From Branchiostoma floridae (lineage: Eukaryota > Chordata > Leptocardii > Amphioxiformes > Branchiostomatidae): a stretch of DNA of 64,000 bases. Location of the stretch: positions 25,027,846 to 25,091,845 of the forward strand of contig NC_049987.1 of the NCBI RefSeq assembly GCF_000003815.2, given 5' to 3'. The translations under genes were made by a program, and so were the position numbers. How positions within the stretch are numbered: the stretch's first letter is position 1; each line of letters opens with the position of its first letter. The notes beneath the pieces are model-generated. The model worked only from the letters and a program-made list of their open reading frames with translations. It was not told the origin of the DNA and made no database searches. Positions 1 through 64,000 of the stretch are shown one piece after another.

Positions 1-1375
1 AACCTGGGTGCACCAGTGCACCAAATCCCAAAAATGAATTTCGAGCCCTGAATTGCCACCTTAAACTATGCACCACTAACTACTGTCTGTCAGAGATAGT
101 CTCTTATCCATCCTAGCCTAGCTCCAGCCCCTTCCTTGTTACTTCTCTGTAGAATATTCTGGCACCTGCTCCATTTAAATGTTTGGCCTGATGTCCTTAC
201 TTAGCATGAGTACCATCAACCGTAGTGACCGCTGGCTCAGTCCTTTTGGTTGCTAGCTCCGTAGTCAGCCAGCCTTTCGCTTGCAGCAAGTTGCTAGCTC
301 TGATCTTGTATCTGCTACCATAGCTACTCGGCCATTTGATGCCACCTATTTATGGGTGCCAGACAACTTTGCAGGGAAGTTATTAGAAAAGCAGGCCGGA
401 GCTAAAACAGGACGGACAGTTTGTGTTCTATCTCTGACCATCCATGAAACAAGCAGGAACCCCAGGCAACAGTCTATCCAGTCTCCAAGTAGAGGTTAGG
501 ATCAGGGTGGTTTTGGATCTCGTGTGGGTGTTTTCATAAAAATTTCTACTTAACCAGTTTTTGAACAAAAAGAAAACTTTCAGGACTAATTCGAAAACCC
601 AATAAAAGCGCGTAAAATATCTATTCAATGCCAGCCAGAGTCTAACCTCTGCTTGGAGAGTATAGTCCACCTTTCCCCTCATGCGTACACACAGAGCTAC
701 ATGTACTGTACATCACACTGTGATACTCTATTCACCTGGACACAACTGTCCTGTGTTCCGCACACAGACGGTGGGAGAGAAAGGTGAGGTCAGTGGTGAG
801 TGCTAGCTGCTACGAATGTGACAACTTCATTGGTGAATACCAAGTTACATCTTGTCATCCTAAGGTATATACCACTCAGCAACAAAATGATACACAGAGC
901 AAAACTGTACCAAAGGCATGGTGACTGTGTGTAAGCAAACTAGCTACAGCAGGACTTCATAGAAAAATACATATAGTAGAATGGGAGAGGTGAAGTACAT
1001 TTGTAGCAACTCAATCTTCTGTTTCTTTTCCTGACTGGTATTGCCTTCATATTCAAAATGCATGTACCAGAAAGCCTCTTCCAATTGCTAACATTAATGA
1101 TTTACCCTTCCATTTGCTTCCTGTAAAAAAAACACTAAATTCTCAGGGGACAAAGGCTTAGTGTAAGCATAGATATAAACACAATACTGATGATGTACTG
1201 CTCTTCTGAAAAAAAGGTGCAAACACCCAGTTAAAAAGATAAGATGGCAACAGGGTATGAAAACTCCACTTTAATAATAATCAACAATGACATCTCTGTC
1301 ACTCTGTAGTGAAAGCAGACTCTATTCAAAATCAAACAACGAGTACTAGTATGGTACAGGAGTAAATAGTCTTAC
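1..1375. other. Intronic sequence of CEP43 with repeat fragments; no exon seen
   Basis: No further CEP43-like exon was found here on the minus strand. Bases 1-50 look like the right end of a transposon finishing in TTTCGAGCCCTG. A short MITE lies at about 481-661. The rest shows no recognisable gene. Confidence 0.5.
481..661. mobile_element. Short MITE of the CTCCAAGCAGAGGTT family
   Basis: The ends are imperfect inverted repeats: TCTCCAAGTAGAGGTTAGG on the left and TAACCTCTGCTTGGAGAG on the right. The same termini recur near 17541, 17831, 18490, 20751, 20968, 39041 and 63811, so this is a dispersed nonautonomous family. I could not define a clear target-site duplication, so the superfamily is not assigned. 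Confidence 0.6.
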
Positions 1376-2811
1376 AATATTTGTTTCTGGGTCGAAGACT
1401 GCCAGCGAATAGTCCAGGTTGAAGTGGATGAGGAACTCTCGCACCAGCGCCGCAACCATACGACCTGGGGAGGTCAAGGGGCAAAGTTCAAAAGCCAGTT
1501 AACTGACAAGAAAGACTTCACACTAGTTAAAGGTCAAAATATGACCTTGCGGCCCTGTCCAGCAGGTTCATCCTAGTTAGTACCAGCAAAACTTTATAAT
1601 ATAAGAGACGTCAAAGAGACCAGAGACACATACTTGAAGAAATATACTGTATCCTTGAATTTTTACGACATCCTATCCTATATTCTTAGCCACAAACCTT
1701 CCTTGGTGTTGAGAAACTTCTTCAGGTCTTGGTTGACCAACTGAGACTTGCTCTGCAAAGAAGTAGAATCACAAGAACTTGATACAATTTTCTACACATT
1801 TTTTTTACAGATGTACATGTACATGTAATTACTTTTAACGATATTGGTAAAAGTCATCACAAATGCAAAATATCTTCAAGCAACATTCGGCCAACTAATT
1901 ACAAAAAAAAAAAAAAAACACCAACCTCTAAGGCCCCCTGCTCTTCTAAGGCAAGAAAAACACTTGCTCTCAGCTGAGCCTGAAACCAACATAAAACAAT
2001 TTCTTACTCCAAAAAAGAGTATATACATTTGTAATTTTGTTTTTAATCAATACTGATCAATATGAAAGGTCAATGACCCCTACATGTCCTCTATTTTACC
2101 ATAAATAGTATAAGCCTGGGTTCACATTGGTGTTGCAACTCGATGAAAATCCTAATAAAGCCATACTACCAAACAATGCAAGCTCACAAATTGATCCTCG
2201 CAAAAAGTCGCAAATAATTTTCAAATATTGTTTTCTAAATCTAATTCGCATCTAGTATCGTAACACAAATGTAGCAGAACATCAAGCTATATTTTAGCAA
2301 ATTTGTATTCATCTTGATATTTCTTACAATTAACAGTCTTGTGCCAAGTCTTGAAGCAAACAAAATGTCTTCTGATTCAGGTCAAGATGCATGTTTTTAC
2401 TATGCATGTTGACGTTTGACGTCATCGAAACCAGTCACTAAAATATTTATGACAGCTGACTACAAGGTCGTAGGACGAAAATATACAAGCCGTACAAAAC
2501 ATCGACGTAACACGAAACTAGTCGTCATGGAAACCTGCAAATTAGATATACTCAAAACATGACAGGTAGCTACAAAATCAACCGGTAACGATTACAGGTG
2601 TTCTTGAGACTTCCGTCGCTAAGTGCCAGGAAAATCCCGATTTTCCGGCATTTTTAGAGAAGTAACTTGCACTTATCTAGATTCATACAATGCCTATGTT
2701 CCTTAGCTACCAGCCACGCTGTTTTCTTACCCTGATTTTGCCCAGAACTCCGTTAGTCTCCAAAGTTTGAGCCACAAGATCGCGCAGTTCGGTGTCCTCG
2801 TCAGCCGACAT
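1376..2811 (-). CDS. CEP43: CEP43 (FGFR1OP/FOP) centrosomal protein, first four coding exons (partial)
   Basis: Four exons read on the minus strand: 2811-2731 (27 codons from ATG), 1979-1926 (18 codons), 1752-1698 and 1464-1376. All have GT-AG borders and matching phases (0, 0, 1, 0). The conceptual product starts MSADEDTELRDLVAQTLE and contains ASVFLALEEQ, LVNQDLKKFLNTKEGR and FNLDYSLAVFDPET. This closely resembles the N terminus of vertebrate FOP, including its LisH dimerisation motif. FOP family proteins sit at centrioles and ciliary bases and help anchor microtubules and start ciliogenesis. The final visible exon ends at a GTAAG donor, so the remainder lies beyond the left edge or in an exon I could not find in 1-1370. 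The start codon is 182 bp from the start of the divergent plus-strand gene. The related FOPNL/CEP20 is less likely, because the LVNQDLKKFLNTK and AVFDPET matches favour FOP. Confidence 0.9.
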
Positions 2812-2993
2812 CTTGAATTTTGCTGAACTACAGAGTCCGAGTCCGAGTCTCACGGAATCTCGCGCTTTCTCATTCGGCGTTCGTTGGTCCGATCAGCCAA
2901 TCAGAGCGCGTGTTTTAGATTTAATCGTTCGAATCGACCAATGAGAGCGTAGCTGCTAAATCAGCGTCTAGTTTGAACTTGTCGATTTCCAAA
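2812..2993. promoter_or_regulatory. Divergent promoter between CEP43 and the KEN-box gene
   Basis: The two start codons are 182 bp apart in opposite orientation. The interval holds CCAAT boxes at 2897-2901 and 2938-2942, each followed closely by GAGAGCG or AGAGCGCG, and TTTGAA at 2972-2977. CCAAT (NF-Y) boxes followed by a CHR-type TTTGAA are a known arrangement in G2/M gene promoters bound by the MuvB/DREAM complex. No TATA box is evident. The motifs are visible; the regulatory reading is inference. Confidence 0.6.
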
Positions 2994-5900
2994 ATGGCTG
3001 CTGTGGAAGAAGCGTTGATCAAGAAGCTGGAAGATCTGGGAGAAAAGCGAGCCAGGGGGAAGAAGCTGCACGAATGGACGAAGAAGGAGGCGGCGGAGGT
3101 GTTGTGCCACCTGTTTTCGCTGTACGATTCGAGCTGGGCGTGGGACGTGCGATCCCAGAGCGACGGGAAGAACGGGAAGACGATCGCGAGGTGAGTTGTT
3201 TGTTAGCGTGGGGTCACACAAGACAAATTTGCATGTGCTTTTATTGTTGTTATGGGGATTTTACTTTCATGTTATGATCATTTTTTTTCTATTTCAGACA
3301 TATCTTTATCTACTAGTACATATAATTCAGCTTGCATCACGTGAGACATCTCACTTCTCAAGTGAGAAGTGAGATGTTTCTGTACTGATCCTCTTCCTCT
3401 TCCTGTTGAAGCGACCACAATCATCGTGTTGATAATCATGATTTTATGGTTTATCTGTTACCCCATTTGTTTTTGTCAGACCAAAAACTGATCCCAAGGA
3501 AAACTTGAGCAGTTGATGATCTCTTTAATACAAATTTGATCCAGCTATATGTAGTTTTCAAATTATTTGCAAGCCTTACTTTACTAGTATTTTTATGCCT
3601 TGATGAATTAACATGTGATGCTAATTTATTGCGTTTTTATTTATTTTTGATGATGAAGAATATGTTTACCCTAGGAGTAGGAGGTTTAAAATTTAGAGAA
3701 CCTCATTCAAGTCATTGGTTTACCTGTATGAAAAAAAACAACAACATGATTTTGTAACAACACAGTCCCTGATTGATAAATAAATAAATATATATATTTT
3801 TTCTGACAGTTAACTAGATGCAAATCTTAAGAGCTTATTAGTATTACAGCCTCAGTCTTATAGTAATTTTACCTCCCCACCAAACCCAGGTACCTGCGTC
3901 TAATGGACATCGGTTACCTCCTGAAGCAGCCCTCCGACCTCGACCCCGCCAAGCACAAGCTGGGGAGGATCATGGGAGCCGTGCTGGAGAAGCTGGAATC
4001 TCGTCTGGGGGCCTCGCTGTACCAGAAACAGCGCCAGGCCGTGAAGCATCGCAGGCTCCAGGAGCTACAGCAGCGGAAACAGCACAACAGCGCGAGCAGC
4101 GAGTGTGAGATGGACAAGGAGAACTCACCTGCCAGACAGGTGTGTAGCCTGTAGTGTGTGTGTGTGTGTGTGAGTTAGTTTGTTTGTGTGTGTGAAGCAT
4201 CGCAGGCTACAGGAGCTACAGCAGCGCAGGAGACACAACAGCGCTGGCAGCGAGTGTGAGACAGACAAGGAGAACTCACCTGCCAGACAGGTGTGTAGCA
4301 CAGGTGTTAATGTGTGTGTGTGTGTTAGTGTATTTGTGTTTATGTGTGAAGCATCGGCGCCTACAGGAGCTACAGCAGCCTAGGAGGCACAACAGCGCTG
4401 GTAGTGAGTGTGAGACAGACAAGGAGAACTCACCTGCCAGACAGGTGTGTAGGACAGGTGTTAATGTGTGTGTGTGTGTGTGTGTGCGTACATGTGAGTG
4501 GCAGAAAAGGTTTACAGAAAAGTCTAAGCTGTCTACCTGGGCTGGCTATCACATCAGGCTACTCATGATCAGCTACCCATTCATATATGGGGCAAGCCTA
4601 TTGTTACTATGCGAGTAGCTTGACACAAGGCTGCGTTCTGCATTTTTGCAAAAATGTTGCCTTTCTAGTTTGATTTATCTGTCATATTTTTTTCTCCCCA
4701 CAGAACAAATCTGTCACAACCAGCAGCACTCCAACCAAAGGAAGCAAGTCCCTCTCTAAAGAACCAGCCAAACCGACTCATTCTGGATCACAGTCAAAAC
4801 CACCAGCTGTTAAAAGAGCTGCAGCAACACCGGTGAACACAAAACAGCTGAAACTTGTGGGGGTGAGTTAGTATTGCTATCACTGAAAGGGCTCAAAAAC
4901 ACTTGCTGCTTATCTTTTTATGTACGAGTGTTTCAGTGTGGTATCTTTTACTTTTTAGAAAGTGCATTAACACTCAAACCCCAACTCAATTTTTTCCGCC
5001 CCTCATTGGTTTGTAAAACTAGTCATTTTAAGCTTATGAAAACACATTGTCATCAATTTTATGTACTGTACCAGTGCTCGAAATACACTTTTCAGTCAAC
5101 TTGCACCTGTGCAAGTTAAGCCAAAGGTAACTTGCACCAAAAGAAACTTACTTGCACAACCCAAAATAGTGAACTGTTAACTTTAAACCCTTATCTCCTC
5201 TTCTGAAAATTTGCAAATGTATGTGACTAGTAGTAAATGGGGATACATACCGGTAAAGACCACATGTTTGGATATTTGTTTTTCCGTAGCGTATTTTATT
5301 TTTGGTTTGAAATTGTACAAACTGTTTCATAAAAACTGTGAATTTAGGCTCAATTAAAGACAATTCAATGTCTACAACTTGATAAGATCCATAGATTTCT
5401 TCTGGACTCATCGAGTGACATCCATCACAGTAACTATTCTTAAGCATCTCCAGAATGAAGTGGTAGAACAACTCAATACAATACATATAACTGGAAAAAC
5501 CAGTTGAACATATTAAAGTCACTAATTAGTATGCAAATGTACTCATATGCAAATCAAGGTAAGACAGCACCATAGGAATCATTAGCATTGTAGAGATGGA
5601 TTTGTTTAAAAAAATAGTTTACCTGGATGTCTAACCAAATTTATAAATAACAAATTTAGGCTTTTTTTTAGTCAGTGTTATTTTCTTTTACCTTTCAAAG
5701 ACAGACAATGTTCTCGGTGTGTGTAAGCTTTTTCTAATGTCAGGTATTAGAGGACAAAAGTAACTTGCACTGGTGCAAGTTTGGTCTAAACTTACTTGCA
5801 CCACACCAATTTTACTTGCACAAACTTGCATATGCATGTGGTATTTCGAGCCCTGTGTACTGAAGTTCAGGTTGTTGGGACGGATCGAGTGAAATTCCAA

Positions 5901-8900
5901 ACAAGCAAATTTCCGTCAGACTGACGGGTCCTGGAGACAGCTCTGCTATCAATGCTGAAAATTTTCTCCCAATTTGCCTACGCAGGGGACTCCCCTCCCA
6001 AGGGGTTCAGCATTTAGAGGGAAGGAAATTCCCAGAAGCCCCCCTGATGGCCAAACAGATGATTTGACACCACCCACAGAGACCCAGGGCCTCACTCCCA
6101 ACGTCACCAGGGAGAAGAAACCCTCCTGTACCAAGCCTTCAGGAATCATCATGAGGAAAGTTCAGGAGGCCAAAGTCACACCCGAGGGGGAGACATGGAA
6201 CGACGCAAACGACATATTAAAGAAGGACAGACGAGACAGCGAGACGCCGACGGGAAGGAGGAAAACTCGAACACCCCGCAGCGCTCGGCGGGGGACCTAC
6301 ACCCTGAGCTCTGCTCCGCTTGGCGTAGAACCAGAGGAAACACCTGTAAGCATCCCCCAGGGGACAGAGATCCCGAGGTCTCCGTTTGTCCACTCTGCAG
6401 CTAACAACTCACACGCAGACCCACAGAGGCCAACGGTATCTCGTGAGGATGTCAGCAAAGAGAGAGCCTACAGTCACGGCGGTTCCAGTAACAACATGTA
6501 TACAAGCGCTGGAACGGCTAGAACTGACATGGAAATGACTCACAACCTGACCAACAAGGTGCACAAAGATGTGGACACGAGCTGCGCGGACACAGATGGT
6601 CCACAGAAGAGGAGGAGTCCAGAGGATGAGAAGTGGAGGAGGCTGGTGGACCAGAGTCCCCCTGTACAGGTACAGGGCAGCAGGAGTCAGAGAGACTCTG
6701 TTGTGGTACGGCTGGAGGAAGAGCTGGATATGGCTGCCGACTGTAAAGAGGACAACAGGTGAGGCGACAGATGCAATGTTTATACAGTGATGATGAAACC
6801 AAAAATAATTTGATCAGGTTGGTAGATGACGGTACATGTAAGGTATATTCTTTAATCACAACCACACGTTGATACAGGACCTAAGTCAGCCAACATATCG
6901 GTGACCACCTGTCACCTTCTTCAGGCTCAGGGGAATAATGACTGGTACTTCTTTGTACTTTGCACTGCTAAGTGTTGCAAATAAGTAGATTTGAAAGTGT
7001 TTTTACCAGGTAGCTCTGAAAGCTGTACATAATCATTGATATTTCAGACAAATGAAGTAACAGGTATCAGTCTGAATTGTCTTACAACGTTTCCTATTGG
7101 ACATCTGAAATTGTCTTCATTTATAGTTAGAGTATAAAAGACCTGTTTCTTTCAGATCACTTCAGTGTCACTGACGAAGGATAGTGGATTCTATCCAAAA
7201 CGTCTGACCGTTTCAAACCATATCCAGTTGCTTGAGTAACTACTTTTTGGTGTAATGATATGATATTGTTTATTACCAGGTATCCCCCTGGAGTTCCTGG
7301 GTTTCCATCCGCTGATGCATCCCTACATCCCCCCAAAAGGCCTGAAGACTCAGGTCAGTTCTACTATGTAAAGCCATTAATGGTACATGCATGTTGTGAA
7401 AAATGTAAAATAACAATTACATGTACTTTTCTTTCACATTAACATGTAATCGTAATGTAAATTGTATCAGCTAAGCAAGGTTACTGCTTTCATCAGTTCA
7501 AGTTCAATTTTACCCACCAGAAAACATCCACCCAGTACTTTGGCCTCTTTTCTGTAAGCAACTTTAGCCTGGAGTCAAGCATTGCTAGCTTTGGTCCACT
7601 CCCATCGGTCAATACTTGGGAGAGTAACAACTGTTTGGAGCTGACCAAAGCTAACAAGGCTGGACTCCAGTCTAAAGCAGAAGTATAGTTCTGCTCTGTG
7701 TTTTAGGTAGATGAATTGCACAGTTTTTATGATTTGATTTTTCAGAGAGAACCATTGCCTGGGGACCAAAGGTGCAGCGTACTGGGCCAACTGCAGCTGA
7801 AGACAAGGAGAACTCACAGACACAGACACAGACAAATGTGCCCAAGAAAAGGAACTTACAGGTATGGTAACAAATGTTTAACTTCTCCAAGAAGTTAATG
7901 TTTTAGGTGTCATTTGTTAGTGAGTGTGCGTGTCTGTCTGTCTGCCGGTCTGTCTGTCTGTCTGTCTGTGGAAGCATAACTTGAGAAGCTGTGGGGATGG
8001 ATCCTTTTCATTCTTGGTAGGTGGGTAGAAGTCGGGAACACAAAGGTCATGTTTCTAAGCAGCTTTCCATGGTACTGAAGTGGAACTTCTGGATTTCATA
8101 TCTTGTGTGCTGGACATGCTATGGTTGTGACTTTGAGTGGAAGGTAGCTCTTGATTAAGCTACAAACTACATTTTACAGTTTTGACCAACTGTACAGTGT
8201 CACCCCAAATGGTAGAGGTCGCTGGCGAGCTGCCATCAAGCCCCCTCATCTACGTGCAAGCACGTCTAACCCCCACAGGATGGGGAACAACAGACGTTAA
8301 ACCAGAGAGTGCGTGTGCGAGTGTGAGTGCCAGATCTACCTGAATGTTTGTGCAACTGTAGAAACAAAGGTGTCTTCTGCTTTTTTGTTGCCCCAGGAGG
8401 AACTGATCTCCTTCAGTGGGTTCAGGTCCCTGGCTGAGAGGAACAGGTGTACACCCATGAGGAAAACCAAACCAGACATACAGGTGCAGCCACCAACGGT
8501 AGGTCATTTTGCTGTCATACATTTTAAACAACTATCTTTATTCCTTTATTTGGGTTTATGACAGAGTGAAGGGGAGGGCAGAATATATGAACAGTTTGGT
8601 TGTTTTTTGATTCAGACCCTTGTAGGCAAAGAAAGTTTCCTTGCACTTTCAGTAGCAGGGTATATTTTTACAGGGAGGGATTGCCAGCCCTTCCCCTTTA
8701 ACATGCTAGAGGCACCTCCTCGACCATGACACCCTCTGAAAGACAGATACAGCCCCAACCGAGATGCCCTACCCAGGATTGAACCTCCCAGCTACCAACT
8801 TATTGGAACCAATTTCACAACTGTGAGGCTGCTACCGGCCAGTTGAGCTACAGGAACATCCACATAGCTGTTTATAGGTTGACAGAATAACCTGTTAAAA

Positions 8901-11900
8901 TCACTCCTAACAAAGTATCTTCCATGTCTCTTTACTCCACCAGTCCGTCAGCAAGCACAAGTCCAACCTCACGACGACCTCTGACCTGTCCTCTGACCTG
9001 CCCACCATGCTGTCGAAGATGACCATCGCGGCCACACCCCGGTCGAAACAGCTCAACGCGGTCGGCCTTCCGAGCTTCGCTGCCGGCACCCCCGCGGGAA
9101 AGCAGCAGCTGTCGTTTGGAACGCCAAGTCTGAGGGCGACCCCCATGTCTAAAGCTGCCCCCATGTCTAAAGCGACTCCACTGTCTAAAGCCGCACCACT
9201 AGCGAGAGCGACGCCCCTGGCTAAGGCCACACCCCTGGCGAGAGCGACGCCCCTGGCTAAGGCCACGCCCCTGGGGCTGTCCAGGCAATGGGGCCCTTCC
9301 GCTGAGAACACCATCACGAACTTTGACTCAGCATTCAGGAGTAAGGGTTGTGAGAATAAACCTACCAACAGGTATGGAAATTAATTTTTGTTGTTTGTGT
9401 TTGGAAATTTTTTTGGCTTTTGTGGTCTTGGTGTGTTTGTTCCTGTTTGTATAAGTTATGTGTTCTGTGTTGTGACAAGGATTTAAAGAAACAGGAGGCA
9501 TGAAAATAACTTGTTTTTTTATTTTTTTATTTAATTAACATTACCTATATTTCTAACTTTTGAACACTAATCGTTTTACTAGTAACTTTTTTGTTTGTAA
9601 TTGAAGAGTTGTTCTGTGTTAATTTTATAACAGGGAGAAGGAAAAACCTACATGTACAAGGGGCCCTGTCATCAAGCAGTCGTTGTTTCCATCTTCGCAG
9701 GTGAGGCACAATGTGTGAACCGGAAGTTTTAAGAAGGAAATATGAGCGCTTAAGCTCAACTTTTAATGGGATATCAAACTGCAGCAGAACCTTTCTTATT
9801 TTGCATATTATTCAAACTTATTTTGAGAAAGAAATATTATCAATCTCGAAGTTCAGCTGCAGTATTATATTGAAAAGGAAATACATTGTACAAGCACAAC
9901 TGTAATAGAAAAGCACAGACGGATCCAGTGGAAAATTGCAGTAATTCCAGATAGTGACTCAATACACAGACAGCTGTGAGTACTGGAGTAAAAGTCGTCC
10001 CAGGTCATGACTGGCAACAATCAAGTTGGTTTGTCACTGGATATCAAATTGAATGTTATTTGTACATAACCAAGTTTTTATTTCAAGATTGACGTTTCAA
10101 TGACCATCTGACTGTCACCTTCTCAGGGCAATTCTTACTGGTTATGTTACACACTACATGTACAAGTGCTTCTTTGGTGTCACTCATGACTGCTTAACAG
10201 AGGCAGTCCCAATTCCCAAATGTCAAGTGTTTACATAAAACATAGATAAGCTAATCTCTGTCGGAGGCAGTAGTCCTACCTACCACTTCCCTATGTCTCA
10301 GAACCTCACTGGGTTTACAGTGACCGGTGCATGAGGTGTTTGGTGCAGGTTAGGAACACATCTGTCATCCAGTGGAAACTACCAATATACACTCACTTAT
10401 CCACTACACTCATAACATCCCCTCCCCAACCAAACTGCTTTTCGGCCTCAGGGCTCAAAACTCACTTTTGGGTGCACCAGAAAATTTGTGGTGCAAAAAT
10501 CAGTATATAATAAAGTAGAATGTCAGCAAAACACATAATCACACGTCTTACTGCCTCTCTGCAGAGCTTGAACCTGAAATTCTAACATTTGGAGCAGTAA
10601 TGTGAAAAAGATGTCTTTATTTGACACTTCTGACACTTGAATGACAAGAAATTGTTGCTAGTATGCTGTAAACTAGAGTAAAATTTTACTATCTTCACAT
10701 ACATAACAGTTCAGTTCAGTTCGTCCTCATATGAGGTGCCATTAACGATGTCCGACCAGGCATCTCTATCTAGCATGGCGACTAGCAAGTTGTAGTCCTT
10801 TAAACCAACCTCCTCCTCCAGAACTTTCTTAAGTGTTAGGTTCGGTCGTCCCCTTTTTCTCTAACATAACCCTACATACAAATGCCTAGGTGCACCCACT
10901 GTCAAAACTTAGGCTCACAGCTCAAATTTTGAGCTATATGCATTCAGTACTTCCTTATCTTAGAACCTATCGGTTTACAAATTGTTGAAGGATGATATTA
11001 ATGACAAGAGGTCAGGAGAGGTGAGATAGAGGAAGAGGAAGGTGTGAGGGTATGAGGGGCAGGAATGTCTGGCGAATTCCCGGGATGGTTGGCACAACTC
11101 TGGTGACCTGTCTTCGCTGACCTCCTTGTTCAAACAAACTTGAGTTGTCTGGCGGGTGCCATCTGGAGTCATGGTCACAAATCACTTCTTAACCCTTGTC
11201 TTGCTAAGCCCATATACATGTACATTTGTACATGGGTTGCACATGCATTGTGTCAAGTCAAGTCAAGGTTTAGTCAAAGCACAACAATTGTCGCAGGTAC
11301 AATGTAGGGCAAAGTAAAATATACATTATGTGAGGCAACTAGCTGTGAATTAAAACAGAACATGTAGGTTCTAGGCTATACAATATTGAGAGAAAACACA
11401 ATGTACAATATGGAACAAAACGTTATAGCAGACTACTTTGAACTTGCATGTGTCTGTATGTGAGTCCCATATTTTTATAGGTTTGGGGTATTTGTTAACT
11501 AAATGCAGCATATCATAGCATATAGCACCAAATGGGTAAGTTTATCTGCAGCACAGAAAAGGTCAAGTTTAACTAATCCAATAAAGCAATCATTAATTTT
11601 AAAAAATTCTAGAAGGACAACGTCCGACAAGGGTTAACTAAGTCATCTGTCATTCTGTGCATACCTTACTTTCTAGGCTTCACAAACATTCACAAACCTC
11701 ACTGTTTAAGATAGCTGCTACTCTGGTTGCACGACTATGAAGGTGTTGTCTGTTTGAAGTGGGCCTTAGTCATCTGTGCCTGTTGTATGTTGTCAGGCTC
11801 TGTCTAAACTCACAACCTAGCAGCTATCTTAAACAGTGAGGTTTGTGAACTTTTGTAAAGCCTAGAAAGTTTTTGGTTATGCCTTTCCATGTGAATTGAA

Positions 11901-13975
11901 AGCCAGGGTGTTGATTGCCAAATTTTGTACCATTGCACCTAAACGATTGTGATTTTCCTCAAAAGTTTGCTTTTTATTAAGATATCAATTTCATGTTGAA
12001 TGCCTTTCGTTGATACGCGGCATAATGTTTGTTGAGAAAATATGAGCCAGTCTGTCATATCGTTTTATTTACCTGAACTCGAGCCAAAAGAAATAATTAG
12101 CAGGTATTTCAGCCTGTGTCATGTGCTTCCTGCCTCCCCATAGATATCTGCCCCACATGCCCAAATATGGGCAGGAATCCTGGGCATGCCAAATAAGGTT
12201 GTGAGCCAGGTTCAAGGTTTGGTATGAGACATGTCAATTGACAAAGGCGAGGTGGGGAGGATTTAGGGGACCAGGAATTTTTCTAATCTCTGTTCTTTTT
12301 TGAGGAAGTGGTAATTATGGAGTTACCAGAAATTTCTGTCAAACACAAACTTTTATTTTTTGCCAACTCGAACAAGTTTGCTGTGGTTTGATTTTGGGAG
12401 CTCAGAGAAAATGGAGTGTTCTCCTTGGTTTTAGGCTTGTGGACTACTAGCACTATAATTGCACCAGTGGTTTTAAGTTTGTGTTAAAAACATCATCTGA
12501 GAGAGAGAGAGAGCATTAAACGACTATGAAAATGTAAAGAATCACTGTTGTGTAAACGGATACAAACAAGTAATGTAAAAATTTGACCATTTCCCATTGA
12601 AATTACTGTAAAAACAATGTCATGAGTTATATGGATTAAGCATTTGACAGCATAATTTATTTTATGTCAAAGTCAATGTGGACTTGGACTTAGATCCAGA
12701 TCCAAGCATAACACAGCCCTTACATACTCCTTATGTCATCCTGCTCTAGAAGATGCAGAGTGACACTTCTCACCACCTCTGCCCCTTAAGCACACCTTGT
12801 GGGCCTGTAGGGAAGGTAATTAGTGGGGAGTGTGTCTGAGATTGTTGTAGAACAAAGTCCAGCTGTCTAAAACCTCCGGGCAGGGCAAACCCAGTGATGC
12901 CACCCCAAAGTTGGTGTTGCAGCTAACAAGCAAAATTGAAGGAAACTGCAGTTTAAAAGCTATCTTTCACCTTGAGCAGGGCAGTCCCAGGGATGTAATC
13001 CCAAAGTTACATTTCAAGCAAAACTGAAGGGGAAATTGAAGTTAAATAAAAAAGGTGCCAGGGGCCAACACCACAATCAGACAGACACATGCACCCAAAT
13101 ACATAACAAAGCATTGTTGTCAAAGGGAGTTAATGTTACGTGTATCTGGGATTGTTGTAGAATGAACCACAGCTGTCTAGCAAATCCAGGCACGGCACAC
13201 CCAGTGATGGCATCCCAAAGTTGGTTTTCAAGCAAAACTGAAGGAATTGCGCTGTTGAAAGATGGTGTATTACGCCAAACGGTGGTTATACTGGGCCGGC
13301 TATATAGATACAGATACAGAGAATAAGATTGCCCCCTGCAGTTCTTAAGAAAGCAGCAAGGGGGCCCAAACCTAACCACTTACTCTCTGCCTCAAGAGCC
13401 ATCTATCACTTTAAAATTACGGCTGTAGCTTGTCAAGAACACATTAATCAAAAACAGGAGTTCTTGTGCAGTACCCCAGAAAGCCGCTAGATGGCCCAGG
13501 ATTTGATAATACTTGCCTTTTCCCTGCCAACATACTAAATATCATGACGATCCATGCATAGTTTATTGAGTTATGCTGTTCACAATAAAACATGCAGACA
13601 CACACATAAAAACATAGCAAAACATTGTTCAATTTGTTGGCAACGTGATTGACAGTACGTGTGTTTGTGATTGTTGCAGAACGAAGCCCAGCTGTTCACC
13701 ATAAGACACACATGCATGCATGCACACACACACACACACACACGAAAGTGACGAATACATAAGGAAACATTGTTCAATTTGTTGGTAAAGGTACTTAACA
13801 GTACATGTGTCTGCGATTGTTGCAGAACGAAGCCCAGTCGTCCGGCGCCGCGGGACAGGACAGATCCACCGCTGCCGTCACTTCTCTCTCACGGGACCTG
13901 AAGTTCTGCCACCTCAAGAAACGGGTCGAACTCCAGAGAAGACACGAGGCAATCTTGAAGAAGTTTGACCTGTGA
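2994..13975 (+). CDS. KEN-box, Ser/Thr-Pro-rich protein of unrecognised family (10 exons, complete)
   Basis: Exons: 2994-3190, 3890-4139, 4704-4862, 5986-6758, 7280-7353, 7746-7861, 8397-8498, 8944-9371, 9634-9700 and 13826-13975 (TGA). All borders are GT-AG and all phases match, giving 2316 nt and 771 residues. The ATG at 2994 (aaaATGG) has a strong Kozak context. Residues 1-125 form a charged, probably helical domain. A KEN box (MDKENSP) lies at 142-144 and another (EDKENSQ) at 505-507. Many S/T-P sites occur, including ETPTGRRKTRTPRSARR in exon 4 and TP-L-A/S-K/R repeats at about 623-667. The C terminus is a basic helix (LKFCHLKKRVELQRRHEAIL). KEN boxes are recognised by APC/C-Cdh1 and S/T-P-K/R sites by CDKs, so a mitotic or replication-linked role is inferred. 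I do not recognise an orthologue. Intron 2 and intron 9 carry tandem copies of exon edges. Confidence 0.85.
4198..4290 (+). other. Candidate cassette exon 2b: duplicated KEN-box exon end
   Basis: A 93-bp copy of the 3' part of exon 2 (4047-4139), displaced by 151 bp. It is preceded by an AG after a long TG-rich tract and followed by the same CAG/GTGTG donor as exon 2. It is open for exactly 31 codons in the phase required by its neighbours, and encodes HRRLQELQQRRRHNSAG followed by a second DKENSP. If spliced in, it would add 31 residues and one KEN box. The weak acceptor (TG repeats instead of a C/T tract) makes use uncertain. Confidence 0.5.
4352..4444 (+). other. Candidate cassette exon 2c: third copy of the KEN-box exon end
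   Basis: A further 93-bp copy, 154 bp downstream of exon 2b, again open for 31 codons in phase 0 and bounded by an AG and a CAG/GTGTG donor. Against copy 2b most differences are synonymous (for example CGCAGG versus CGGCGC, both Arg-Arg, and GGCAGC versus GGTAGT, both Gly-Ser). One change is Arg to Pro. The KEN core is kept. Whether it is spliced cannot be told from the DNA. Confidence 0.5.
5083..5855. mobile_element. Nonautonomous DNA transposon with GCTCGAAATAC termini (hAT-like, tentative)
   Basis: The left end reads CAGTGCTCGAAATAC and the right end GTATTTCGAGCCCTG, which are inverted complements. Subterminal repeats of the CTTGCAC/GTGCAAG type occur near both ends. Similar right or left ends are seen at 1-50 and about 10447. 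The flanks share TGTACTG, offset by three bases on the left, so the target duplication is not certain. The CAGGG-type end suggests hAT. A 124-codon minus-strand ORF inside (5148-5522) has no recognisable domain. Confidence 0.6.
7161..7255 (+). repeat. Dispersed retroelement-like tail, copy 1
   Basis: A block running from CACTGACGAAGGATAG to AGTAACTACTTTTTGG, with CCATATCCAGTTGCTTGAG inside. Closely related blocks occur at about 38605-38670 and 49708-49762. A recurring fixed tail after a variable upstream part suggests the 3' end of a 5'-truncating retroelement, family not assigned. Confidence 0.5.
7567..7676. mobile_element. Hairpin MITE, about 110 bp
   Basis: Left arm AGCCTGGAGTCAAGCATTGC continues into TAGCTTTGGTC. 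The right arm GACCAAAGCTAACAAGG continues into CTGGACTCCAGTCT, the imperfect reverse complement. Nearly the whole element is palindromic. It lies in intron 5 of the KEN-box gene. Confidence 0.65.
7915..8160. repeat. TCTG microsatellite with dispersed repeat
   Basis: A (TCTG)n tract at about 7930-7968 is followed by a block containing GGATGGATCCTTTTCATTC and TTGGTAGGTGGGTAG. Similar GGATGGATT / GTGGGTAGG blocks occur near 46117-46155, 47030-47060 and 47510-47545. Confidence 0.5.
8690..8856 (-). mobile_element. tRNA-derived SINE
   Basis: On the minus strand the sequence starts CCTGTAGCTCAACTGG, which contains an A-box-like TAGCTCAACTGG (8839-8850). About 54 bp later comes a B-box-like GGTTCAATCC (8776-8785). 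This is the internal RNA polymerase III promoter layout of tRNA-derived SINEs. The far end is approximate. It lies in intron 7 of the KEN-box gene. Confidence 0.6.
10711..10861 (-). pseudogene. LINE reverse-transcriptase C-terminal fragment
   Basis: The minus strand encodes RKRGRPNLTLKKVLEEE...LDRDAWSDIV and ends at a TGA inside a short CTGAA repeat tail. The GRP...TL...V..DL..L...DR..W pattern is typical of the C terminus of non-LTR retrotransposon ORF2, and the short repeat tail fits a 3' end. Only about 50 codons survive. Confidence 0.7.
11668..11870. mobile_element. Long inverted-repeat (foldback) element
   Basis: Arms of about 50 bp run from ACTTTCTAGGCTTCACAAAC to TTAAGATAGCTGCTA on the left and return as TAGCAGCTATCTTAAACAGT to GCCTAGAAAGT on the right. 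The loop is about 100 bp. A TSD was not resolved. Confidence 0.7.
12825..13700 (+). repeat. Tandem decayed copies of the exon 10 acceptor region
   Basis: The motif GATTGTTGCAGAACGAAGCC at the start of exon 10 (13816-13835) is preceded by copies near 12834 (GATTGTTGTAGAACAAAGTCC), 13149 (GATTGTTGTAGAATGAACC) and 13669 (GATTGTTGCAGAACGAAGCC, identical). Flanking text such as CATTGTTCAATTTGTTGG and CCCAGTGATG also recurs, so the whole intron-exon boundary was duplicated. Confidence 0.75.
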
Positions 13976-14570
13976 ACCTTTATATTCTCAGCTAAGTGTA
14001 CGTGTACAGTCTGAACTGCTAAAAAAGACCATGCAGTCTTTTTGGACAGGTGGTCACTTGTGTCAATGGGAAAAATTGTCTTAAGGTACCATCAAAGTGT
14101 TTCTTATTGGCCAGGTGGTTCTTATGTAGAGGTGGTCACTTGTACAGATTTTGTCCAAGAAATGAGTCATTTTTTTGACATACCGTATTTCATAATCTAC
14201 TAGATACAGAAATGCATATAAAACTTGTTGTCTGTAATTACCTTCGCAAAAAAAAGGTTATATTTTGGGTAGCATTTGTTTGTATGTATGTAGAAGACCA
14301 GCATAGTCCATGTTGTCCAGTGCTCATAACAAAGTGTCATCTTCAATTCTGATTGATTGAAACTTTGCTGTACGATGTAAATAAGCACATTTATGCTTTG
14401 CAGTAAGCAACATTACAAATCATACAACCTGGTGCTAGTTCTAGTATGCAAACCTACATGTATTATAGCTACCAAGTCTCCTTCATCCAAGAAGGCTCTC
14501 AGCTACCAATCATAGTCTAAAAGCCTTCTAATCGTCAGGAAATGATCAATAAAAAGGTAATTCATGTAAT
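13976..14570 (+). other. 3' untranslated region of the KEN-box gene
   Basis: Downstream of the TGA there is no further coding evidence. An AATAAA at 14548-14553 is the first good polyadenylation signal. Part of the interval (about 14005-14150) resembles the GGTGGTCACTTG interior of the ACAGTCAAACCTG MITE family. Confidence 0.5.
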
Positions 14571-15296
14571 TTCAAACATTTTCGGTCACCATTTTTTCGA
14601 TGTCAGCTAACAGTAAAAGAGACATTTGTGCCTTTTCGATTCCTTCTCTCAACAAACTGCTTAGATCCCAACAACCAAGTTTTCCTTGGCTGAGCCTTGA
14701 AACCGTCTTGCTTGGATCATTCTCCCTTCTTCAGGCTCAAGACCCTTGGATCCCTGCCACTTTTACTTAAAGGAGCTCATTCTCACCTGCTAAGACACTC
14801 AACAACGATCTTGGTTGAAGCCCTCACACAGGTGAAACGGAAAACCACATCTTGAAGCGAAATTCCACGGAGCCAAGAATAGTCTGTTGTTGGAAGCACG
14901 TGTCAGTGGTGGTGGCTTAAATGTCAGTGATCAGAGGCATTCTTGTCTTGAGCTGTGTGAGAAGTATGCTGACGTACACATGTATTAACAGATGTTTCCA
15001 GGCCACTAGACTATAGCTTTCTTGTACATACATTTTGTACTACAGAAACTTAAAGTTGTGATGAAAGTACAATGTATATTGCTGTATTATCAACTTTGTG
15101 CTATATACCCAGTGTTAAGACCGCCTTAATGTAGATTTGTGTCTATAGTACATTGTATTGCAAACAATAGTTTTGTACATTATGTAGTAGATATGTAAGT
15201 ATCTCATGTGTATTGATATGTGTATCAGTAGCTCTAGTTTGTCATTGTTGACTCTATTGTGACTCTATTGTGAATTGTTGTACGTTTGCTGATGCA

Positions 15297-15650
15297 GGGC
15301 TCGTGACTGCGACTAGATTTGGTCGCAATGCGACCGTAATTTTAATAATGCGCCTATTCTTTAAATGATGGTCGCACGGCGCGCCAATAAAAAAATGAGC
15401 AACGCCCTTATTTTCCCCCGAAAACTTCGCTCAAAGTTCAAAATTCGCCGATTTCGGCCTTCACCGAGCCGCCATTTTGATTCTAACTCAAGTCTCGCGC
15501 AAGTCTCGCAGTAACTCACATCTCGCGAATCGCGAGAGTCGCACCCCATTGGCCATTTCGGCGTGACGTAGCTCGCCCGGCCGCCATTATTTGTGGAATA
15601 TCTGATATCCCCGCTGTGATCGCGGGAAAAATCACGCAGGAACGCTTCAA
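15297..15650 (+). promoter_or_regulatory. Orphan CpG-rich promoter-like block
   Basis: About 15360-15650 is rich in CpG and holds several motifs of housekeeping promoters: GCCGCCATTTTG and GCCGCCATTATT (YY1-like), CTCGCGAATCGCGAG (near the TCTCGCGAGA class), ATTGG (reverse CCAAT), TGACGTAG (CRE-like) and GCGGGAAAAA (E2F-like). No supported coding exon follows. The block begins just after a CAGGGCTCGTGACTGCGAC sequence that looks like a transposon end, so it could be the promoter of a decayed element. Confidence 0.4.
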
Positions 15651-16489
15651 AAGCGTGTAACTTTGACGAAAACTCATCGAATGCCTAAAGTCCTTGGTGA
15701 TAAGTACATGTATAGGATTCTTTTGGAGGTTTTTTTTGCTTGTTTGTCGGTGGAATGCGGGAAAAACAACAGCTAATGCGACGATGACAAACTGGGGAGG
15801 GGGGCTGTGTCGGCACTGAAGTCGTAGAAAATGTTGAACGGAGGTCGCGATTTTTTCACGGTTCCTTCAGATATTAATTTTGTTGCAGTCTTTATTTTCA
15901 AAAGACCGATAAATAGATGTTCTTTGTTGGGAAAAGTTCGATTGATTTGCCCTTCGAGCACATCTTTTCTGCTAGATTTTTTCAACTGAAAATATGAATT
16001 GTTTGTACACAGATTTTTCTATATAAGTTAACACTGATGTTACAGGCTACAAGTAAACCTCTAATTTTCCAGTGCATCTATTTTCAGCTATGTTCTTAAC
16101 AAAGTAGAAGAGATACAAAAGAAATACAAGATGTACCTGACAGTCCTGGCTACACTTTCTCCTCTGTTGGTTTGCAGATTTTCTTGTAGACTTCTTTAGT
16201 TTGTTGTTGTTGTATATGTAACAGTCAAGTTTCACCTTTAGCAGTAAGGTTAATTTACCCTTCCTGATTGTGTGTATTAACTTAGGAAACATTATAAAAA
16301 TCATATATTGTAAGGAATCAGTGTTGTATTACTTGAAAGTGATCTCATGTATTCTCTTGTTTCTTGTTTGGTTACTGGGTAACTATATATAATATATAAC
16401 ACCCCTAATTAATTCTTTAAGCCATACCCACCTCTAGTCAAAAACATTGATTATCGGTATTGGAGTAATATTTTGTATGGCTTCAGACG

Positions 16490-16603
16490 TTTGCTTGTGC
16501 TCCCAACCTTTCATAGTGGTGCTCCTAACTTTTTGCTGGCGCTCCTAAGTTTTAGGAGTTAGGAGCGCCATGCTCCTAGGTCAAAAAGTTAGTCTGGAGC
16601 CCT
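16490..16603. mobile_element. Transposon end with GCTCCTAA inverted repeats
   Basis: The segment carries repeated GCTCCTAA(C/G) motifs and the palindrome GCGCTCCTAA / TTAGGAGCGC, and ends in GTCTGGAGCCCTG. The AGCCCTG end matches the complement of CAGGGCT ends seen elsewhere in the window. Its other end was not identified. Confidence 0.45.
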
Positions 16604-17517
16604 GTGATGTTTGATCGATACTGTATCAATGAAGAGAGAAATTGTTTTTCACATTAAATCAGAAGGGGCTGCTTAGCCTTTCTGTGGAAAAAGATTGTTT
16701 ATGAACCTATCTTTGAGTTTACAATTTCTGAACCCAGATGTACTTAGACTTAGATCCTCCCTTGTCTAGTGGCACATTGGGCAGCAAGCATTCTTTGTGT
16801 GATTTGGGGCGTGAGTTTCCGCTTGGTTTAGGCTTGGTCAAGGTCCCTTTGTAGCATATGTTTTAAGTTAGTTGTGGTCTTCCCTATCTTTCTTTTTCAT
16901 TTGACGGGTTGCCAGTGCAGCGCTGTACGTTAGTTGAGGAAAAACAAACAGAGTTTCTCCATTTCCACAAGGAACACTAGCGGTCTTTCCTTAGTCTCTC
17001 TGTACATAGCTTGAGGCCTAGGGAGGAAGATGTTGTGTTTCTGGTCACACGATTAGCACTAACAGAACCTGCCGACCTCTTGCAAGGGAACATAAGATTT
17101 TCCATCTGACATTTTAGTGATTAAAATGAAGAATCGATTTCCTCGCCTCTAACCCTCGCCTGACATTGAACAATCGTTGATGTACCAGATTGTGTGTGAG
17201 TGAGTGTATGTGTCTGTGAGTGTGTGTCTCTCTGTCTGTGAGTATGTCTGTGTGTGTGACTGTGCGCGTGTGTGTGTGTTGCAATAGAAAAAGTGTTGCA
17301 AAAAGACCCACCAAAATTGGGTCCCCTTTATGTTGAAACACTTTTATTTTGACAGCTGAAATTAGAGAAAGGAAATCCCATTCTTCTACTGACCTCAACT
17401 TTTTAAAGAGTCGTAATCAGAAACACAACATTCATTTTCCTGTGCCCAAGGCTTCCTCTGACCAATCCAATGTAAAAAGGCGTTCACACTACCGATAAAC
17501 GTCTCAAAAAACATCAG

Positions 17518-17545
17518 GGGCCTAACCTCTGCTTGGAGAGCAGTC
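17518..17545. mobile_element. Isolated right end of the CTCCAAGCAGAGGTT MITE family
   Basis: The sequence CCTAACCTCTGCTTGGAGAG matches the right terminus of the family. The matching left end was not found nearby. Confidence 0.5.
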
Positions 17546-17830
17546 CACACATCTTGAGACAATCTGTAAATATTTCCCCAGCCCACCCCTCCAACATCAG
17601 TGGTCAAACCGTCCATAAGTCTTATTAAGTGACCAGGGAAGACAAGGGTCGTGTCTTGGAATGAATCCTCCACATCTTGCCAAGACATTCCTTCGCACAT
17701 GCCTCCGGGAGTGACTCCCCTTGGCAAATATGAGCATTCCTTCTCCGGCGGACTGTTGCCAGATCACAACGCTGTACCCTACATGGGAATGTTTGTGTCG
17801 AGGTTTGGCAGATTGCAGAAATCTTGTACT

Positions 17831-18500
17831 CTCCAAGCAGAGGTTAGGTTTCCGGCGGGCTTTTGACATCGTTTTAGGCGTTNNNNNNNNNNNNNNNNNN
17901 NNNNNNNNNNNNNNNNNNNNNNNNNNNNNNNNNNNNNNNNNNNNNNNNNNNNNNNNNNNNNNNNNNNNNNNNNNNNNNNNNNNNNNNNNNNNNNNNNNNN
18001 NNNNNNNNNNNNNNNNNNNNNNNNNNNNNNNNNNNNNNNNNNNNNNNNNNNNNNNNNNNNNNNNNNNNNNNNNNNNNNNNNNNNNNNNNNNNNNNNNNNN
18101 NNNNNNNNNNNNNNNNNNNNNNNNNNNNNNNNNNNNNNNNNNNNNNNNNNNNNNNNNNNNNNNNNNNNNNNNNNNNNNNNNNNNNNNNNNNNNNNNNNNN
18201 NNNNNNNNNNNNNNNNNNNNNNNNNNNNNNNNNNNNNNNNNNNNNNNNNNNNNNNNNNNNNNNNNNNNNNNNNNNNNNNNNNNNNNNNNNNNNNNNNNNN
18301 NNNNNNNNNNNNNNNNNNNNNNNNNNNNNNNNNNNNNNNNNNNNNNNNNNNNNNNNNNACAAAATTATCAAGACTTGAAACTAGCCGCCGGCGGATTATC
18401 CACCACCCATGATTTTGCCAGGTTTTCTGTTAGTAAAAAAAAAAAAGACAAAAATGGCTGAATCGATGTCAAAAACCAGCCCGGGAGCCAAACCTCTGCT
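17831..18500. mobile_element. CTCCAAGCAGAGGTT-family element, interrupted by an assembly gap
   Basis: The left end CTCTCCAAGCAGAGGTTAGG is followed by TTTTAGGCGTT, shared with the element at 20751. The right end at about 18490 reads AAACCTCTGCTTGCGG, a degraded terminus. Most of the interior is N (17883-18358). Confidence 0.55.
17883..18358. other. Assembly gap (N)
   Basis: Run of N; no content can be inferred. Confidence 1.
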
Positions 18501-18619
18501 TGCGGTGCATTTGACGTCATCTGTTCATATTCAGTAACATCCCAAATCATAGGAGAAATGTGGTTTTGACATTTATTGTTTCCATAGCCAATGTCACCTC
18601 TTCCAGAATTTCCCGTGCT

Positions 18620-19150
18620 CAGTTACTCTTGAGTTCTGATGCCTGACTCCGAAGTTTAGGCCGGTTCTGGTTGGCGAACTTCTACTTGGAGAGTACTACT
18701 ACATTTTGCACTAAAGCCTTAGTATTGCCACTTCTTTGTCTTTGTTATGTAACTTGGCGCCTGACGCCAAAGTTGAGCCCGGACAGGTTTGCGAACTTGT
18801 TGATGCCCACCTGCTAACTGCAAACTTCTTCTTGGAGACTACAATACTACTTCTATATTTTGTACTAAAGCCCAGGCTAGTATTGCCACTGGATCTCCCT
18901 TATGTAACTTGACGCCTGACGCCGAAGTTGAGGCCGGACTGGCTTGCGAACGTCTACTAGGAGAGTACATTTTGTGCTACTACTAAAGCCCCGACATTGC
19001 GACTTTGTCTTTCTTATGTGACCTGGCGCCTGACGCCGAAGTTGAGGCCGGACTGGCTTGCGAACGTCTACTAGGAGAGTACATTTTGTGCTACTACTAA
19101 AGCCCCGACATTGCGACTTTGTCTTTCTTATGTGACCTGACGCCTGACGC
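18620..19150 (-). repeat. Tandem partial copies of the calponin-like terminal exon end
   Basis: The 3' end of the alternative terminal exon plus its downstream sequence is repeated about every 118-145 bp. Shared text includes GCCTGACGCCGAAGTTGAGG, CCGGACTGG(C/T)TTGCGAAC and TACTAGGAGAG. Copies lie near 18640, 18755, 18905, 19025 and 19145, the last being inside the functional exon. The copy near 18755 extends furthest into the exon (to a degraded GATGCCCACCTGC). Each keeps the reverse complement of the NFGVRR coding end. Confidence 0.8.
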
Positions 19151-19310
19151 CGAAGTTGAGGCCGGACTGGTTTGCGAACTTGTTTGACCCCATCTGCAGG
19201 CTGACTGCCTTCCGCCCCTCCATCATCTGCTCCTCCGTGAACAGGCGGATGTTCTCCTCCGACGGCTTCGGGCCGAACATGGGGCCGTAGTAGTCGGGCT
19301 TGGTTTGTGC
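19128..19310 (-). CDS. Calponin-like gene, alternative terminal exon B
   Basis: Read on the minus strand from an AG acceptor at 19311-19312, this exon encodes 60 residues plus TAA. It starts AQTKPDYYGPMFGPKPSEE and ends GSNKFANQSGLNFGVRRQVT. It starts with the same AQTKP in the same phase as terminal exon A at 21401, so the two should be mutually exclusive. The calponin-type repeat differs from exon A (FANQSGLNFGVRR versus [13 protein letters not shown]), which could change actin binding. Joined to exons 1-4 it gives 188 residues. Partial 5' copies lie at about 19440-19491 and 19605-19653. Confidence 0.8.
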   Translation of the reverse strand, partial: AQTKPDYYGPMFGPKPSEENIRLFTEEQMMEGRKAVSLQMGSNKFANQSGLNFGVRRQVT

Positions 19311-19430
19311 CTATGTACATTCAAACAATAGGTAAATGTAACTACATGTAGCCCCATAGTCTTTACGGTTCTCCACTGTGTCTAACGCAAAGTTTGGGGA
19401 GCTGGAGGTGGAGCCTATCCCTCCCCTTCC

Positions 19431-19660
19431 ACTGTCAGAAGGCTTTGGCCCAAACATGGGGCCGTAGTAGCAGTATGGCTTGGTCTGTGCCTACATTCAG
19501 AAAATAGGTAAAGGTAGCTAGCCCCATAGCCTTTACACACGGTAGGGGCTGTAGGTTGCTATACACTGTGAGGGCATGGTGCCTAGCCCTTCCCTCTCCT
19601 CCCACCGGACAGTATTCGGTTCATAGGACCGTGGTAGTCTGGCTTGGTTTGCGCCTAGGC
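19431..19660 (-). pseudogene. Two partial copies of the terminal exon 5' edge
   Basis: On the minus strand about 19491-19440 encodes AQTKPYCYYGPMFGPKPSDS and about 19653-19605 encodes AQTKPDYHGPM before the similarity decays. Both repeat the start of terminal exon B after a similar upstream block (CCTACATTC.GA). Neither continues into a calponin repeat, so they are probably duplication debris. Confidence 0.65.
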
Positions 19661-20750
19661 CTACATTCCGAGATACATTCAAAGACAATATAACAGTGCA
19701 GTAGTATAGTACTAGAGTAGAAGACGTTTAATTGCAGACCAAAAGCACAGCGTATTTCGTGCAATTATCCGGGTAGTGCAAATGAATAACGCGAAGTTAT
19801 CCAGCTGGACCGCACTGGTTCGGGATTTTAAGATTCCGTGCAATTATTAAACAGAAGTGTGTGGTAATCCGTTGTGCAATTAACTGGCCTCTATAGTATC
19901 TCAGCAGATGCAACTACATCTGGACTGAAAATTTTGATGTAAGCTTACCTGGTAAGAATTACCTGAGAAAAGAGACAGATCTATGGAGAATGGGGCATAA
20001 TAGATTTATTTGAGTTCTGTCATGTTATGTTTCAGCCCTGCATTACTAGTATCTTCTACTTGTCCCAAGTAGAATGAGTGCGTACTTTAATCCAGGAGCA
20101 AGACATCATAAAAAGAATTACACAGTCAGTACACGGGTAAGATTGATTGATTTATTAGAGTCTAGTGATGAACAACTTTTAATCTCAGTTAACTAATCCA
20201 CTCTTTGTTATCTCATGACAGTCATATGCATTGCAAAATGAAAGCAAGTGTGATAAAGCATAATGGTAATACATGGAAGCTAAGGCATAGCGTTACTTTT
20301 TAGAATTCTAAAAACAGACATGAGTTTGTTCAAAAGCATCCATGAAGAACATTTAACATATTCCACATTGTAAAACGACTGTTATGAGGACAAATGCTTC
20401 GAACAAGTCATTCAGTAGCAAAGATTGCTGTACAATGAGCGTGTTATCAAATTAGCATTAGAAAAAGTTATCCAAAAAATCAATGTAGAAGATGTTTAGG
20501 ATTTTTACCAACAAATGCATCTTTTATTTAAACATCATGTTCACAAGTTAACAGTGTTCTAAAATAAAACATGTTGCCTAGTAAACGTCATAATAATAAC
20601 CTAGTTTCAATAAGTACTGGAATGGCCAATCATATTTTACTTGCAAATATAACGTTACTATCAAAAAAAAATTAATGAACAACTTGATAACTTTTCCTAT
20701 ACGAGTCAGGCAGCAAGTAGAGTTAGTTCCCTTTGTCTTCCACGTGAGTT

Positions 20751-20968
20751 CGCACTCTCCAAGCAGACGTTAGGCTCCGACTTACTCTGGACGTCATTTT
20801 AGGCGTTGTTGCCTTTTTTTTACTATTTGTCAGGTTTTCTTTTTATCTGTGCTTTCTTTTTGTCTGCCAGCCTAGCACAGACAAAAAGAAACTTCATAAA
20901 AAAGGGAGGACAACATAAACGCATAAAAGACATCTAAAACAAGCTAGAGGCTAACTTCTGCTTGGAGA
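20751..20968. mobile_element. MITE of the CTCCAAGCAGAGGTT family
   Basis: The left end CTCTCCAAGCAGACGTTAGG and right end GGCTAACTTCTGCTTGGAGA are inverted repeats. The interior contains TTTTAGGCGTTGT, shared with the copy at 17831, and a T-rich/A-rich inverted pair (TTTGTCTG / CAGACAAA). It lies between the two alternative terminal exons of the calponin-like gene. Confidence 0.65.
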
Positions 20969-20989
20969 ATAGACCGAGTTAGCCTTAGG

Positions 20990-21190
20990 GCATGGTCACA
21001 TAGGTCGTGCGAACGTCGTACGATCGCTAACTTGGAGGACAAAAATGTAGGTCTCCTGCAAAGTTCAACTATCTTGGTACACAAAATGCTGATTTGGATC
21101 CATGTCGGTGGTTGGTTCTGTCACGGCCTGCTTGAAAATCCTATGGCATCAAAATCGTACGACGATCGCACGACCTATGTGACCGCGCCC
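20990..21190. repeat. Inverted-repeat element with GTCGTACGATCG ends
   Basis: Left arm GGCATGGTCACATAGGTCG continues to CGTCGTACGATCG. The right arm is the complement, CGTACGACGATCGCACGACC to GTGACCGCGCCC. A structure of about 200 bp, consistent with another foldback element. Confidence 0.6.
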
Positions 21191-21221
21191 TTAGTTAGCC
21201 TGTGTGCCATTCCCGGTTAGT

Positions 21222-28256
<7,035 letters not shown>

Positions 28257-28399
28257 CTTAAGATACACCTGTAACAGCGTCAGGTCCCACCACACGGCAG
28301 CCCCTCCCTTAGCATGGATCTTCAGCTCTACACCGGTACAATTACATCACAAACGCCGCCACTACAGTCCAGCCAGCCCTCCGCGGTTTAACTTGAGAC

Positions 28400-28470
28400 A
28401 GACGTCATGTATACACCTTCGGGTAGAATTGTGAGGGACGGCTCTGATTGGCTGGCGTCGCGACACCCAT
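28400..28470 (-). promoter_or_regulatory. Probable promoter region of the calponin-like gene
   Basis: On the minus strand AGCCAATCAGAGCC (CCAAT at 28451-28447) is followed by GTGTATACATGACG, a weak TATA-like element near 28410. The ATG lies about 150 bp further at 28256. The transcription start is not determined. Confidence 0.4.
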
Positions 28471-28551
28471 GTGCGTCATCAGACATTCCGCAGCCTGAGC
28501 CAGAATTTCCGCCACCTAAGCTCGGTGCCGGGTTTTACTCCCTGGGGACCT

Positions 28552-29395
28552 CACCTTTCTAATCCTTACCGAGAAGAAAACCACTTTTCTGGTAAGCCAT
28601 ACACTAGAGTATTGTTATCAGTATCAGTCGGAAGCTCTGTTTACACCGAAAAAGGAATTCTATTGCGTTTTTGTGACTACATAACGTTACTAAATTTGCA
28701 AAACTAGGCTATCATTCAACACAAGTTTAGATCGTCTTGCATTTTTCTAATGTTTAGAAAACCACTTTTCTGGTAAGCCTAACACTAAGCGATTGTTATC
28801 AGTATCAGTCGGAAGCTCTGTATACACCGAAAAAGGAGTTCTATTTCGATTTTTGTGACTGTATACTAAAAAGTAGAACTAGGCAATCATTGAGCACAAG
28901 TTAGGATCGTCTTGCATTTTTCTAACCCCTACCGCTAAGAAAACCATTTTTCTGTAAGCGATTGTTATCAACCCGAAGAGCTGTTTACACCGAAAAAGGA
29001 GTTCTTTTGTGATTTTTGTGACTGTATACTTAAAAGTAGAACTAGGCAATCATTGAGTACAAGTTAGGATCATCTTGCATATTTCTAACCCCTACCGCTA
29101 AGAAAAAAGTTTAAACACTTTTCTGTTAAGCATAACACTAAGCGGTAGTTATCAGCCCACAGCATTGTGTACACCGAAAAAGGAGTTCTGTTGCGTTTTT
29201 GTGACTGTAAACTATAAACTATAGAAGTAGGCAATCAGTCAACACAAGTTTAGATCGTCTTGCATTTTTTCTAAACCCTACCGTTAAGAAACCCGATTTT
29301 CTATTAAGCCAAACACTTATCAATTGTTAGCAGTCGAAAATTCTGTATCCAACGAAAAAAGTTTTTTTTTGTGTGTGACCGTAGATTGAATATCA
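28552..29395. repeat. Tandem repeat of about 180 bp, five diverged copies
   Basis: Units share AGAAAACCACTTTTCTGGTA, ATTGTTATCAGTATCAGTCG, ACACCGAAAAAGGAGTTCT and ATCGTCTTGCATTTTTCTAA. Copies start near 28561, 28755, 28930, 29098 and 29280, each with indels. The array starts about 300 bp upstream of the calponin-like start codon, so it may lie within the regulatory region. Confidence 0.85.
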
Positions 29396-30720
29396 GAACT
29401 AAGGAACTAATCACACACCTATACCGCCGAGGTAGCGAACTCGCTGCGACCTAGTTATATTTGACTTTGACAGCTTAATGAATTGTATAGATAGAAACGA
29501 GATGTGTGTTTTGTTGTCTTTAAATCATACTTTATATTGAAATGATATCCAAACACACAAATATGATCTTCAAACATGATATTCTAATACTTAACAATCT
29601 GCATGATATCCAAACACACAAAACCAAGCTGGGAAGCCTTCTAGTAGAATTGGGGCCTTAACACGAGTAGGGGCATATCGTCTTGCAGCTATCTAGATGT
29701 TGTTGATGAAAACTGACACTGATATAAATATCAAGGTAGACTCGACAGATTTGGATCATAAGTCAAGGAGAACAAAAGTAAACGCCCCCCAACACATGAG
29801 ACACCTTCGTAAGGACCTACATCAAAGGAATAAAACGCATCACTAAAACTGTCTACGTACCAAAAACCATCCCGATCCGTCACCCATTCTTATTTTCTTT
29901 CAAAGTCACACTATACCGGTTCCTGCAGTTCCAAGCCGCTAAGGGGTCAAAACTTACACCACTTATTCTCCGTCCCGAGAATTATCCACCGCTCAAAAAT
30001 CACGACCATTGCATGTCCAGAACATGAGATATCAAAAGGGGACGCTCCGCTACAGTACTTTAACGAGCGTTTAGGGGGCTCAAAATCTCATAATTTCTAG
30101 GTCTTATTAAAACCTACCGAGATATGAAATACCAAGACAATCCACTAATGCATTCTGGAGTTATCGTGATCACATACATACATACAGACAGACAGACAGA
30201 CACACACTCCCGAAAACATAACGTTCTAGACAAAGGTAATTACAGTAGGTACCTTTTGCGCCACTTTCGCGCTCAATCCATACGTCGGTCCTTGGTTCAT
30301 CTTTCTTTAAGGAAGAATTACGGCGATGTGTTTAAGACGGCTTAGCTGTGTAAGTGCTCGACGGCGTCTCCAGTGAGTCTTAGAAAAGTCGCCTGCCAAA
30401 TGCGCTTTTAAGACTCCTCCCTTTCTGCCAATGTCGTCTTTGCACCCGACGTGATCCAAGTGTGCTCAACTCGGAAAACTTTTAAAAAACTGTCGCGCCA
30501 TTGGTCGAACTCTTACCGGCCGGACTTATAAGTCGACAGAGGGGAGGGGAGAGAGTTCTTAAGTAAGCGTAAATACGCATTCCTTCAGGTGACGTCTTGC
30601 AAGACGTGCGAACATCCGGGTGTGGTGACGTCACGTTGAGGAGAGGACGTGTGAGAGAGAGAAGTCAGATGCTGCGAGCTGGAGACATTCCGCCGGCAGA
30701 CACGCGTTTATTTGAACATC
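29396..30720. other. Intergenic, no gene recognised
   Basis: No exon with supporting homology was seen. It contains a short ACAG microsatellite at about 30183-30200. Confidence 0.5.
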
Positions 30721-30721
30721 A

Positions 30722-31486
30722 CATGTGTCTACGGGCCGGGTGGGCAGCTATCAGATAAACCCTGCTGTATACGGGCCGGGTGGGCAGCTATCAGATACAC
30801 TCTGGTGTACACGGGCCCGCCGGGGGGCAGCTATCAGGTAAACCCTGGTGTATACGGGCCCCGGGGGTGGGGGGTGTAGGTGGGTGTGGGGTAGCTATCA
30901 GATAAACCCTGGTGTATACGGCCCCCGGGGGTGGGGGGTGGGGGTGGTTGTGGGGCAGCTATCAGGTAAACCCTGGTGTATACGGGCCCGGGGGTGGGGG
31001 GTGGGGGTGGTTGTGGGGCAGCTATCAGGTAAACCCTGGTGTATACGGGCCCGGGGGTGGGGGGTGGGGGTGGTTGTGGGGCAGCTATCAGGTAAACCCT
31101 GGTGTATACGGGCCCGGGGGTGGGGGGTGGGGGTGGTTGTGGGGCAGCTATCAGGTAAACCCTGGTGTATACGGGCCCGGGGGTGGGGGGTGTAGGTGGT
31201 TGTGGGGTAGCTATCAGATAAACCCTGGTGTATACGGGCCCGGGGGTGGGGGTGGTTGTGGGGTAGCTATCAGATAAACCCTGGTGTATACGCCCCCCCC
31301 CCCCCGGGCAGCTATCAGATAAACCCTGGTGTATACGGGCCCGGGGGTGGGGGTGGTTGTGGGGTAGCTATCAGATAAACCCTGGTGTATACGCCCCCCC
31401 CCCGGGCAGCTATCAGATAAACCCTGGTGTATACGGGCCCGGGGGAGGGGGTGGTTGTGGGGTAGCTATCAGATAAACCAAGGGCG
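30722..31486. repeat. G-rich minisatellite, about 64-bp unit
   Basis: Repeated units contain AGCTATCAG(G/A)TAAACCCTGG, TGTATACGGGCCCGGG and runs such as GGTGGGGGGTGGGGG. Central copies are identical; outer ones are shortened or have G runs replaced by C runs (31292-31305 and 31395-31403). The dense G runs predict quadruplex-forming potential. Repetitive ORFs within it are artefacts. Confidence 0.95.
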
Positions 31487-31521
31487 ATGGATACATACAG
31501 GGGAGGCAGCTATAAGATAGC

Positions 31522-31720
31522 TTAAGGTGGACTATCATTGCACTTGCGGCACCGGTGCGGCACTGCGGGGTTCGTAGATATGACTCAACGAATTTCAGAG
31601 ATAAAGAACGGATTTTCTTCCGTTTTGTGTATTTTGTTGTCTTCTAAGTCATACCTTTACGTATTGCGCAATATCTGAATCATGAAAAGTCGCGAAAATA
31701 ACCCCGCGAACGGCATCAGC
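31522..31720. mobile_element. MITE, AGGTGCACTCTCA family, copy 3 (truncated by gap)
   Basis: TTAAGGTGGACTATCATTGC begins the copy, which carries the same interior in the opposite orientation (CAACGAATTTCAGAGATAAA, TTACGTATTGCGCAATATC). It runs into the N gap at 31721. Confidence 0.65.
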
Positions 31721-32611
31721 NNNNNNNNNNNNNNNNNNNNNNNNNNNNNNNNNNNNNNNNNNNNNNNNNNNNNNNNNNNNNNNNNNNNNNNNNNNNNNNN
31801 NNNNNNNNNNNNNNNNNNNNNNNNNNNNNNNNNNNNNNNNNNNNNNNNNNNNNNNNNNNNNNNNNNNNNNNNNNNNNNNNNNNNNNNNNNNNNNNNNNNN
31901 NNNNNNNNNNNNNNNNNNNNNNNNNNNNNNNNNNNNNNNNNNNNNNNNNNNNNNNNNNNNNNNNNNNNNNNNNNNNNNNNNNNNNNNNNNNNNNNNNNNN
32001 NNNNNNNNNNNNNNNNNNNNNNNNNNNNNNNNNNNNNNNNNNNNNNNNNNNNNNNNNNNNNNNNNNNNNNNNNNNNNNNNNNNNNNNNNNNNNNNNNNNN
32101 NNNNNNNNNNNNNNNNNNNNNNNNNNNNNNNNNNNNNNNNNNNNNNNNNNNNNNNNNNNNNNNNNNNNNNNNNNNNNNNNNNNNNNNNNNNNNNNNNNNN
32201 NNNNNNNNNNNNNNNNNNNNNNNNNNNNNNNNNNNNNNNNNNNNNNNNNNNNNNNNNNNNNNNNNNNNNNNNNNNNNNNNNNNNNNNNNNNNNNNNNNNN
32301 NNNNNNNNNNNNNNNNNNNNNNNNNNNNNNNNNNNNNNNNNNNNNNNNNNNNNNNNNNNNNNNNNNNNNNNNNNNNNNNNNNNNNNNNNNNNNNNNNNNN
32401 NNNNNNNNNNNNNNNNNNNNNNNNNNNNNNNNNNNNNNNNNNNNNNNNNNNNNNNNNNNNNNNNNNNNNNNNNNNNNNNNNNNNNNNNNNNNNNNNNNNN
32501 NNNNNNNNNNNNNNNNNNNNNNNNNNNNNNNNNNNNNNNNNNNNNNNNNNNNNNNNNNNNNNNNNNNNNNNNNNNNNNNNNNNNNNNNNNNNNNNNNNNN
32601 NNNNNNNNNNN
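31721..32611. other. Assembly gap (N)
   Basis: Run of N; content unknown. Confidence 1.
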
Positions 32612-33221
32612 GCAAGAAGATTACGCCAAGCGAAAGGTCATTTTCACGGCACACGTCTAAAAATGGACCCAGAAGTGCTGTCGTTTGTTTAACTTTGCCG
32701 TAAATTTAAGCTGGGGTTATTGAGTTGGCATCGAATGTTGTGTACTGTAACGTTATGTGCTGATATTTTCTAGAAATAATACCCCTTGTTTGAGACTTAC
32801 AAATAGTAAGGCCAGAGTAAGTAAATTTTATCGTTGACATCTTTGATTTTTGCCTGATTCCAGAAAAAAAGAAGAAGTTTGTTACCCTTTAGCAATGTTC
32901 AACGTATGGAAAAATTTAAAGATATAACTTCGATCAGTCCTATCGCAAAACGTCCTACAAGCCGCAATGAAGCATTGCGTGTCTTCGGTTTGCTGGTGAC
33001 ATGTGTATGTCATTCCACGTCAATCAACGTAAATTATGTCGTTAAATTCTGTCATTTTTTTTTCAATTTAAGATATACAGTATTTTTGTCCGCCAACCAA
33101 AGCAACCCGGCAAAACAGAAAGTTGGCGGACAAAAAAAGAAAGCCCGATGAGAACTAGCCTGGATTCCGGACTCACAGCCCGATCTCAATGTCTATAATA
33201 TCGTGATCAGGGTCTGGCTAA

Positions 33222-34766
33222 GCTGGTCTGCGTAGGCCCTGGAAACAGTCTGGTATCCAGACTAGGAACTGGCCTGTGTAGGCCCTGGAAACAGTCTGGT
33301 ATCCAGGCTAGGAACTGGCCTATATAGGCCCTGGAAACAGTCTGGTATCCAGGCTAGGAACTGGCCTATATAGGCCCTGGAAACAGTCTGGTATCCAGGC
33401 TAGGAGCTGGCCTGGTAAGACCCTGGAAACAGTCTGGTATCCAGGCTAGGAGCTGGCCTGCGTAGGCCCTGGAAACAGTCTGGTATCCAAGCTAGGAGCT
33501 GGCCTGGTAAGGCCCTGGAACAGTCTGGTATCCAGGCTAGGAACTGGCCTGCGTAGGCCCTGGAAACAGTCTGGTATCCAGGCTAGGAGCTGGCCTGTGT
33601 AGGCCCTGGAAACAGTCTGGTATCCAGACTAGTAACTGGACTGTGTAGGCCCTGTAAACAGTCTGGTATCCAGGCTAGGAACTGGCCTGTTAAGGCCCTG
33701 GAAACAGTCTGGTATCCAGACTAGGAGCTGGTGTAAAGGCCCTGGAAACAGTCTGGTATCGAGGCTAGGAACTGGCCTGCGTAGGCCCTAGAAACAGCCT
33801 GGTATCCAGGCTAGGAGCTGGTCTGTGTAGGCCCTGGAAACAGTCTGGTATCCAGGCTAGGAGCTGGCCTGTGTAGGCCCTGGAAACAGTCTGGTATCCA
33901 GGCTAGAAGCTGGCCTGTGTAGGCCCTAGAAACAGCCTGGTATCCAGGCTAGGAGCTGGCCTGTGTAGGCCCTGGAAACAGTCTGGTATCCAGGCTAGGA
34001 GCTGGCCTGTGCAGGCCCTGGAAACAGTCTGGTATCCAGGCTAAGAGCTGGCCTGTGTAGGCCCTGGAAACAGTCTGGTATCCAGGCTAGGAGCTGGCCT
34101 GGTAAGGCCCTGGAAACAGTCTGGTATCCAGGCTAGGAGCTGGCCTGTGTAGGCCCTGGAAACAGTCTGGTATCCAGGCTAGGAGCTGGCCTGGTAAGAC
34201 CCTGGAAACAGTCTAGTATCCAGGCCAGGAGCTGGCCTGTGTAGGCCCTGGAAACAGTCTGGTATCCAGGCTAGGAACTGGCCTATATAGGCCCTGGAAA
34301 CAGTCTGGTATCCAGGCTAAGAGCTGGCCTGTGTAGGCCCTGGAAACAGTCTGGTATCCAGGCTAGGAACTGGCCTGTGTAGGCCCTGGAAGCAGTCTGG
34401 TATCCAGACTAGGAGCTGGTGTAAAGGCCCTGGAAACAGTCTGGTATCCAGGCTAGGAACTGGCCTATATAGGCCCTGGAAACAGTCTGGTATCCAGGCT
34501 AAGAGCTGGCCTGTGTAGGCCCTGGAAACAGTCTGGTATCCAGGCTAGGATCTGGCCTGTGTGGGCCCTGGAAACAGTCTGGTATCCAGACTAGGAGCTG
34601 GTGTAAAGGCCCTGGAAACAGTCTGGTATCCAGGCTAGGAGCAGGCCTGTTTAGGCCCTGGAAACAGTCTGGTATCCAGGCTAGGAGCTGGCCCTGGAAA
34701 CAGTCTGGTATCCAGGCTAGGAGCTGTCCTGGTAAGGCCCTGGAAACAGTCTGGCATCCAGGCTAG
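33222..34766. repeat. 46-bp minisatellite, roughly 34 copies
   Basis: The unit reads AGGCCCTGGAAACAGTCTGG followed by TATCCAGGCTAGGAGCTGG and CCTGTGT. Most copies are 45-47 bp with scattered substitutions (CTATATAG, GGTAAG, GTGTAAAG variants at one end). The variants alternate in patches, suggesting blockwise expansion. CTGGTATCCAG inside the unit is palindromic. Adjacent repeats have no unique spacers. Confidence 0.95.
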
Positions 34767-34981
34767 ATAAAAGCGCTTGAAAGACATCTTAATTAACAAG
34801 AATTGCTTCATCAAAAAAGCTTGCAAAGCAGCCTCAAATGATGATTAGAATGAAATGGTGGGAGAGGGTAGTTTGCGAATGACTGTATGTGCACAGTGTG
34901 GTCACTCCTGTATTTGAATTGCGCAATGCTTGAAGAGAGAAAAAGCGTCCTCAATTTATTCATTTCTTCTCTTCAGAACTA

Positions 34982-35191
34982 CTGTAAATGCATTCAAGTT
35001 CGCGGAGATTTTTAATTTCGCGGTAGCGGGAAAATGGACTTTTCGCGGTGGTTTTAATTTCGCGGCAGCACCATGCACTGTAGTCTTTTACTGTTATGGA
35101 AAAATGTTCGCGGTGGTTTTAAATTCGCGGTGAAGCGGCCGCCACGAAAACCGCGAACATTAAACCACCGCAAAAGTTTCTGCATCTACAA
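34982..35191. mobile_element. Foldback MITE, CTGTAAATGCATT / TTCGCGGTGG family, copy 1
   Basis: The left part (CTGTAAATGCATTCAAGTTC, GCGGTGGTTTTAATTTCGC) is complementary to the right part (CGCGAACATTAAACCACCG, TGCATCTACA). It is flanked by TA on the left, and its right TA is shared with the abutting element at 35194. A second complete copy lies at 56434-56624 and a degraded one at about 25866-25955. TA targets suggest the Tc1/mariner class. Confidence 0.8.
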
Positions 35192-35193
35192 TA

Positions 35194-35369
35194 CAGTCAA
35201 ACCTGTCTATAGCGGCCACTCAAGGGACCGGACAAATTTGGCCACTATAGACAGGTGGCCTTTGTATAGAGGTGGCAACTTGTAGATAAAATACCCAAGG
35301 GACCGACAAAAAGTGGCCACTATGGACAGTTGGCCCCTGTAGAGGTGGCCCCTAATGCAGGTTTGACTG
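35194..35369. mobile_element. MITE with CAGTCAAACCTG termini, copy 1
   Basis: Ends CAGTCAAACCTGTCTATAGC and GCAGGTTTGACTG are inverted and flanked by TA on both sides. The interior repeats GTGGCCACTAT/ATAG motifs. This terminus style with a TA target resembles pogo/Tigger-type nonautonomous elements, from memory of the family. A longer relative lies at 38070-38557. Confidence 0.8.
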
Positions 35370-35527
35370 TATTTGGACGGCTGGGCGGCAGCCTTTCATC
35401 TAAGGCTGTCCTACGAGCAATGCAGCCTTGGCGAAAAAGGAGCCTGCCATCTGCTCGGAGAGTAAACATACCTGCATGTTTCTGGTGTTACTCAGAACGT
35501 ACAGTGAGCTGACCCGTGAAAGTTTGA

Positions 35528-35890
35528 GGCACAGACGCCACCGAGCAGACCACATGCCGCCGTATATGGTCACCGTGATCAACACTTTGGATCGACTTTC
35601 TAATCTCCAAGCAGATCCTACGGTAGCATAAGATAGTATCAAAAGCTGGCAGAGGAGTGAAGCTGGCTTAGGAGTGTGTTTTGCTACATGGCAAATGGAC
35701 ACCTCTTGGCTGACTACACTCCTTGGCTAGTTTGGTACTATCTTATGCCATTGTAGGATCTGCTTGGAGATCACGACTTTCTAGCTGAGCTTTTACAGGT
35801 TCAGGCCCAGGCACCACCGAGCAGGCCACTCACCGCCGTATATGGTCACCGTGTTCACCATTTTGGATCGTCTTTCTACCTGAACTGGTT
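35528..35890. repeat. Inverted-repeat element between two direct repeats
   Basis: At 35603-35771 ATCTCCAAGCAGATCCTACG and GATACTATCTTATGCC form inverted arms with loop text GCTGGCAGAGGAGTG. On either side lie similar direct segments (GCCGTATATGGTCACCGTG at about 35549 and 35838, each followed by a TTTGGATCG.CTTTCT block). Part of the arm (TTTGATACTATCTTATGCCA and ATCTGCTTGGAGAT) recurs at about 25021-25062. Confidence 0.65.
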
Positions 35891-35939
35891 GTAGTTTGAT
35901 GGTGTGAGAAGTTAGATTCCAACTGGCCGGGGGTTCCTT

Positions 35940-36583
35940 GAAATTAATAATGAATGATCTTTATTTGCATGTTCCTGCCCAAGTGGGCTAAATGCAGCAA
36001 ATCCCATGATGGGATACTAATTATAAAGACTGAGTACTATAACATGTAGTATTACAATTGAATAAACAATACATCTGCAACTAAGCTATCACTATATCTA
36101 ACGTTAACATGACTCTTCCCTTTTCTTAAAACATGTGTATACGAACTCACAGAGTTTGTGTTGTACAAAATTGTCTGTGGTTGTCATTATATGTACAAAC
36201 AGGTTGTCGTTGGTTAGCTATTTACATCGTGTATCTACTACATTCAGAGCACTGATAAAAGAGTTGCGCATATCATTGTATAAATTTAAAGGACACTCTA
36301 ATATAAAATGGACTTCATTCTCTATACGGTTGGAGTTACAAAGTGTACAGAGTCTATTATTCGGAGGAGTCTGGTTGTATCTTCCCACTTCAATTTGTAG
36401 GGGATGGTCACTGATTCTTAATCTAGCCATGGCTCGGCGATGGTTGAAATTCTGAATATTAAGGTACTGTTCTCTTTCGTAGGTATGTTTGATTTTTCTA
36501 TATGTTCTTAGTTTGTTTCCTTGGTTTCCGGTCCTACCACTGGAGTTCAGCCCTGAGTAAAAGGTTTGAAGGTAAATGTCCAA
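35940..36583 (-). pseudogene. 5'-truncated LINE copy with ORF2 C-terminal fragment
   Basis: Bases 36583-36218 encode 121 residues on the minus strand, including RRAMARLRISDHPLQIEVGR and the zinc-knuckle-like CTLCNSNRIENEVHFILECP. The C-x2-C...E-x2-HF...C pattern is common at the C terminus of non-LTR retrotransposon polyproteins. Downstream the copy ends near 35940 in GCAAATAAAGATCATTCAT, a short-repeat tail. No N-terminal endonuclease or RT core is present. Confidence 0.75.
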
Positions 36584-36760
36584 TAATAATCTTTATTGCA
36601 AGTTCATGCCCGAAGGCTCATTGCAGACAAAGTAAAGTAGTAGTATACATAATTGTATACTTTACAGTGAAGGAAAATGGGAACTATAGATAAATCAAAA
36701 GAGAAATAACATCTAATCTAAATCTATTTCTACTTAAGCTATTTGGTGGGTTTGACTTCT
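36584..36760 (-). mobile_element. LINE 3' tail, second copy
   Basis: On the minus strand GAGCCTTCGGGCATGAACTT leads to GCAATAAAGATTATTATTGG at about 36584, the same organisation as the 35940 tail. Only the 3' end is seen. Confidence 0.6.
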
Positions 36761-37058
36761 TTTCCGTATGCAGTGGGAGATGAATTGTTCAACAAAATTG
36801 TAGGAAATGTGGCTTTTTATGAAGGACATGTCGTGCAAGGATCTGTGACGTTAAACTTTCATTACCGCATGATTACAATGTCCCATTTTTAAGAGAAAAG
36901 AAGAGAAACAAGCCACCAGGGGGCCAACACTTTTGAGGTCTCACCAAGACCTACCCGCATGTCATATATCATCACAATCCACACCCACCCACACATGTGC
37001 AAAAATATACTGTGTATAGCATCCATTTGTCATTTTGCACACTCATAAATCATCAGCG

Positions 37059-37395
37059 AAGCTGGTGTGTTACGCCGAAGGGCGGTTATGCCGGCTATAT
37101 AGATACAGATACAGAAGCTGGTGTGTTACGCCAAAGGGTGGTTATACCGGCTATATAGATACAGATACAGAAGCTGGTGTGTTACGCCGAAGGGCGGTTA
37201 TACCGGCTATATAGATACAGATACAGAAGCTGATGTGTTACGCCGAAGGGCGGTTATACCGGCTATATAGATACAGATACAGAAGCTGGTGTGTTACGCC
37301 GAAGGGCGGTTATACCGGCTATATAGATACAGATACAGAAGCTGGTGTGTTACGCCGAAGGGCGGTTATACCGGCTATATAGATACAGATACAGA
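37059..37395. repeat. 56-bp tandem repeat, six copies
   Basis: The unit is AAGCTGGTGTGTTACGCCGA, AGGGCGGTTATACCGGC and TATATAGATACAGATACAG. Copies are nearly identical, implying recent expansion. Solo relatives at 13268, 22753 and 27906 show that the unit belongs to a dispersed family. Confidence 0.95.
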
Positions 37396-37528
37396 TCATA
37401 CACACTATTTAAATTACTTTTTCCATGTTTTACCAGATACACACCTAGAGAGATGGAGCCAAGACTCCCCCCCAAATCATGACCCATTCATTGACTCATT
37501 ATTTTCCATCGTGCGTCAAAACTTAAAC

Positions 37529-37628
37529 NNNNNNNNNNNNNNNNNNNNNNNNNNNNNNNNNNNNNNNNNNNNNNNNNNNNNNNNNNNNNNNNNNNNNNNN
37601 NNNNNNNNNNNNNNNNNNNNNNNNNNNN
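37529..37628. other. Assembly gap (100 N)
   Basis: Exactly 100 N, the conventional size for a gap of unknown length. Confidence 1.
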
Positions 37629-37737
37629 TTATCTGTCTTAGCTTGTTGGTAAGCGCTTTAAGAACTTACATTTGAGTATTTATCTGTTGTCTATGTCTCG
37701 ATTTAAGTTTCTTCTTCGATGACAGCGTTAACGAATT

Positions 37738-37860
37738 AACGAATGAAAGACCTTTATTGGACATTCATGCCTCGACGGGCTAGGTACAGGTCACTGATAA
37801 CAGACATGACTGATAACAGAATAACAAACATATGAGAAAAAACAACAGGATACAATTTAA
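37738..37860 (-). mobile_element. LINE 3' tail, third copy
   Basis: On the minus strand TAGCCCGTCGAGGCATGAAT leads to GTCCAATAAAGGTCTTTCAT, related to the tails ending at 35940 and 36584. Confidence 0.5.
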
Positions 37861-38069
37861 CTAGTTGAAGGTACTAAGCTAACAGGATGGTCGACATCTT
37901 CTCGCTTCTTTGTACAGGTGTAGATATAAGAACATATAATGTTTGATATACAGGGTTTGTCTAGGCGCATCAAAAATAGTTAACGTAAGTTGACTTAACT
38001 CGAGTGCGCCGACATCTTTCTGTATTCGCTTATCGATACCCATGACCAAGGGGGATAGACATCTACATA

Positions 38070-38557
38070 CAGTCAAACCTGTATTAGCTGCCACCTTTGC
38101 ATAGCGACCACCTGACCATAGTGGCCACTTTTTGTCGGATTTTTGTTGGATTCGTAATAATTAAGAAATAGGCTTAGCGACCAACTGTCCAACGCGGCCA
38201 CGGCCACACGATTTCAGGTCCCGTTGATACAGAAACACTGCCTGTGGCAACCATACTGCAGCCTTATGTCACCCTGCACCGAGTTTGAAATTGTAGTTTG
38301 CGAGGATTTGGAGTTCCTGACAGGGTCATTTTGGCGGTTGCAGAAGATATGCATGTCCTGAGCATTAAAGTGCAAGTCTTTGTCGGCGAATTTACCGATC
38401 CAGACAATGTTACTTGGTGAGAAAGATTAGTGGGAACTGAAATCATGTGAAGCTTGCTCATGGTCAATTGATCAACATTTTCTCTATAGTGGTCACCTGT
38501 TTATAGTGGCCACATTTCTCCAGTCCCTTGAGTGGCCGCTATAGACAGGTTTGACTG
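38070..38557. mobile_element. MITE with CAGTCAAACCTG termini, copy 2
   Basis: Ends CAGTCAAACCTGTATTAGC and GCTATAGACAGGTTTGACTG are inverted repeats flanked by TA (38068-38069 and 38558-38559). It is longer than the copy at 35194 and has an unrelated interior of about 250 bp, so it may carry extra or ancestral sequence. Confidence 0.8.
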
Positions 38558-38604
38558 TATTATAAATAAGACAATCCAAAAAGCAGCAACTGGATATAAT
38601 TTTC

Positions 38605-38670
38605 GACTAAAACGTCTGATCGTTTCCAAAGTCATATCCAGTTACTTGAGTAACTGCTTTTTGGCGTATT
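38605..38670 (+). repeat. Dispersed retroelement-like tail, copy 2
   Basis: AAAACGTCTGATCGTTTCC followed by CATATCCAGTTACTTGAGT matches the block at 7161-7255 and a third copy at about 49708-49762. Confidence 0.5.
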
Positions 38671-38999
38671 TATGTATATTTGTTAAAAATCTAAAACATA
38701 GCGAAAGTCTTCATTGCCTAATAAATAAAAACACAGCGAAAGGAAATGCATTTACAGTAGACGTAGTCGACAACTGTCTGATTCGAACTCCTACGCCCCC
38801 TTGTGATATTTAATGGAACTACAGGGTTTTTGAAGTGCTACAGTTAGCAGCCAGGATTAGCTGGCTATGAGTATGAAGTGTCAGAAATAATTTCTGTAGT
38901 GACCAGCAGAAATGACCACAATAATTTCCACCAAATGTCAGCTATACAATCAAGTCACTGCAACATGAACTTATGATCATATGAGGAAATGCTAGCTGA

Positions 39000-39200
39000 G
39001 GAGGGAGACTTGCACTGTATACGTATGTGATTTGTGCTGTCCAAGCAGAGGTTCGGCTCGGGCCATTTTCGAAATGTTTTAGGCAGTATTGTCATGGTTT
39101 TTTATCGTCTACGGGTCTGAGGCAGCATTTCCGCTTGGAGATTATGTGATTTGGAAAAAGGAGAAAATGAATTGATGCGAATCATACTAACAAGAGCCTC
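39000..39200. mobile_element. CTCCAAGCAGAGGTT-family MITE within a larger repeat, copy 1
   Basis: TGTCCAAGCAGAGGTTCGGC to TTTCCGCTTGGAGAT forms the MITE (about 39039-39144). The flanking block (AAAATGAATTGATGCGAATC ... ACTAACA.GAGCCT) is also found beside the copy at 63811, so both sites lie within copies of one larger repeat. TATGTGATTT occurs on both sides of the MITE. Confidence 0.6.
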
Positions 39201-41626
39201 TTGCACATACTATATTTGTATTTTGCATTGTGATAATACAAATTACTTGACGAAGATATGAGTTTGTTGAACTCTTGTTCAACGTATATCAGCAAGAAGG
39301 GCAGCACTATTATACAAGTAATCAAATACAATTCAATCTCAACGACTGGATTAACACGGGGTTTTTCTTTTTCTTTATCCAGTTCTAGAAATTCGATTGT
39401 ATTTTATTAATAATGTTTACCTGCATATCGAGCCATTATAAACGTAGTAACTGTATACCGGTCTTACTTTGCTGTGTCTGCCGCTTCTGACACCTGTCAA
39501 TCACGGTTTTTGAGAAAATATACATTGATCGCATGACTGAATTTAAAAGTTAAAACAAACGCCTGTGTGTAATGTTGTTGCAGTTGAACCGAATGTAAGT
39601 TACAACAGCGTACAGGGTTATATTGTAGTATACTTGTACATGTTTACCTAAAATGGCAGGGAGGGTTTGCAATATCTCCAGAAAAACACGGGTTTTTAAT
39701 GACTGCATTACGAGTTCTCACGTAGAAGCGTTTTGATGTTTCTCCCTCCCACCGCTGATTAACTTCTCTTCCCAGAAAATAGTCTGCCGCTTGCAGAAAA
39801 AAAAATGCCATTCTTACCACCTCATGCCACGTCATTCGCTAAGATAAAAGCAAATGTCGCCTTACGTCGGTAGACTAATCAAGGTATAAGCTCCTATATT
39901 CATACATTTTCCAGAGAAACAGTTGTAAACGGACGAAAAAACACAATACCAAAACTGCTGGTATTTAATAATGGAATTTCCTTTGTAACAAGCCTGAACC
40001 AACTCTAGACTTTTTTCCTGTTCTCCAAAGCTTGTGAACTCTGCTCATTTGAGTCCGGACCACTGAAGAAGCCACATTGATGAAACCTGTCTGTGTGACA
40101 GACTGAATAAAAGTTGTAAACGGGAACTCTGCGGCTCCGGCTGTCTTACTGAGGAGTGACTGTAGTGAGAAAGATGTCGGTTAGCATGGGGATCAGTCCG
40201 CTCCATGCATAGTAGTTATCCTCCTTTGGACACTGATAGTTAAGAGCAAATGTCTGTAAGGTTTAAACAATGGTGGCAAGGGTAAAAAAATGATTTGGCT
40301 CATATTTTGCACAATACTTGACCCACAATCCCTTAAAATAGCCTTCTTTTAGATCAAAACTCCTTGTTGCAACGGGAAAATCAAGTTTTCTTGCCATTTT
40401 CCCCAAATTATTATACTTTACGGCAATATCACTGCAACTCCTTTGATCGTATCGTCAGAACAAAACAAAACAAGATCTGAATAGAACAACATTTTCGCTT
40501 TTTAAATGTCGTTATGAAATGTTCAGCGAGATAAATTTCAGTGCTTGGGTAGCATCAAAACAATGCAATGTTTCAAGCTTCTTAAAATGTAATTTTTGGC
40601 CCAACTTTTTAACGCGGCTATAAGTGATTAAGTGCCGTTCTGGTAATTTTTGGGGCTTGAAATTTGCACCATGTAGAGATAATTTGTACATCTATCATAT
40701 GCATTGTTGCAAAATTGGTAACTTGTTTGGTCACTTCTTTGGTTGTCACGTGTTTGTCCTGAAAAGTAGGCCATTTTTTGCGTTTTGAGGAATTTTTTTA
40801 TTTTAGCCATGTTCAAAGTACTACATTTGACAATACAAAAGTAATTTAAATAAAATTCTTGTCAAAGGTATATCTATGTAGTCTAATGTATTGTCTATCA
40901 AATAAATGCTGTCAATCACTGTTATTGAGAAAGAACATGACAACATGACTGAAATAAAAGTTCTAAAAACAAATTCTGAAAGTCTCTGTTTGAAAAGATG
41001 AACTGAATGTAAGTTACAGCAGTTCACAGCGCTATGTCATGATAGACTTTATATATTTTACCCAAAATAGCTGGAGGGGTCTGCGACGTCTCTAGAAAAA
41101 CATGTACAAATGACTACATTACGAGTTCTCACGTAGAAACTTTTTGATGTTTCTCCCTCCCAGCTTGGATTAACTCCTTTTCCCAGAAAATTAGTCTGCC
41201 ATTTGCAGAAAAACAAAATGCCATTCGCACCACCTGATGCCACGTCATCTCTCCAGATAAAGGCAAATGTGGCCTTAATTTGCCAGATTAAAACCCAGTA
41301 CATTAAGAACGGTGGATCATCATTTCCCTAGTCATAAACCATGTCAAAACACATCATCGAATATCTCATCGCTGCCAATTTTGCTCAGTTTCCAGGACTT
41401 CCATATGTGACAGGCGGAACTCTCGCTACCACTGTACAGCGGCTCTCCGGCAATCCACAGTGAAAATAACCTGCAATACTTTAAGTATGAGCTTGCAGCA
41501 ATGGGTCCAACCAACACAATGTTTTCTGAATATTCTAATGAGTTTGACGAGTAGTAAAATAACACATGAGAAATAAGTGATACGCACCTAAGCAATACAG
41601 AATTGTACAATAACAATGGTATACAC

Positions 41627-42059
41627 TAGGGCTGGGTACCGGTACAGAAAATTCAGGTCCAGGTCCGGTTCAGGTCCAGAGGATCAGGTCCAGGTCCGGA
41701 CCTGAACCTGGACCTGATTCAGTATGACTCATACCAATGGTCCATTTTACTACAAAGAAATTTGTTTGGTGAAGTATTAGACTCACACTGGCGCTTAAAA
41801 ATTATACAACGCTAACTGCACCGGTACGATTGGCTGTAAAACTTGGTAGAAATTATTATAAACTCTACTCTACTTCACTCTTGTTATTTTCTTCCATCTA
41901 CAAGCGCTAAAACGTGTGAATGCCTGATAAAATAATCTGTTAATTTTGTAATCGGTCCAACATTCGGTCCACCTATTTTTTTCAGGTCCGGTTTTTCTGG
42001 ACCGGTCCAATACGAAAAACCGTTTTTGTACCGGTGCGCTGTACCGATACCCAGCCCTA
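41627..42059. mobile_element. Nonautonomous hAT-like element with perfect 8-bp TSD
   Basis: Ends TAGGGCTGGGTACCGGTAC and GTACCGATACCCAGCCCTA are inverted repeats. The element is flanked by GTATACAC at 41619-41626 and 42060-42067, a perfect 8-bp duplication. The interior has GGTCCAGGTCCGG-type repeats and their complements, giving local palindromes. The 8-bp TSD and TAGGGCTGGG end fit hAT; there is no transposase. Confidence 0.9.
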
Positions 42060-42324
42060 GTATACACGCCTCAGTTTTCAAATTTAGAGAATGTACATAT
42101 TTTTTTTTAGATAGCCAGAAGTTGCTTTTTTTACATAGAAAACATGCTAAAAAGTGGAATGCTGCTTCTCGGCTTTTCATATGGAGATAAATAACAAGCT
42201 CAACTAAAGATGGAGAACGATATCTCAAATTTGTAAATTTGTAATATTCTAGAGGGATTCAAATATGATTGCTCAGCTTCTAGAATTGTGGCATGTAAAG
42301 ACTGGGTTGTGTTTCTTAAATTCA

Positions 42325-42745
42325 TATTTCACATACCTGAATGAAACGTCTGTTGTTTTGTTAACGTATTCTATGCTAATCGAAGTATAATTCTGTGTTG
42401 CCCTCCTCCCGAAGGAATGGTTCCTGCCAACTCTCAAATCTGAATTGACCAATCACAGCTCGTCATTAGCATAATGACATACAGTCAGCATACTAAACCT
42501 TCAATATCACATATGTAATATGTTATACATAAACATATATATAAACACTGCATTCTGCCTGATGATATGCGATTAGCTCGCAGTCACGGTAAACACACCA
42601 AGAAAGCTGTCGCCACCTAGAACTCGAGACACATCTTCAGGAAGCAGTATCGTCTTTAGTCGCATCTTTAGGGAGCGGTAACGTCTTGAGTTACATCTTC
42701 AGGAAGCGTTAACGTCTGCAGAGGTTGCACGTGAGTAGGGGAAAC
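42325..42745 (+). promoter_or_regulatory. Candidate promoter and noncoding first exon, copy 1
   Basis: In order: CCAAT at 42449-42453, the near-palindrome TCATTAGCATAATGA at about 42463-42477, a TATA box (TATATATAAAC) at about 42535-42546, then a likely transcribed block. The latter contains short internal repeats (ATCTTCAGGAAGCG.TA.CGTCT) and ends at the donor GCAC/GTGAGTA (42730/42731). The layout predicts a short 5' noncoding exon joined to the acceptor at 49803-49804. A second copy lies at 44725-45115. The order and conservation are seen; function is inferred. Confidence 0.55.
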
Positions 42746-43568
42746 TGAATTTTTCTTAATTTTAATGTTTTCCCTAGTACATATTTGTGCCTCCAATTCT
42801 GAGGCAGCTATTTTCATTAACAAAATTGCCTCGGGTAGGAAAGTAAGTGAAGCATAAGTACTGCTTTACAAGAACAAATCCTCCATTCTTTTCTTCCATC
42901 GGGAGTTGTTTTGCTTCAAATGTCGGTGTAACAAAACTCCACGGGCCAGCCTAGCAAACGGCTTCCCCTGGTGCCCAATTGTCAGATATAATCACCATCC
43001 ACCCTAGATCTGAGCTTAAGTTACTTTTTGCTGGCTGAAATAAGTGGAAACATAGACAATCACTTTAAAAACAATACCTCAATTTTTCATGGATGTAAAA
43101 ACAATACCTCGGAGGCTGAATTGACTAATAAACACAAACATAGGAACGGTATGAAAACAGATTCAAACCATGTATATTTCTAAACTATCATACAGCCTCA
43201 TACGTTCGTCAGTCTAAAACGGTGGGAACTGGGGTGTGCAGAGAAAGGGTCTGCAATGTCTCAAGAAAAACACGTGGATTCAATGATTATAGAAACAGTT
43301 CTCACGTACCAACCTTCAGATGTTTCTCCCTCTCAGTAAAGATTAACTTCTTTTCCCAGAAAATTAGTCTGCCATTTGCAGAAAAACAAAATGCCATTCG
43401 CACCACCTAATGCCACGTCATCCGTTTCGATAAGACAAAAGTGGCCTGCTGTTGGTGTGTTTTGTGTACCGGGTATATTGTGAATTATCATACTGGAGTT
43501 CTGTTAACTTAAGGCCTCATCAATTCAAATGCAGTTAGCTTTAGATTAGAGTAAGACACATACTGTAT

Positions 43569-43596
43569 TGTGTGTGTGTGTATTAGCACCTATGTT

Positions 43597-43631
<35 letters not shown>

Positions 43632-43632
43632 T
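43569..43632. repeat. TG microsatellite
   Basis: Mostly (TG)n with a short interruption. Confidence 0.9.
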
Positions 43633-44724
43633 TATAGGCACGTCTGTGTGTGTGTCTGCGTGCAGTTATGGACACTCTTATATTCGAAATGCTACAGTAT
43701 ACGAGTATTACTGGGCTGTGCTTTGACGTTTCTGACACCTGTCAATCACTGTTATTGAGAAAGAATATCACCATATAGCTGAAATAAAAAGATTGCATAC
43801 GGCTCATGTTATAGAGTCAATTCCGAGTCACCGAGAGGGTTTTGAAATAATATTTGTAGTAAGTTTGAACTATTCTAAGTAAAGAATATTTCAACCACTG
43901 AAGTTCTAAACTGCTCAAACAATTGAAAACATGTTTGAACCTATCTTTATATGTTGGAAACATTCGGAAATTGATGGTACAAATATCTCTCTATTTACAA
44001 CAATTTATAAACATCTATGTGCTTTTGTTATTGTTGGAACATGTGACCACATGTTCCAACAATTTGCGTCATTTTTCTCCATAAAAACATTTATTACCAC
44101 CATAAACCAAGCTGCTTAGCTGGGTCTTTTGTTCGGGTCTTGTATTTTTAGATTTTCTTTAGCAGACACTAATGGCTCTTTTGTGAGGAGTCAGACAGAC
44201 AGAATTTTCTGTACTTGGCAGGTATGCGTGAATTGCTCTCTCCCCAGCCCACTGACCCAGTTTTACCATTTTGTTTCCATGTTCGAACATGTGATCACAT
44301 GTGATCACAAATGATGGATCTATGTTGGAACAGTTTAGAAACTAACAGAAATAATGTATTGATGTTAGAAATGTTTCTAACATGAATGAACACTATAGAA
44401 AATATTTAGAACACAATAGTTCTAAACAGTTACTTATCAAAGTTAAAATGTTATAAAGATTTCCAAAATGTTGGAACAAAAGGCAAGAAATACCCTCTTG
44501 GTAATGCAGAATCGACTCTAGTACACCTATTATATTTTACCCAAATGGCCTGCGACATCTCCAAAAAACACAGGGATTTAATGCCTACACTGAGTGCTGA
44601 CGCCGAACTTTTTGATGTTTCCCCTCCCAGCCCAGATTAACTCCTTATCCCAGAAAATTAGTCTGTCATTTGCAGAAAAACAAAATGCCATTCTTACTGC
44701 GTCATGCCACGTCATCCCTCTATA

Positions 44725-45115
44725 TTCATATTTCGTATACCTGAATGAAACGTCTGTTGTTTTGTTTGCGTTTTCTATGCTATTCTTAATAATTCTGTAT
44801 CTGCCCTCCCCCGAAGGAATAGTTCGTGCCAACTCTCAAATCTAAATTGACCAATCACATCTCATCATTAGCATAATGATATACAGTTAGCATATTAAAC
44901 CTATAATATCACATATGTATTATGTTATACATATAAATATCTATACACACTGCATTTTGCCTGATGATAAGCGTTCAGATCGCAGTCACGGTAAACACAC
45001 CCAGAGAGCTGTCGCCATCTAGAACTCGGGTTGCATCTTCAGGAAGCAGCAACGTCTTGAGTCGCATCTTCAGGGAGCGGTAACGTCTACAGAGGTTGCG
45101 CGTGAGTAGGGATAT
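44725..45115 (+). promoter_or_regulatory. Candidate promoter and noncoding first exon, copy 2
   Basis: Matches copy 1 over about 400 bp: CCAAT at 44851-44855, TCATTAGCATAATGA shortly after, a TATA box (ATATAAATAT) at 44931-44940, the CGCAGTCACGGTAAACACAC block, AGCTGTCGCCA, the ATCTTCAGG(A/G)AGC repeats, and donor GCGC/GTGAGTA at 45101/45102. Preservation of every promoter landmark and of the donor suggests that both copies may be used. Confidence 0.55.
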
Positions 45116-45899
45116 CTGAATTTTACTTAAGCTTGCGCCTCCAATTCTGAGGTAGCTATTTTCATTAACAAAATGGTTTGGGCGTGTCCTTTTTTTTCAA
45201 CAGTTTCAAACCAGATAGACTGCTCCTTGGTTTGTAATTACTCTGTTTTACATTAATACTTGTAGTTGTTTATGTCCCTAATGACATTTTACACAGAAAG
45301 ATGGGTGAATCCTAAAGTATAATATCTCAGGTAAAACATTTCATGAACAAGCATGTCTGAAAAGTACACGTCAGCAACAAGCCCAGCTAATACAGTAGGT
45401 AGGGACTTCAAAGCTCCGTGTTGATTGGATTTGTCTGCTGCTCCCAGACTCCTACACGGCCCTCCACGGGCGTTGGCTGGAGGGAGGGAGGGAGGGTAGC
45501 AAGGGAGGGGTAGGTTTGTGGACAGGCATCCATTGTATGCGGTTAAACAATTTTTGTTCGTTCTGCTCGGATATCAGGATCAAGCCGATAGTATGGGGTG
45601 GGGTATCGACGTTATTTCAGGATTGCTCAATCTTTCATTTTCAGTGTGTATCTAAACATTCACAGTACTTGCTGTAATGTAGCATGTTAGATGAAGATGT
45701 CTCAAGGAAACAAACGTTGTTGAAGAAACATCTCGAATATGTAATGTACGTCTGTGGTGCGCCTCATGTTCCACATGATGTGCTGTGGCTTCTCTCAATT
45801 TAGATAAATCATGCAGTTTTTATTAGTCGGTTGCCTTGACGATTGGATTTGCACATAAGAGGAACGCGTAAGCTGATGCGATTGGTTAATTGTATTGAT

Positions 45900-48100
45900 G
45901 CAATATCCAGAAAGAAGAAAAGGTCAGGGGTTACTTTATTGATACTTTGAGTCGTTTTCTGTGTTTCGACGGCGCTATGTGATGCTGTAAGCTTTTTTTA
46001 CGAGGAATCCTCACGCTTGTGTGTTTGATAATCATTACCTCCATGAAAAATGGTGGTATAGTTTTGGCTCCGCGTATCTGTGTGTGTGTGTGTGCGCGCA
46101 TCCAGTGCAATAACCTCAGGATGGATTGTGATGGTATTGAGTAAGTGGGTAGGTGTTCTTCACGCAGCGGTCAAGGCCAATTTTGGGCCTCATGGTGGTT
46201 GGCCTTAGTACGGCAGCAGAATTTTTTTTATATCTTTTGCCCTGGATATGCTGTGATCCTGATTTTTAGAGGTACCCCGTACCTACTTTTAGTGTAAGGA
46301 TGAATGTTTCGGCTCCCGCCCCTAGCAGCTTACTCGGGAACCGCAAGGTGTTTTGCTAAACTTTTTCAGAGGGATAACTGAGTGAATTGATATTCGGTAT
46401 GCAGGTAGCATAGAAAAAAAATATATATAATGGGTAACAAATTATGCAAATCAGTGCTAAATTCACATAATGAATTGAGAAAATCTATCATTCCATTGTT
46501 TTCCATTATAGAAGTGATAGTTTGCCCATTATAGAAACTAGTGCTTAATTTGTCTTCGAAACAAAAGTGTACAGGTTCCAGGTCACAGCAGGAGTTATTG
46601 TTTACCATAAAAACAGACACTTTCCTGATTGCCGTGGCTCTGCTTGTCCCCGGGTTAGATTACCATAATCAGTTATCCCTCTAGCGCCACTGCCATGAAT
46701 GTGCATTTAAGATTTGCAATAAGTATCTTGCAAACACCATCATTCAAAATAGATTATACCACTTCTAACCTTTATAAAAAATGGGAAACGAATTATGGAT
46801 TAATCATGGATTACTTGTATTACCTGTAATTTACTATCATACCATTATATTCATGTATGTATCATTGTATTTATTTGTCTTTGTAACAAATAAATGTTGA
46901 GATCCCTTGAAAATCAGTCTGACTGACAACCCAACCTTATTCCCTTCGTGAAACGAAGGGTTTGTAGTCAGTGCCGTTTTGATGTCAGGTGGTCGTTTGT
47001 CAGCTTGATAACTAGGGAACGCGTGGATGGTTGGTTTTAATATTTGGTGTGTGGGTAGGATTAGACATGACGAAGGAATGACAGGAATTGCGTTACGGCA
47101 GGGCGCTCTAGCGGTGTGTTATGGTACTGCTGCGGAACTTCCGGTTTTGCTATTTTTTGTTTGAGACTTGTTTGGGTGATGATTTGTAAGTGGTCGGTAG
47201 CTGTGTAAAAGCATAGTAAGGTGTGTAAGTTTTGGCCACCTAGGGGTTTCGCAGGTGCGTTGAAAGTAATTCTTGTTTTAGGTTTTGAGAAGGAATAATG
47301 CACGAAGGGGTTGATGGATGTTAATGACTGTAGGTATGCTGACAGCTTACGTAATGATGTACATAATTGTATACTTGTTTTGCAAATTAGGTGGTAATTT
47401 GGTTGATACAATGTGGTAATTTGGTTGAGACAAGGTATGTGTAGAAACCTTATATATGGTGTGTGAACAGTCCAGCTGCGTAAGACCATGACAGATTGAT
47501 CTGATTTTTGGTATGTGGGTAGTTCTTGAGAAGGAGATGAAACGTACGAGGTGTTTTTTCGTCTAGTGGCTTCTGACGGTTTTGCAGGGGATGTTTGTAC
47601 TTGAAAAATAGTGTTTAGTGTGTTACGTGTGGCGATTACGCAATAGTGGGTTATATTTAGGAGTTACGTCATTCAGTTGTGCATGGGCCCCGTCCCCACA
47701 GGAAGTGACCCCAAAGGTCAGAGTTGCGCAATAGAGGACAGCACGACTTATATATACCAGACGATTACAAGACAATGGTACTATAAGGACAGCACATTAT
47801 ACATGATGGGGTGTAAATGTTTCCTATAAGATTTGATAATCTGTAGATTAAGGGCAATGAATAAGGGCAATGATGATATTGTTTACAGGGGCCTACATGT
47901 ATATTATACGTTTTAAAAGGGTTGTACATGTAACAGTTACTACTGGTACAATACATTGTTGAACAAAGCAGGGTTTGTTTTTCACAGTAACTTGTAGTCA
48001 TTGATGAGATTGTTTATAGTGATTGTACATCAGACATATAGGATGCACAATGTAGTGGACTGCATTGTGAAACAAAGAATGCTACATCATCATTGTTGCA
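45900..48100. repeat. Dispersed low-copy repeats, no gene
   Basis: Blocks of the GGATGG.TT.TGAT / GTGGGTAGG type occur at about 46117-46160, 46380-46405, 47025-47060 and 47505-47545. The 142-codon minus-strand ORF at 47061-47489 runs across such sequence and has no recognisable domain. Confidence 0.45.
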
Positions 48101-48927
48101 AGCAACAAGTCGGCAATAATGATCTGTAAAGGGGGCTGTACAAAGAAAAACTATAATTTATAATATCACCTTGTAGAAACGTCCATGCAATGTATCAAGT
48201 CGTCAATATTGACAATATTGATCCGTCAACCCTTCCCTTGTTATTACAATCTAAAGGGATGATTCGATTGCGTACGCGCGGAAAACTTGCTGTCAATTCC
48301 GGGAATTTTTACCAATCGGACATGTCTAGTACACACTCAGTTAGGCTAATATTTCTCTCTTTGTTAGTTAGAGTCCATTCCAAGTCATCGTGCGGATGTT
48401 TGTTGTCATTGTTTAGAAATGATTTTAAAGTTATGTAATTATATGTCTAGAATCGACATTTGATACTTCAGAAATATTTTAAACATTATTTCAATTTTAT
48501 AAATATTTCCTCGGTCCTGTAAAACTTTGGAAATATTCATGTTGTGGAATTAGATACTTCTAATGGTTTCTAAATATTGATAACAGCATTCTACCATTAT
48601 TTACCATTTTCTACCATTTTTTGTAACATTTTGTAAATGGGTCAGTTTTATGGGGGCAATTAACTAATTTAACCATTTGGCAAAGTTTACAAATATTTGT
48701 AAGTGTGAAAGAATCACACAGAGGTTTCACAATTATTCTAAAGAAATATTTTGTACAGTTACTTTCAAAATGTTTCTAAACTATTCAAATGAATTCAAAT
48801 AGATAAAAATTTTCTTAGTCAGTTTTAAAAAAATCAATTAAAGTGGCTCAGATATTCTTTTATTCAACATAATTAAGACTTTAAACAACTATCACCTAAA
48901 ACCCTCACGCATATGGTGACTTGACTA

Positions 48928-49309
48928 NNNNNNNNNNNNNNNNNNNNNNNNNNNNNNNNNNNNNNNNNNNNNNNNNNNNNNNNNNNNNNNNNNNNNNNNN
49001 NNNNNNNNNNNNNNNNNNNNNNNNNNNNNNNNNNNNNNNNNNNNNNNNNNNNNNNNNNNNNNNNNNNNNNNNNNNNNNNNNNNNNNNNNNNNNNNNNNNN
49101 NNNNNNNNNNNNNNNNNNNNNNNNNNNNNNNNNNNNNNNNNNNNNNNNNNNNNNNNNNNNNNNNNNNNNNNNNNNNNNNNNNNNNNNNNNNNNNNNNNNN
49201 NNNNNNNNNNNNNNNNNNNNNNNNNNNNNNNNNNNNNNNNNNNNNNNNNNNNNNNNNNNNNNNNNNNNNNNNNNNNNNNNNNNNNNNNNNNNNNNNNNNN
49301 NNNNNNNNN
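48928..49309. other. Assembly gap (N)
   Basis: Run of N; content unknown. It lies in the predicted 5' intron of the YWTD receptor gene. Confidence 1.
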
Positions 49310-49559
49310 TTTTGCCAATCGAACGTACCATTTTCTGTAAGGCTAGCCCCTGAGATGTCTACAAAAAACACCCTCCAACCACCACACCCTCGCCTATTTC
49401 ACGAAGGTTGAGTTCTACGAACGCTTGTTCACATTATTATGTAAAATCTGGGCAGTTTAGGTGTGGCTAAGGCAGGCAAAACTCTGTGCTTATTGATTAC
49501 CTTAAAAATACCTTTGTCCATTTCGGGGCTTTCCGCATCCACATTGGATAGTGGAATGA

Positions 49560-49706
49560 TCGTCAGTCTGCCGTTTGGAGCTGTGAGGACCAATATTCAG
49601 GGGCTAGTTGAAGACTAACCGTATAAAATCTGCCGAAATGACTGATTTTATACGGTTAATCTTCAGATAGCCTCTGATCATTGGTCCTCTCGGCTTCAAA
49701 CGGCAG
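49560..49706. repeat. Inverted repeat CTGCCGTTTG...CAAACGGCAG
   Basis: CAGTCTGCCGTTTGGAGC returns as TTCAAACGGCAGACC, and the centre CCGTATAAAATC / GATTTTATACGG is also palindromic, giving a near-complete foldback of about 140 bp. Confidence 0.7.
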
Positions 49707-49707
49707 A

Positions 49708-49762
49708 CCAACCGTTTCAAAAGTCATATCCAGTTGCTTGAGTAACTACTTTTTGGATTACA
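49708..49762 (+). repeat. Dispersed retroelement-like tail, copy 3
   Basis: ACCGTTTCAAAAGTCATATC followed by CAGTTGCTTGAGTAACTAC matches copies at 7161 and 38605. Confidence 0.55.
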
Positions 49763-49859
49763 TACATTACAGACATACAAAGGAACTGTTTATCTTACCT
49801 ATAGAACAACCAACAGCGATCCCAACATCAGTCCATACGCTGTTACACACGAGCTGACC

Positions 49860-52800
49860 ATGCCTTATAAAGGTAAAGCTGCAACCCAGAGCGGACAGGG
49901 AAATGACACTATTCAACCAAACAGCGATACATACATGTGCCATGCCCTTGCGATGAAGACACGTTCGGAAGATACCAAGACTGTTCAACCAAACAGCGAT
50001 ACATACATGTGCCATGCCCTTGCGAATAAGACACGTTCGGAGGATACCAAGACCAAGGCGCCCATTCAGAAAAAAATAGTGGCTTTAACTAGCAAAGAAG
50101 ATTTCCCAGTTCCGTTAGCAGGACGTGCTAGACCCGAGAACAGTGCTGATGCTCCAGCCCTTTCCGGGTGCGGCGGTACCATGCGTGAGTCTCCACATCC
50201 TCCAAACGAAGCCCCCGTGCACATAAACCCCCTGTCTAACGTCACGTGCGAGCCCATGTACAACATGTGGTCTTCTGACCCCGTGCGTACATGCGGCTCC
50301 TCCAACCCGGTGTACGGGCATGACCTGAAGGGCCAGGGCACGGATCCTGATACTGACTTGCGACCAGCTAGCATGGAGCCATATGCCGTCAGATATCAGG
50401 AGGAAGATGCTGATGATGATAAAGACCATCGACCAGCTAACATGGAGCCATATGCCGTCAGATATCAGGAGGAAGATGATGATGATGATAAAGACGATCG
50501 GCCAGCTAGTATGCAGTCATATGCCGTTAGCACTTCCAGGAATGATGCTGGCACTTCCGGAAATGATGGCACATCAGTTCCACGAAAGGATGACAGGAGC
50601 ATGCGCGGCACTCGCAAACCCAGGCACGCACAGGGTGTTCCCCACGGTCCTCGGGAAGCAGCTGGCGGTAAGATGATATATCTACATTTACAAACTTCAG
50701 TGGGAGTCAAGTAAGTTTATTTTACTGGTGAATCTGAGCGTGTATCCGCTCAGTGCGTGTACTTCCTGTGTATTCTACCAGAGGATGACAGCCGTCAAGG
50801 GGGTGAAGTATCTATGTCAACGTCAGTGAACTTGAACATGACACCATATGGGAGGTGTGGCTTATATAGATGAGCCTGATAGGTTTTCGTTTCCCATGCG
50901 ACAAAAACAACTCGAGTTTGAAGAATGGCTCTCTGGTGGTGCGATGTACAGTAACAGGTGAAGGGTGTCAAATTGCCAGTGTTCTTAATGAAGTCATACT
51001 ACTAAATAGTTAATGGATATATATTTTTTCATGTTGTACTTTGATTTCGAAAAGTCTTGAAGTGACTGTTCTCCTTAATTTATACTGTCGACGCCATTTT
51101 AATTTTCCTCCAGGCACCACACCCATGCAGCAGACTGATTGGCAGGCACGTGCGGACGCCGCTGCGAGTATACCCAACCCTATGTACGCCTCCAGAGCAG
51201 GTAAATCAACCTGTGTCAGATTCTTCGTACGATTGCCGTACGATAACAAACAGATTACGTTTCAGAGTCACGAAGGTGCCATACAAGCGCTGACTGCCTT
51301 GTTACGAAAGGACTGTCTTAGATGCTTGTCAGTGGTTGGTTCTGTCATAGACTGCTTGATAACTCTTCAACTTCAAACTTCGGCGGATGTGACGTCGTGA
51401 CACCTCGCTATGACACTAACTCGACTGCAATACCGACGAATCTGATTTTTTTAAAGCACTACAACAAACGGTCTAAAAACTTCAAAGAGCACATCATGCA
51501 ATAACCATTTTTTTTATTTATTTTGGAAGACTGCTTTTTTTCAAGATCAATATTGTTTAGTTGTTTTAAAGAGGCAGTCATAATTCAAATATCGACAAGA
51601 TCAGTTAGCCATTTTTATGAGAAGAGAAATATGGGTTCTGTCACTAATTCAATAATCTTCTACTAACGATTATAATGTGATTTATTGTACTCTGTGTTAT
51701 TTTCGATTTGCCTATTGCGGATGTAAATTAAGCTGTATACGTAATTTTCAGTACGAAACTTACCCAACTTTCCGACTGTCCATCTCCGGTCTTTGTCAGT
51801 CCTTGTTGGACAGTCAGAACTGTTGTGTTTAATTTTCGCGTTGAAAATTAAATTAAAGTTGAAAGTTTTGAAAAAAATCCTTGTTTTAAATCCTCTTGTT
51901 TTTTAACAGACCGCACGTATTCGGGTCGAGCAAGCGGCTGCCGTGCACTCTGTAGCTTTATATGCTCCCACCTTAGCTACTTGGCCACGGGCATTGCCGT
52001 ACTGCTAAGCCTGGTCGCTGTGGGACTTGCCCTTATGGCGTTCATCAAGAATGAGGTAAATGCTGTTGTATCACAAAAGCCTATTGGAAAGCAATTTTTG
52101 ACACTGCCTCTGTTCTATTTATTGAGTTCATCAAGTCAGAACTTTTCGCTATTTCATATTGTGTTTTTTAACGTTTGGTATTCTGACGTGCATATATACC
52201 TTTATACGTTCGTAGGAGATATCTGAGCTGGCCACCACTGTTGACGCCGTGAAGCGCGACCAAGACGACATACGCCAACTGCCCACCACTGTTGACGCCT
52301 TGACACGCGATCAAGACGACATGCGCCAACTGTCCACCACTGTTGACGCCTTGACACGCGATCAAGACGACATGCGCCAACTGTCCACCACTGTTGACGC
52401 CTTGACACGCGATCAAGACGACATGCGCCAACTGTCCACCACTGTTGACGCCTTGACACGCGACCTGGACAAGGAGCGAAGCCGAACCGGCCCCATCTTG
52501 GAGCAGCGCCTTGACGAGACGAGTAAGACGCCAGGTGAGTTGGGTTTCAGTTGTTTTGTGTGCTATCTGGGATGGTGTGCTGAGCAACATCATTAGTATA
52601 AAAATGTGGCAATAAAAATTATTGCCTTTGTGACGGCTTTAGGTTTGTATGTGTTTGTTCGTTTGTTGTTGTTGGTATGCTTTAGTATTCGTGCTATATC
52701 CCTTGACCTAGCTGTATACAAAGATTGTTTTTACACCATAAATGCTATTAATATATCATTTCCTAATAACGTGAATGCCTATCATTTACCACTGTGGTAT

Positions 52801-55800
52801 TATACCGCATTGTCAGTGATATATGCAAATCAGGATGTTTCGTGGTGTTATATGTCAGAAAGAATATAGAAAACGATTTAAAATATTGCGTTTTTTCAAT
52901 ACTATGATTTCCTTCACCCAATAGGAGACCATGACTCCCGTAAGAACAGTGAGCCATTCCTCTTGGTCGCTGATAGTTTTAAAAAAACATCATCCAAGTT
53001 GACATCACTTCCGGATCAAAGGTCACACTGCCACTGGTAGGTGTTGTAGAGCCCCTCGTCCTGGACTTCGACCCGCTCACCGACTACATGTACTGGTCAG
53101 ATAGAGGGAACAACAACATCAGACGGGCTCGTCGTGATGGAAGTGGCATGGAGACCATCATAGATACCGACGATTGTAAGTTATAGATTGCAATTGTAAT
53201 CCTTAAATTTAAAGTCAGAAGTAAGCATTTCAAAGTGATAGATTTGATTTTAGGTCAGGCAAAATTACAAAGCCGTATCCAGAATTTTTTTAGAAAGCTG
53301 TGTCCATACGATCTCAGTAGATGTAATTATCCTGCTCTTCGTTCTTTTTTTAATGTGGAAAAGGCGAACACGATGGTCCAAATCGGTTCAGTTTTTCACC
53401 ACTTCTAGGTAATTAATATTAATGAGAAGCTGATGTCAATCACTATTATCGCCCTTGGAAACAGTCAGTGATTGGTTCTAACATTTGAAGGACTGATCTG
53501 AAAATGTTTGACTTTCTTCTGACCCCCTGTGTTTTTCCGCGGGGAGTTTTCCTTTCAAATGCGTAGTCCTCCCTGCCCCGGCCTATTGTTTTTGTTTCCC
53601 CATGATTATCACTGTCCAGCGAAATCTGCATTGTCTACACAACCTGGTTGAAGAAGAAAAACTGAAGTTCATACAATGAGCCTAAAACCCTGCTTTCGGT
53701 GTGAAAAGCATTTTGAAACACTGAATTTTCGAAACATACTGAATTTCTAACATAACATTTCCTCCTACATTACGCCTCAGGTCATAACGCATGCTCGTAT
53801 GCCTTTGTTTTGAAGCCGCCATGGAGGGGCACCGGCGTGTTTGGTCGGTAACAAGGAACAAGCATTGAACCACACAATCACAGCATTACCTGGTTTTCCG
53901 CTGTGATTTCTTCTTCTCTCGTATAATGGACATTTACAGCTTTTTAAATACCACTACAGCATTACTTCATGAAATCTGGGGCAGGTTAGGAAGTTCGAAA
54001 TGCGTAGTGACACCACGGAGGCCAGCGGCCGGCGGGCCCTCTGATTGTTTGACATAGAATTTCATACCAAGCATTTCAAGGTCTTTCAAAACATCGGTCA
54101 ATTTTAACACAGAAAATAAAGATTTTGTATAGTGGCACACACATAACACTACGTGAAGTATGCCTCCTGTATGCGGTTAAATGAGAGACAACGTGTCTTG
54201 GTTTATAAAAAATCTGCTTCCGACCGGAATTCAGTTCCTTTGTTTACAAATGCACCACTCAACCCACGCCATATTTGTTTCAATTTATTCCTAAACGTTT
54301 AATCGCTAATCAAGTACTGTAACACAACAGAAATAGCTTGGTCTAGACTCTCGTGGCTTTCAGATTTTCTGTAAACTCGTCATGTAGATAAAAACCTGTT
54401 TCACCGTTTTTTAAACCTCACTCCTCAAGTTGGCTTGACAGTGCAAGAATTTTTTAGCTTACCCGTCGAACACGAACAGAAAGCCGTATCATTACTGAAT
54501 TTTCTACCCTTTTGACGGCTAAGTTGGCTACGATATTTCTTCAATGTTTTGAAATCTTTAGGTACTAGGTAGAGTTAGTTATCTGCGATGTTAAGAGCTT
54601 TGAAATACACAAATTGTCGATTCTTTTTCGCAACTTGAAAATCCCGGGCAATTATCACGCTTGGGGCCTCCACTAATAACAATGGCCCGATCGGCACCTC
54701 ATTTGAATTTGTTTTCATAATGCTGTGTTTTCTTAGCCGCCATCCTCATTATAACTCAAAAACATTCAAAATTTACCACGAGGAAACGTTGAATAAAGTC
54801 TATATTTCATATTTTGGGCTATATCTGGAGTTTAACAAAATAAAATTTGATGAAAATGACAACGCCGAAAAGCTCAGAACGTCGCCGCCATTTTTAATTT
54901 GGTCGGAAGCTCGTACGTTCTCACCGAAAAGGGATATGGGAGAAAACGTACCTCAAAATTAGTAAAAAAAAGTTAAATCTCCTAAACATCCAACATTTAA
55001 GAACGTAGCCGTATTTTCCCAGGACAGGTTAGATAATGTAGTAAGGTACTGTTTTACACGTAAATGAAGGATTTGAGTTTTGTCAGTGCAAAGTTCAACG
55101 GCCGAGAGTGACCTCTGTGCATGCGACGCATTTTGTTCCCGAGGAAGAATACAATTCTGCAAAAGAATGGCAAATGTTGCAAAAACAGGCTTAGGATATG
55201 GAGAATGAGCCAGATCCTAACGTCTGCTTGGACATCATCTGCATACGGTTAAAAGACTGCAAATGTTATATAATCTGTACATCTGCTCGGAGATTGATAT
55301 GCAATCAAAGTTAACAGAAAAGGAGTGACCGCATGGTGGTCCTAGTTACGCATTTCTGGGCTGAGATGTGTCGGTCTATCGGCAAAACTCCAACATCTTT
55401 GGGGATCTGGTGTACACTGTTTATTCTATATATGTTTATTTGTTCTCGCACCTAGAGAAAAAACAGTAAATACATGGCATTAAAATATAAATGAACATAA
55501 CAGTACAAGGGAGGTCAAAAGCTATTATTTATACGAAGGCCTCCCTGTACAAACTTCTTACAATTTATATAAATCAAACAATAAGAATAAGTAATAAATA
55601 AAGTACATTGCAAGACTGCAAAACTGTTGTTGTCTACTCCAAATATCAAGATTTTCCATCAGTAGAACAACATTTCAAAGATTCCGACAAGGATCTTGTA
55701 TTATTGATACAGAGATTAGTTACACAGGAACGTCCTCACACTCTTTTCAGCCCGTGTCTATGGCCTGGCACTGGACCACGCTGGGGGAAATATCTACTGG

Positions 55801-58800
55801 TCTGTCATTCACCCAGCTACTATCTCTGTAGCAAAGAAGGATGGATCGTCCGCTAGGACACTTCTGACGTCACCAGCCATCAATATCCCTTACGAACTGG
55901 TCCTGGATCCCAGGAATGGGTGAGTAAAATGTATTTCATCTTTTCAACAAACAGGCGCTTTACACAACTGTAGTTAAAGTGACAGAGTTTCATGTATGAA
56001 CGTTCCCATGGTGAATACTTTCCGTCTCGATCTCCCCGGCTGAAGTGGTAACAGACTGAGTGTAAAAGTTCGTTTGGAGAATTCTGTGAGACATGTCTTT
56101 GCCGGGCTATGATGGCCCTTGACACGGGTTTTTATCCAGTCATATATATAAAGGATTGACCTTTTTTATCGCTTCTTGGTGTTGTATGGTCATAACTGCC
56201 TTTCTATCTCCACTTTTCGTTCTAATGATTCGCACGTTTATAGGGTTACTATAATTTGAATATCAATGGGAAACTATATAACACCTCGTTCGGGAATTTT
56301 GAGCATTTCATACCTGTGGCAGATGGAAGTCGCGATCGGGTTAAGATAAACCTCATGAAGCTTTGATTACTCAGTAAATCAGACAATGTCATGCCATATC
56401 ATATGAGCTTCCTTCCTTCTCTTGCGCTGTATACTGTAAATGGATTTAATTTCGCGGTAGCGGGAAAATGACTGTTCGCGGTGGTTTTAAGTTCGCAGTA
56501 GCACCATGCACTGTAGTCTCTTACTGCCATGGAAAAAAATTCGCGTTGGTTTTAATTTCGCGGTGAAGTGGCCACCGCGAAAGCCGCGAACATAAAACCA
56601 CCGCGAACATTTCTGCATTTACAGTATATAATTTGGGGAGTGTGCAATTAGATAATTTTAGTTACGACTTTACGTGCATAAATAACGAGATGATGCACAA
56701 TGAAACAGCAAATTTCCAAACATTTCGCATAGATTCAATATTTCTGTTTGCTGGGCTTTTTTCCACAGACTCATGTACTGGGTGGACGTTTCTAACAAAG
56801 GCAGGATTTGCCGAGCTGCGATGGACGGCAGTAACCAAACCACCATCATCACGGGTCTGAATAAGCCCCATGCCATTACAATAGACTTCAATGGTGAGGA
56901 AACAGGCTCTAGTTAGGGACGCGTTGCCAATATGATCATGTCTATTCATCTTCAATCTTTATTCATTAAATCAACATTACAGAGTTACCCCTTAGCAGTT
57001 TTACCTCTGAATACCGTTGATCTTACAGTATTGAATAAAATCACATTATTACAATAACTAGACACAGTTGGCATGACATGAACAGTACACAGACAAAAAA
57101 ACTTAAGCATCAGTCAATGATTTGTTATATAATATGATAGTATAGTGTAGGAAGCAGTTGCGCAGTTGAAGCTCCTTGCTTTTGGGACAGAGATGCTACC
57201 TGAACTTCGCAGTGACCTCCCAGTGACCTCTGAGCTAACCGGAGGGATCATATCATGTGGGGGGATGGCAAATGAATTAATGGTCAACTAGAGTTCCACG
57301 AACACATACCTTCTCCAAATAAACAAGATTTTTATGAAGGTGGCTTGTTTTGTAACGTTGTTAATTTTGCATAGTTGATATTTATAAATTAACATTCCAA
57401 TTTTTGTGGTTTACATTATGTTGAAGTCTGAGAGTCATGTCTTGGATTGCAGTGGATTTATAAAGTTCGTCAATTTTGCATTACCATTTTGCATGATTAA
57501 TATCTATTGCCTTTCTTTTTTGAATTGTCATTTTCAAGTGTAACAAGTATCTTTTATCTTGGAATGCGGTGGATTTGTAAACATGGCTAATTGATGAATC
57601 AAAGTAGCCGTTGATATGTATAATTGGGATCTAATTGTGTGCAGCAGAACGTCAATTTCTGAAATCTTTTGACATTCTATGGTGTTGATTTCATGGTGGT
57701 TGATAGTTTGTTATGTAAAAAGAAGTGATGTGTGTTTGGGACACCTAGCGGCCTGCTCTGAAACTGCAGGGGATATTTTGTCAGAATCTTCCATGGAGCA
57801 TATCGGAACATAGGAACGATGGATTTCAACGATATTTAGCATGCAGGTATCTTTGGTAGAGATGTACATAATTTAGTGCAAATTATGCAAATTTGGACTA
57901 GATTTGCATACTCAATGAGGAAAACTTCCTCTCAACAACCGCTAAACACCTAACAAATATTGTGAAAATACACTACCATCTTTTTTAGTTAAAGGGGCCG
58001 GTAAAACTATATAAAGACCAGATAATATAAACTATGCCCTTCAGTATGCTACAGGCACCCGTGCAGTTCACAACAGTGGTGGCCTGGCTGAGAAAGTTTA
58101 CCAAGTACAAGTTACTCTTCAAATCATGTTTGAAATCTAGATATAATGTACAACAGATAAGAAATTGAAGTAAAACTACACATCAATGATCATAAAGACA
58201 TTAGCTTGAAGAACACTAAGCCCAGAATATGAAGTGATGACGACACTGGGTTGCTATTCAGTGTGAGACATCAGCTGGCAGTTATATGTACAGTTCTACG
58301 GAGCATATATAGGTCTATGCTGGTTTCTTAATATAAGTATTACAAGTCATGTTTCTACACACACAACTCATTAGAGCTAATTCAGCTGTGAGGAAGAAAT
58401 TTTCAAGTTCGAAATGCAAGTGCAAATAGATGATTTGATACTTTTGACAAGGCTGATTTGAAAATTGAAGAAAGTCGTTTCTTCCAAAAACTGCAGATAG
58501 TATTACCTTATTATCACATGATCTTATCTAATTGAAACATTGCATTATGTAACTCTTACTTTCACTTACTTTTGATCATTCTGTATGGTTTGATAATGTT
58601 CCTATGAAAACCAGTACAGAATATTTGAATCTAATGAGACCAAAATTATGCTAATCTGTCCCTGGCCATTGTTTCTAGCTGGTAGACAGTCTGGGATGTT
58701 TATGAGTTTATGTAGTTATGGGGGTCAATCCACCATTCAAACTGCTGGACAAGTCACAGTGGGAGCACTTCCTTATTGTTCTTACCCTGGGCAAGAAATC

Positions 58801-60037
58801 CCCAGATTTAAGATGTCAACAAACAAGCCCACAAAAATACAAAGCTCGCTGCCGTAGTGTGGGAAAACGGCAAATAATCGAGCTATCTACCACTCAAAAA
58901 TTACGATCTCAGCATGTCCAGAACACAGCATATCAAAAACAGAACTTCTGCTGCAGTATCCTACAAAGCCGCAAGGAGGCCCATTGTCAATCTTGACTTT
59001 TGTTTTCCTGACCCTTACATCATTTACTCCCTGTCCCAACAGCTATCCAACACTTAAAAATGATAAACCTGGCACTTCAAGAAATTTTCAGTGAAAACTT
59101 TGATGCAAACTTGCAGTACCGAAACCAGTTACCAGGAGGCCCATTATCGAACTGCATGTGCATGTTTTCTCTCTAGTCTTATGTAAAACTCTAACTAAAG
59201 TATTGATCAGTATATTTGTTCATCCCATTTAGAGGATCGACTGTACTACAGTGATCAGCAGTACGGCATCTACAGCTCAGACCTGCTGGGTAACGATATC
59301 CGACAGGTGATGTATGAAGACGAGAAGTATGTTAATGGAATCGCGGTTGATGAGGACTTCGTCTACTGGGCGTCTCAATGGGGGGATTCATCCTCTCGGG
59401 GAAAAATCGGAAAGTGAGGAAATCCCCTTTATCTACTGAAAACAGTTTGTAGTAAGAAGTCTGTTATTACTGGGTAAAATTCTGCATAATGATCTACATG
59501 ATATGTATGTATCTTGTGTGTACATATACGCATCGGTAGTACTGTGCGCCGATGTACTGATATAGGCATGAAATGAATACTTAGATATGAGTATAAAATA
59601 AATATCCCCCAATACATGAATATAAATGTTGTATGCAAATTAACATCTGTATAAGAATATGTATGTAACGTTTTACACCCTTACTTTCAGTATATGCATT
59701 TGTATGAAGACATGTTTTGTTCTACACTTCCAGGCCGCATGAAATAAAATACTGAAACGACATATAAGTATAAAAACATATCCCCATATACATGCATATA
59801 TGCAAATCAGCACTTGTATCAGAATATATGTATCTAAAGTTTTGAATTCCCATCTTTACACTCTTGTGAACTTAAGAAGCATACACATGTGTGTACACTA
59901 AAAGAAATAACAAAATCTTTTGTTCCACACCTCCAGGCTGTCCAAGTCCGACCAGACCAAGACTGTCCTGGTGGATGGCATAGATTACCCATGGGCCATC
60001 TACCTGTCCACGGCAGCGCCTCCTGGCGTCACCACTG
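49860..60037 (+). CDS. Type II membrane receptor-like protein with YWTD (LDLR class B) ectodomain, 3' incomplete
   Basis: Coding exons: 49860-50667 (5' UTR from an acceptor at 49803-49804), 51114-51200, 51910-52055, 52216-52534, 52925-53175, 55751-55919, 56769-56893, 59233-59413 and 59937-60037. All are GT-AG. Phases match except for one missing base at a run of seven A (52981-52987) in exon 5. Residues 1-320 look cytoplasmic: a 24-residue repeat twice (QPNSDTYMCHALA), two NPxY motifs (NPVY 149-152, NPMY 291-294) and a 23-residue repeat (MEPYAVRYQEED). One hydrophobic helix lies at about 321-344. Then come five 17-residue units (TTVDALTRDQDDMRQLS) and YWTD-type blades (DYMYWSDRGNNNIRRA, GNIYWSVIHP, LMYWVDVSNKGRICRA, DRLYYSDQQYG, DFVYWASQ). 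There is no N-terminal signal peptide. The last exon ends in phase 1 at a donor, so at least one more exon is needed. Ligand and function are unknown. Confidence 0.85.
52216..52534 (+). repeat. 51-bp coding tandem repeat (17-residue stalk units)
   Basis: Within exon 4 the unit ACCACTGTTGACGCCTTGAC, ACGCGATCAAGACGACATG, CGCCAACTG.CC repeats almost perfectly, about five times. The protein unit places V, L, M and L at positions 4, 7, 14 and 17 (numbering from S of STTV), compatible with an amphipathic coiled-coil stalk. Near identity at DNA level implies recent expansion and likely length polymorphism. Confidence 0.85.
53176..55750 (+). other. Intron 5 of the YWTD receptor gene
   Basis: No additional exon recognised. 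It contains MITE-end-like text at about 55215 and 55285 (CTGCTTGGACATC, CTGCTCGGAGATTG). Confidence 0.6.
55395..55620 (-). mobile_element. LINE-like 3' tail
   Basis: The plus strand reads TTTATTCTATATATGTTTAT and then AGGGAGGTC, with GGCCTCCCTGTAC opposite and a local inverted repeat. The arrangement resembles the ATAAA-type LINE tails elsewhere, but without coding support. Confidence 0.3.
56434..56624. mobile_element. Foldback MITE, CTGTAAATGCATT / TTCGCGGTGG family, copy 2
   Basis: CTGTAAATGGATTTAATTTC and AACATTTCTGCATTTACAG form the ends, flanked by TA (56432-56433 and 56625-56626). The interior aligns with 34982-35191 over its full length, including CACCATGCACTGTAGTCT. It lies in intron 6 of the YWTD receptor gene. 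Confidence 0.85.
56894..59232 (+). other. Intron 7 of the YWTD receptor gene
   Basis: No exon recognised. Bases 56950-57000 contain a CTTTATTCATTAAATCAAC block like a LINE tail. Confidence 0.5.
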
Positions 60038-63000
60038 GTAAGTACAACTCCTGACAGAGTCACCACTATCAGTACTTCTTGCTTTAACAACAGGTTCAGG
60101 TTTTTAAACTGGCTAATATATAAACATGTTGCTTTTGATTATACAATACATAAGTTTTTATTTACTCCATGCATAAAGTACGAGCAAGACTAGGGGTAAA
60201 GATTTTTCTCATTTCATGAAATGAACTAGATTTTCACGTTCTTTAGTTATTCTCGTCCAAATAGGCATCTGAATTTTTTTTTAAATGTCCTAGAAGAGAC
60301 AAACTTACACCAGTTACTATCTGACCCGAAAGCTACATCTATTGCTAAAAACACGAGATGGGAATTGGAGACCGTCGCCATGGCAATGCATTTTGCTGCC
60401 CTACTTGTTGTGCTTGAGGCTTGACGGCAGGACATCTGTAACGATATATTTGCTTACGAAAAATAACTTGAGGACGATAGTTTGGCAGAGATGTGGTGGT
60501 TTCTCAGCTTTTTATCCCGACAAGCCTCCTATTATTGTATTAGCTGAAATTGTTTCACGACCCGATATCATTCCGTTTTCATCACACTATCAAAGCACGT
60601 TATAATATCATTGCTCTTGTCAGAACTATGTCAAAAACGCAAAATTCCACAGAACATATCCTTGCTTGTTCTGTTCTTTTTTTATCCAGGACGTCCATAG
60701 ACGACAGGTGAAACCCTCACCGCTACTGTACAGCGACATCCGGATTATAACAATAAGCTAAAATGGCTTTTTTTTAAATTCTCACGAGTTCAATGAAAAC
60801 TTGGACGCTTTGCAAACTAACATTGTAATAATCCTGACCTGGATTCGGCCTAATCGTCCTAATTATTTTAAATGTGTTTAAGACAAAATGCATGCTGTTG
60901 TGACCAACTCGCAAGTTCGCTCTCTTGCCCAACACCACCCTGGACTTGTCAAGTGGTTGTGACGTTGTTGAACAGGTTTCGGAAGCAGAACGTTTGGATT
61001 TCCATATTAATCTAGCCCTATCCCTAAATCTACATATCAAACTAACTGCTTAACAAAAAATGTAGCTCATAAGTGTCAGGCACTTTGCTTATTATTTGTC
61101 AGATGCTGTCCGAAAACTTGTGATCCAAGCCTTAAGTTCTGCCAGTCAGTCATTAACGACTGTGCACCGTTATATATATTGTCACGGTGTATTTGGCAAA
61201 CTTAAGTCATACAGTTCGCAGCCTTGCGGCAGAATTGGTGTGATAATATCACATTCAGCATAATTAATACAGCATAAACAATAGACAAGTTTATAATAAT
61301 TACGTAATTAAAACTATCATTTTACTTTGAAGCAATCATGTTATTGCAATTTAAGCACATTATTAATCAGAGTGGGCAGAGCAGCAAACAGAAGTATGTT
61401 CAAAAGCCTGATGTGCTTTTGTATTAGTTGGGCGAGGAATTTAAGTCTGGCAATGAATGTAGGGGACACAGGCAACATTTCCTAATTGGGTATTGCAAAA
61501 CGGAGCCTGCAGGATCACAATGGAATGATGTACAGATCACTGGAATGTAATCTGATTTTGGCCTGTTACTGGATCTAAGAGAGAAAATAAGTGTTAGTTC
61601 TTAAAAGGTATAAGTTCTTTATAACTATTCCTTAGAATCGTTGTCACAGGTGAGCCAAAGGACACCAGTAAACACTTTGTACCAGTTCACGTACGCCATA
61701 GGCCAAATAGCAGTATATCTTATAAAAACGTTTACCCCGCACGTCGACTATCTACCAAGCAGTGTCTGATTACATGGATTTCTAATCTTCATCGATGCAT
61801 AAACGCCATACATACTCAACAAGATGGTCAATGTATAATTCTTGGCTGCCTAAAACAAAATGCAAAAATTAAGAGGAGAAAAAATCGTGTACAGAGGTCC
61901 GAAGCTTTGGAATGTCCTGCCGACTGACGTTAAGATTTTGGTTACTAGTGTCATAATGTCAGATGATAGTGAAAGGCAAATGATTTTGAACTTTTGATGT
62001 GTAATTCGTAAGCATTGATTACCTTGGAGTTGTCCTATCTGCATACCAGTGTTGTGTATTTTTGTCTATGTGTTTGTAATTGTATAACCCCTGGAAGATT
62101 AGCCCCCTGAGGGCTAAACTATATCTCTATAGATGTTCTATTATAGAAAACACTTGTATCATTTATAGATTTTCATCATCAATTGTAAAAATAGATGAAT
62201 AATTTGCTTTTAATTGTGCACATCTTTGTACTCAATTATCATGAGCCAGCGGTTAATACGGAGGGTGGTTCCTTGGCTAATGTTTCGATTTTCGACTTTT
62301 GTGAATGTGATTATTATAGAATTATGATTGTATAATTCATAACTTTCTTTGTTATGGGTACATGGCATTTATATATGGATGCCCGCTCAAGGGTTTCACT
62401 TGTGGATGACGATCCTCCTGAGCAATGAAGCAATACAGCCTATTACAGTACAATGTAAGTCTACCCTTAGAAATTCTTTTGAATGGGCCGGTAGAGCATT
62501 CTGAATGTTATCTGAGTTTTGTATGACTGCTACGCTTTCTTTGGGAAGTGAAAGTAATGCTTAGATGAATATGCAGATTTTTGGGGTAGATTTAATTGAT
62601 TGTATAATTCATTAACATGACGTAGTCTGAAGAAGGCAGAGACTGTAGTGGGTGATCATATGCTGCCCGGTGTCAGGTCAATTTTCGCTCCTGCCAAGTA
62701 TTTGTCCGAACTCTGCTTGGGGGTTTCCAGTATACATGATTGGAGAATAATCCGCCACACCTGTGTGGCCGGGTAATTGCCAAGCAGACGTCTGAGTGGA
62801 CTAAACATCTCAGGTCGCGATGTGGAGGCTAACCATAACCCTTACACGACCCTAACAGCTCAAGTTATTGAGGAATGGGAAAGTTATTTTGTCGTTAACA
62901 TCGATGGGCGTAGAAACGTTTTGTAACCAGTGCCCATTGCAAGATTCAGGATGGACACGTTTTTGCCTCCAGTTCCAACAATGTGATTTTGGTGTTGAAC

Positions 63001-63780
63001 AAAGAAAACGCCATATCTGCTACATAGTATCCCTACATAGTGTAGTAAGTCTAAAATGTAAAATTAGTTGTAAGATGATTTTTGATCAGGACTGAAAGAC
63101 GTCACTAAACATGCGAGTTCTTATTATGCCTTAGTAAGAGTTATGAACATTGAGTATTGAACATTGACCAAGAAAAATGAAACTTATATGTTCTTTGTAC
63201 AAATGTTCCAGAAACATGTAATAATCCAGTCTATGCGATTATTGTATGGTTCATAGTAATGAGATTGGATGATAAGCCTTCTTTTAGTTTTAGTCTTTTA
63301 GATCTACATGACATTTATAAAAATCGTTGGTATATACTAACGTTTTTTAAGGTGGCGTTATAATGACACCTAGTGGAATTATGAGAATGTATGTTACAGT
63401 TTACAGTACAAACTTCTGCAAGAACATTGAGTGATTTCACTTATATATGAGGCCCAGAAGCGGTTGTTTACGGAAAATCCAGTATGTAGAAGAAAATATC
63501 CTCTGGTAAAAAGCACGTTAGGAATGCATGCTTGTAGTACTTGGTTTTAATCATATAGCAACTGAGATGGGTTTGAATCTGATCTGATGTTGAGCAGATA
63601 CCTGAAGAAGATAAGATTTGGATAAGAAGTCTGTAAATCGTCTGATGTACAAAATGCTCTACAGATACAGAGAATGTTAACGAGGGATCTGAGTGTGTAA
63701 AAAGGCCGTAGACGCTAATAAAAAATGTGTTCGTGATGAAAGTTTGTTGAGCATTTTCTATTCTTATTTCGAAATTCTAT
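60038..63780. other. Downstream sequence, no supported exon
   Basis: No further exon of the YWTD receptor was identified. The block at about 60690-60755 (ACAGGTGAAACCCTCACCGC, ACTGTACAGCG) is similar to 41392-41455 (ACAGGCGGAACTCTCGCTAC, ACTGTACAGCG), so it is a dispersed repeat. Several short ORFs have no recognisable domain. Confidence 0.5.
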
Positions 63781-63810
63781 ATACATTGCACTACATGTGA
63801 TTTCTACTCT

Positions 63811-63940
63811 CCAAGCAGAGGTTCGGCTTCGGTAGTTATGATATGTTTTAAGCATTATTGTCGAACATTCTCATGAATTTGTACAATTTGTTTTATTCAA
63901 ATCTGCGCGTCCTGAGCCGAGCTTCTGCTTGGAGAGTATA
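63811..63940. mobile_element. MITE of the CTCCAAGCAGAGGTT family, last copy
   Basis: CTCTCCAAGCAGAGGTTCGG and CCGAGCTTCTGCTTGGAGAG are inverted ends about 130 bp apart, with TGTTTTAAGCATTATTGTC inside as in the 39041 copy. The downstream flank is homologous to that beside the 39041 copy. Confidence 0.7.
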
Positions 63941-64000
63941 TGATTTTAAAAGAGGACATAATGAATTAATACGAACCATACTAATAACAGCCTTCTGCAC

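Follow-up and report, generated by a model that had tools for sequence, protein, structure and literature searches.

Minisatellite-like tandem duplications of exon-intron boundaries, called "mirages," have been described in several lancelet genes (PMC3087553, PMC3902484). In the globin family, the BflGb9 mirage repeats the 3′ exon 2 boundary in a unit of 157 bp, and the units of BflGb6 are 150–160 bp long and share 81–100% identity (PMC3087553). In the passages of the globin report drawn on here, mirage turnover is attributed to unequal or intra-strand crossing-over, with two haplotypes carrying 6 and 3 units, and homogenization is described inside the clusters, the cluster boundaries being excluded (PMC3087553). 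According to the same passages, Adh3 data and globin RT-PCR suggest that mirages do not interfere with splicing; the splice signals in the copies could act as cryptic sites, and it was proposed that a copy may be recruited as an exon (PMC3087553). Related repeats have been reported in the amphioxus PGBD5 gene (60- and 108-bp units, including one triplication) and troponin C gene (PMC3902484). A literature search with the phrase "mirage minisatellite" returned no match.

The array described here lies at 4041–4480 on the plus strand of a 64,000-nt stretch of DNA (positions 25027846–25091845 of C9), hereafter called the window. Like BflGb9 and BflGb6, it is a tandem duplication of an exon-intron boundary, and its units of 151 and 154 bp are close to the 157 and 150–160 bp of the globin mirages (PMC3087553). 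BflGb6, which is homogenized inside its cluster, duplicates the acceptor side (PMC3087553), unlike our donor-side array. The array further differs from the globin mirages in having three copies at a donor, each with a KEN motif and open for 31 codons, and a spacer formed by a TG microsatellite. The imperfect triplication of PGBD5 (3 × 108 bp) abuts a 5′ splice site; it was compared with mirages by its authors, who hold that it leaves splicing unchanged, but its units are shorter and its repeats enclose a predicted exon 5 (PMC3902484). The Adh3 mirage minisatellites (Canestro 2002, as described in citing papers) likewise span a boundary and are unstable in length, but their units are given as 10–72 bp (quoted in PMC3087553). 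In-phase, head-to-tail copying within a gene also characterizes tandem exon duplications and mutually exclusive exons (PMC9013439); unlike them, our array copies only the 3′ part of an exon, without an acceptor or pyrimidine tract. The mirage features found in the array are a spanned boundary, a unit of 151/154 bp within the quoted range of 10–160 bp, a reiterated splice signal, and inner copies that are the most alike. The array is thus most likely an ordinary member of this known lancelet repeat class.

The KEN-Motif Gene

The exon models of the gene that carries the array were predicted from reading frames and splice signals. The gene is on the plus strand from 2994 to 13975, and spliced translation of a ten-exon model gives a product of 771 amino acids. 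Exon 1 (2994–3190), which is also matched by tblastn in the same genome, begins with an ATG at 2994 and ends at a GTGAGT donor; exon 2 (3890–4139) ends in phase 0 at the donor CAG/GTGTGT, and exon 3 (4704–4862) has an acceptor rich in pyrimidines. The KEN box is a degron recognized by APC/C-Cdh1. The predicted product has KEN motifs at residues 142 and 505, the latter encoded by exon 6 (7746–7861) in the sequence EDKENSQ, a context similar to that of the KEN in the repeat. The motif reads DKENSP in all three copies of the array, as had been noted originally, and DKENSQ at residue 505, and its role as a degron here is that of a candidate. Exon 8 (9140–9274, plus strand) has in-exon repeats of 18/36 bp that encode a TP-rich repeat (ATPLSKAAPLARATPLAKATPL). 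A Pfam search with the 771-residue product gave nothing above the cut-off (best, DUF963, E = 0.2), and a PDB sequence search with it found no relative (best E = 1.7).

A FOP/CEP43-like gene lies at 1377–2811 on the minus strand, head to head with the KEN-motif gene, and a match to FOP_dimer (E = 1.2e-15) is given by the first four of its predicted exons. The predicted start codons of the two genes are about 180 bp apart in this orientation, which suggests a common promoter.

Anatomy of the Array

Tandem Repeats Finder (TRF) assigned a period of 154, 2.9 copies, and a score of 654 to 4041–4480, and the repeat search gave spacings of 151 and 154. The array spans the donor that the gene model predicts at 4139/4140. 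Pairwise comparison placed copy 2a, the 3′ end of exon 2, at 4047–4139 (HRRLQELQQRKQHNSASSECEMDKENSPARQ), copy 2b at 4198–4290 (HRRLQELQQRRRHNSAGSECETDKENSPARQ), and copy 2c at 4352–4444 (HRRLQELQQPRRHNSAGSECETDKENSPARQ), all on the plus strand, and 2b and 2c are each followed by a donor-like GTGTGT. The two TG-rich spacers, which would have to serve as introns, measure 58 nt (4140–4197) and 61 nt (4291–4351). The original prediction, that three 93-base segments stand at spacings of 151 and 154, that each is open for 31 codons in one frame, and that each ends in the same CAG/GTGTG donor, was correct on all these points. The segments are thus real, but the duplicated unit is larger than the 3′ 93 bp of exon 2. 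Flank comparison showed that it opens at GTGAAG (4041) inside exon 2, takes in the final 99 bases of that exon together with the donor, and reaches into the TG tract. Since homology starts at GTGAAG, the join between the TG tract and GTGAAG marks where the unit was closed.

The open frame around copy 2c (4196–4618) is longer than 31 codons. If the predicted exon 2 is read on into the 58-nt spacer, VCSL is followed by a stop at 4152–4154; because of this stop in the fifth codon, a retained, coding spacer was rejected. The frame is preserved when 2b, 2c, or both are added, and exons 1–3 then comprise 233, 233, or 264 codons with 2, 2, or 3 KEN motifs. The proposed rise from one KEN to two or three therefore holds for exons 1–3, but for the protein in full the number would rise from 2 to 3 or 4, because the gene model already has the KEN of exon 6.

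Genome-wide searches covered 513,431,437 bases in 431 contigs. With 4040–4450 as a DNA query, at least 96 matches were found (a lower bound, as 40 of 132 candidates were scored), and the window locus was the only full-length one among them. The other 95 were confined to positions 94–161 or 252–310 of the query, that is, to the TG-rich spacers and at most a few exon bases. A second haplotype or retrocopy of the array was also considered, and no full-length match besides the window locus was present among the DNA matches listed. When the first 202 of the 771 residues were used as a protein query (tblastn), all five matches in the genome were at the KEN-motif gene itself. The spacers at 4140–4197 and 4291–4351 have at least 95 further matches in the genome, at 82–93% identity, so TG tracts are evidently common in this genome and are a likely substrate for slippage.

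Divergence Between the Copies

Over the 93 bases, 2a and 2b differ at 11 sites, 2a and 2c at 16, and 2b and 2c at 8, and the inner copies 2b and 2c are therefore the closest pair among what are only three copies. The differences had been described as mostly synonymous. This applies to 2b/2c (five of six changed codons) but, counted by codon, not to 2a/2b (3/7) or 2a/2c (5/10). The dN/dS values obtained with the Nei-Gojobori method were 0.16 for 2a/2b, 0.13 for 2a/2c, and 0.07 for 2b/2c. We simulated the same number of random changes, with each site counted separately, conditioned on an open frame and with kappa 1–4, and the chance of so few nonsynonymous changes was 0.007–0.046 (2a/2b), 0.0005–0.007 (2a/2c), and 0.0004–0.006 (2b/2c). 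When neighboring changes were counted as one event (kappa 2 and 4), these chances became 0.25–0.29, 0.002–0.003, and 0.0004–0.001, respectively; the three pairwise comparisons are not independent. Codon position alone gave a weaker signal, with third-position changes in 10 of the 17 variable columns (P = 0.027) and at six of the eight 2b/2c differences (P = 0.020). Among the six frames, the synonymous excess of 2b/2c peaks in the coding frame, with 5 synonymous and 1 nonsynonymous codons against 4 and 3 in the next-best frame. This excess is the best evidence for reading the copies as exons. The open frames are weak evidence of use, because in 45–70% of the simulations a neutral copy that had received equally many changes was still open.

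The divergence along the unit is a mosaic pattern. All 17 variable columns fall within the first 66 of the 93 bases (chance 0.0015, for a cut that was picked post hoc), and the three copies do not differ at all in the last 27 bases, which encode DKENSPARQ. Since this identity includes the synonymous sites, the retention of DKENSP is not evidence at the protein level. In the intron directly after the donor, 2b and 2c differ at 1 of the first 21 bases, next to a synonymous divergence of 0.39. A single clock, neutral or coding, does not produce 0.39 at synonymous sites beside 1/21 in the intron; exchange between copies could.

Boundary Copies in a Calponin-Type Gene of the Same Window

Further boundary-type duplications were found in a calponin-type gene at 18745–24460 on the minus strand, which matches the Calponin repeat (E = 1.3e-11); the CH-domain match of another fragment was below the cut-off. 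Its donor-side copies are at 24326–24360, 24145–24179, and 23958–23992, and acceptor-side copies of its last exon are at 19278–19313, 19458–19493, and 19622–19657. A fourth acceptor-side match (21369–21404, 75%) is perhaps a separate exon. The C-terminal coding end has copies downstream of the stop at 19067–19014, 18953–18900, and 18798–18745, and the copy at 18745–18798 might itself be an alternative last exon.

These copies served as controls for the synonymous excess described above. In T2, a truncated donor-side copy, 3 of 66 sites deviate from the exon, all of them synonymously (3 and 0 codons); the third donor-side copy, which was left out of the scoring, carries a G-to-R change. The three C-terminal copies differ from the exon by 1/2, 2/2, and 5/1 synonymous/nonsynonymous codons and among themselves by 3/0, 4/3, and 3/3. 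Thus, in a set of controls that is small and mixed, even boundary copies that are not read in frame can show synonymous differences, and the 2b/2c excess accordingly loses part of its weight as evidence for exon use.

Splice Signals of the Inner Copies

The reference set for the splice signals comprised 12 introns and their acceptors in the window, nine from the KEN-motif gene and three from the FOP/CEP43-like gene, all of them predicted. The layout had been called splice-competent, and for the donors, which read CAG/GTGTGT in all three copies, this is so; the putative acceptors and branch-point candidates look poor. An AG does stand at the same place before each copy, as had been noted, but it is the end of a copied AAG codon and not an inherited acceptor, and its constant position results from the copying of this lysine codon along with exon 2. 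Position −3 is A before 2b and 2c and C in all 12 reference acceptors. The would-be introns of 58 and 61 nt compare with 173–4125 nt in the 12 reference introns. With an acceptor weight matrix, 2b and 2c scored 0.0 and −1.0, and the references scored −5.0 to 15.9 when left out one at a time, although a matrix built from 12 introns discriminates weakly. Two of the 12 references scored below both candidates, and 27% and 34% of the 755 other AGs in 3191–13826 scored at least as high as the two candidates. The pyrimidine fraction from −20 to −5 is 0.62 at both, inside the reference range of 0.56–0.88, because T makes up half of each TG tract.

No yUnAy branch-point motif was found 12–60 nt from the end of the 58-nt spacer. 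The only one in the 61-nt spacer is TTAAT, which lies 19 nt from the donor and is separated from the acceptor by an AG. Among the nine reference introns of the KEN-motif gene, the motif was absent from this range in three, and one more has it only with intervening AGs. The acceptor and branch-point tests lean against splicing of 2b and 2c, whose sites appear poor, not impossible. A UG-rich tract upstream of an acceptor is known from CFTR exon 9, where, in the part of the source cited, TDP-43 binding goes with missplicing (PMC12171016). A literature search on minimal introns in amphioxus found nothing.

Origin of the Array and Alternative Explanations

We consider it likely that the triplicate represents a mirage at the boundary between exon 2 and intron 2 that was later subject to exchange between copies, with 2b and 2c lying in the intron. 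This reading is based on an array that begins within the exon and includes the donor, on spacings near those of the globin mirages, on the mosaic divergence, and on the calponin-type gene, which lies in the same window and has copies of its coding 3′ end as well as of a donor-side and an acceptor-side boundary. The original prediction had named recent neutral duplicates as its own alternative, and that alternative fits better; mirage is its published name. One observation against the mirage reading is the synonymous excess of 2b/2c, which a simple neutral-intron model does not predict. Because the 2b/2c differences are mostly synonymous, such a model needs exchange with the functional copy, and this exchange is a proposed step. 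Most likely, 2b and 2c are intronic by-products of exchange with a functional exon end.

The array could have originated by microhomology, as the TG tract of the intron and exon 2 at 4041 have the short word GTG in common. Slippage or unequal exchange would have joined the TG tract to GTGAAG, and the end of exon 2, together with the donor and the TG tract, would thereby have been copied head to tail. Gene conversion or unequal crossing-over may afterwards have moved sequence between the copies; this would leave the donor-proximal part identical, and the changes brought into the intronic copies would mainly be ones that the exon tolerates. Splicing of the mRNA would most likely lead from the first donor of exon 2 (4139) to exon 3 (4704), leaving out 2b and 2c.

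It is possible but unlikely that 2b and/or 2c are nascent cassette exons, spliced in at some stage and adding 31 or 62 residues with one or two KEN motifs; the extra N-terminal KEN could strengthen recognition by APC/C-Cdh1. Such a role would suit copies that are frame-symmetric and open, with intact donors, KEN in 3/3, and a 2b/2c synonymous excess that is maximal in the coding frame of six. Precedents can also be cited: human cells use SPF45 to splice an intron of 56 nt whose pyrimidine tract is truncated (PMC8363638), mirage copies were proposed to be able to become exons (PMC3087553), and some unannotated tandem exon duplicates are backed by RNA-seq (PMC9013439). However, the acceptor would be a copied lysine codon with an A at −3, as in 0 of 12 references, the introns of 58 and 61 nt offer poor branch-point candidates, and published mirages are reported or argued, in the passages cited, to leave the mRNA unaltered (PMC3087553, PMC3902484). 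The calponin-gene boundary copies, which are hard to read in frame, are also mainly synonymous in some cases. We give a slightly lower, distinctly small probability to the fuller proposal that 2b and 2c are alternatively spliced through UG-rich introns of 58 and 61 nt, so that the KEN degrons of a possible cell-cycle protein would depend in number on how many repeat copies are present, which would vary between individuals. A UG-binding repressor such as TDP-43, or an SPF45-like route for short introns, would possibly be behind such splicing.

Alternatively, the two extra GTGTGT sites could be decoy donors that compete for U1, so that exon 2 sometimes extends to 4290 or 4444 and the resulting truncated or decayed mRNA lowers the output of the gene. 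Three identical donors do follow one acceptor, and use of the second or third leads to a stop at codon 154 either way; still, an extended exon of 401 or 555 nt, against 250, and the reported or argued silence of published mirages in the passages cited (PMC3087553, PMC3902484) make this very improbable. An assembly artefact, in which chained or collapsed haplotypes gave a false copy number, recalls reports that the copy number of mirages disagrees between haplotypes or assemblies and that one mirage was aberrantly assembled (PMC3087553, PMC3902484). Here, the copies differ at 8–16 of 93 sites, the TG spacers differ, and one full-length locus occurs in the genome among the matches listed, and we regard this explanation as exceedingly improbable.

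On the mirage reading, the array is a further, donor-side case of a type of repeat known, in the papers considered here, from a small number of lancelet genes, and it illustrates that open frames, intact donors, and even a low dN/dS do not alone prove the use of duplicated exon ends. Splicing of the copies, if it occurred, would directly bear out the published idea that new exons and introns are created by mirages, and would make the degron number dependent on an unstable repeat.

Background Frequency of Tandem Arrays

In 20 arbitrary 10-kb stretches of the genome (200,000 bases including 1,917 N), nine arrays of period 80–300 were found in seven stretches, i.e., about 45 per Mb. Extrapolation from this small sample gives about 20,000 such arrays genome-wide, many of which should cross exon edges. 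An array that crosses an exon boundary is therefore expected from the background. Elsewhere in the window, on the plus strand at 52228–52463, a 51-bp tandem repeat (4.6 copies, 96% matches) can be read as a 17-residue repeat (LSTTVDALTRDQDDMRQ) within an ORF at 52216–52596.
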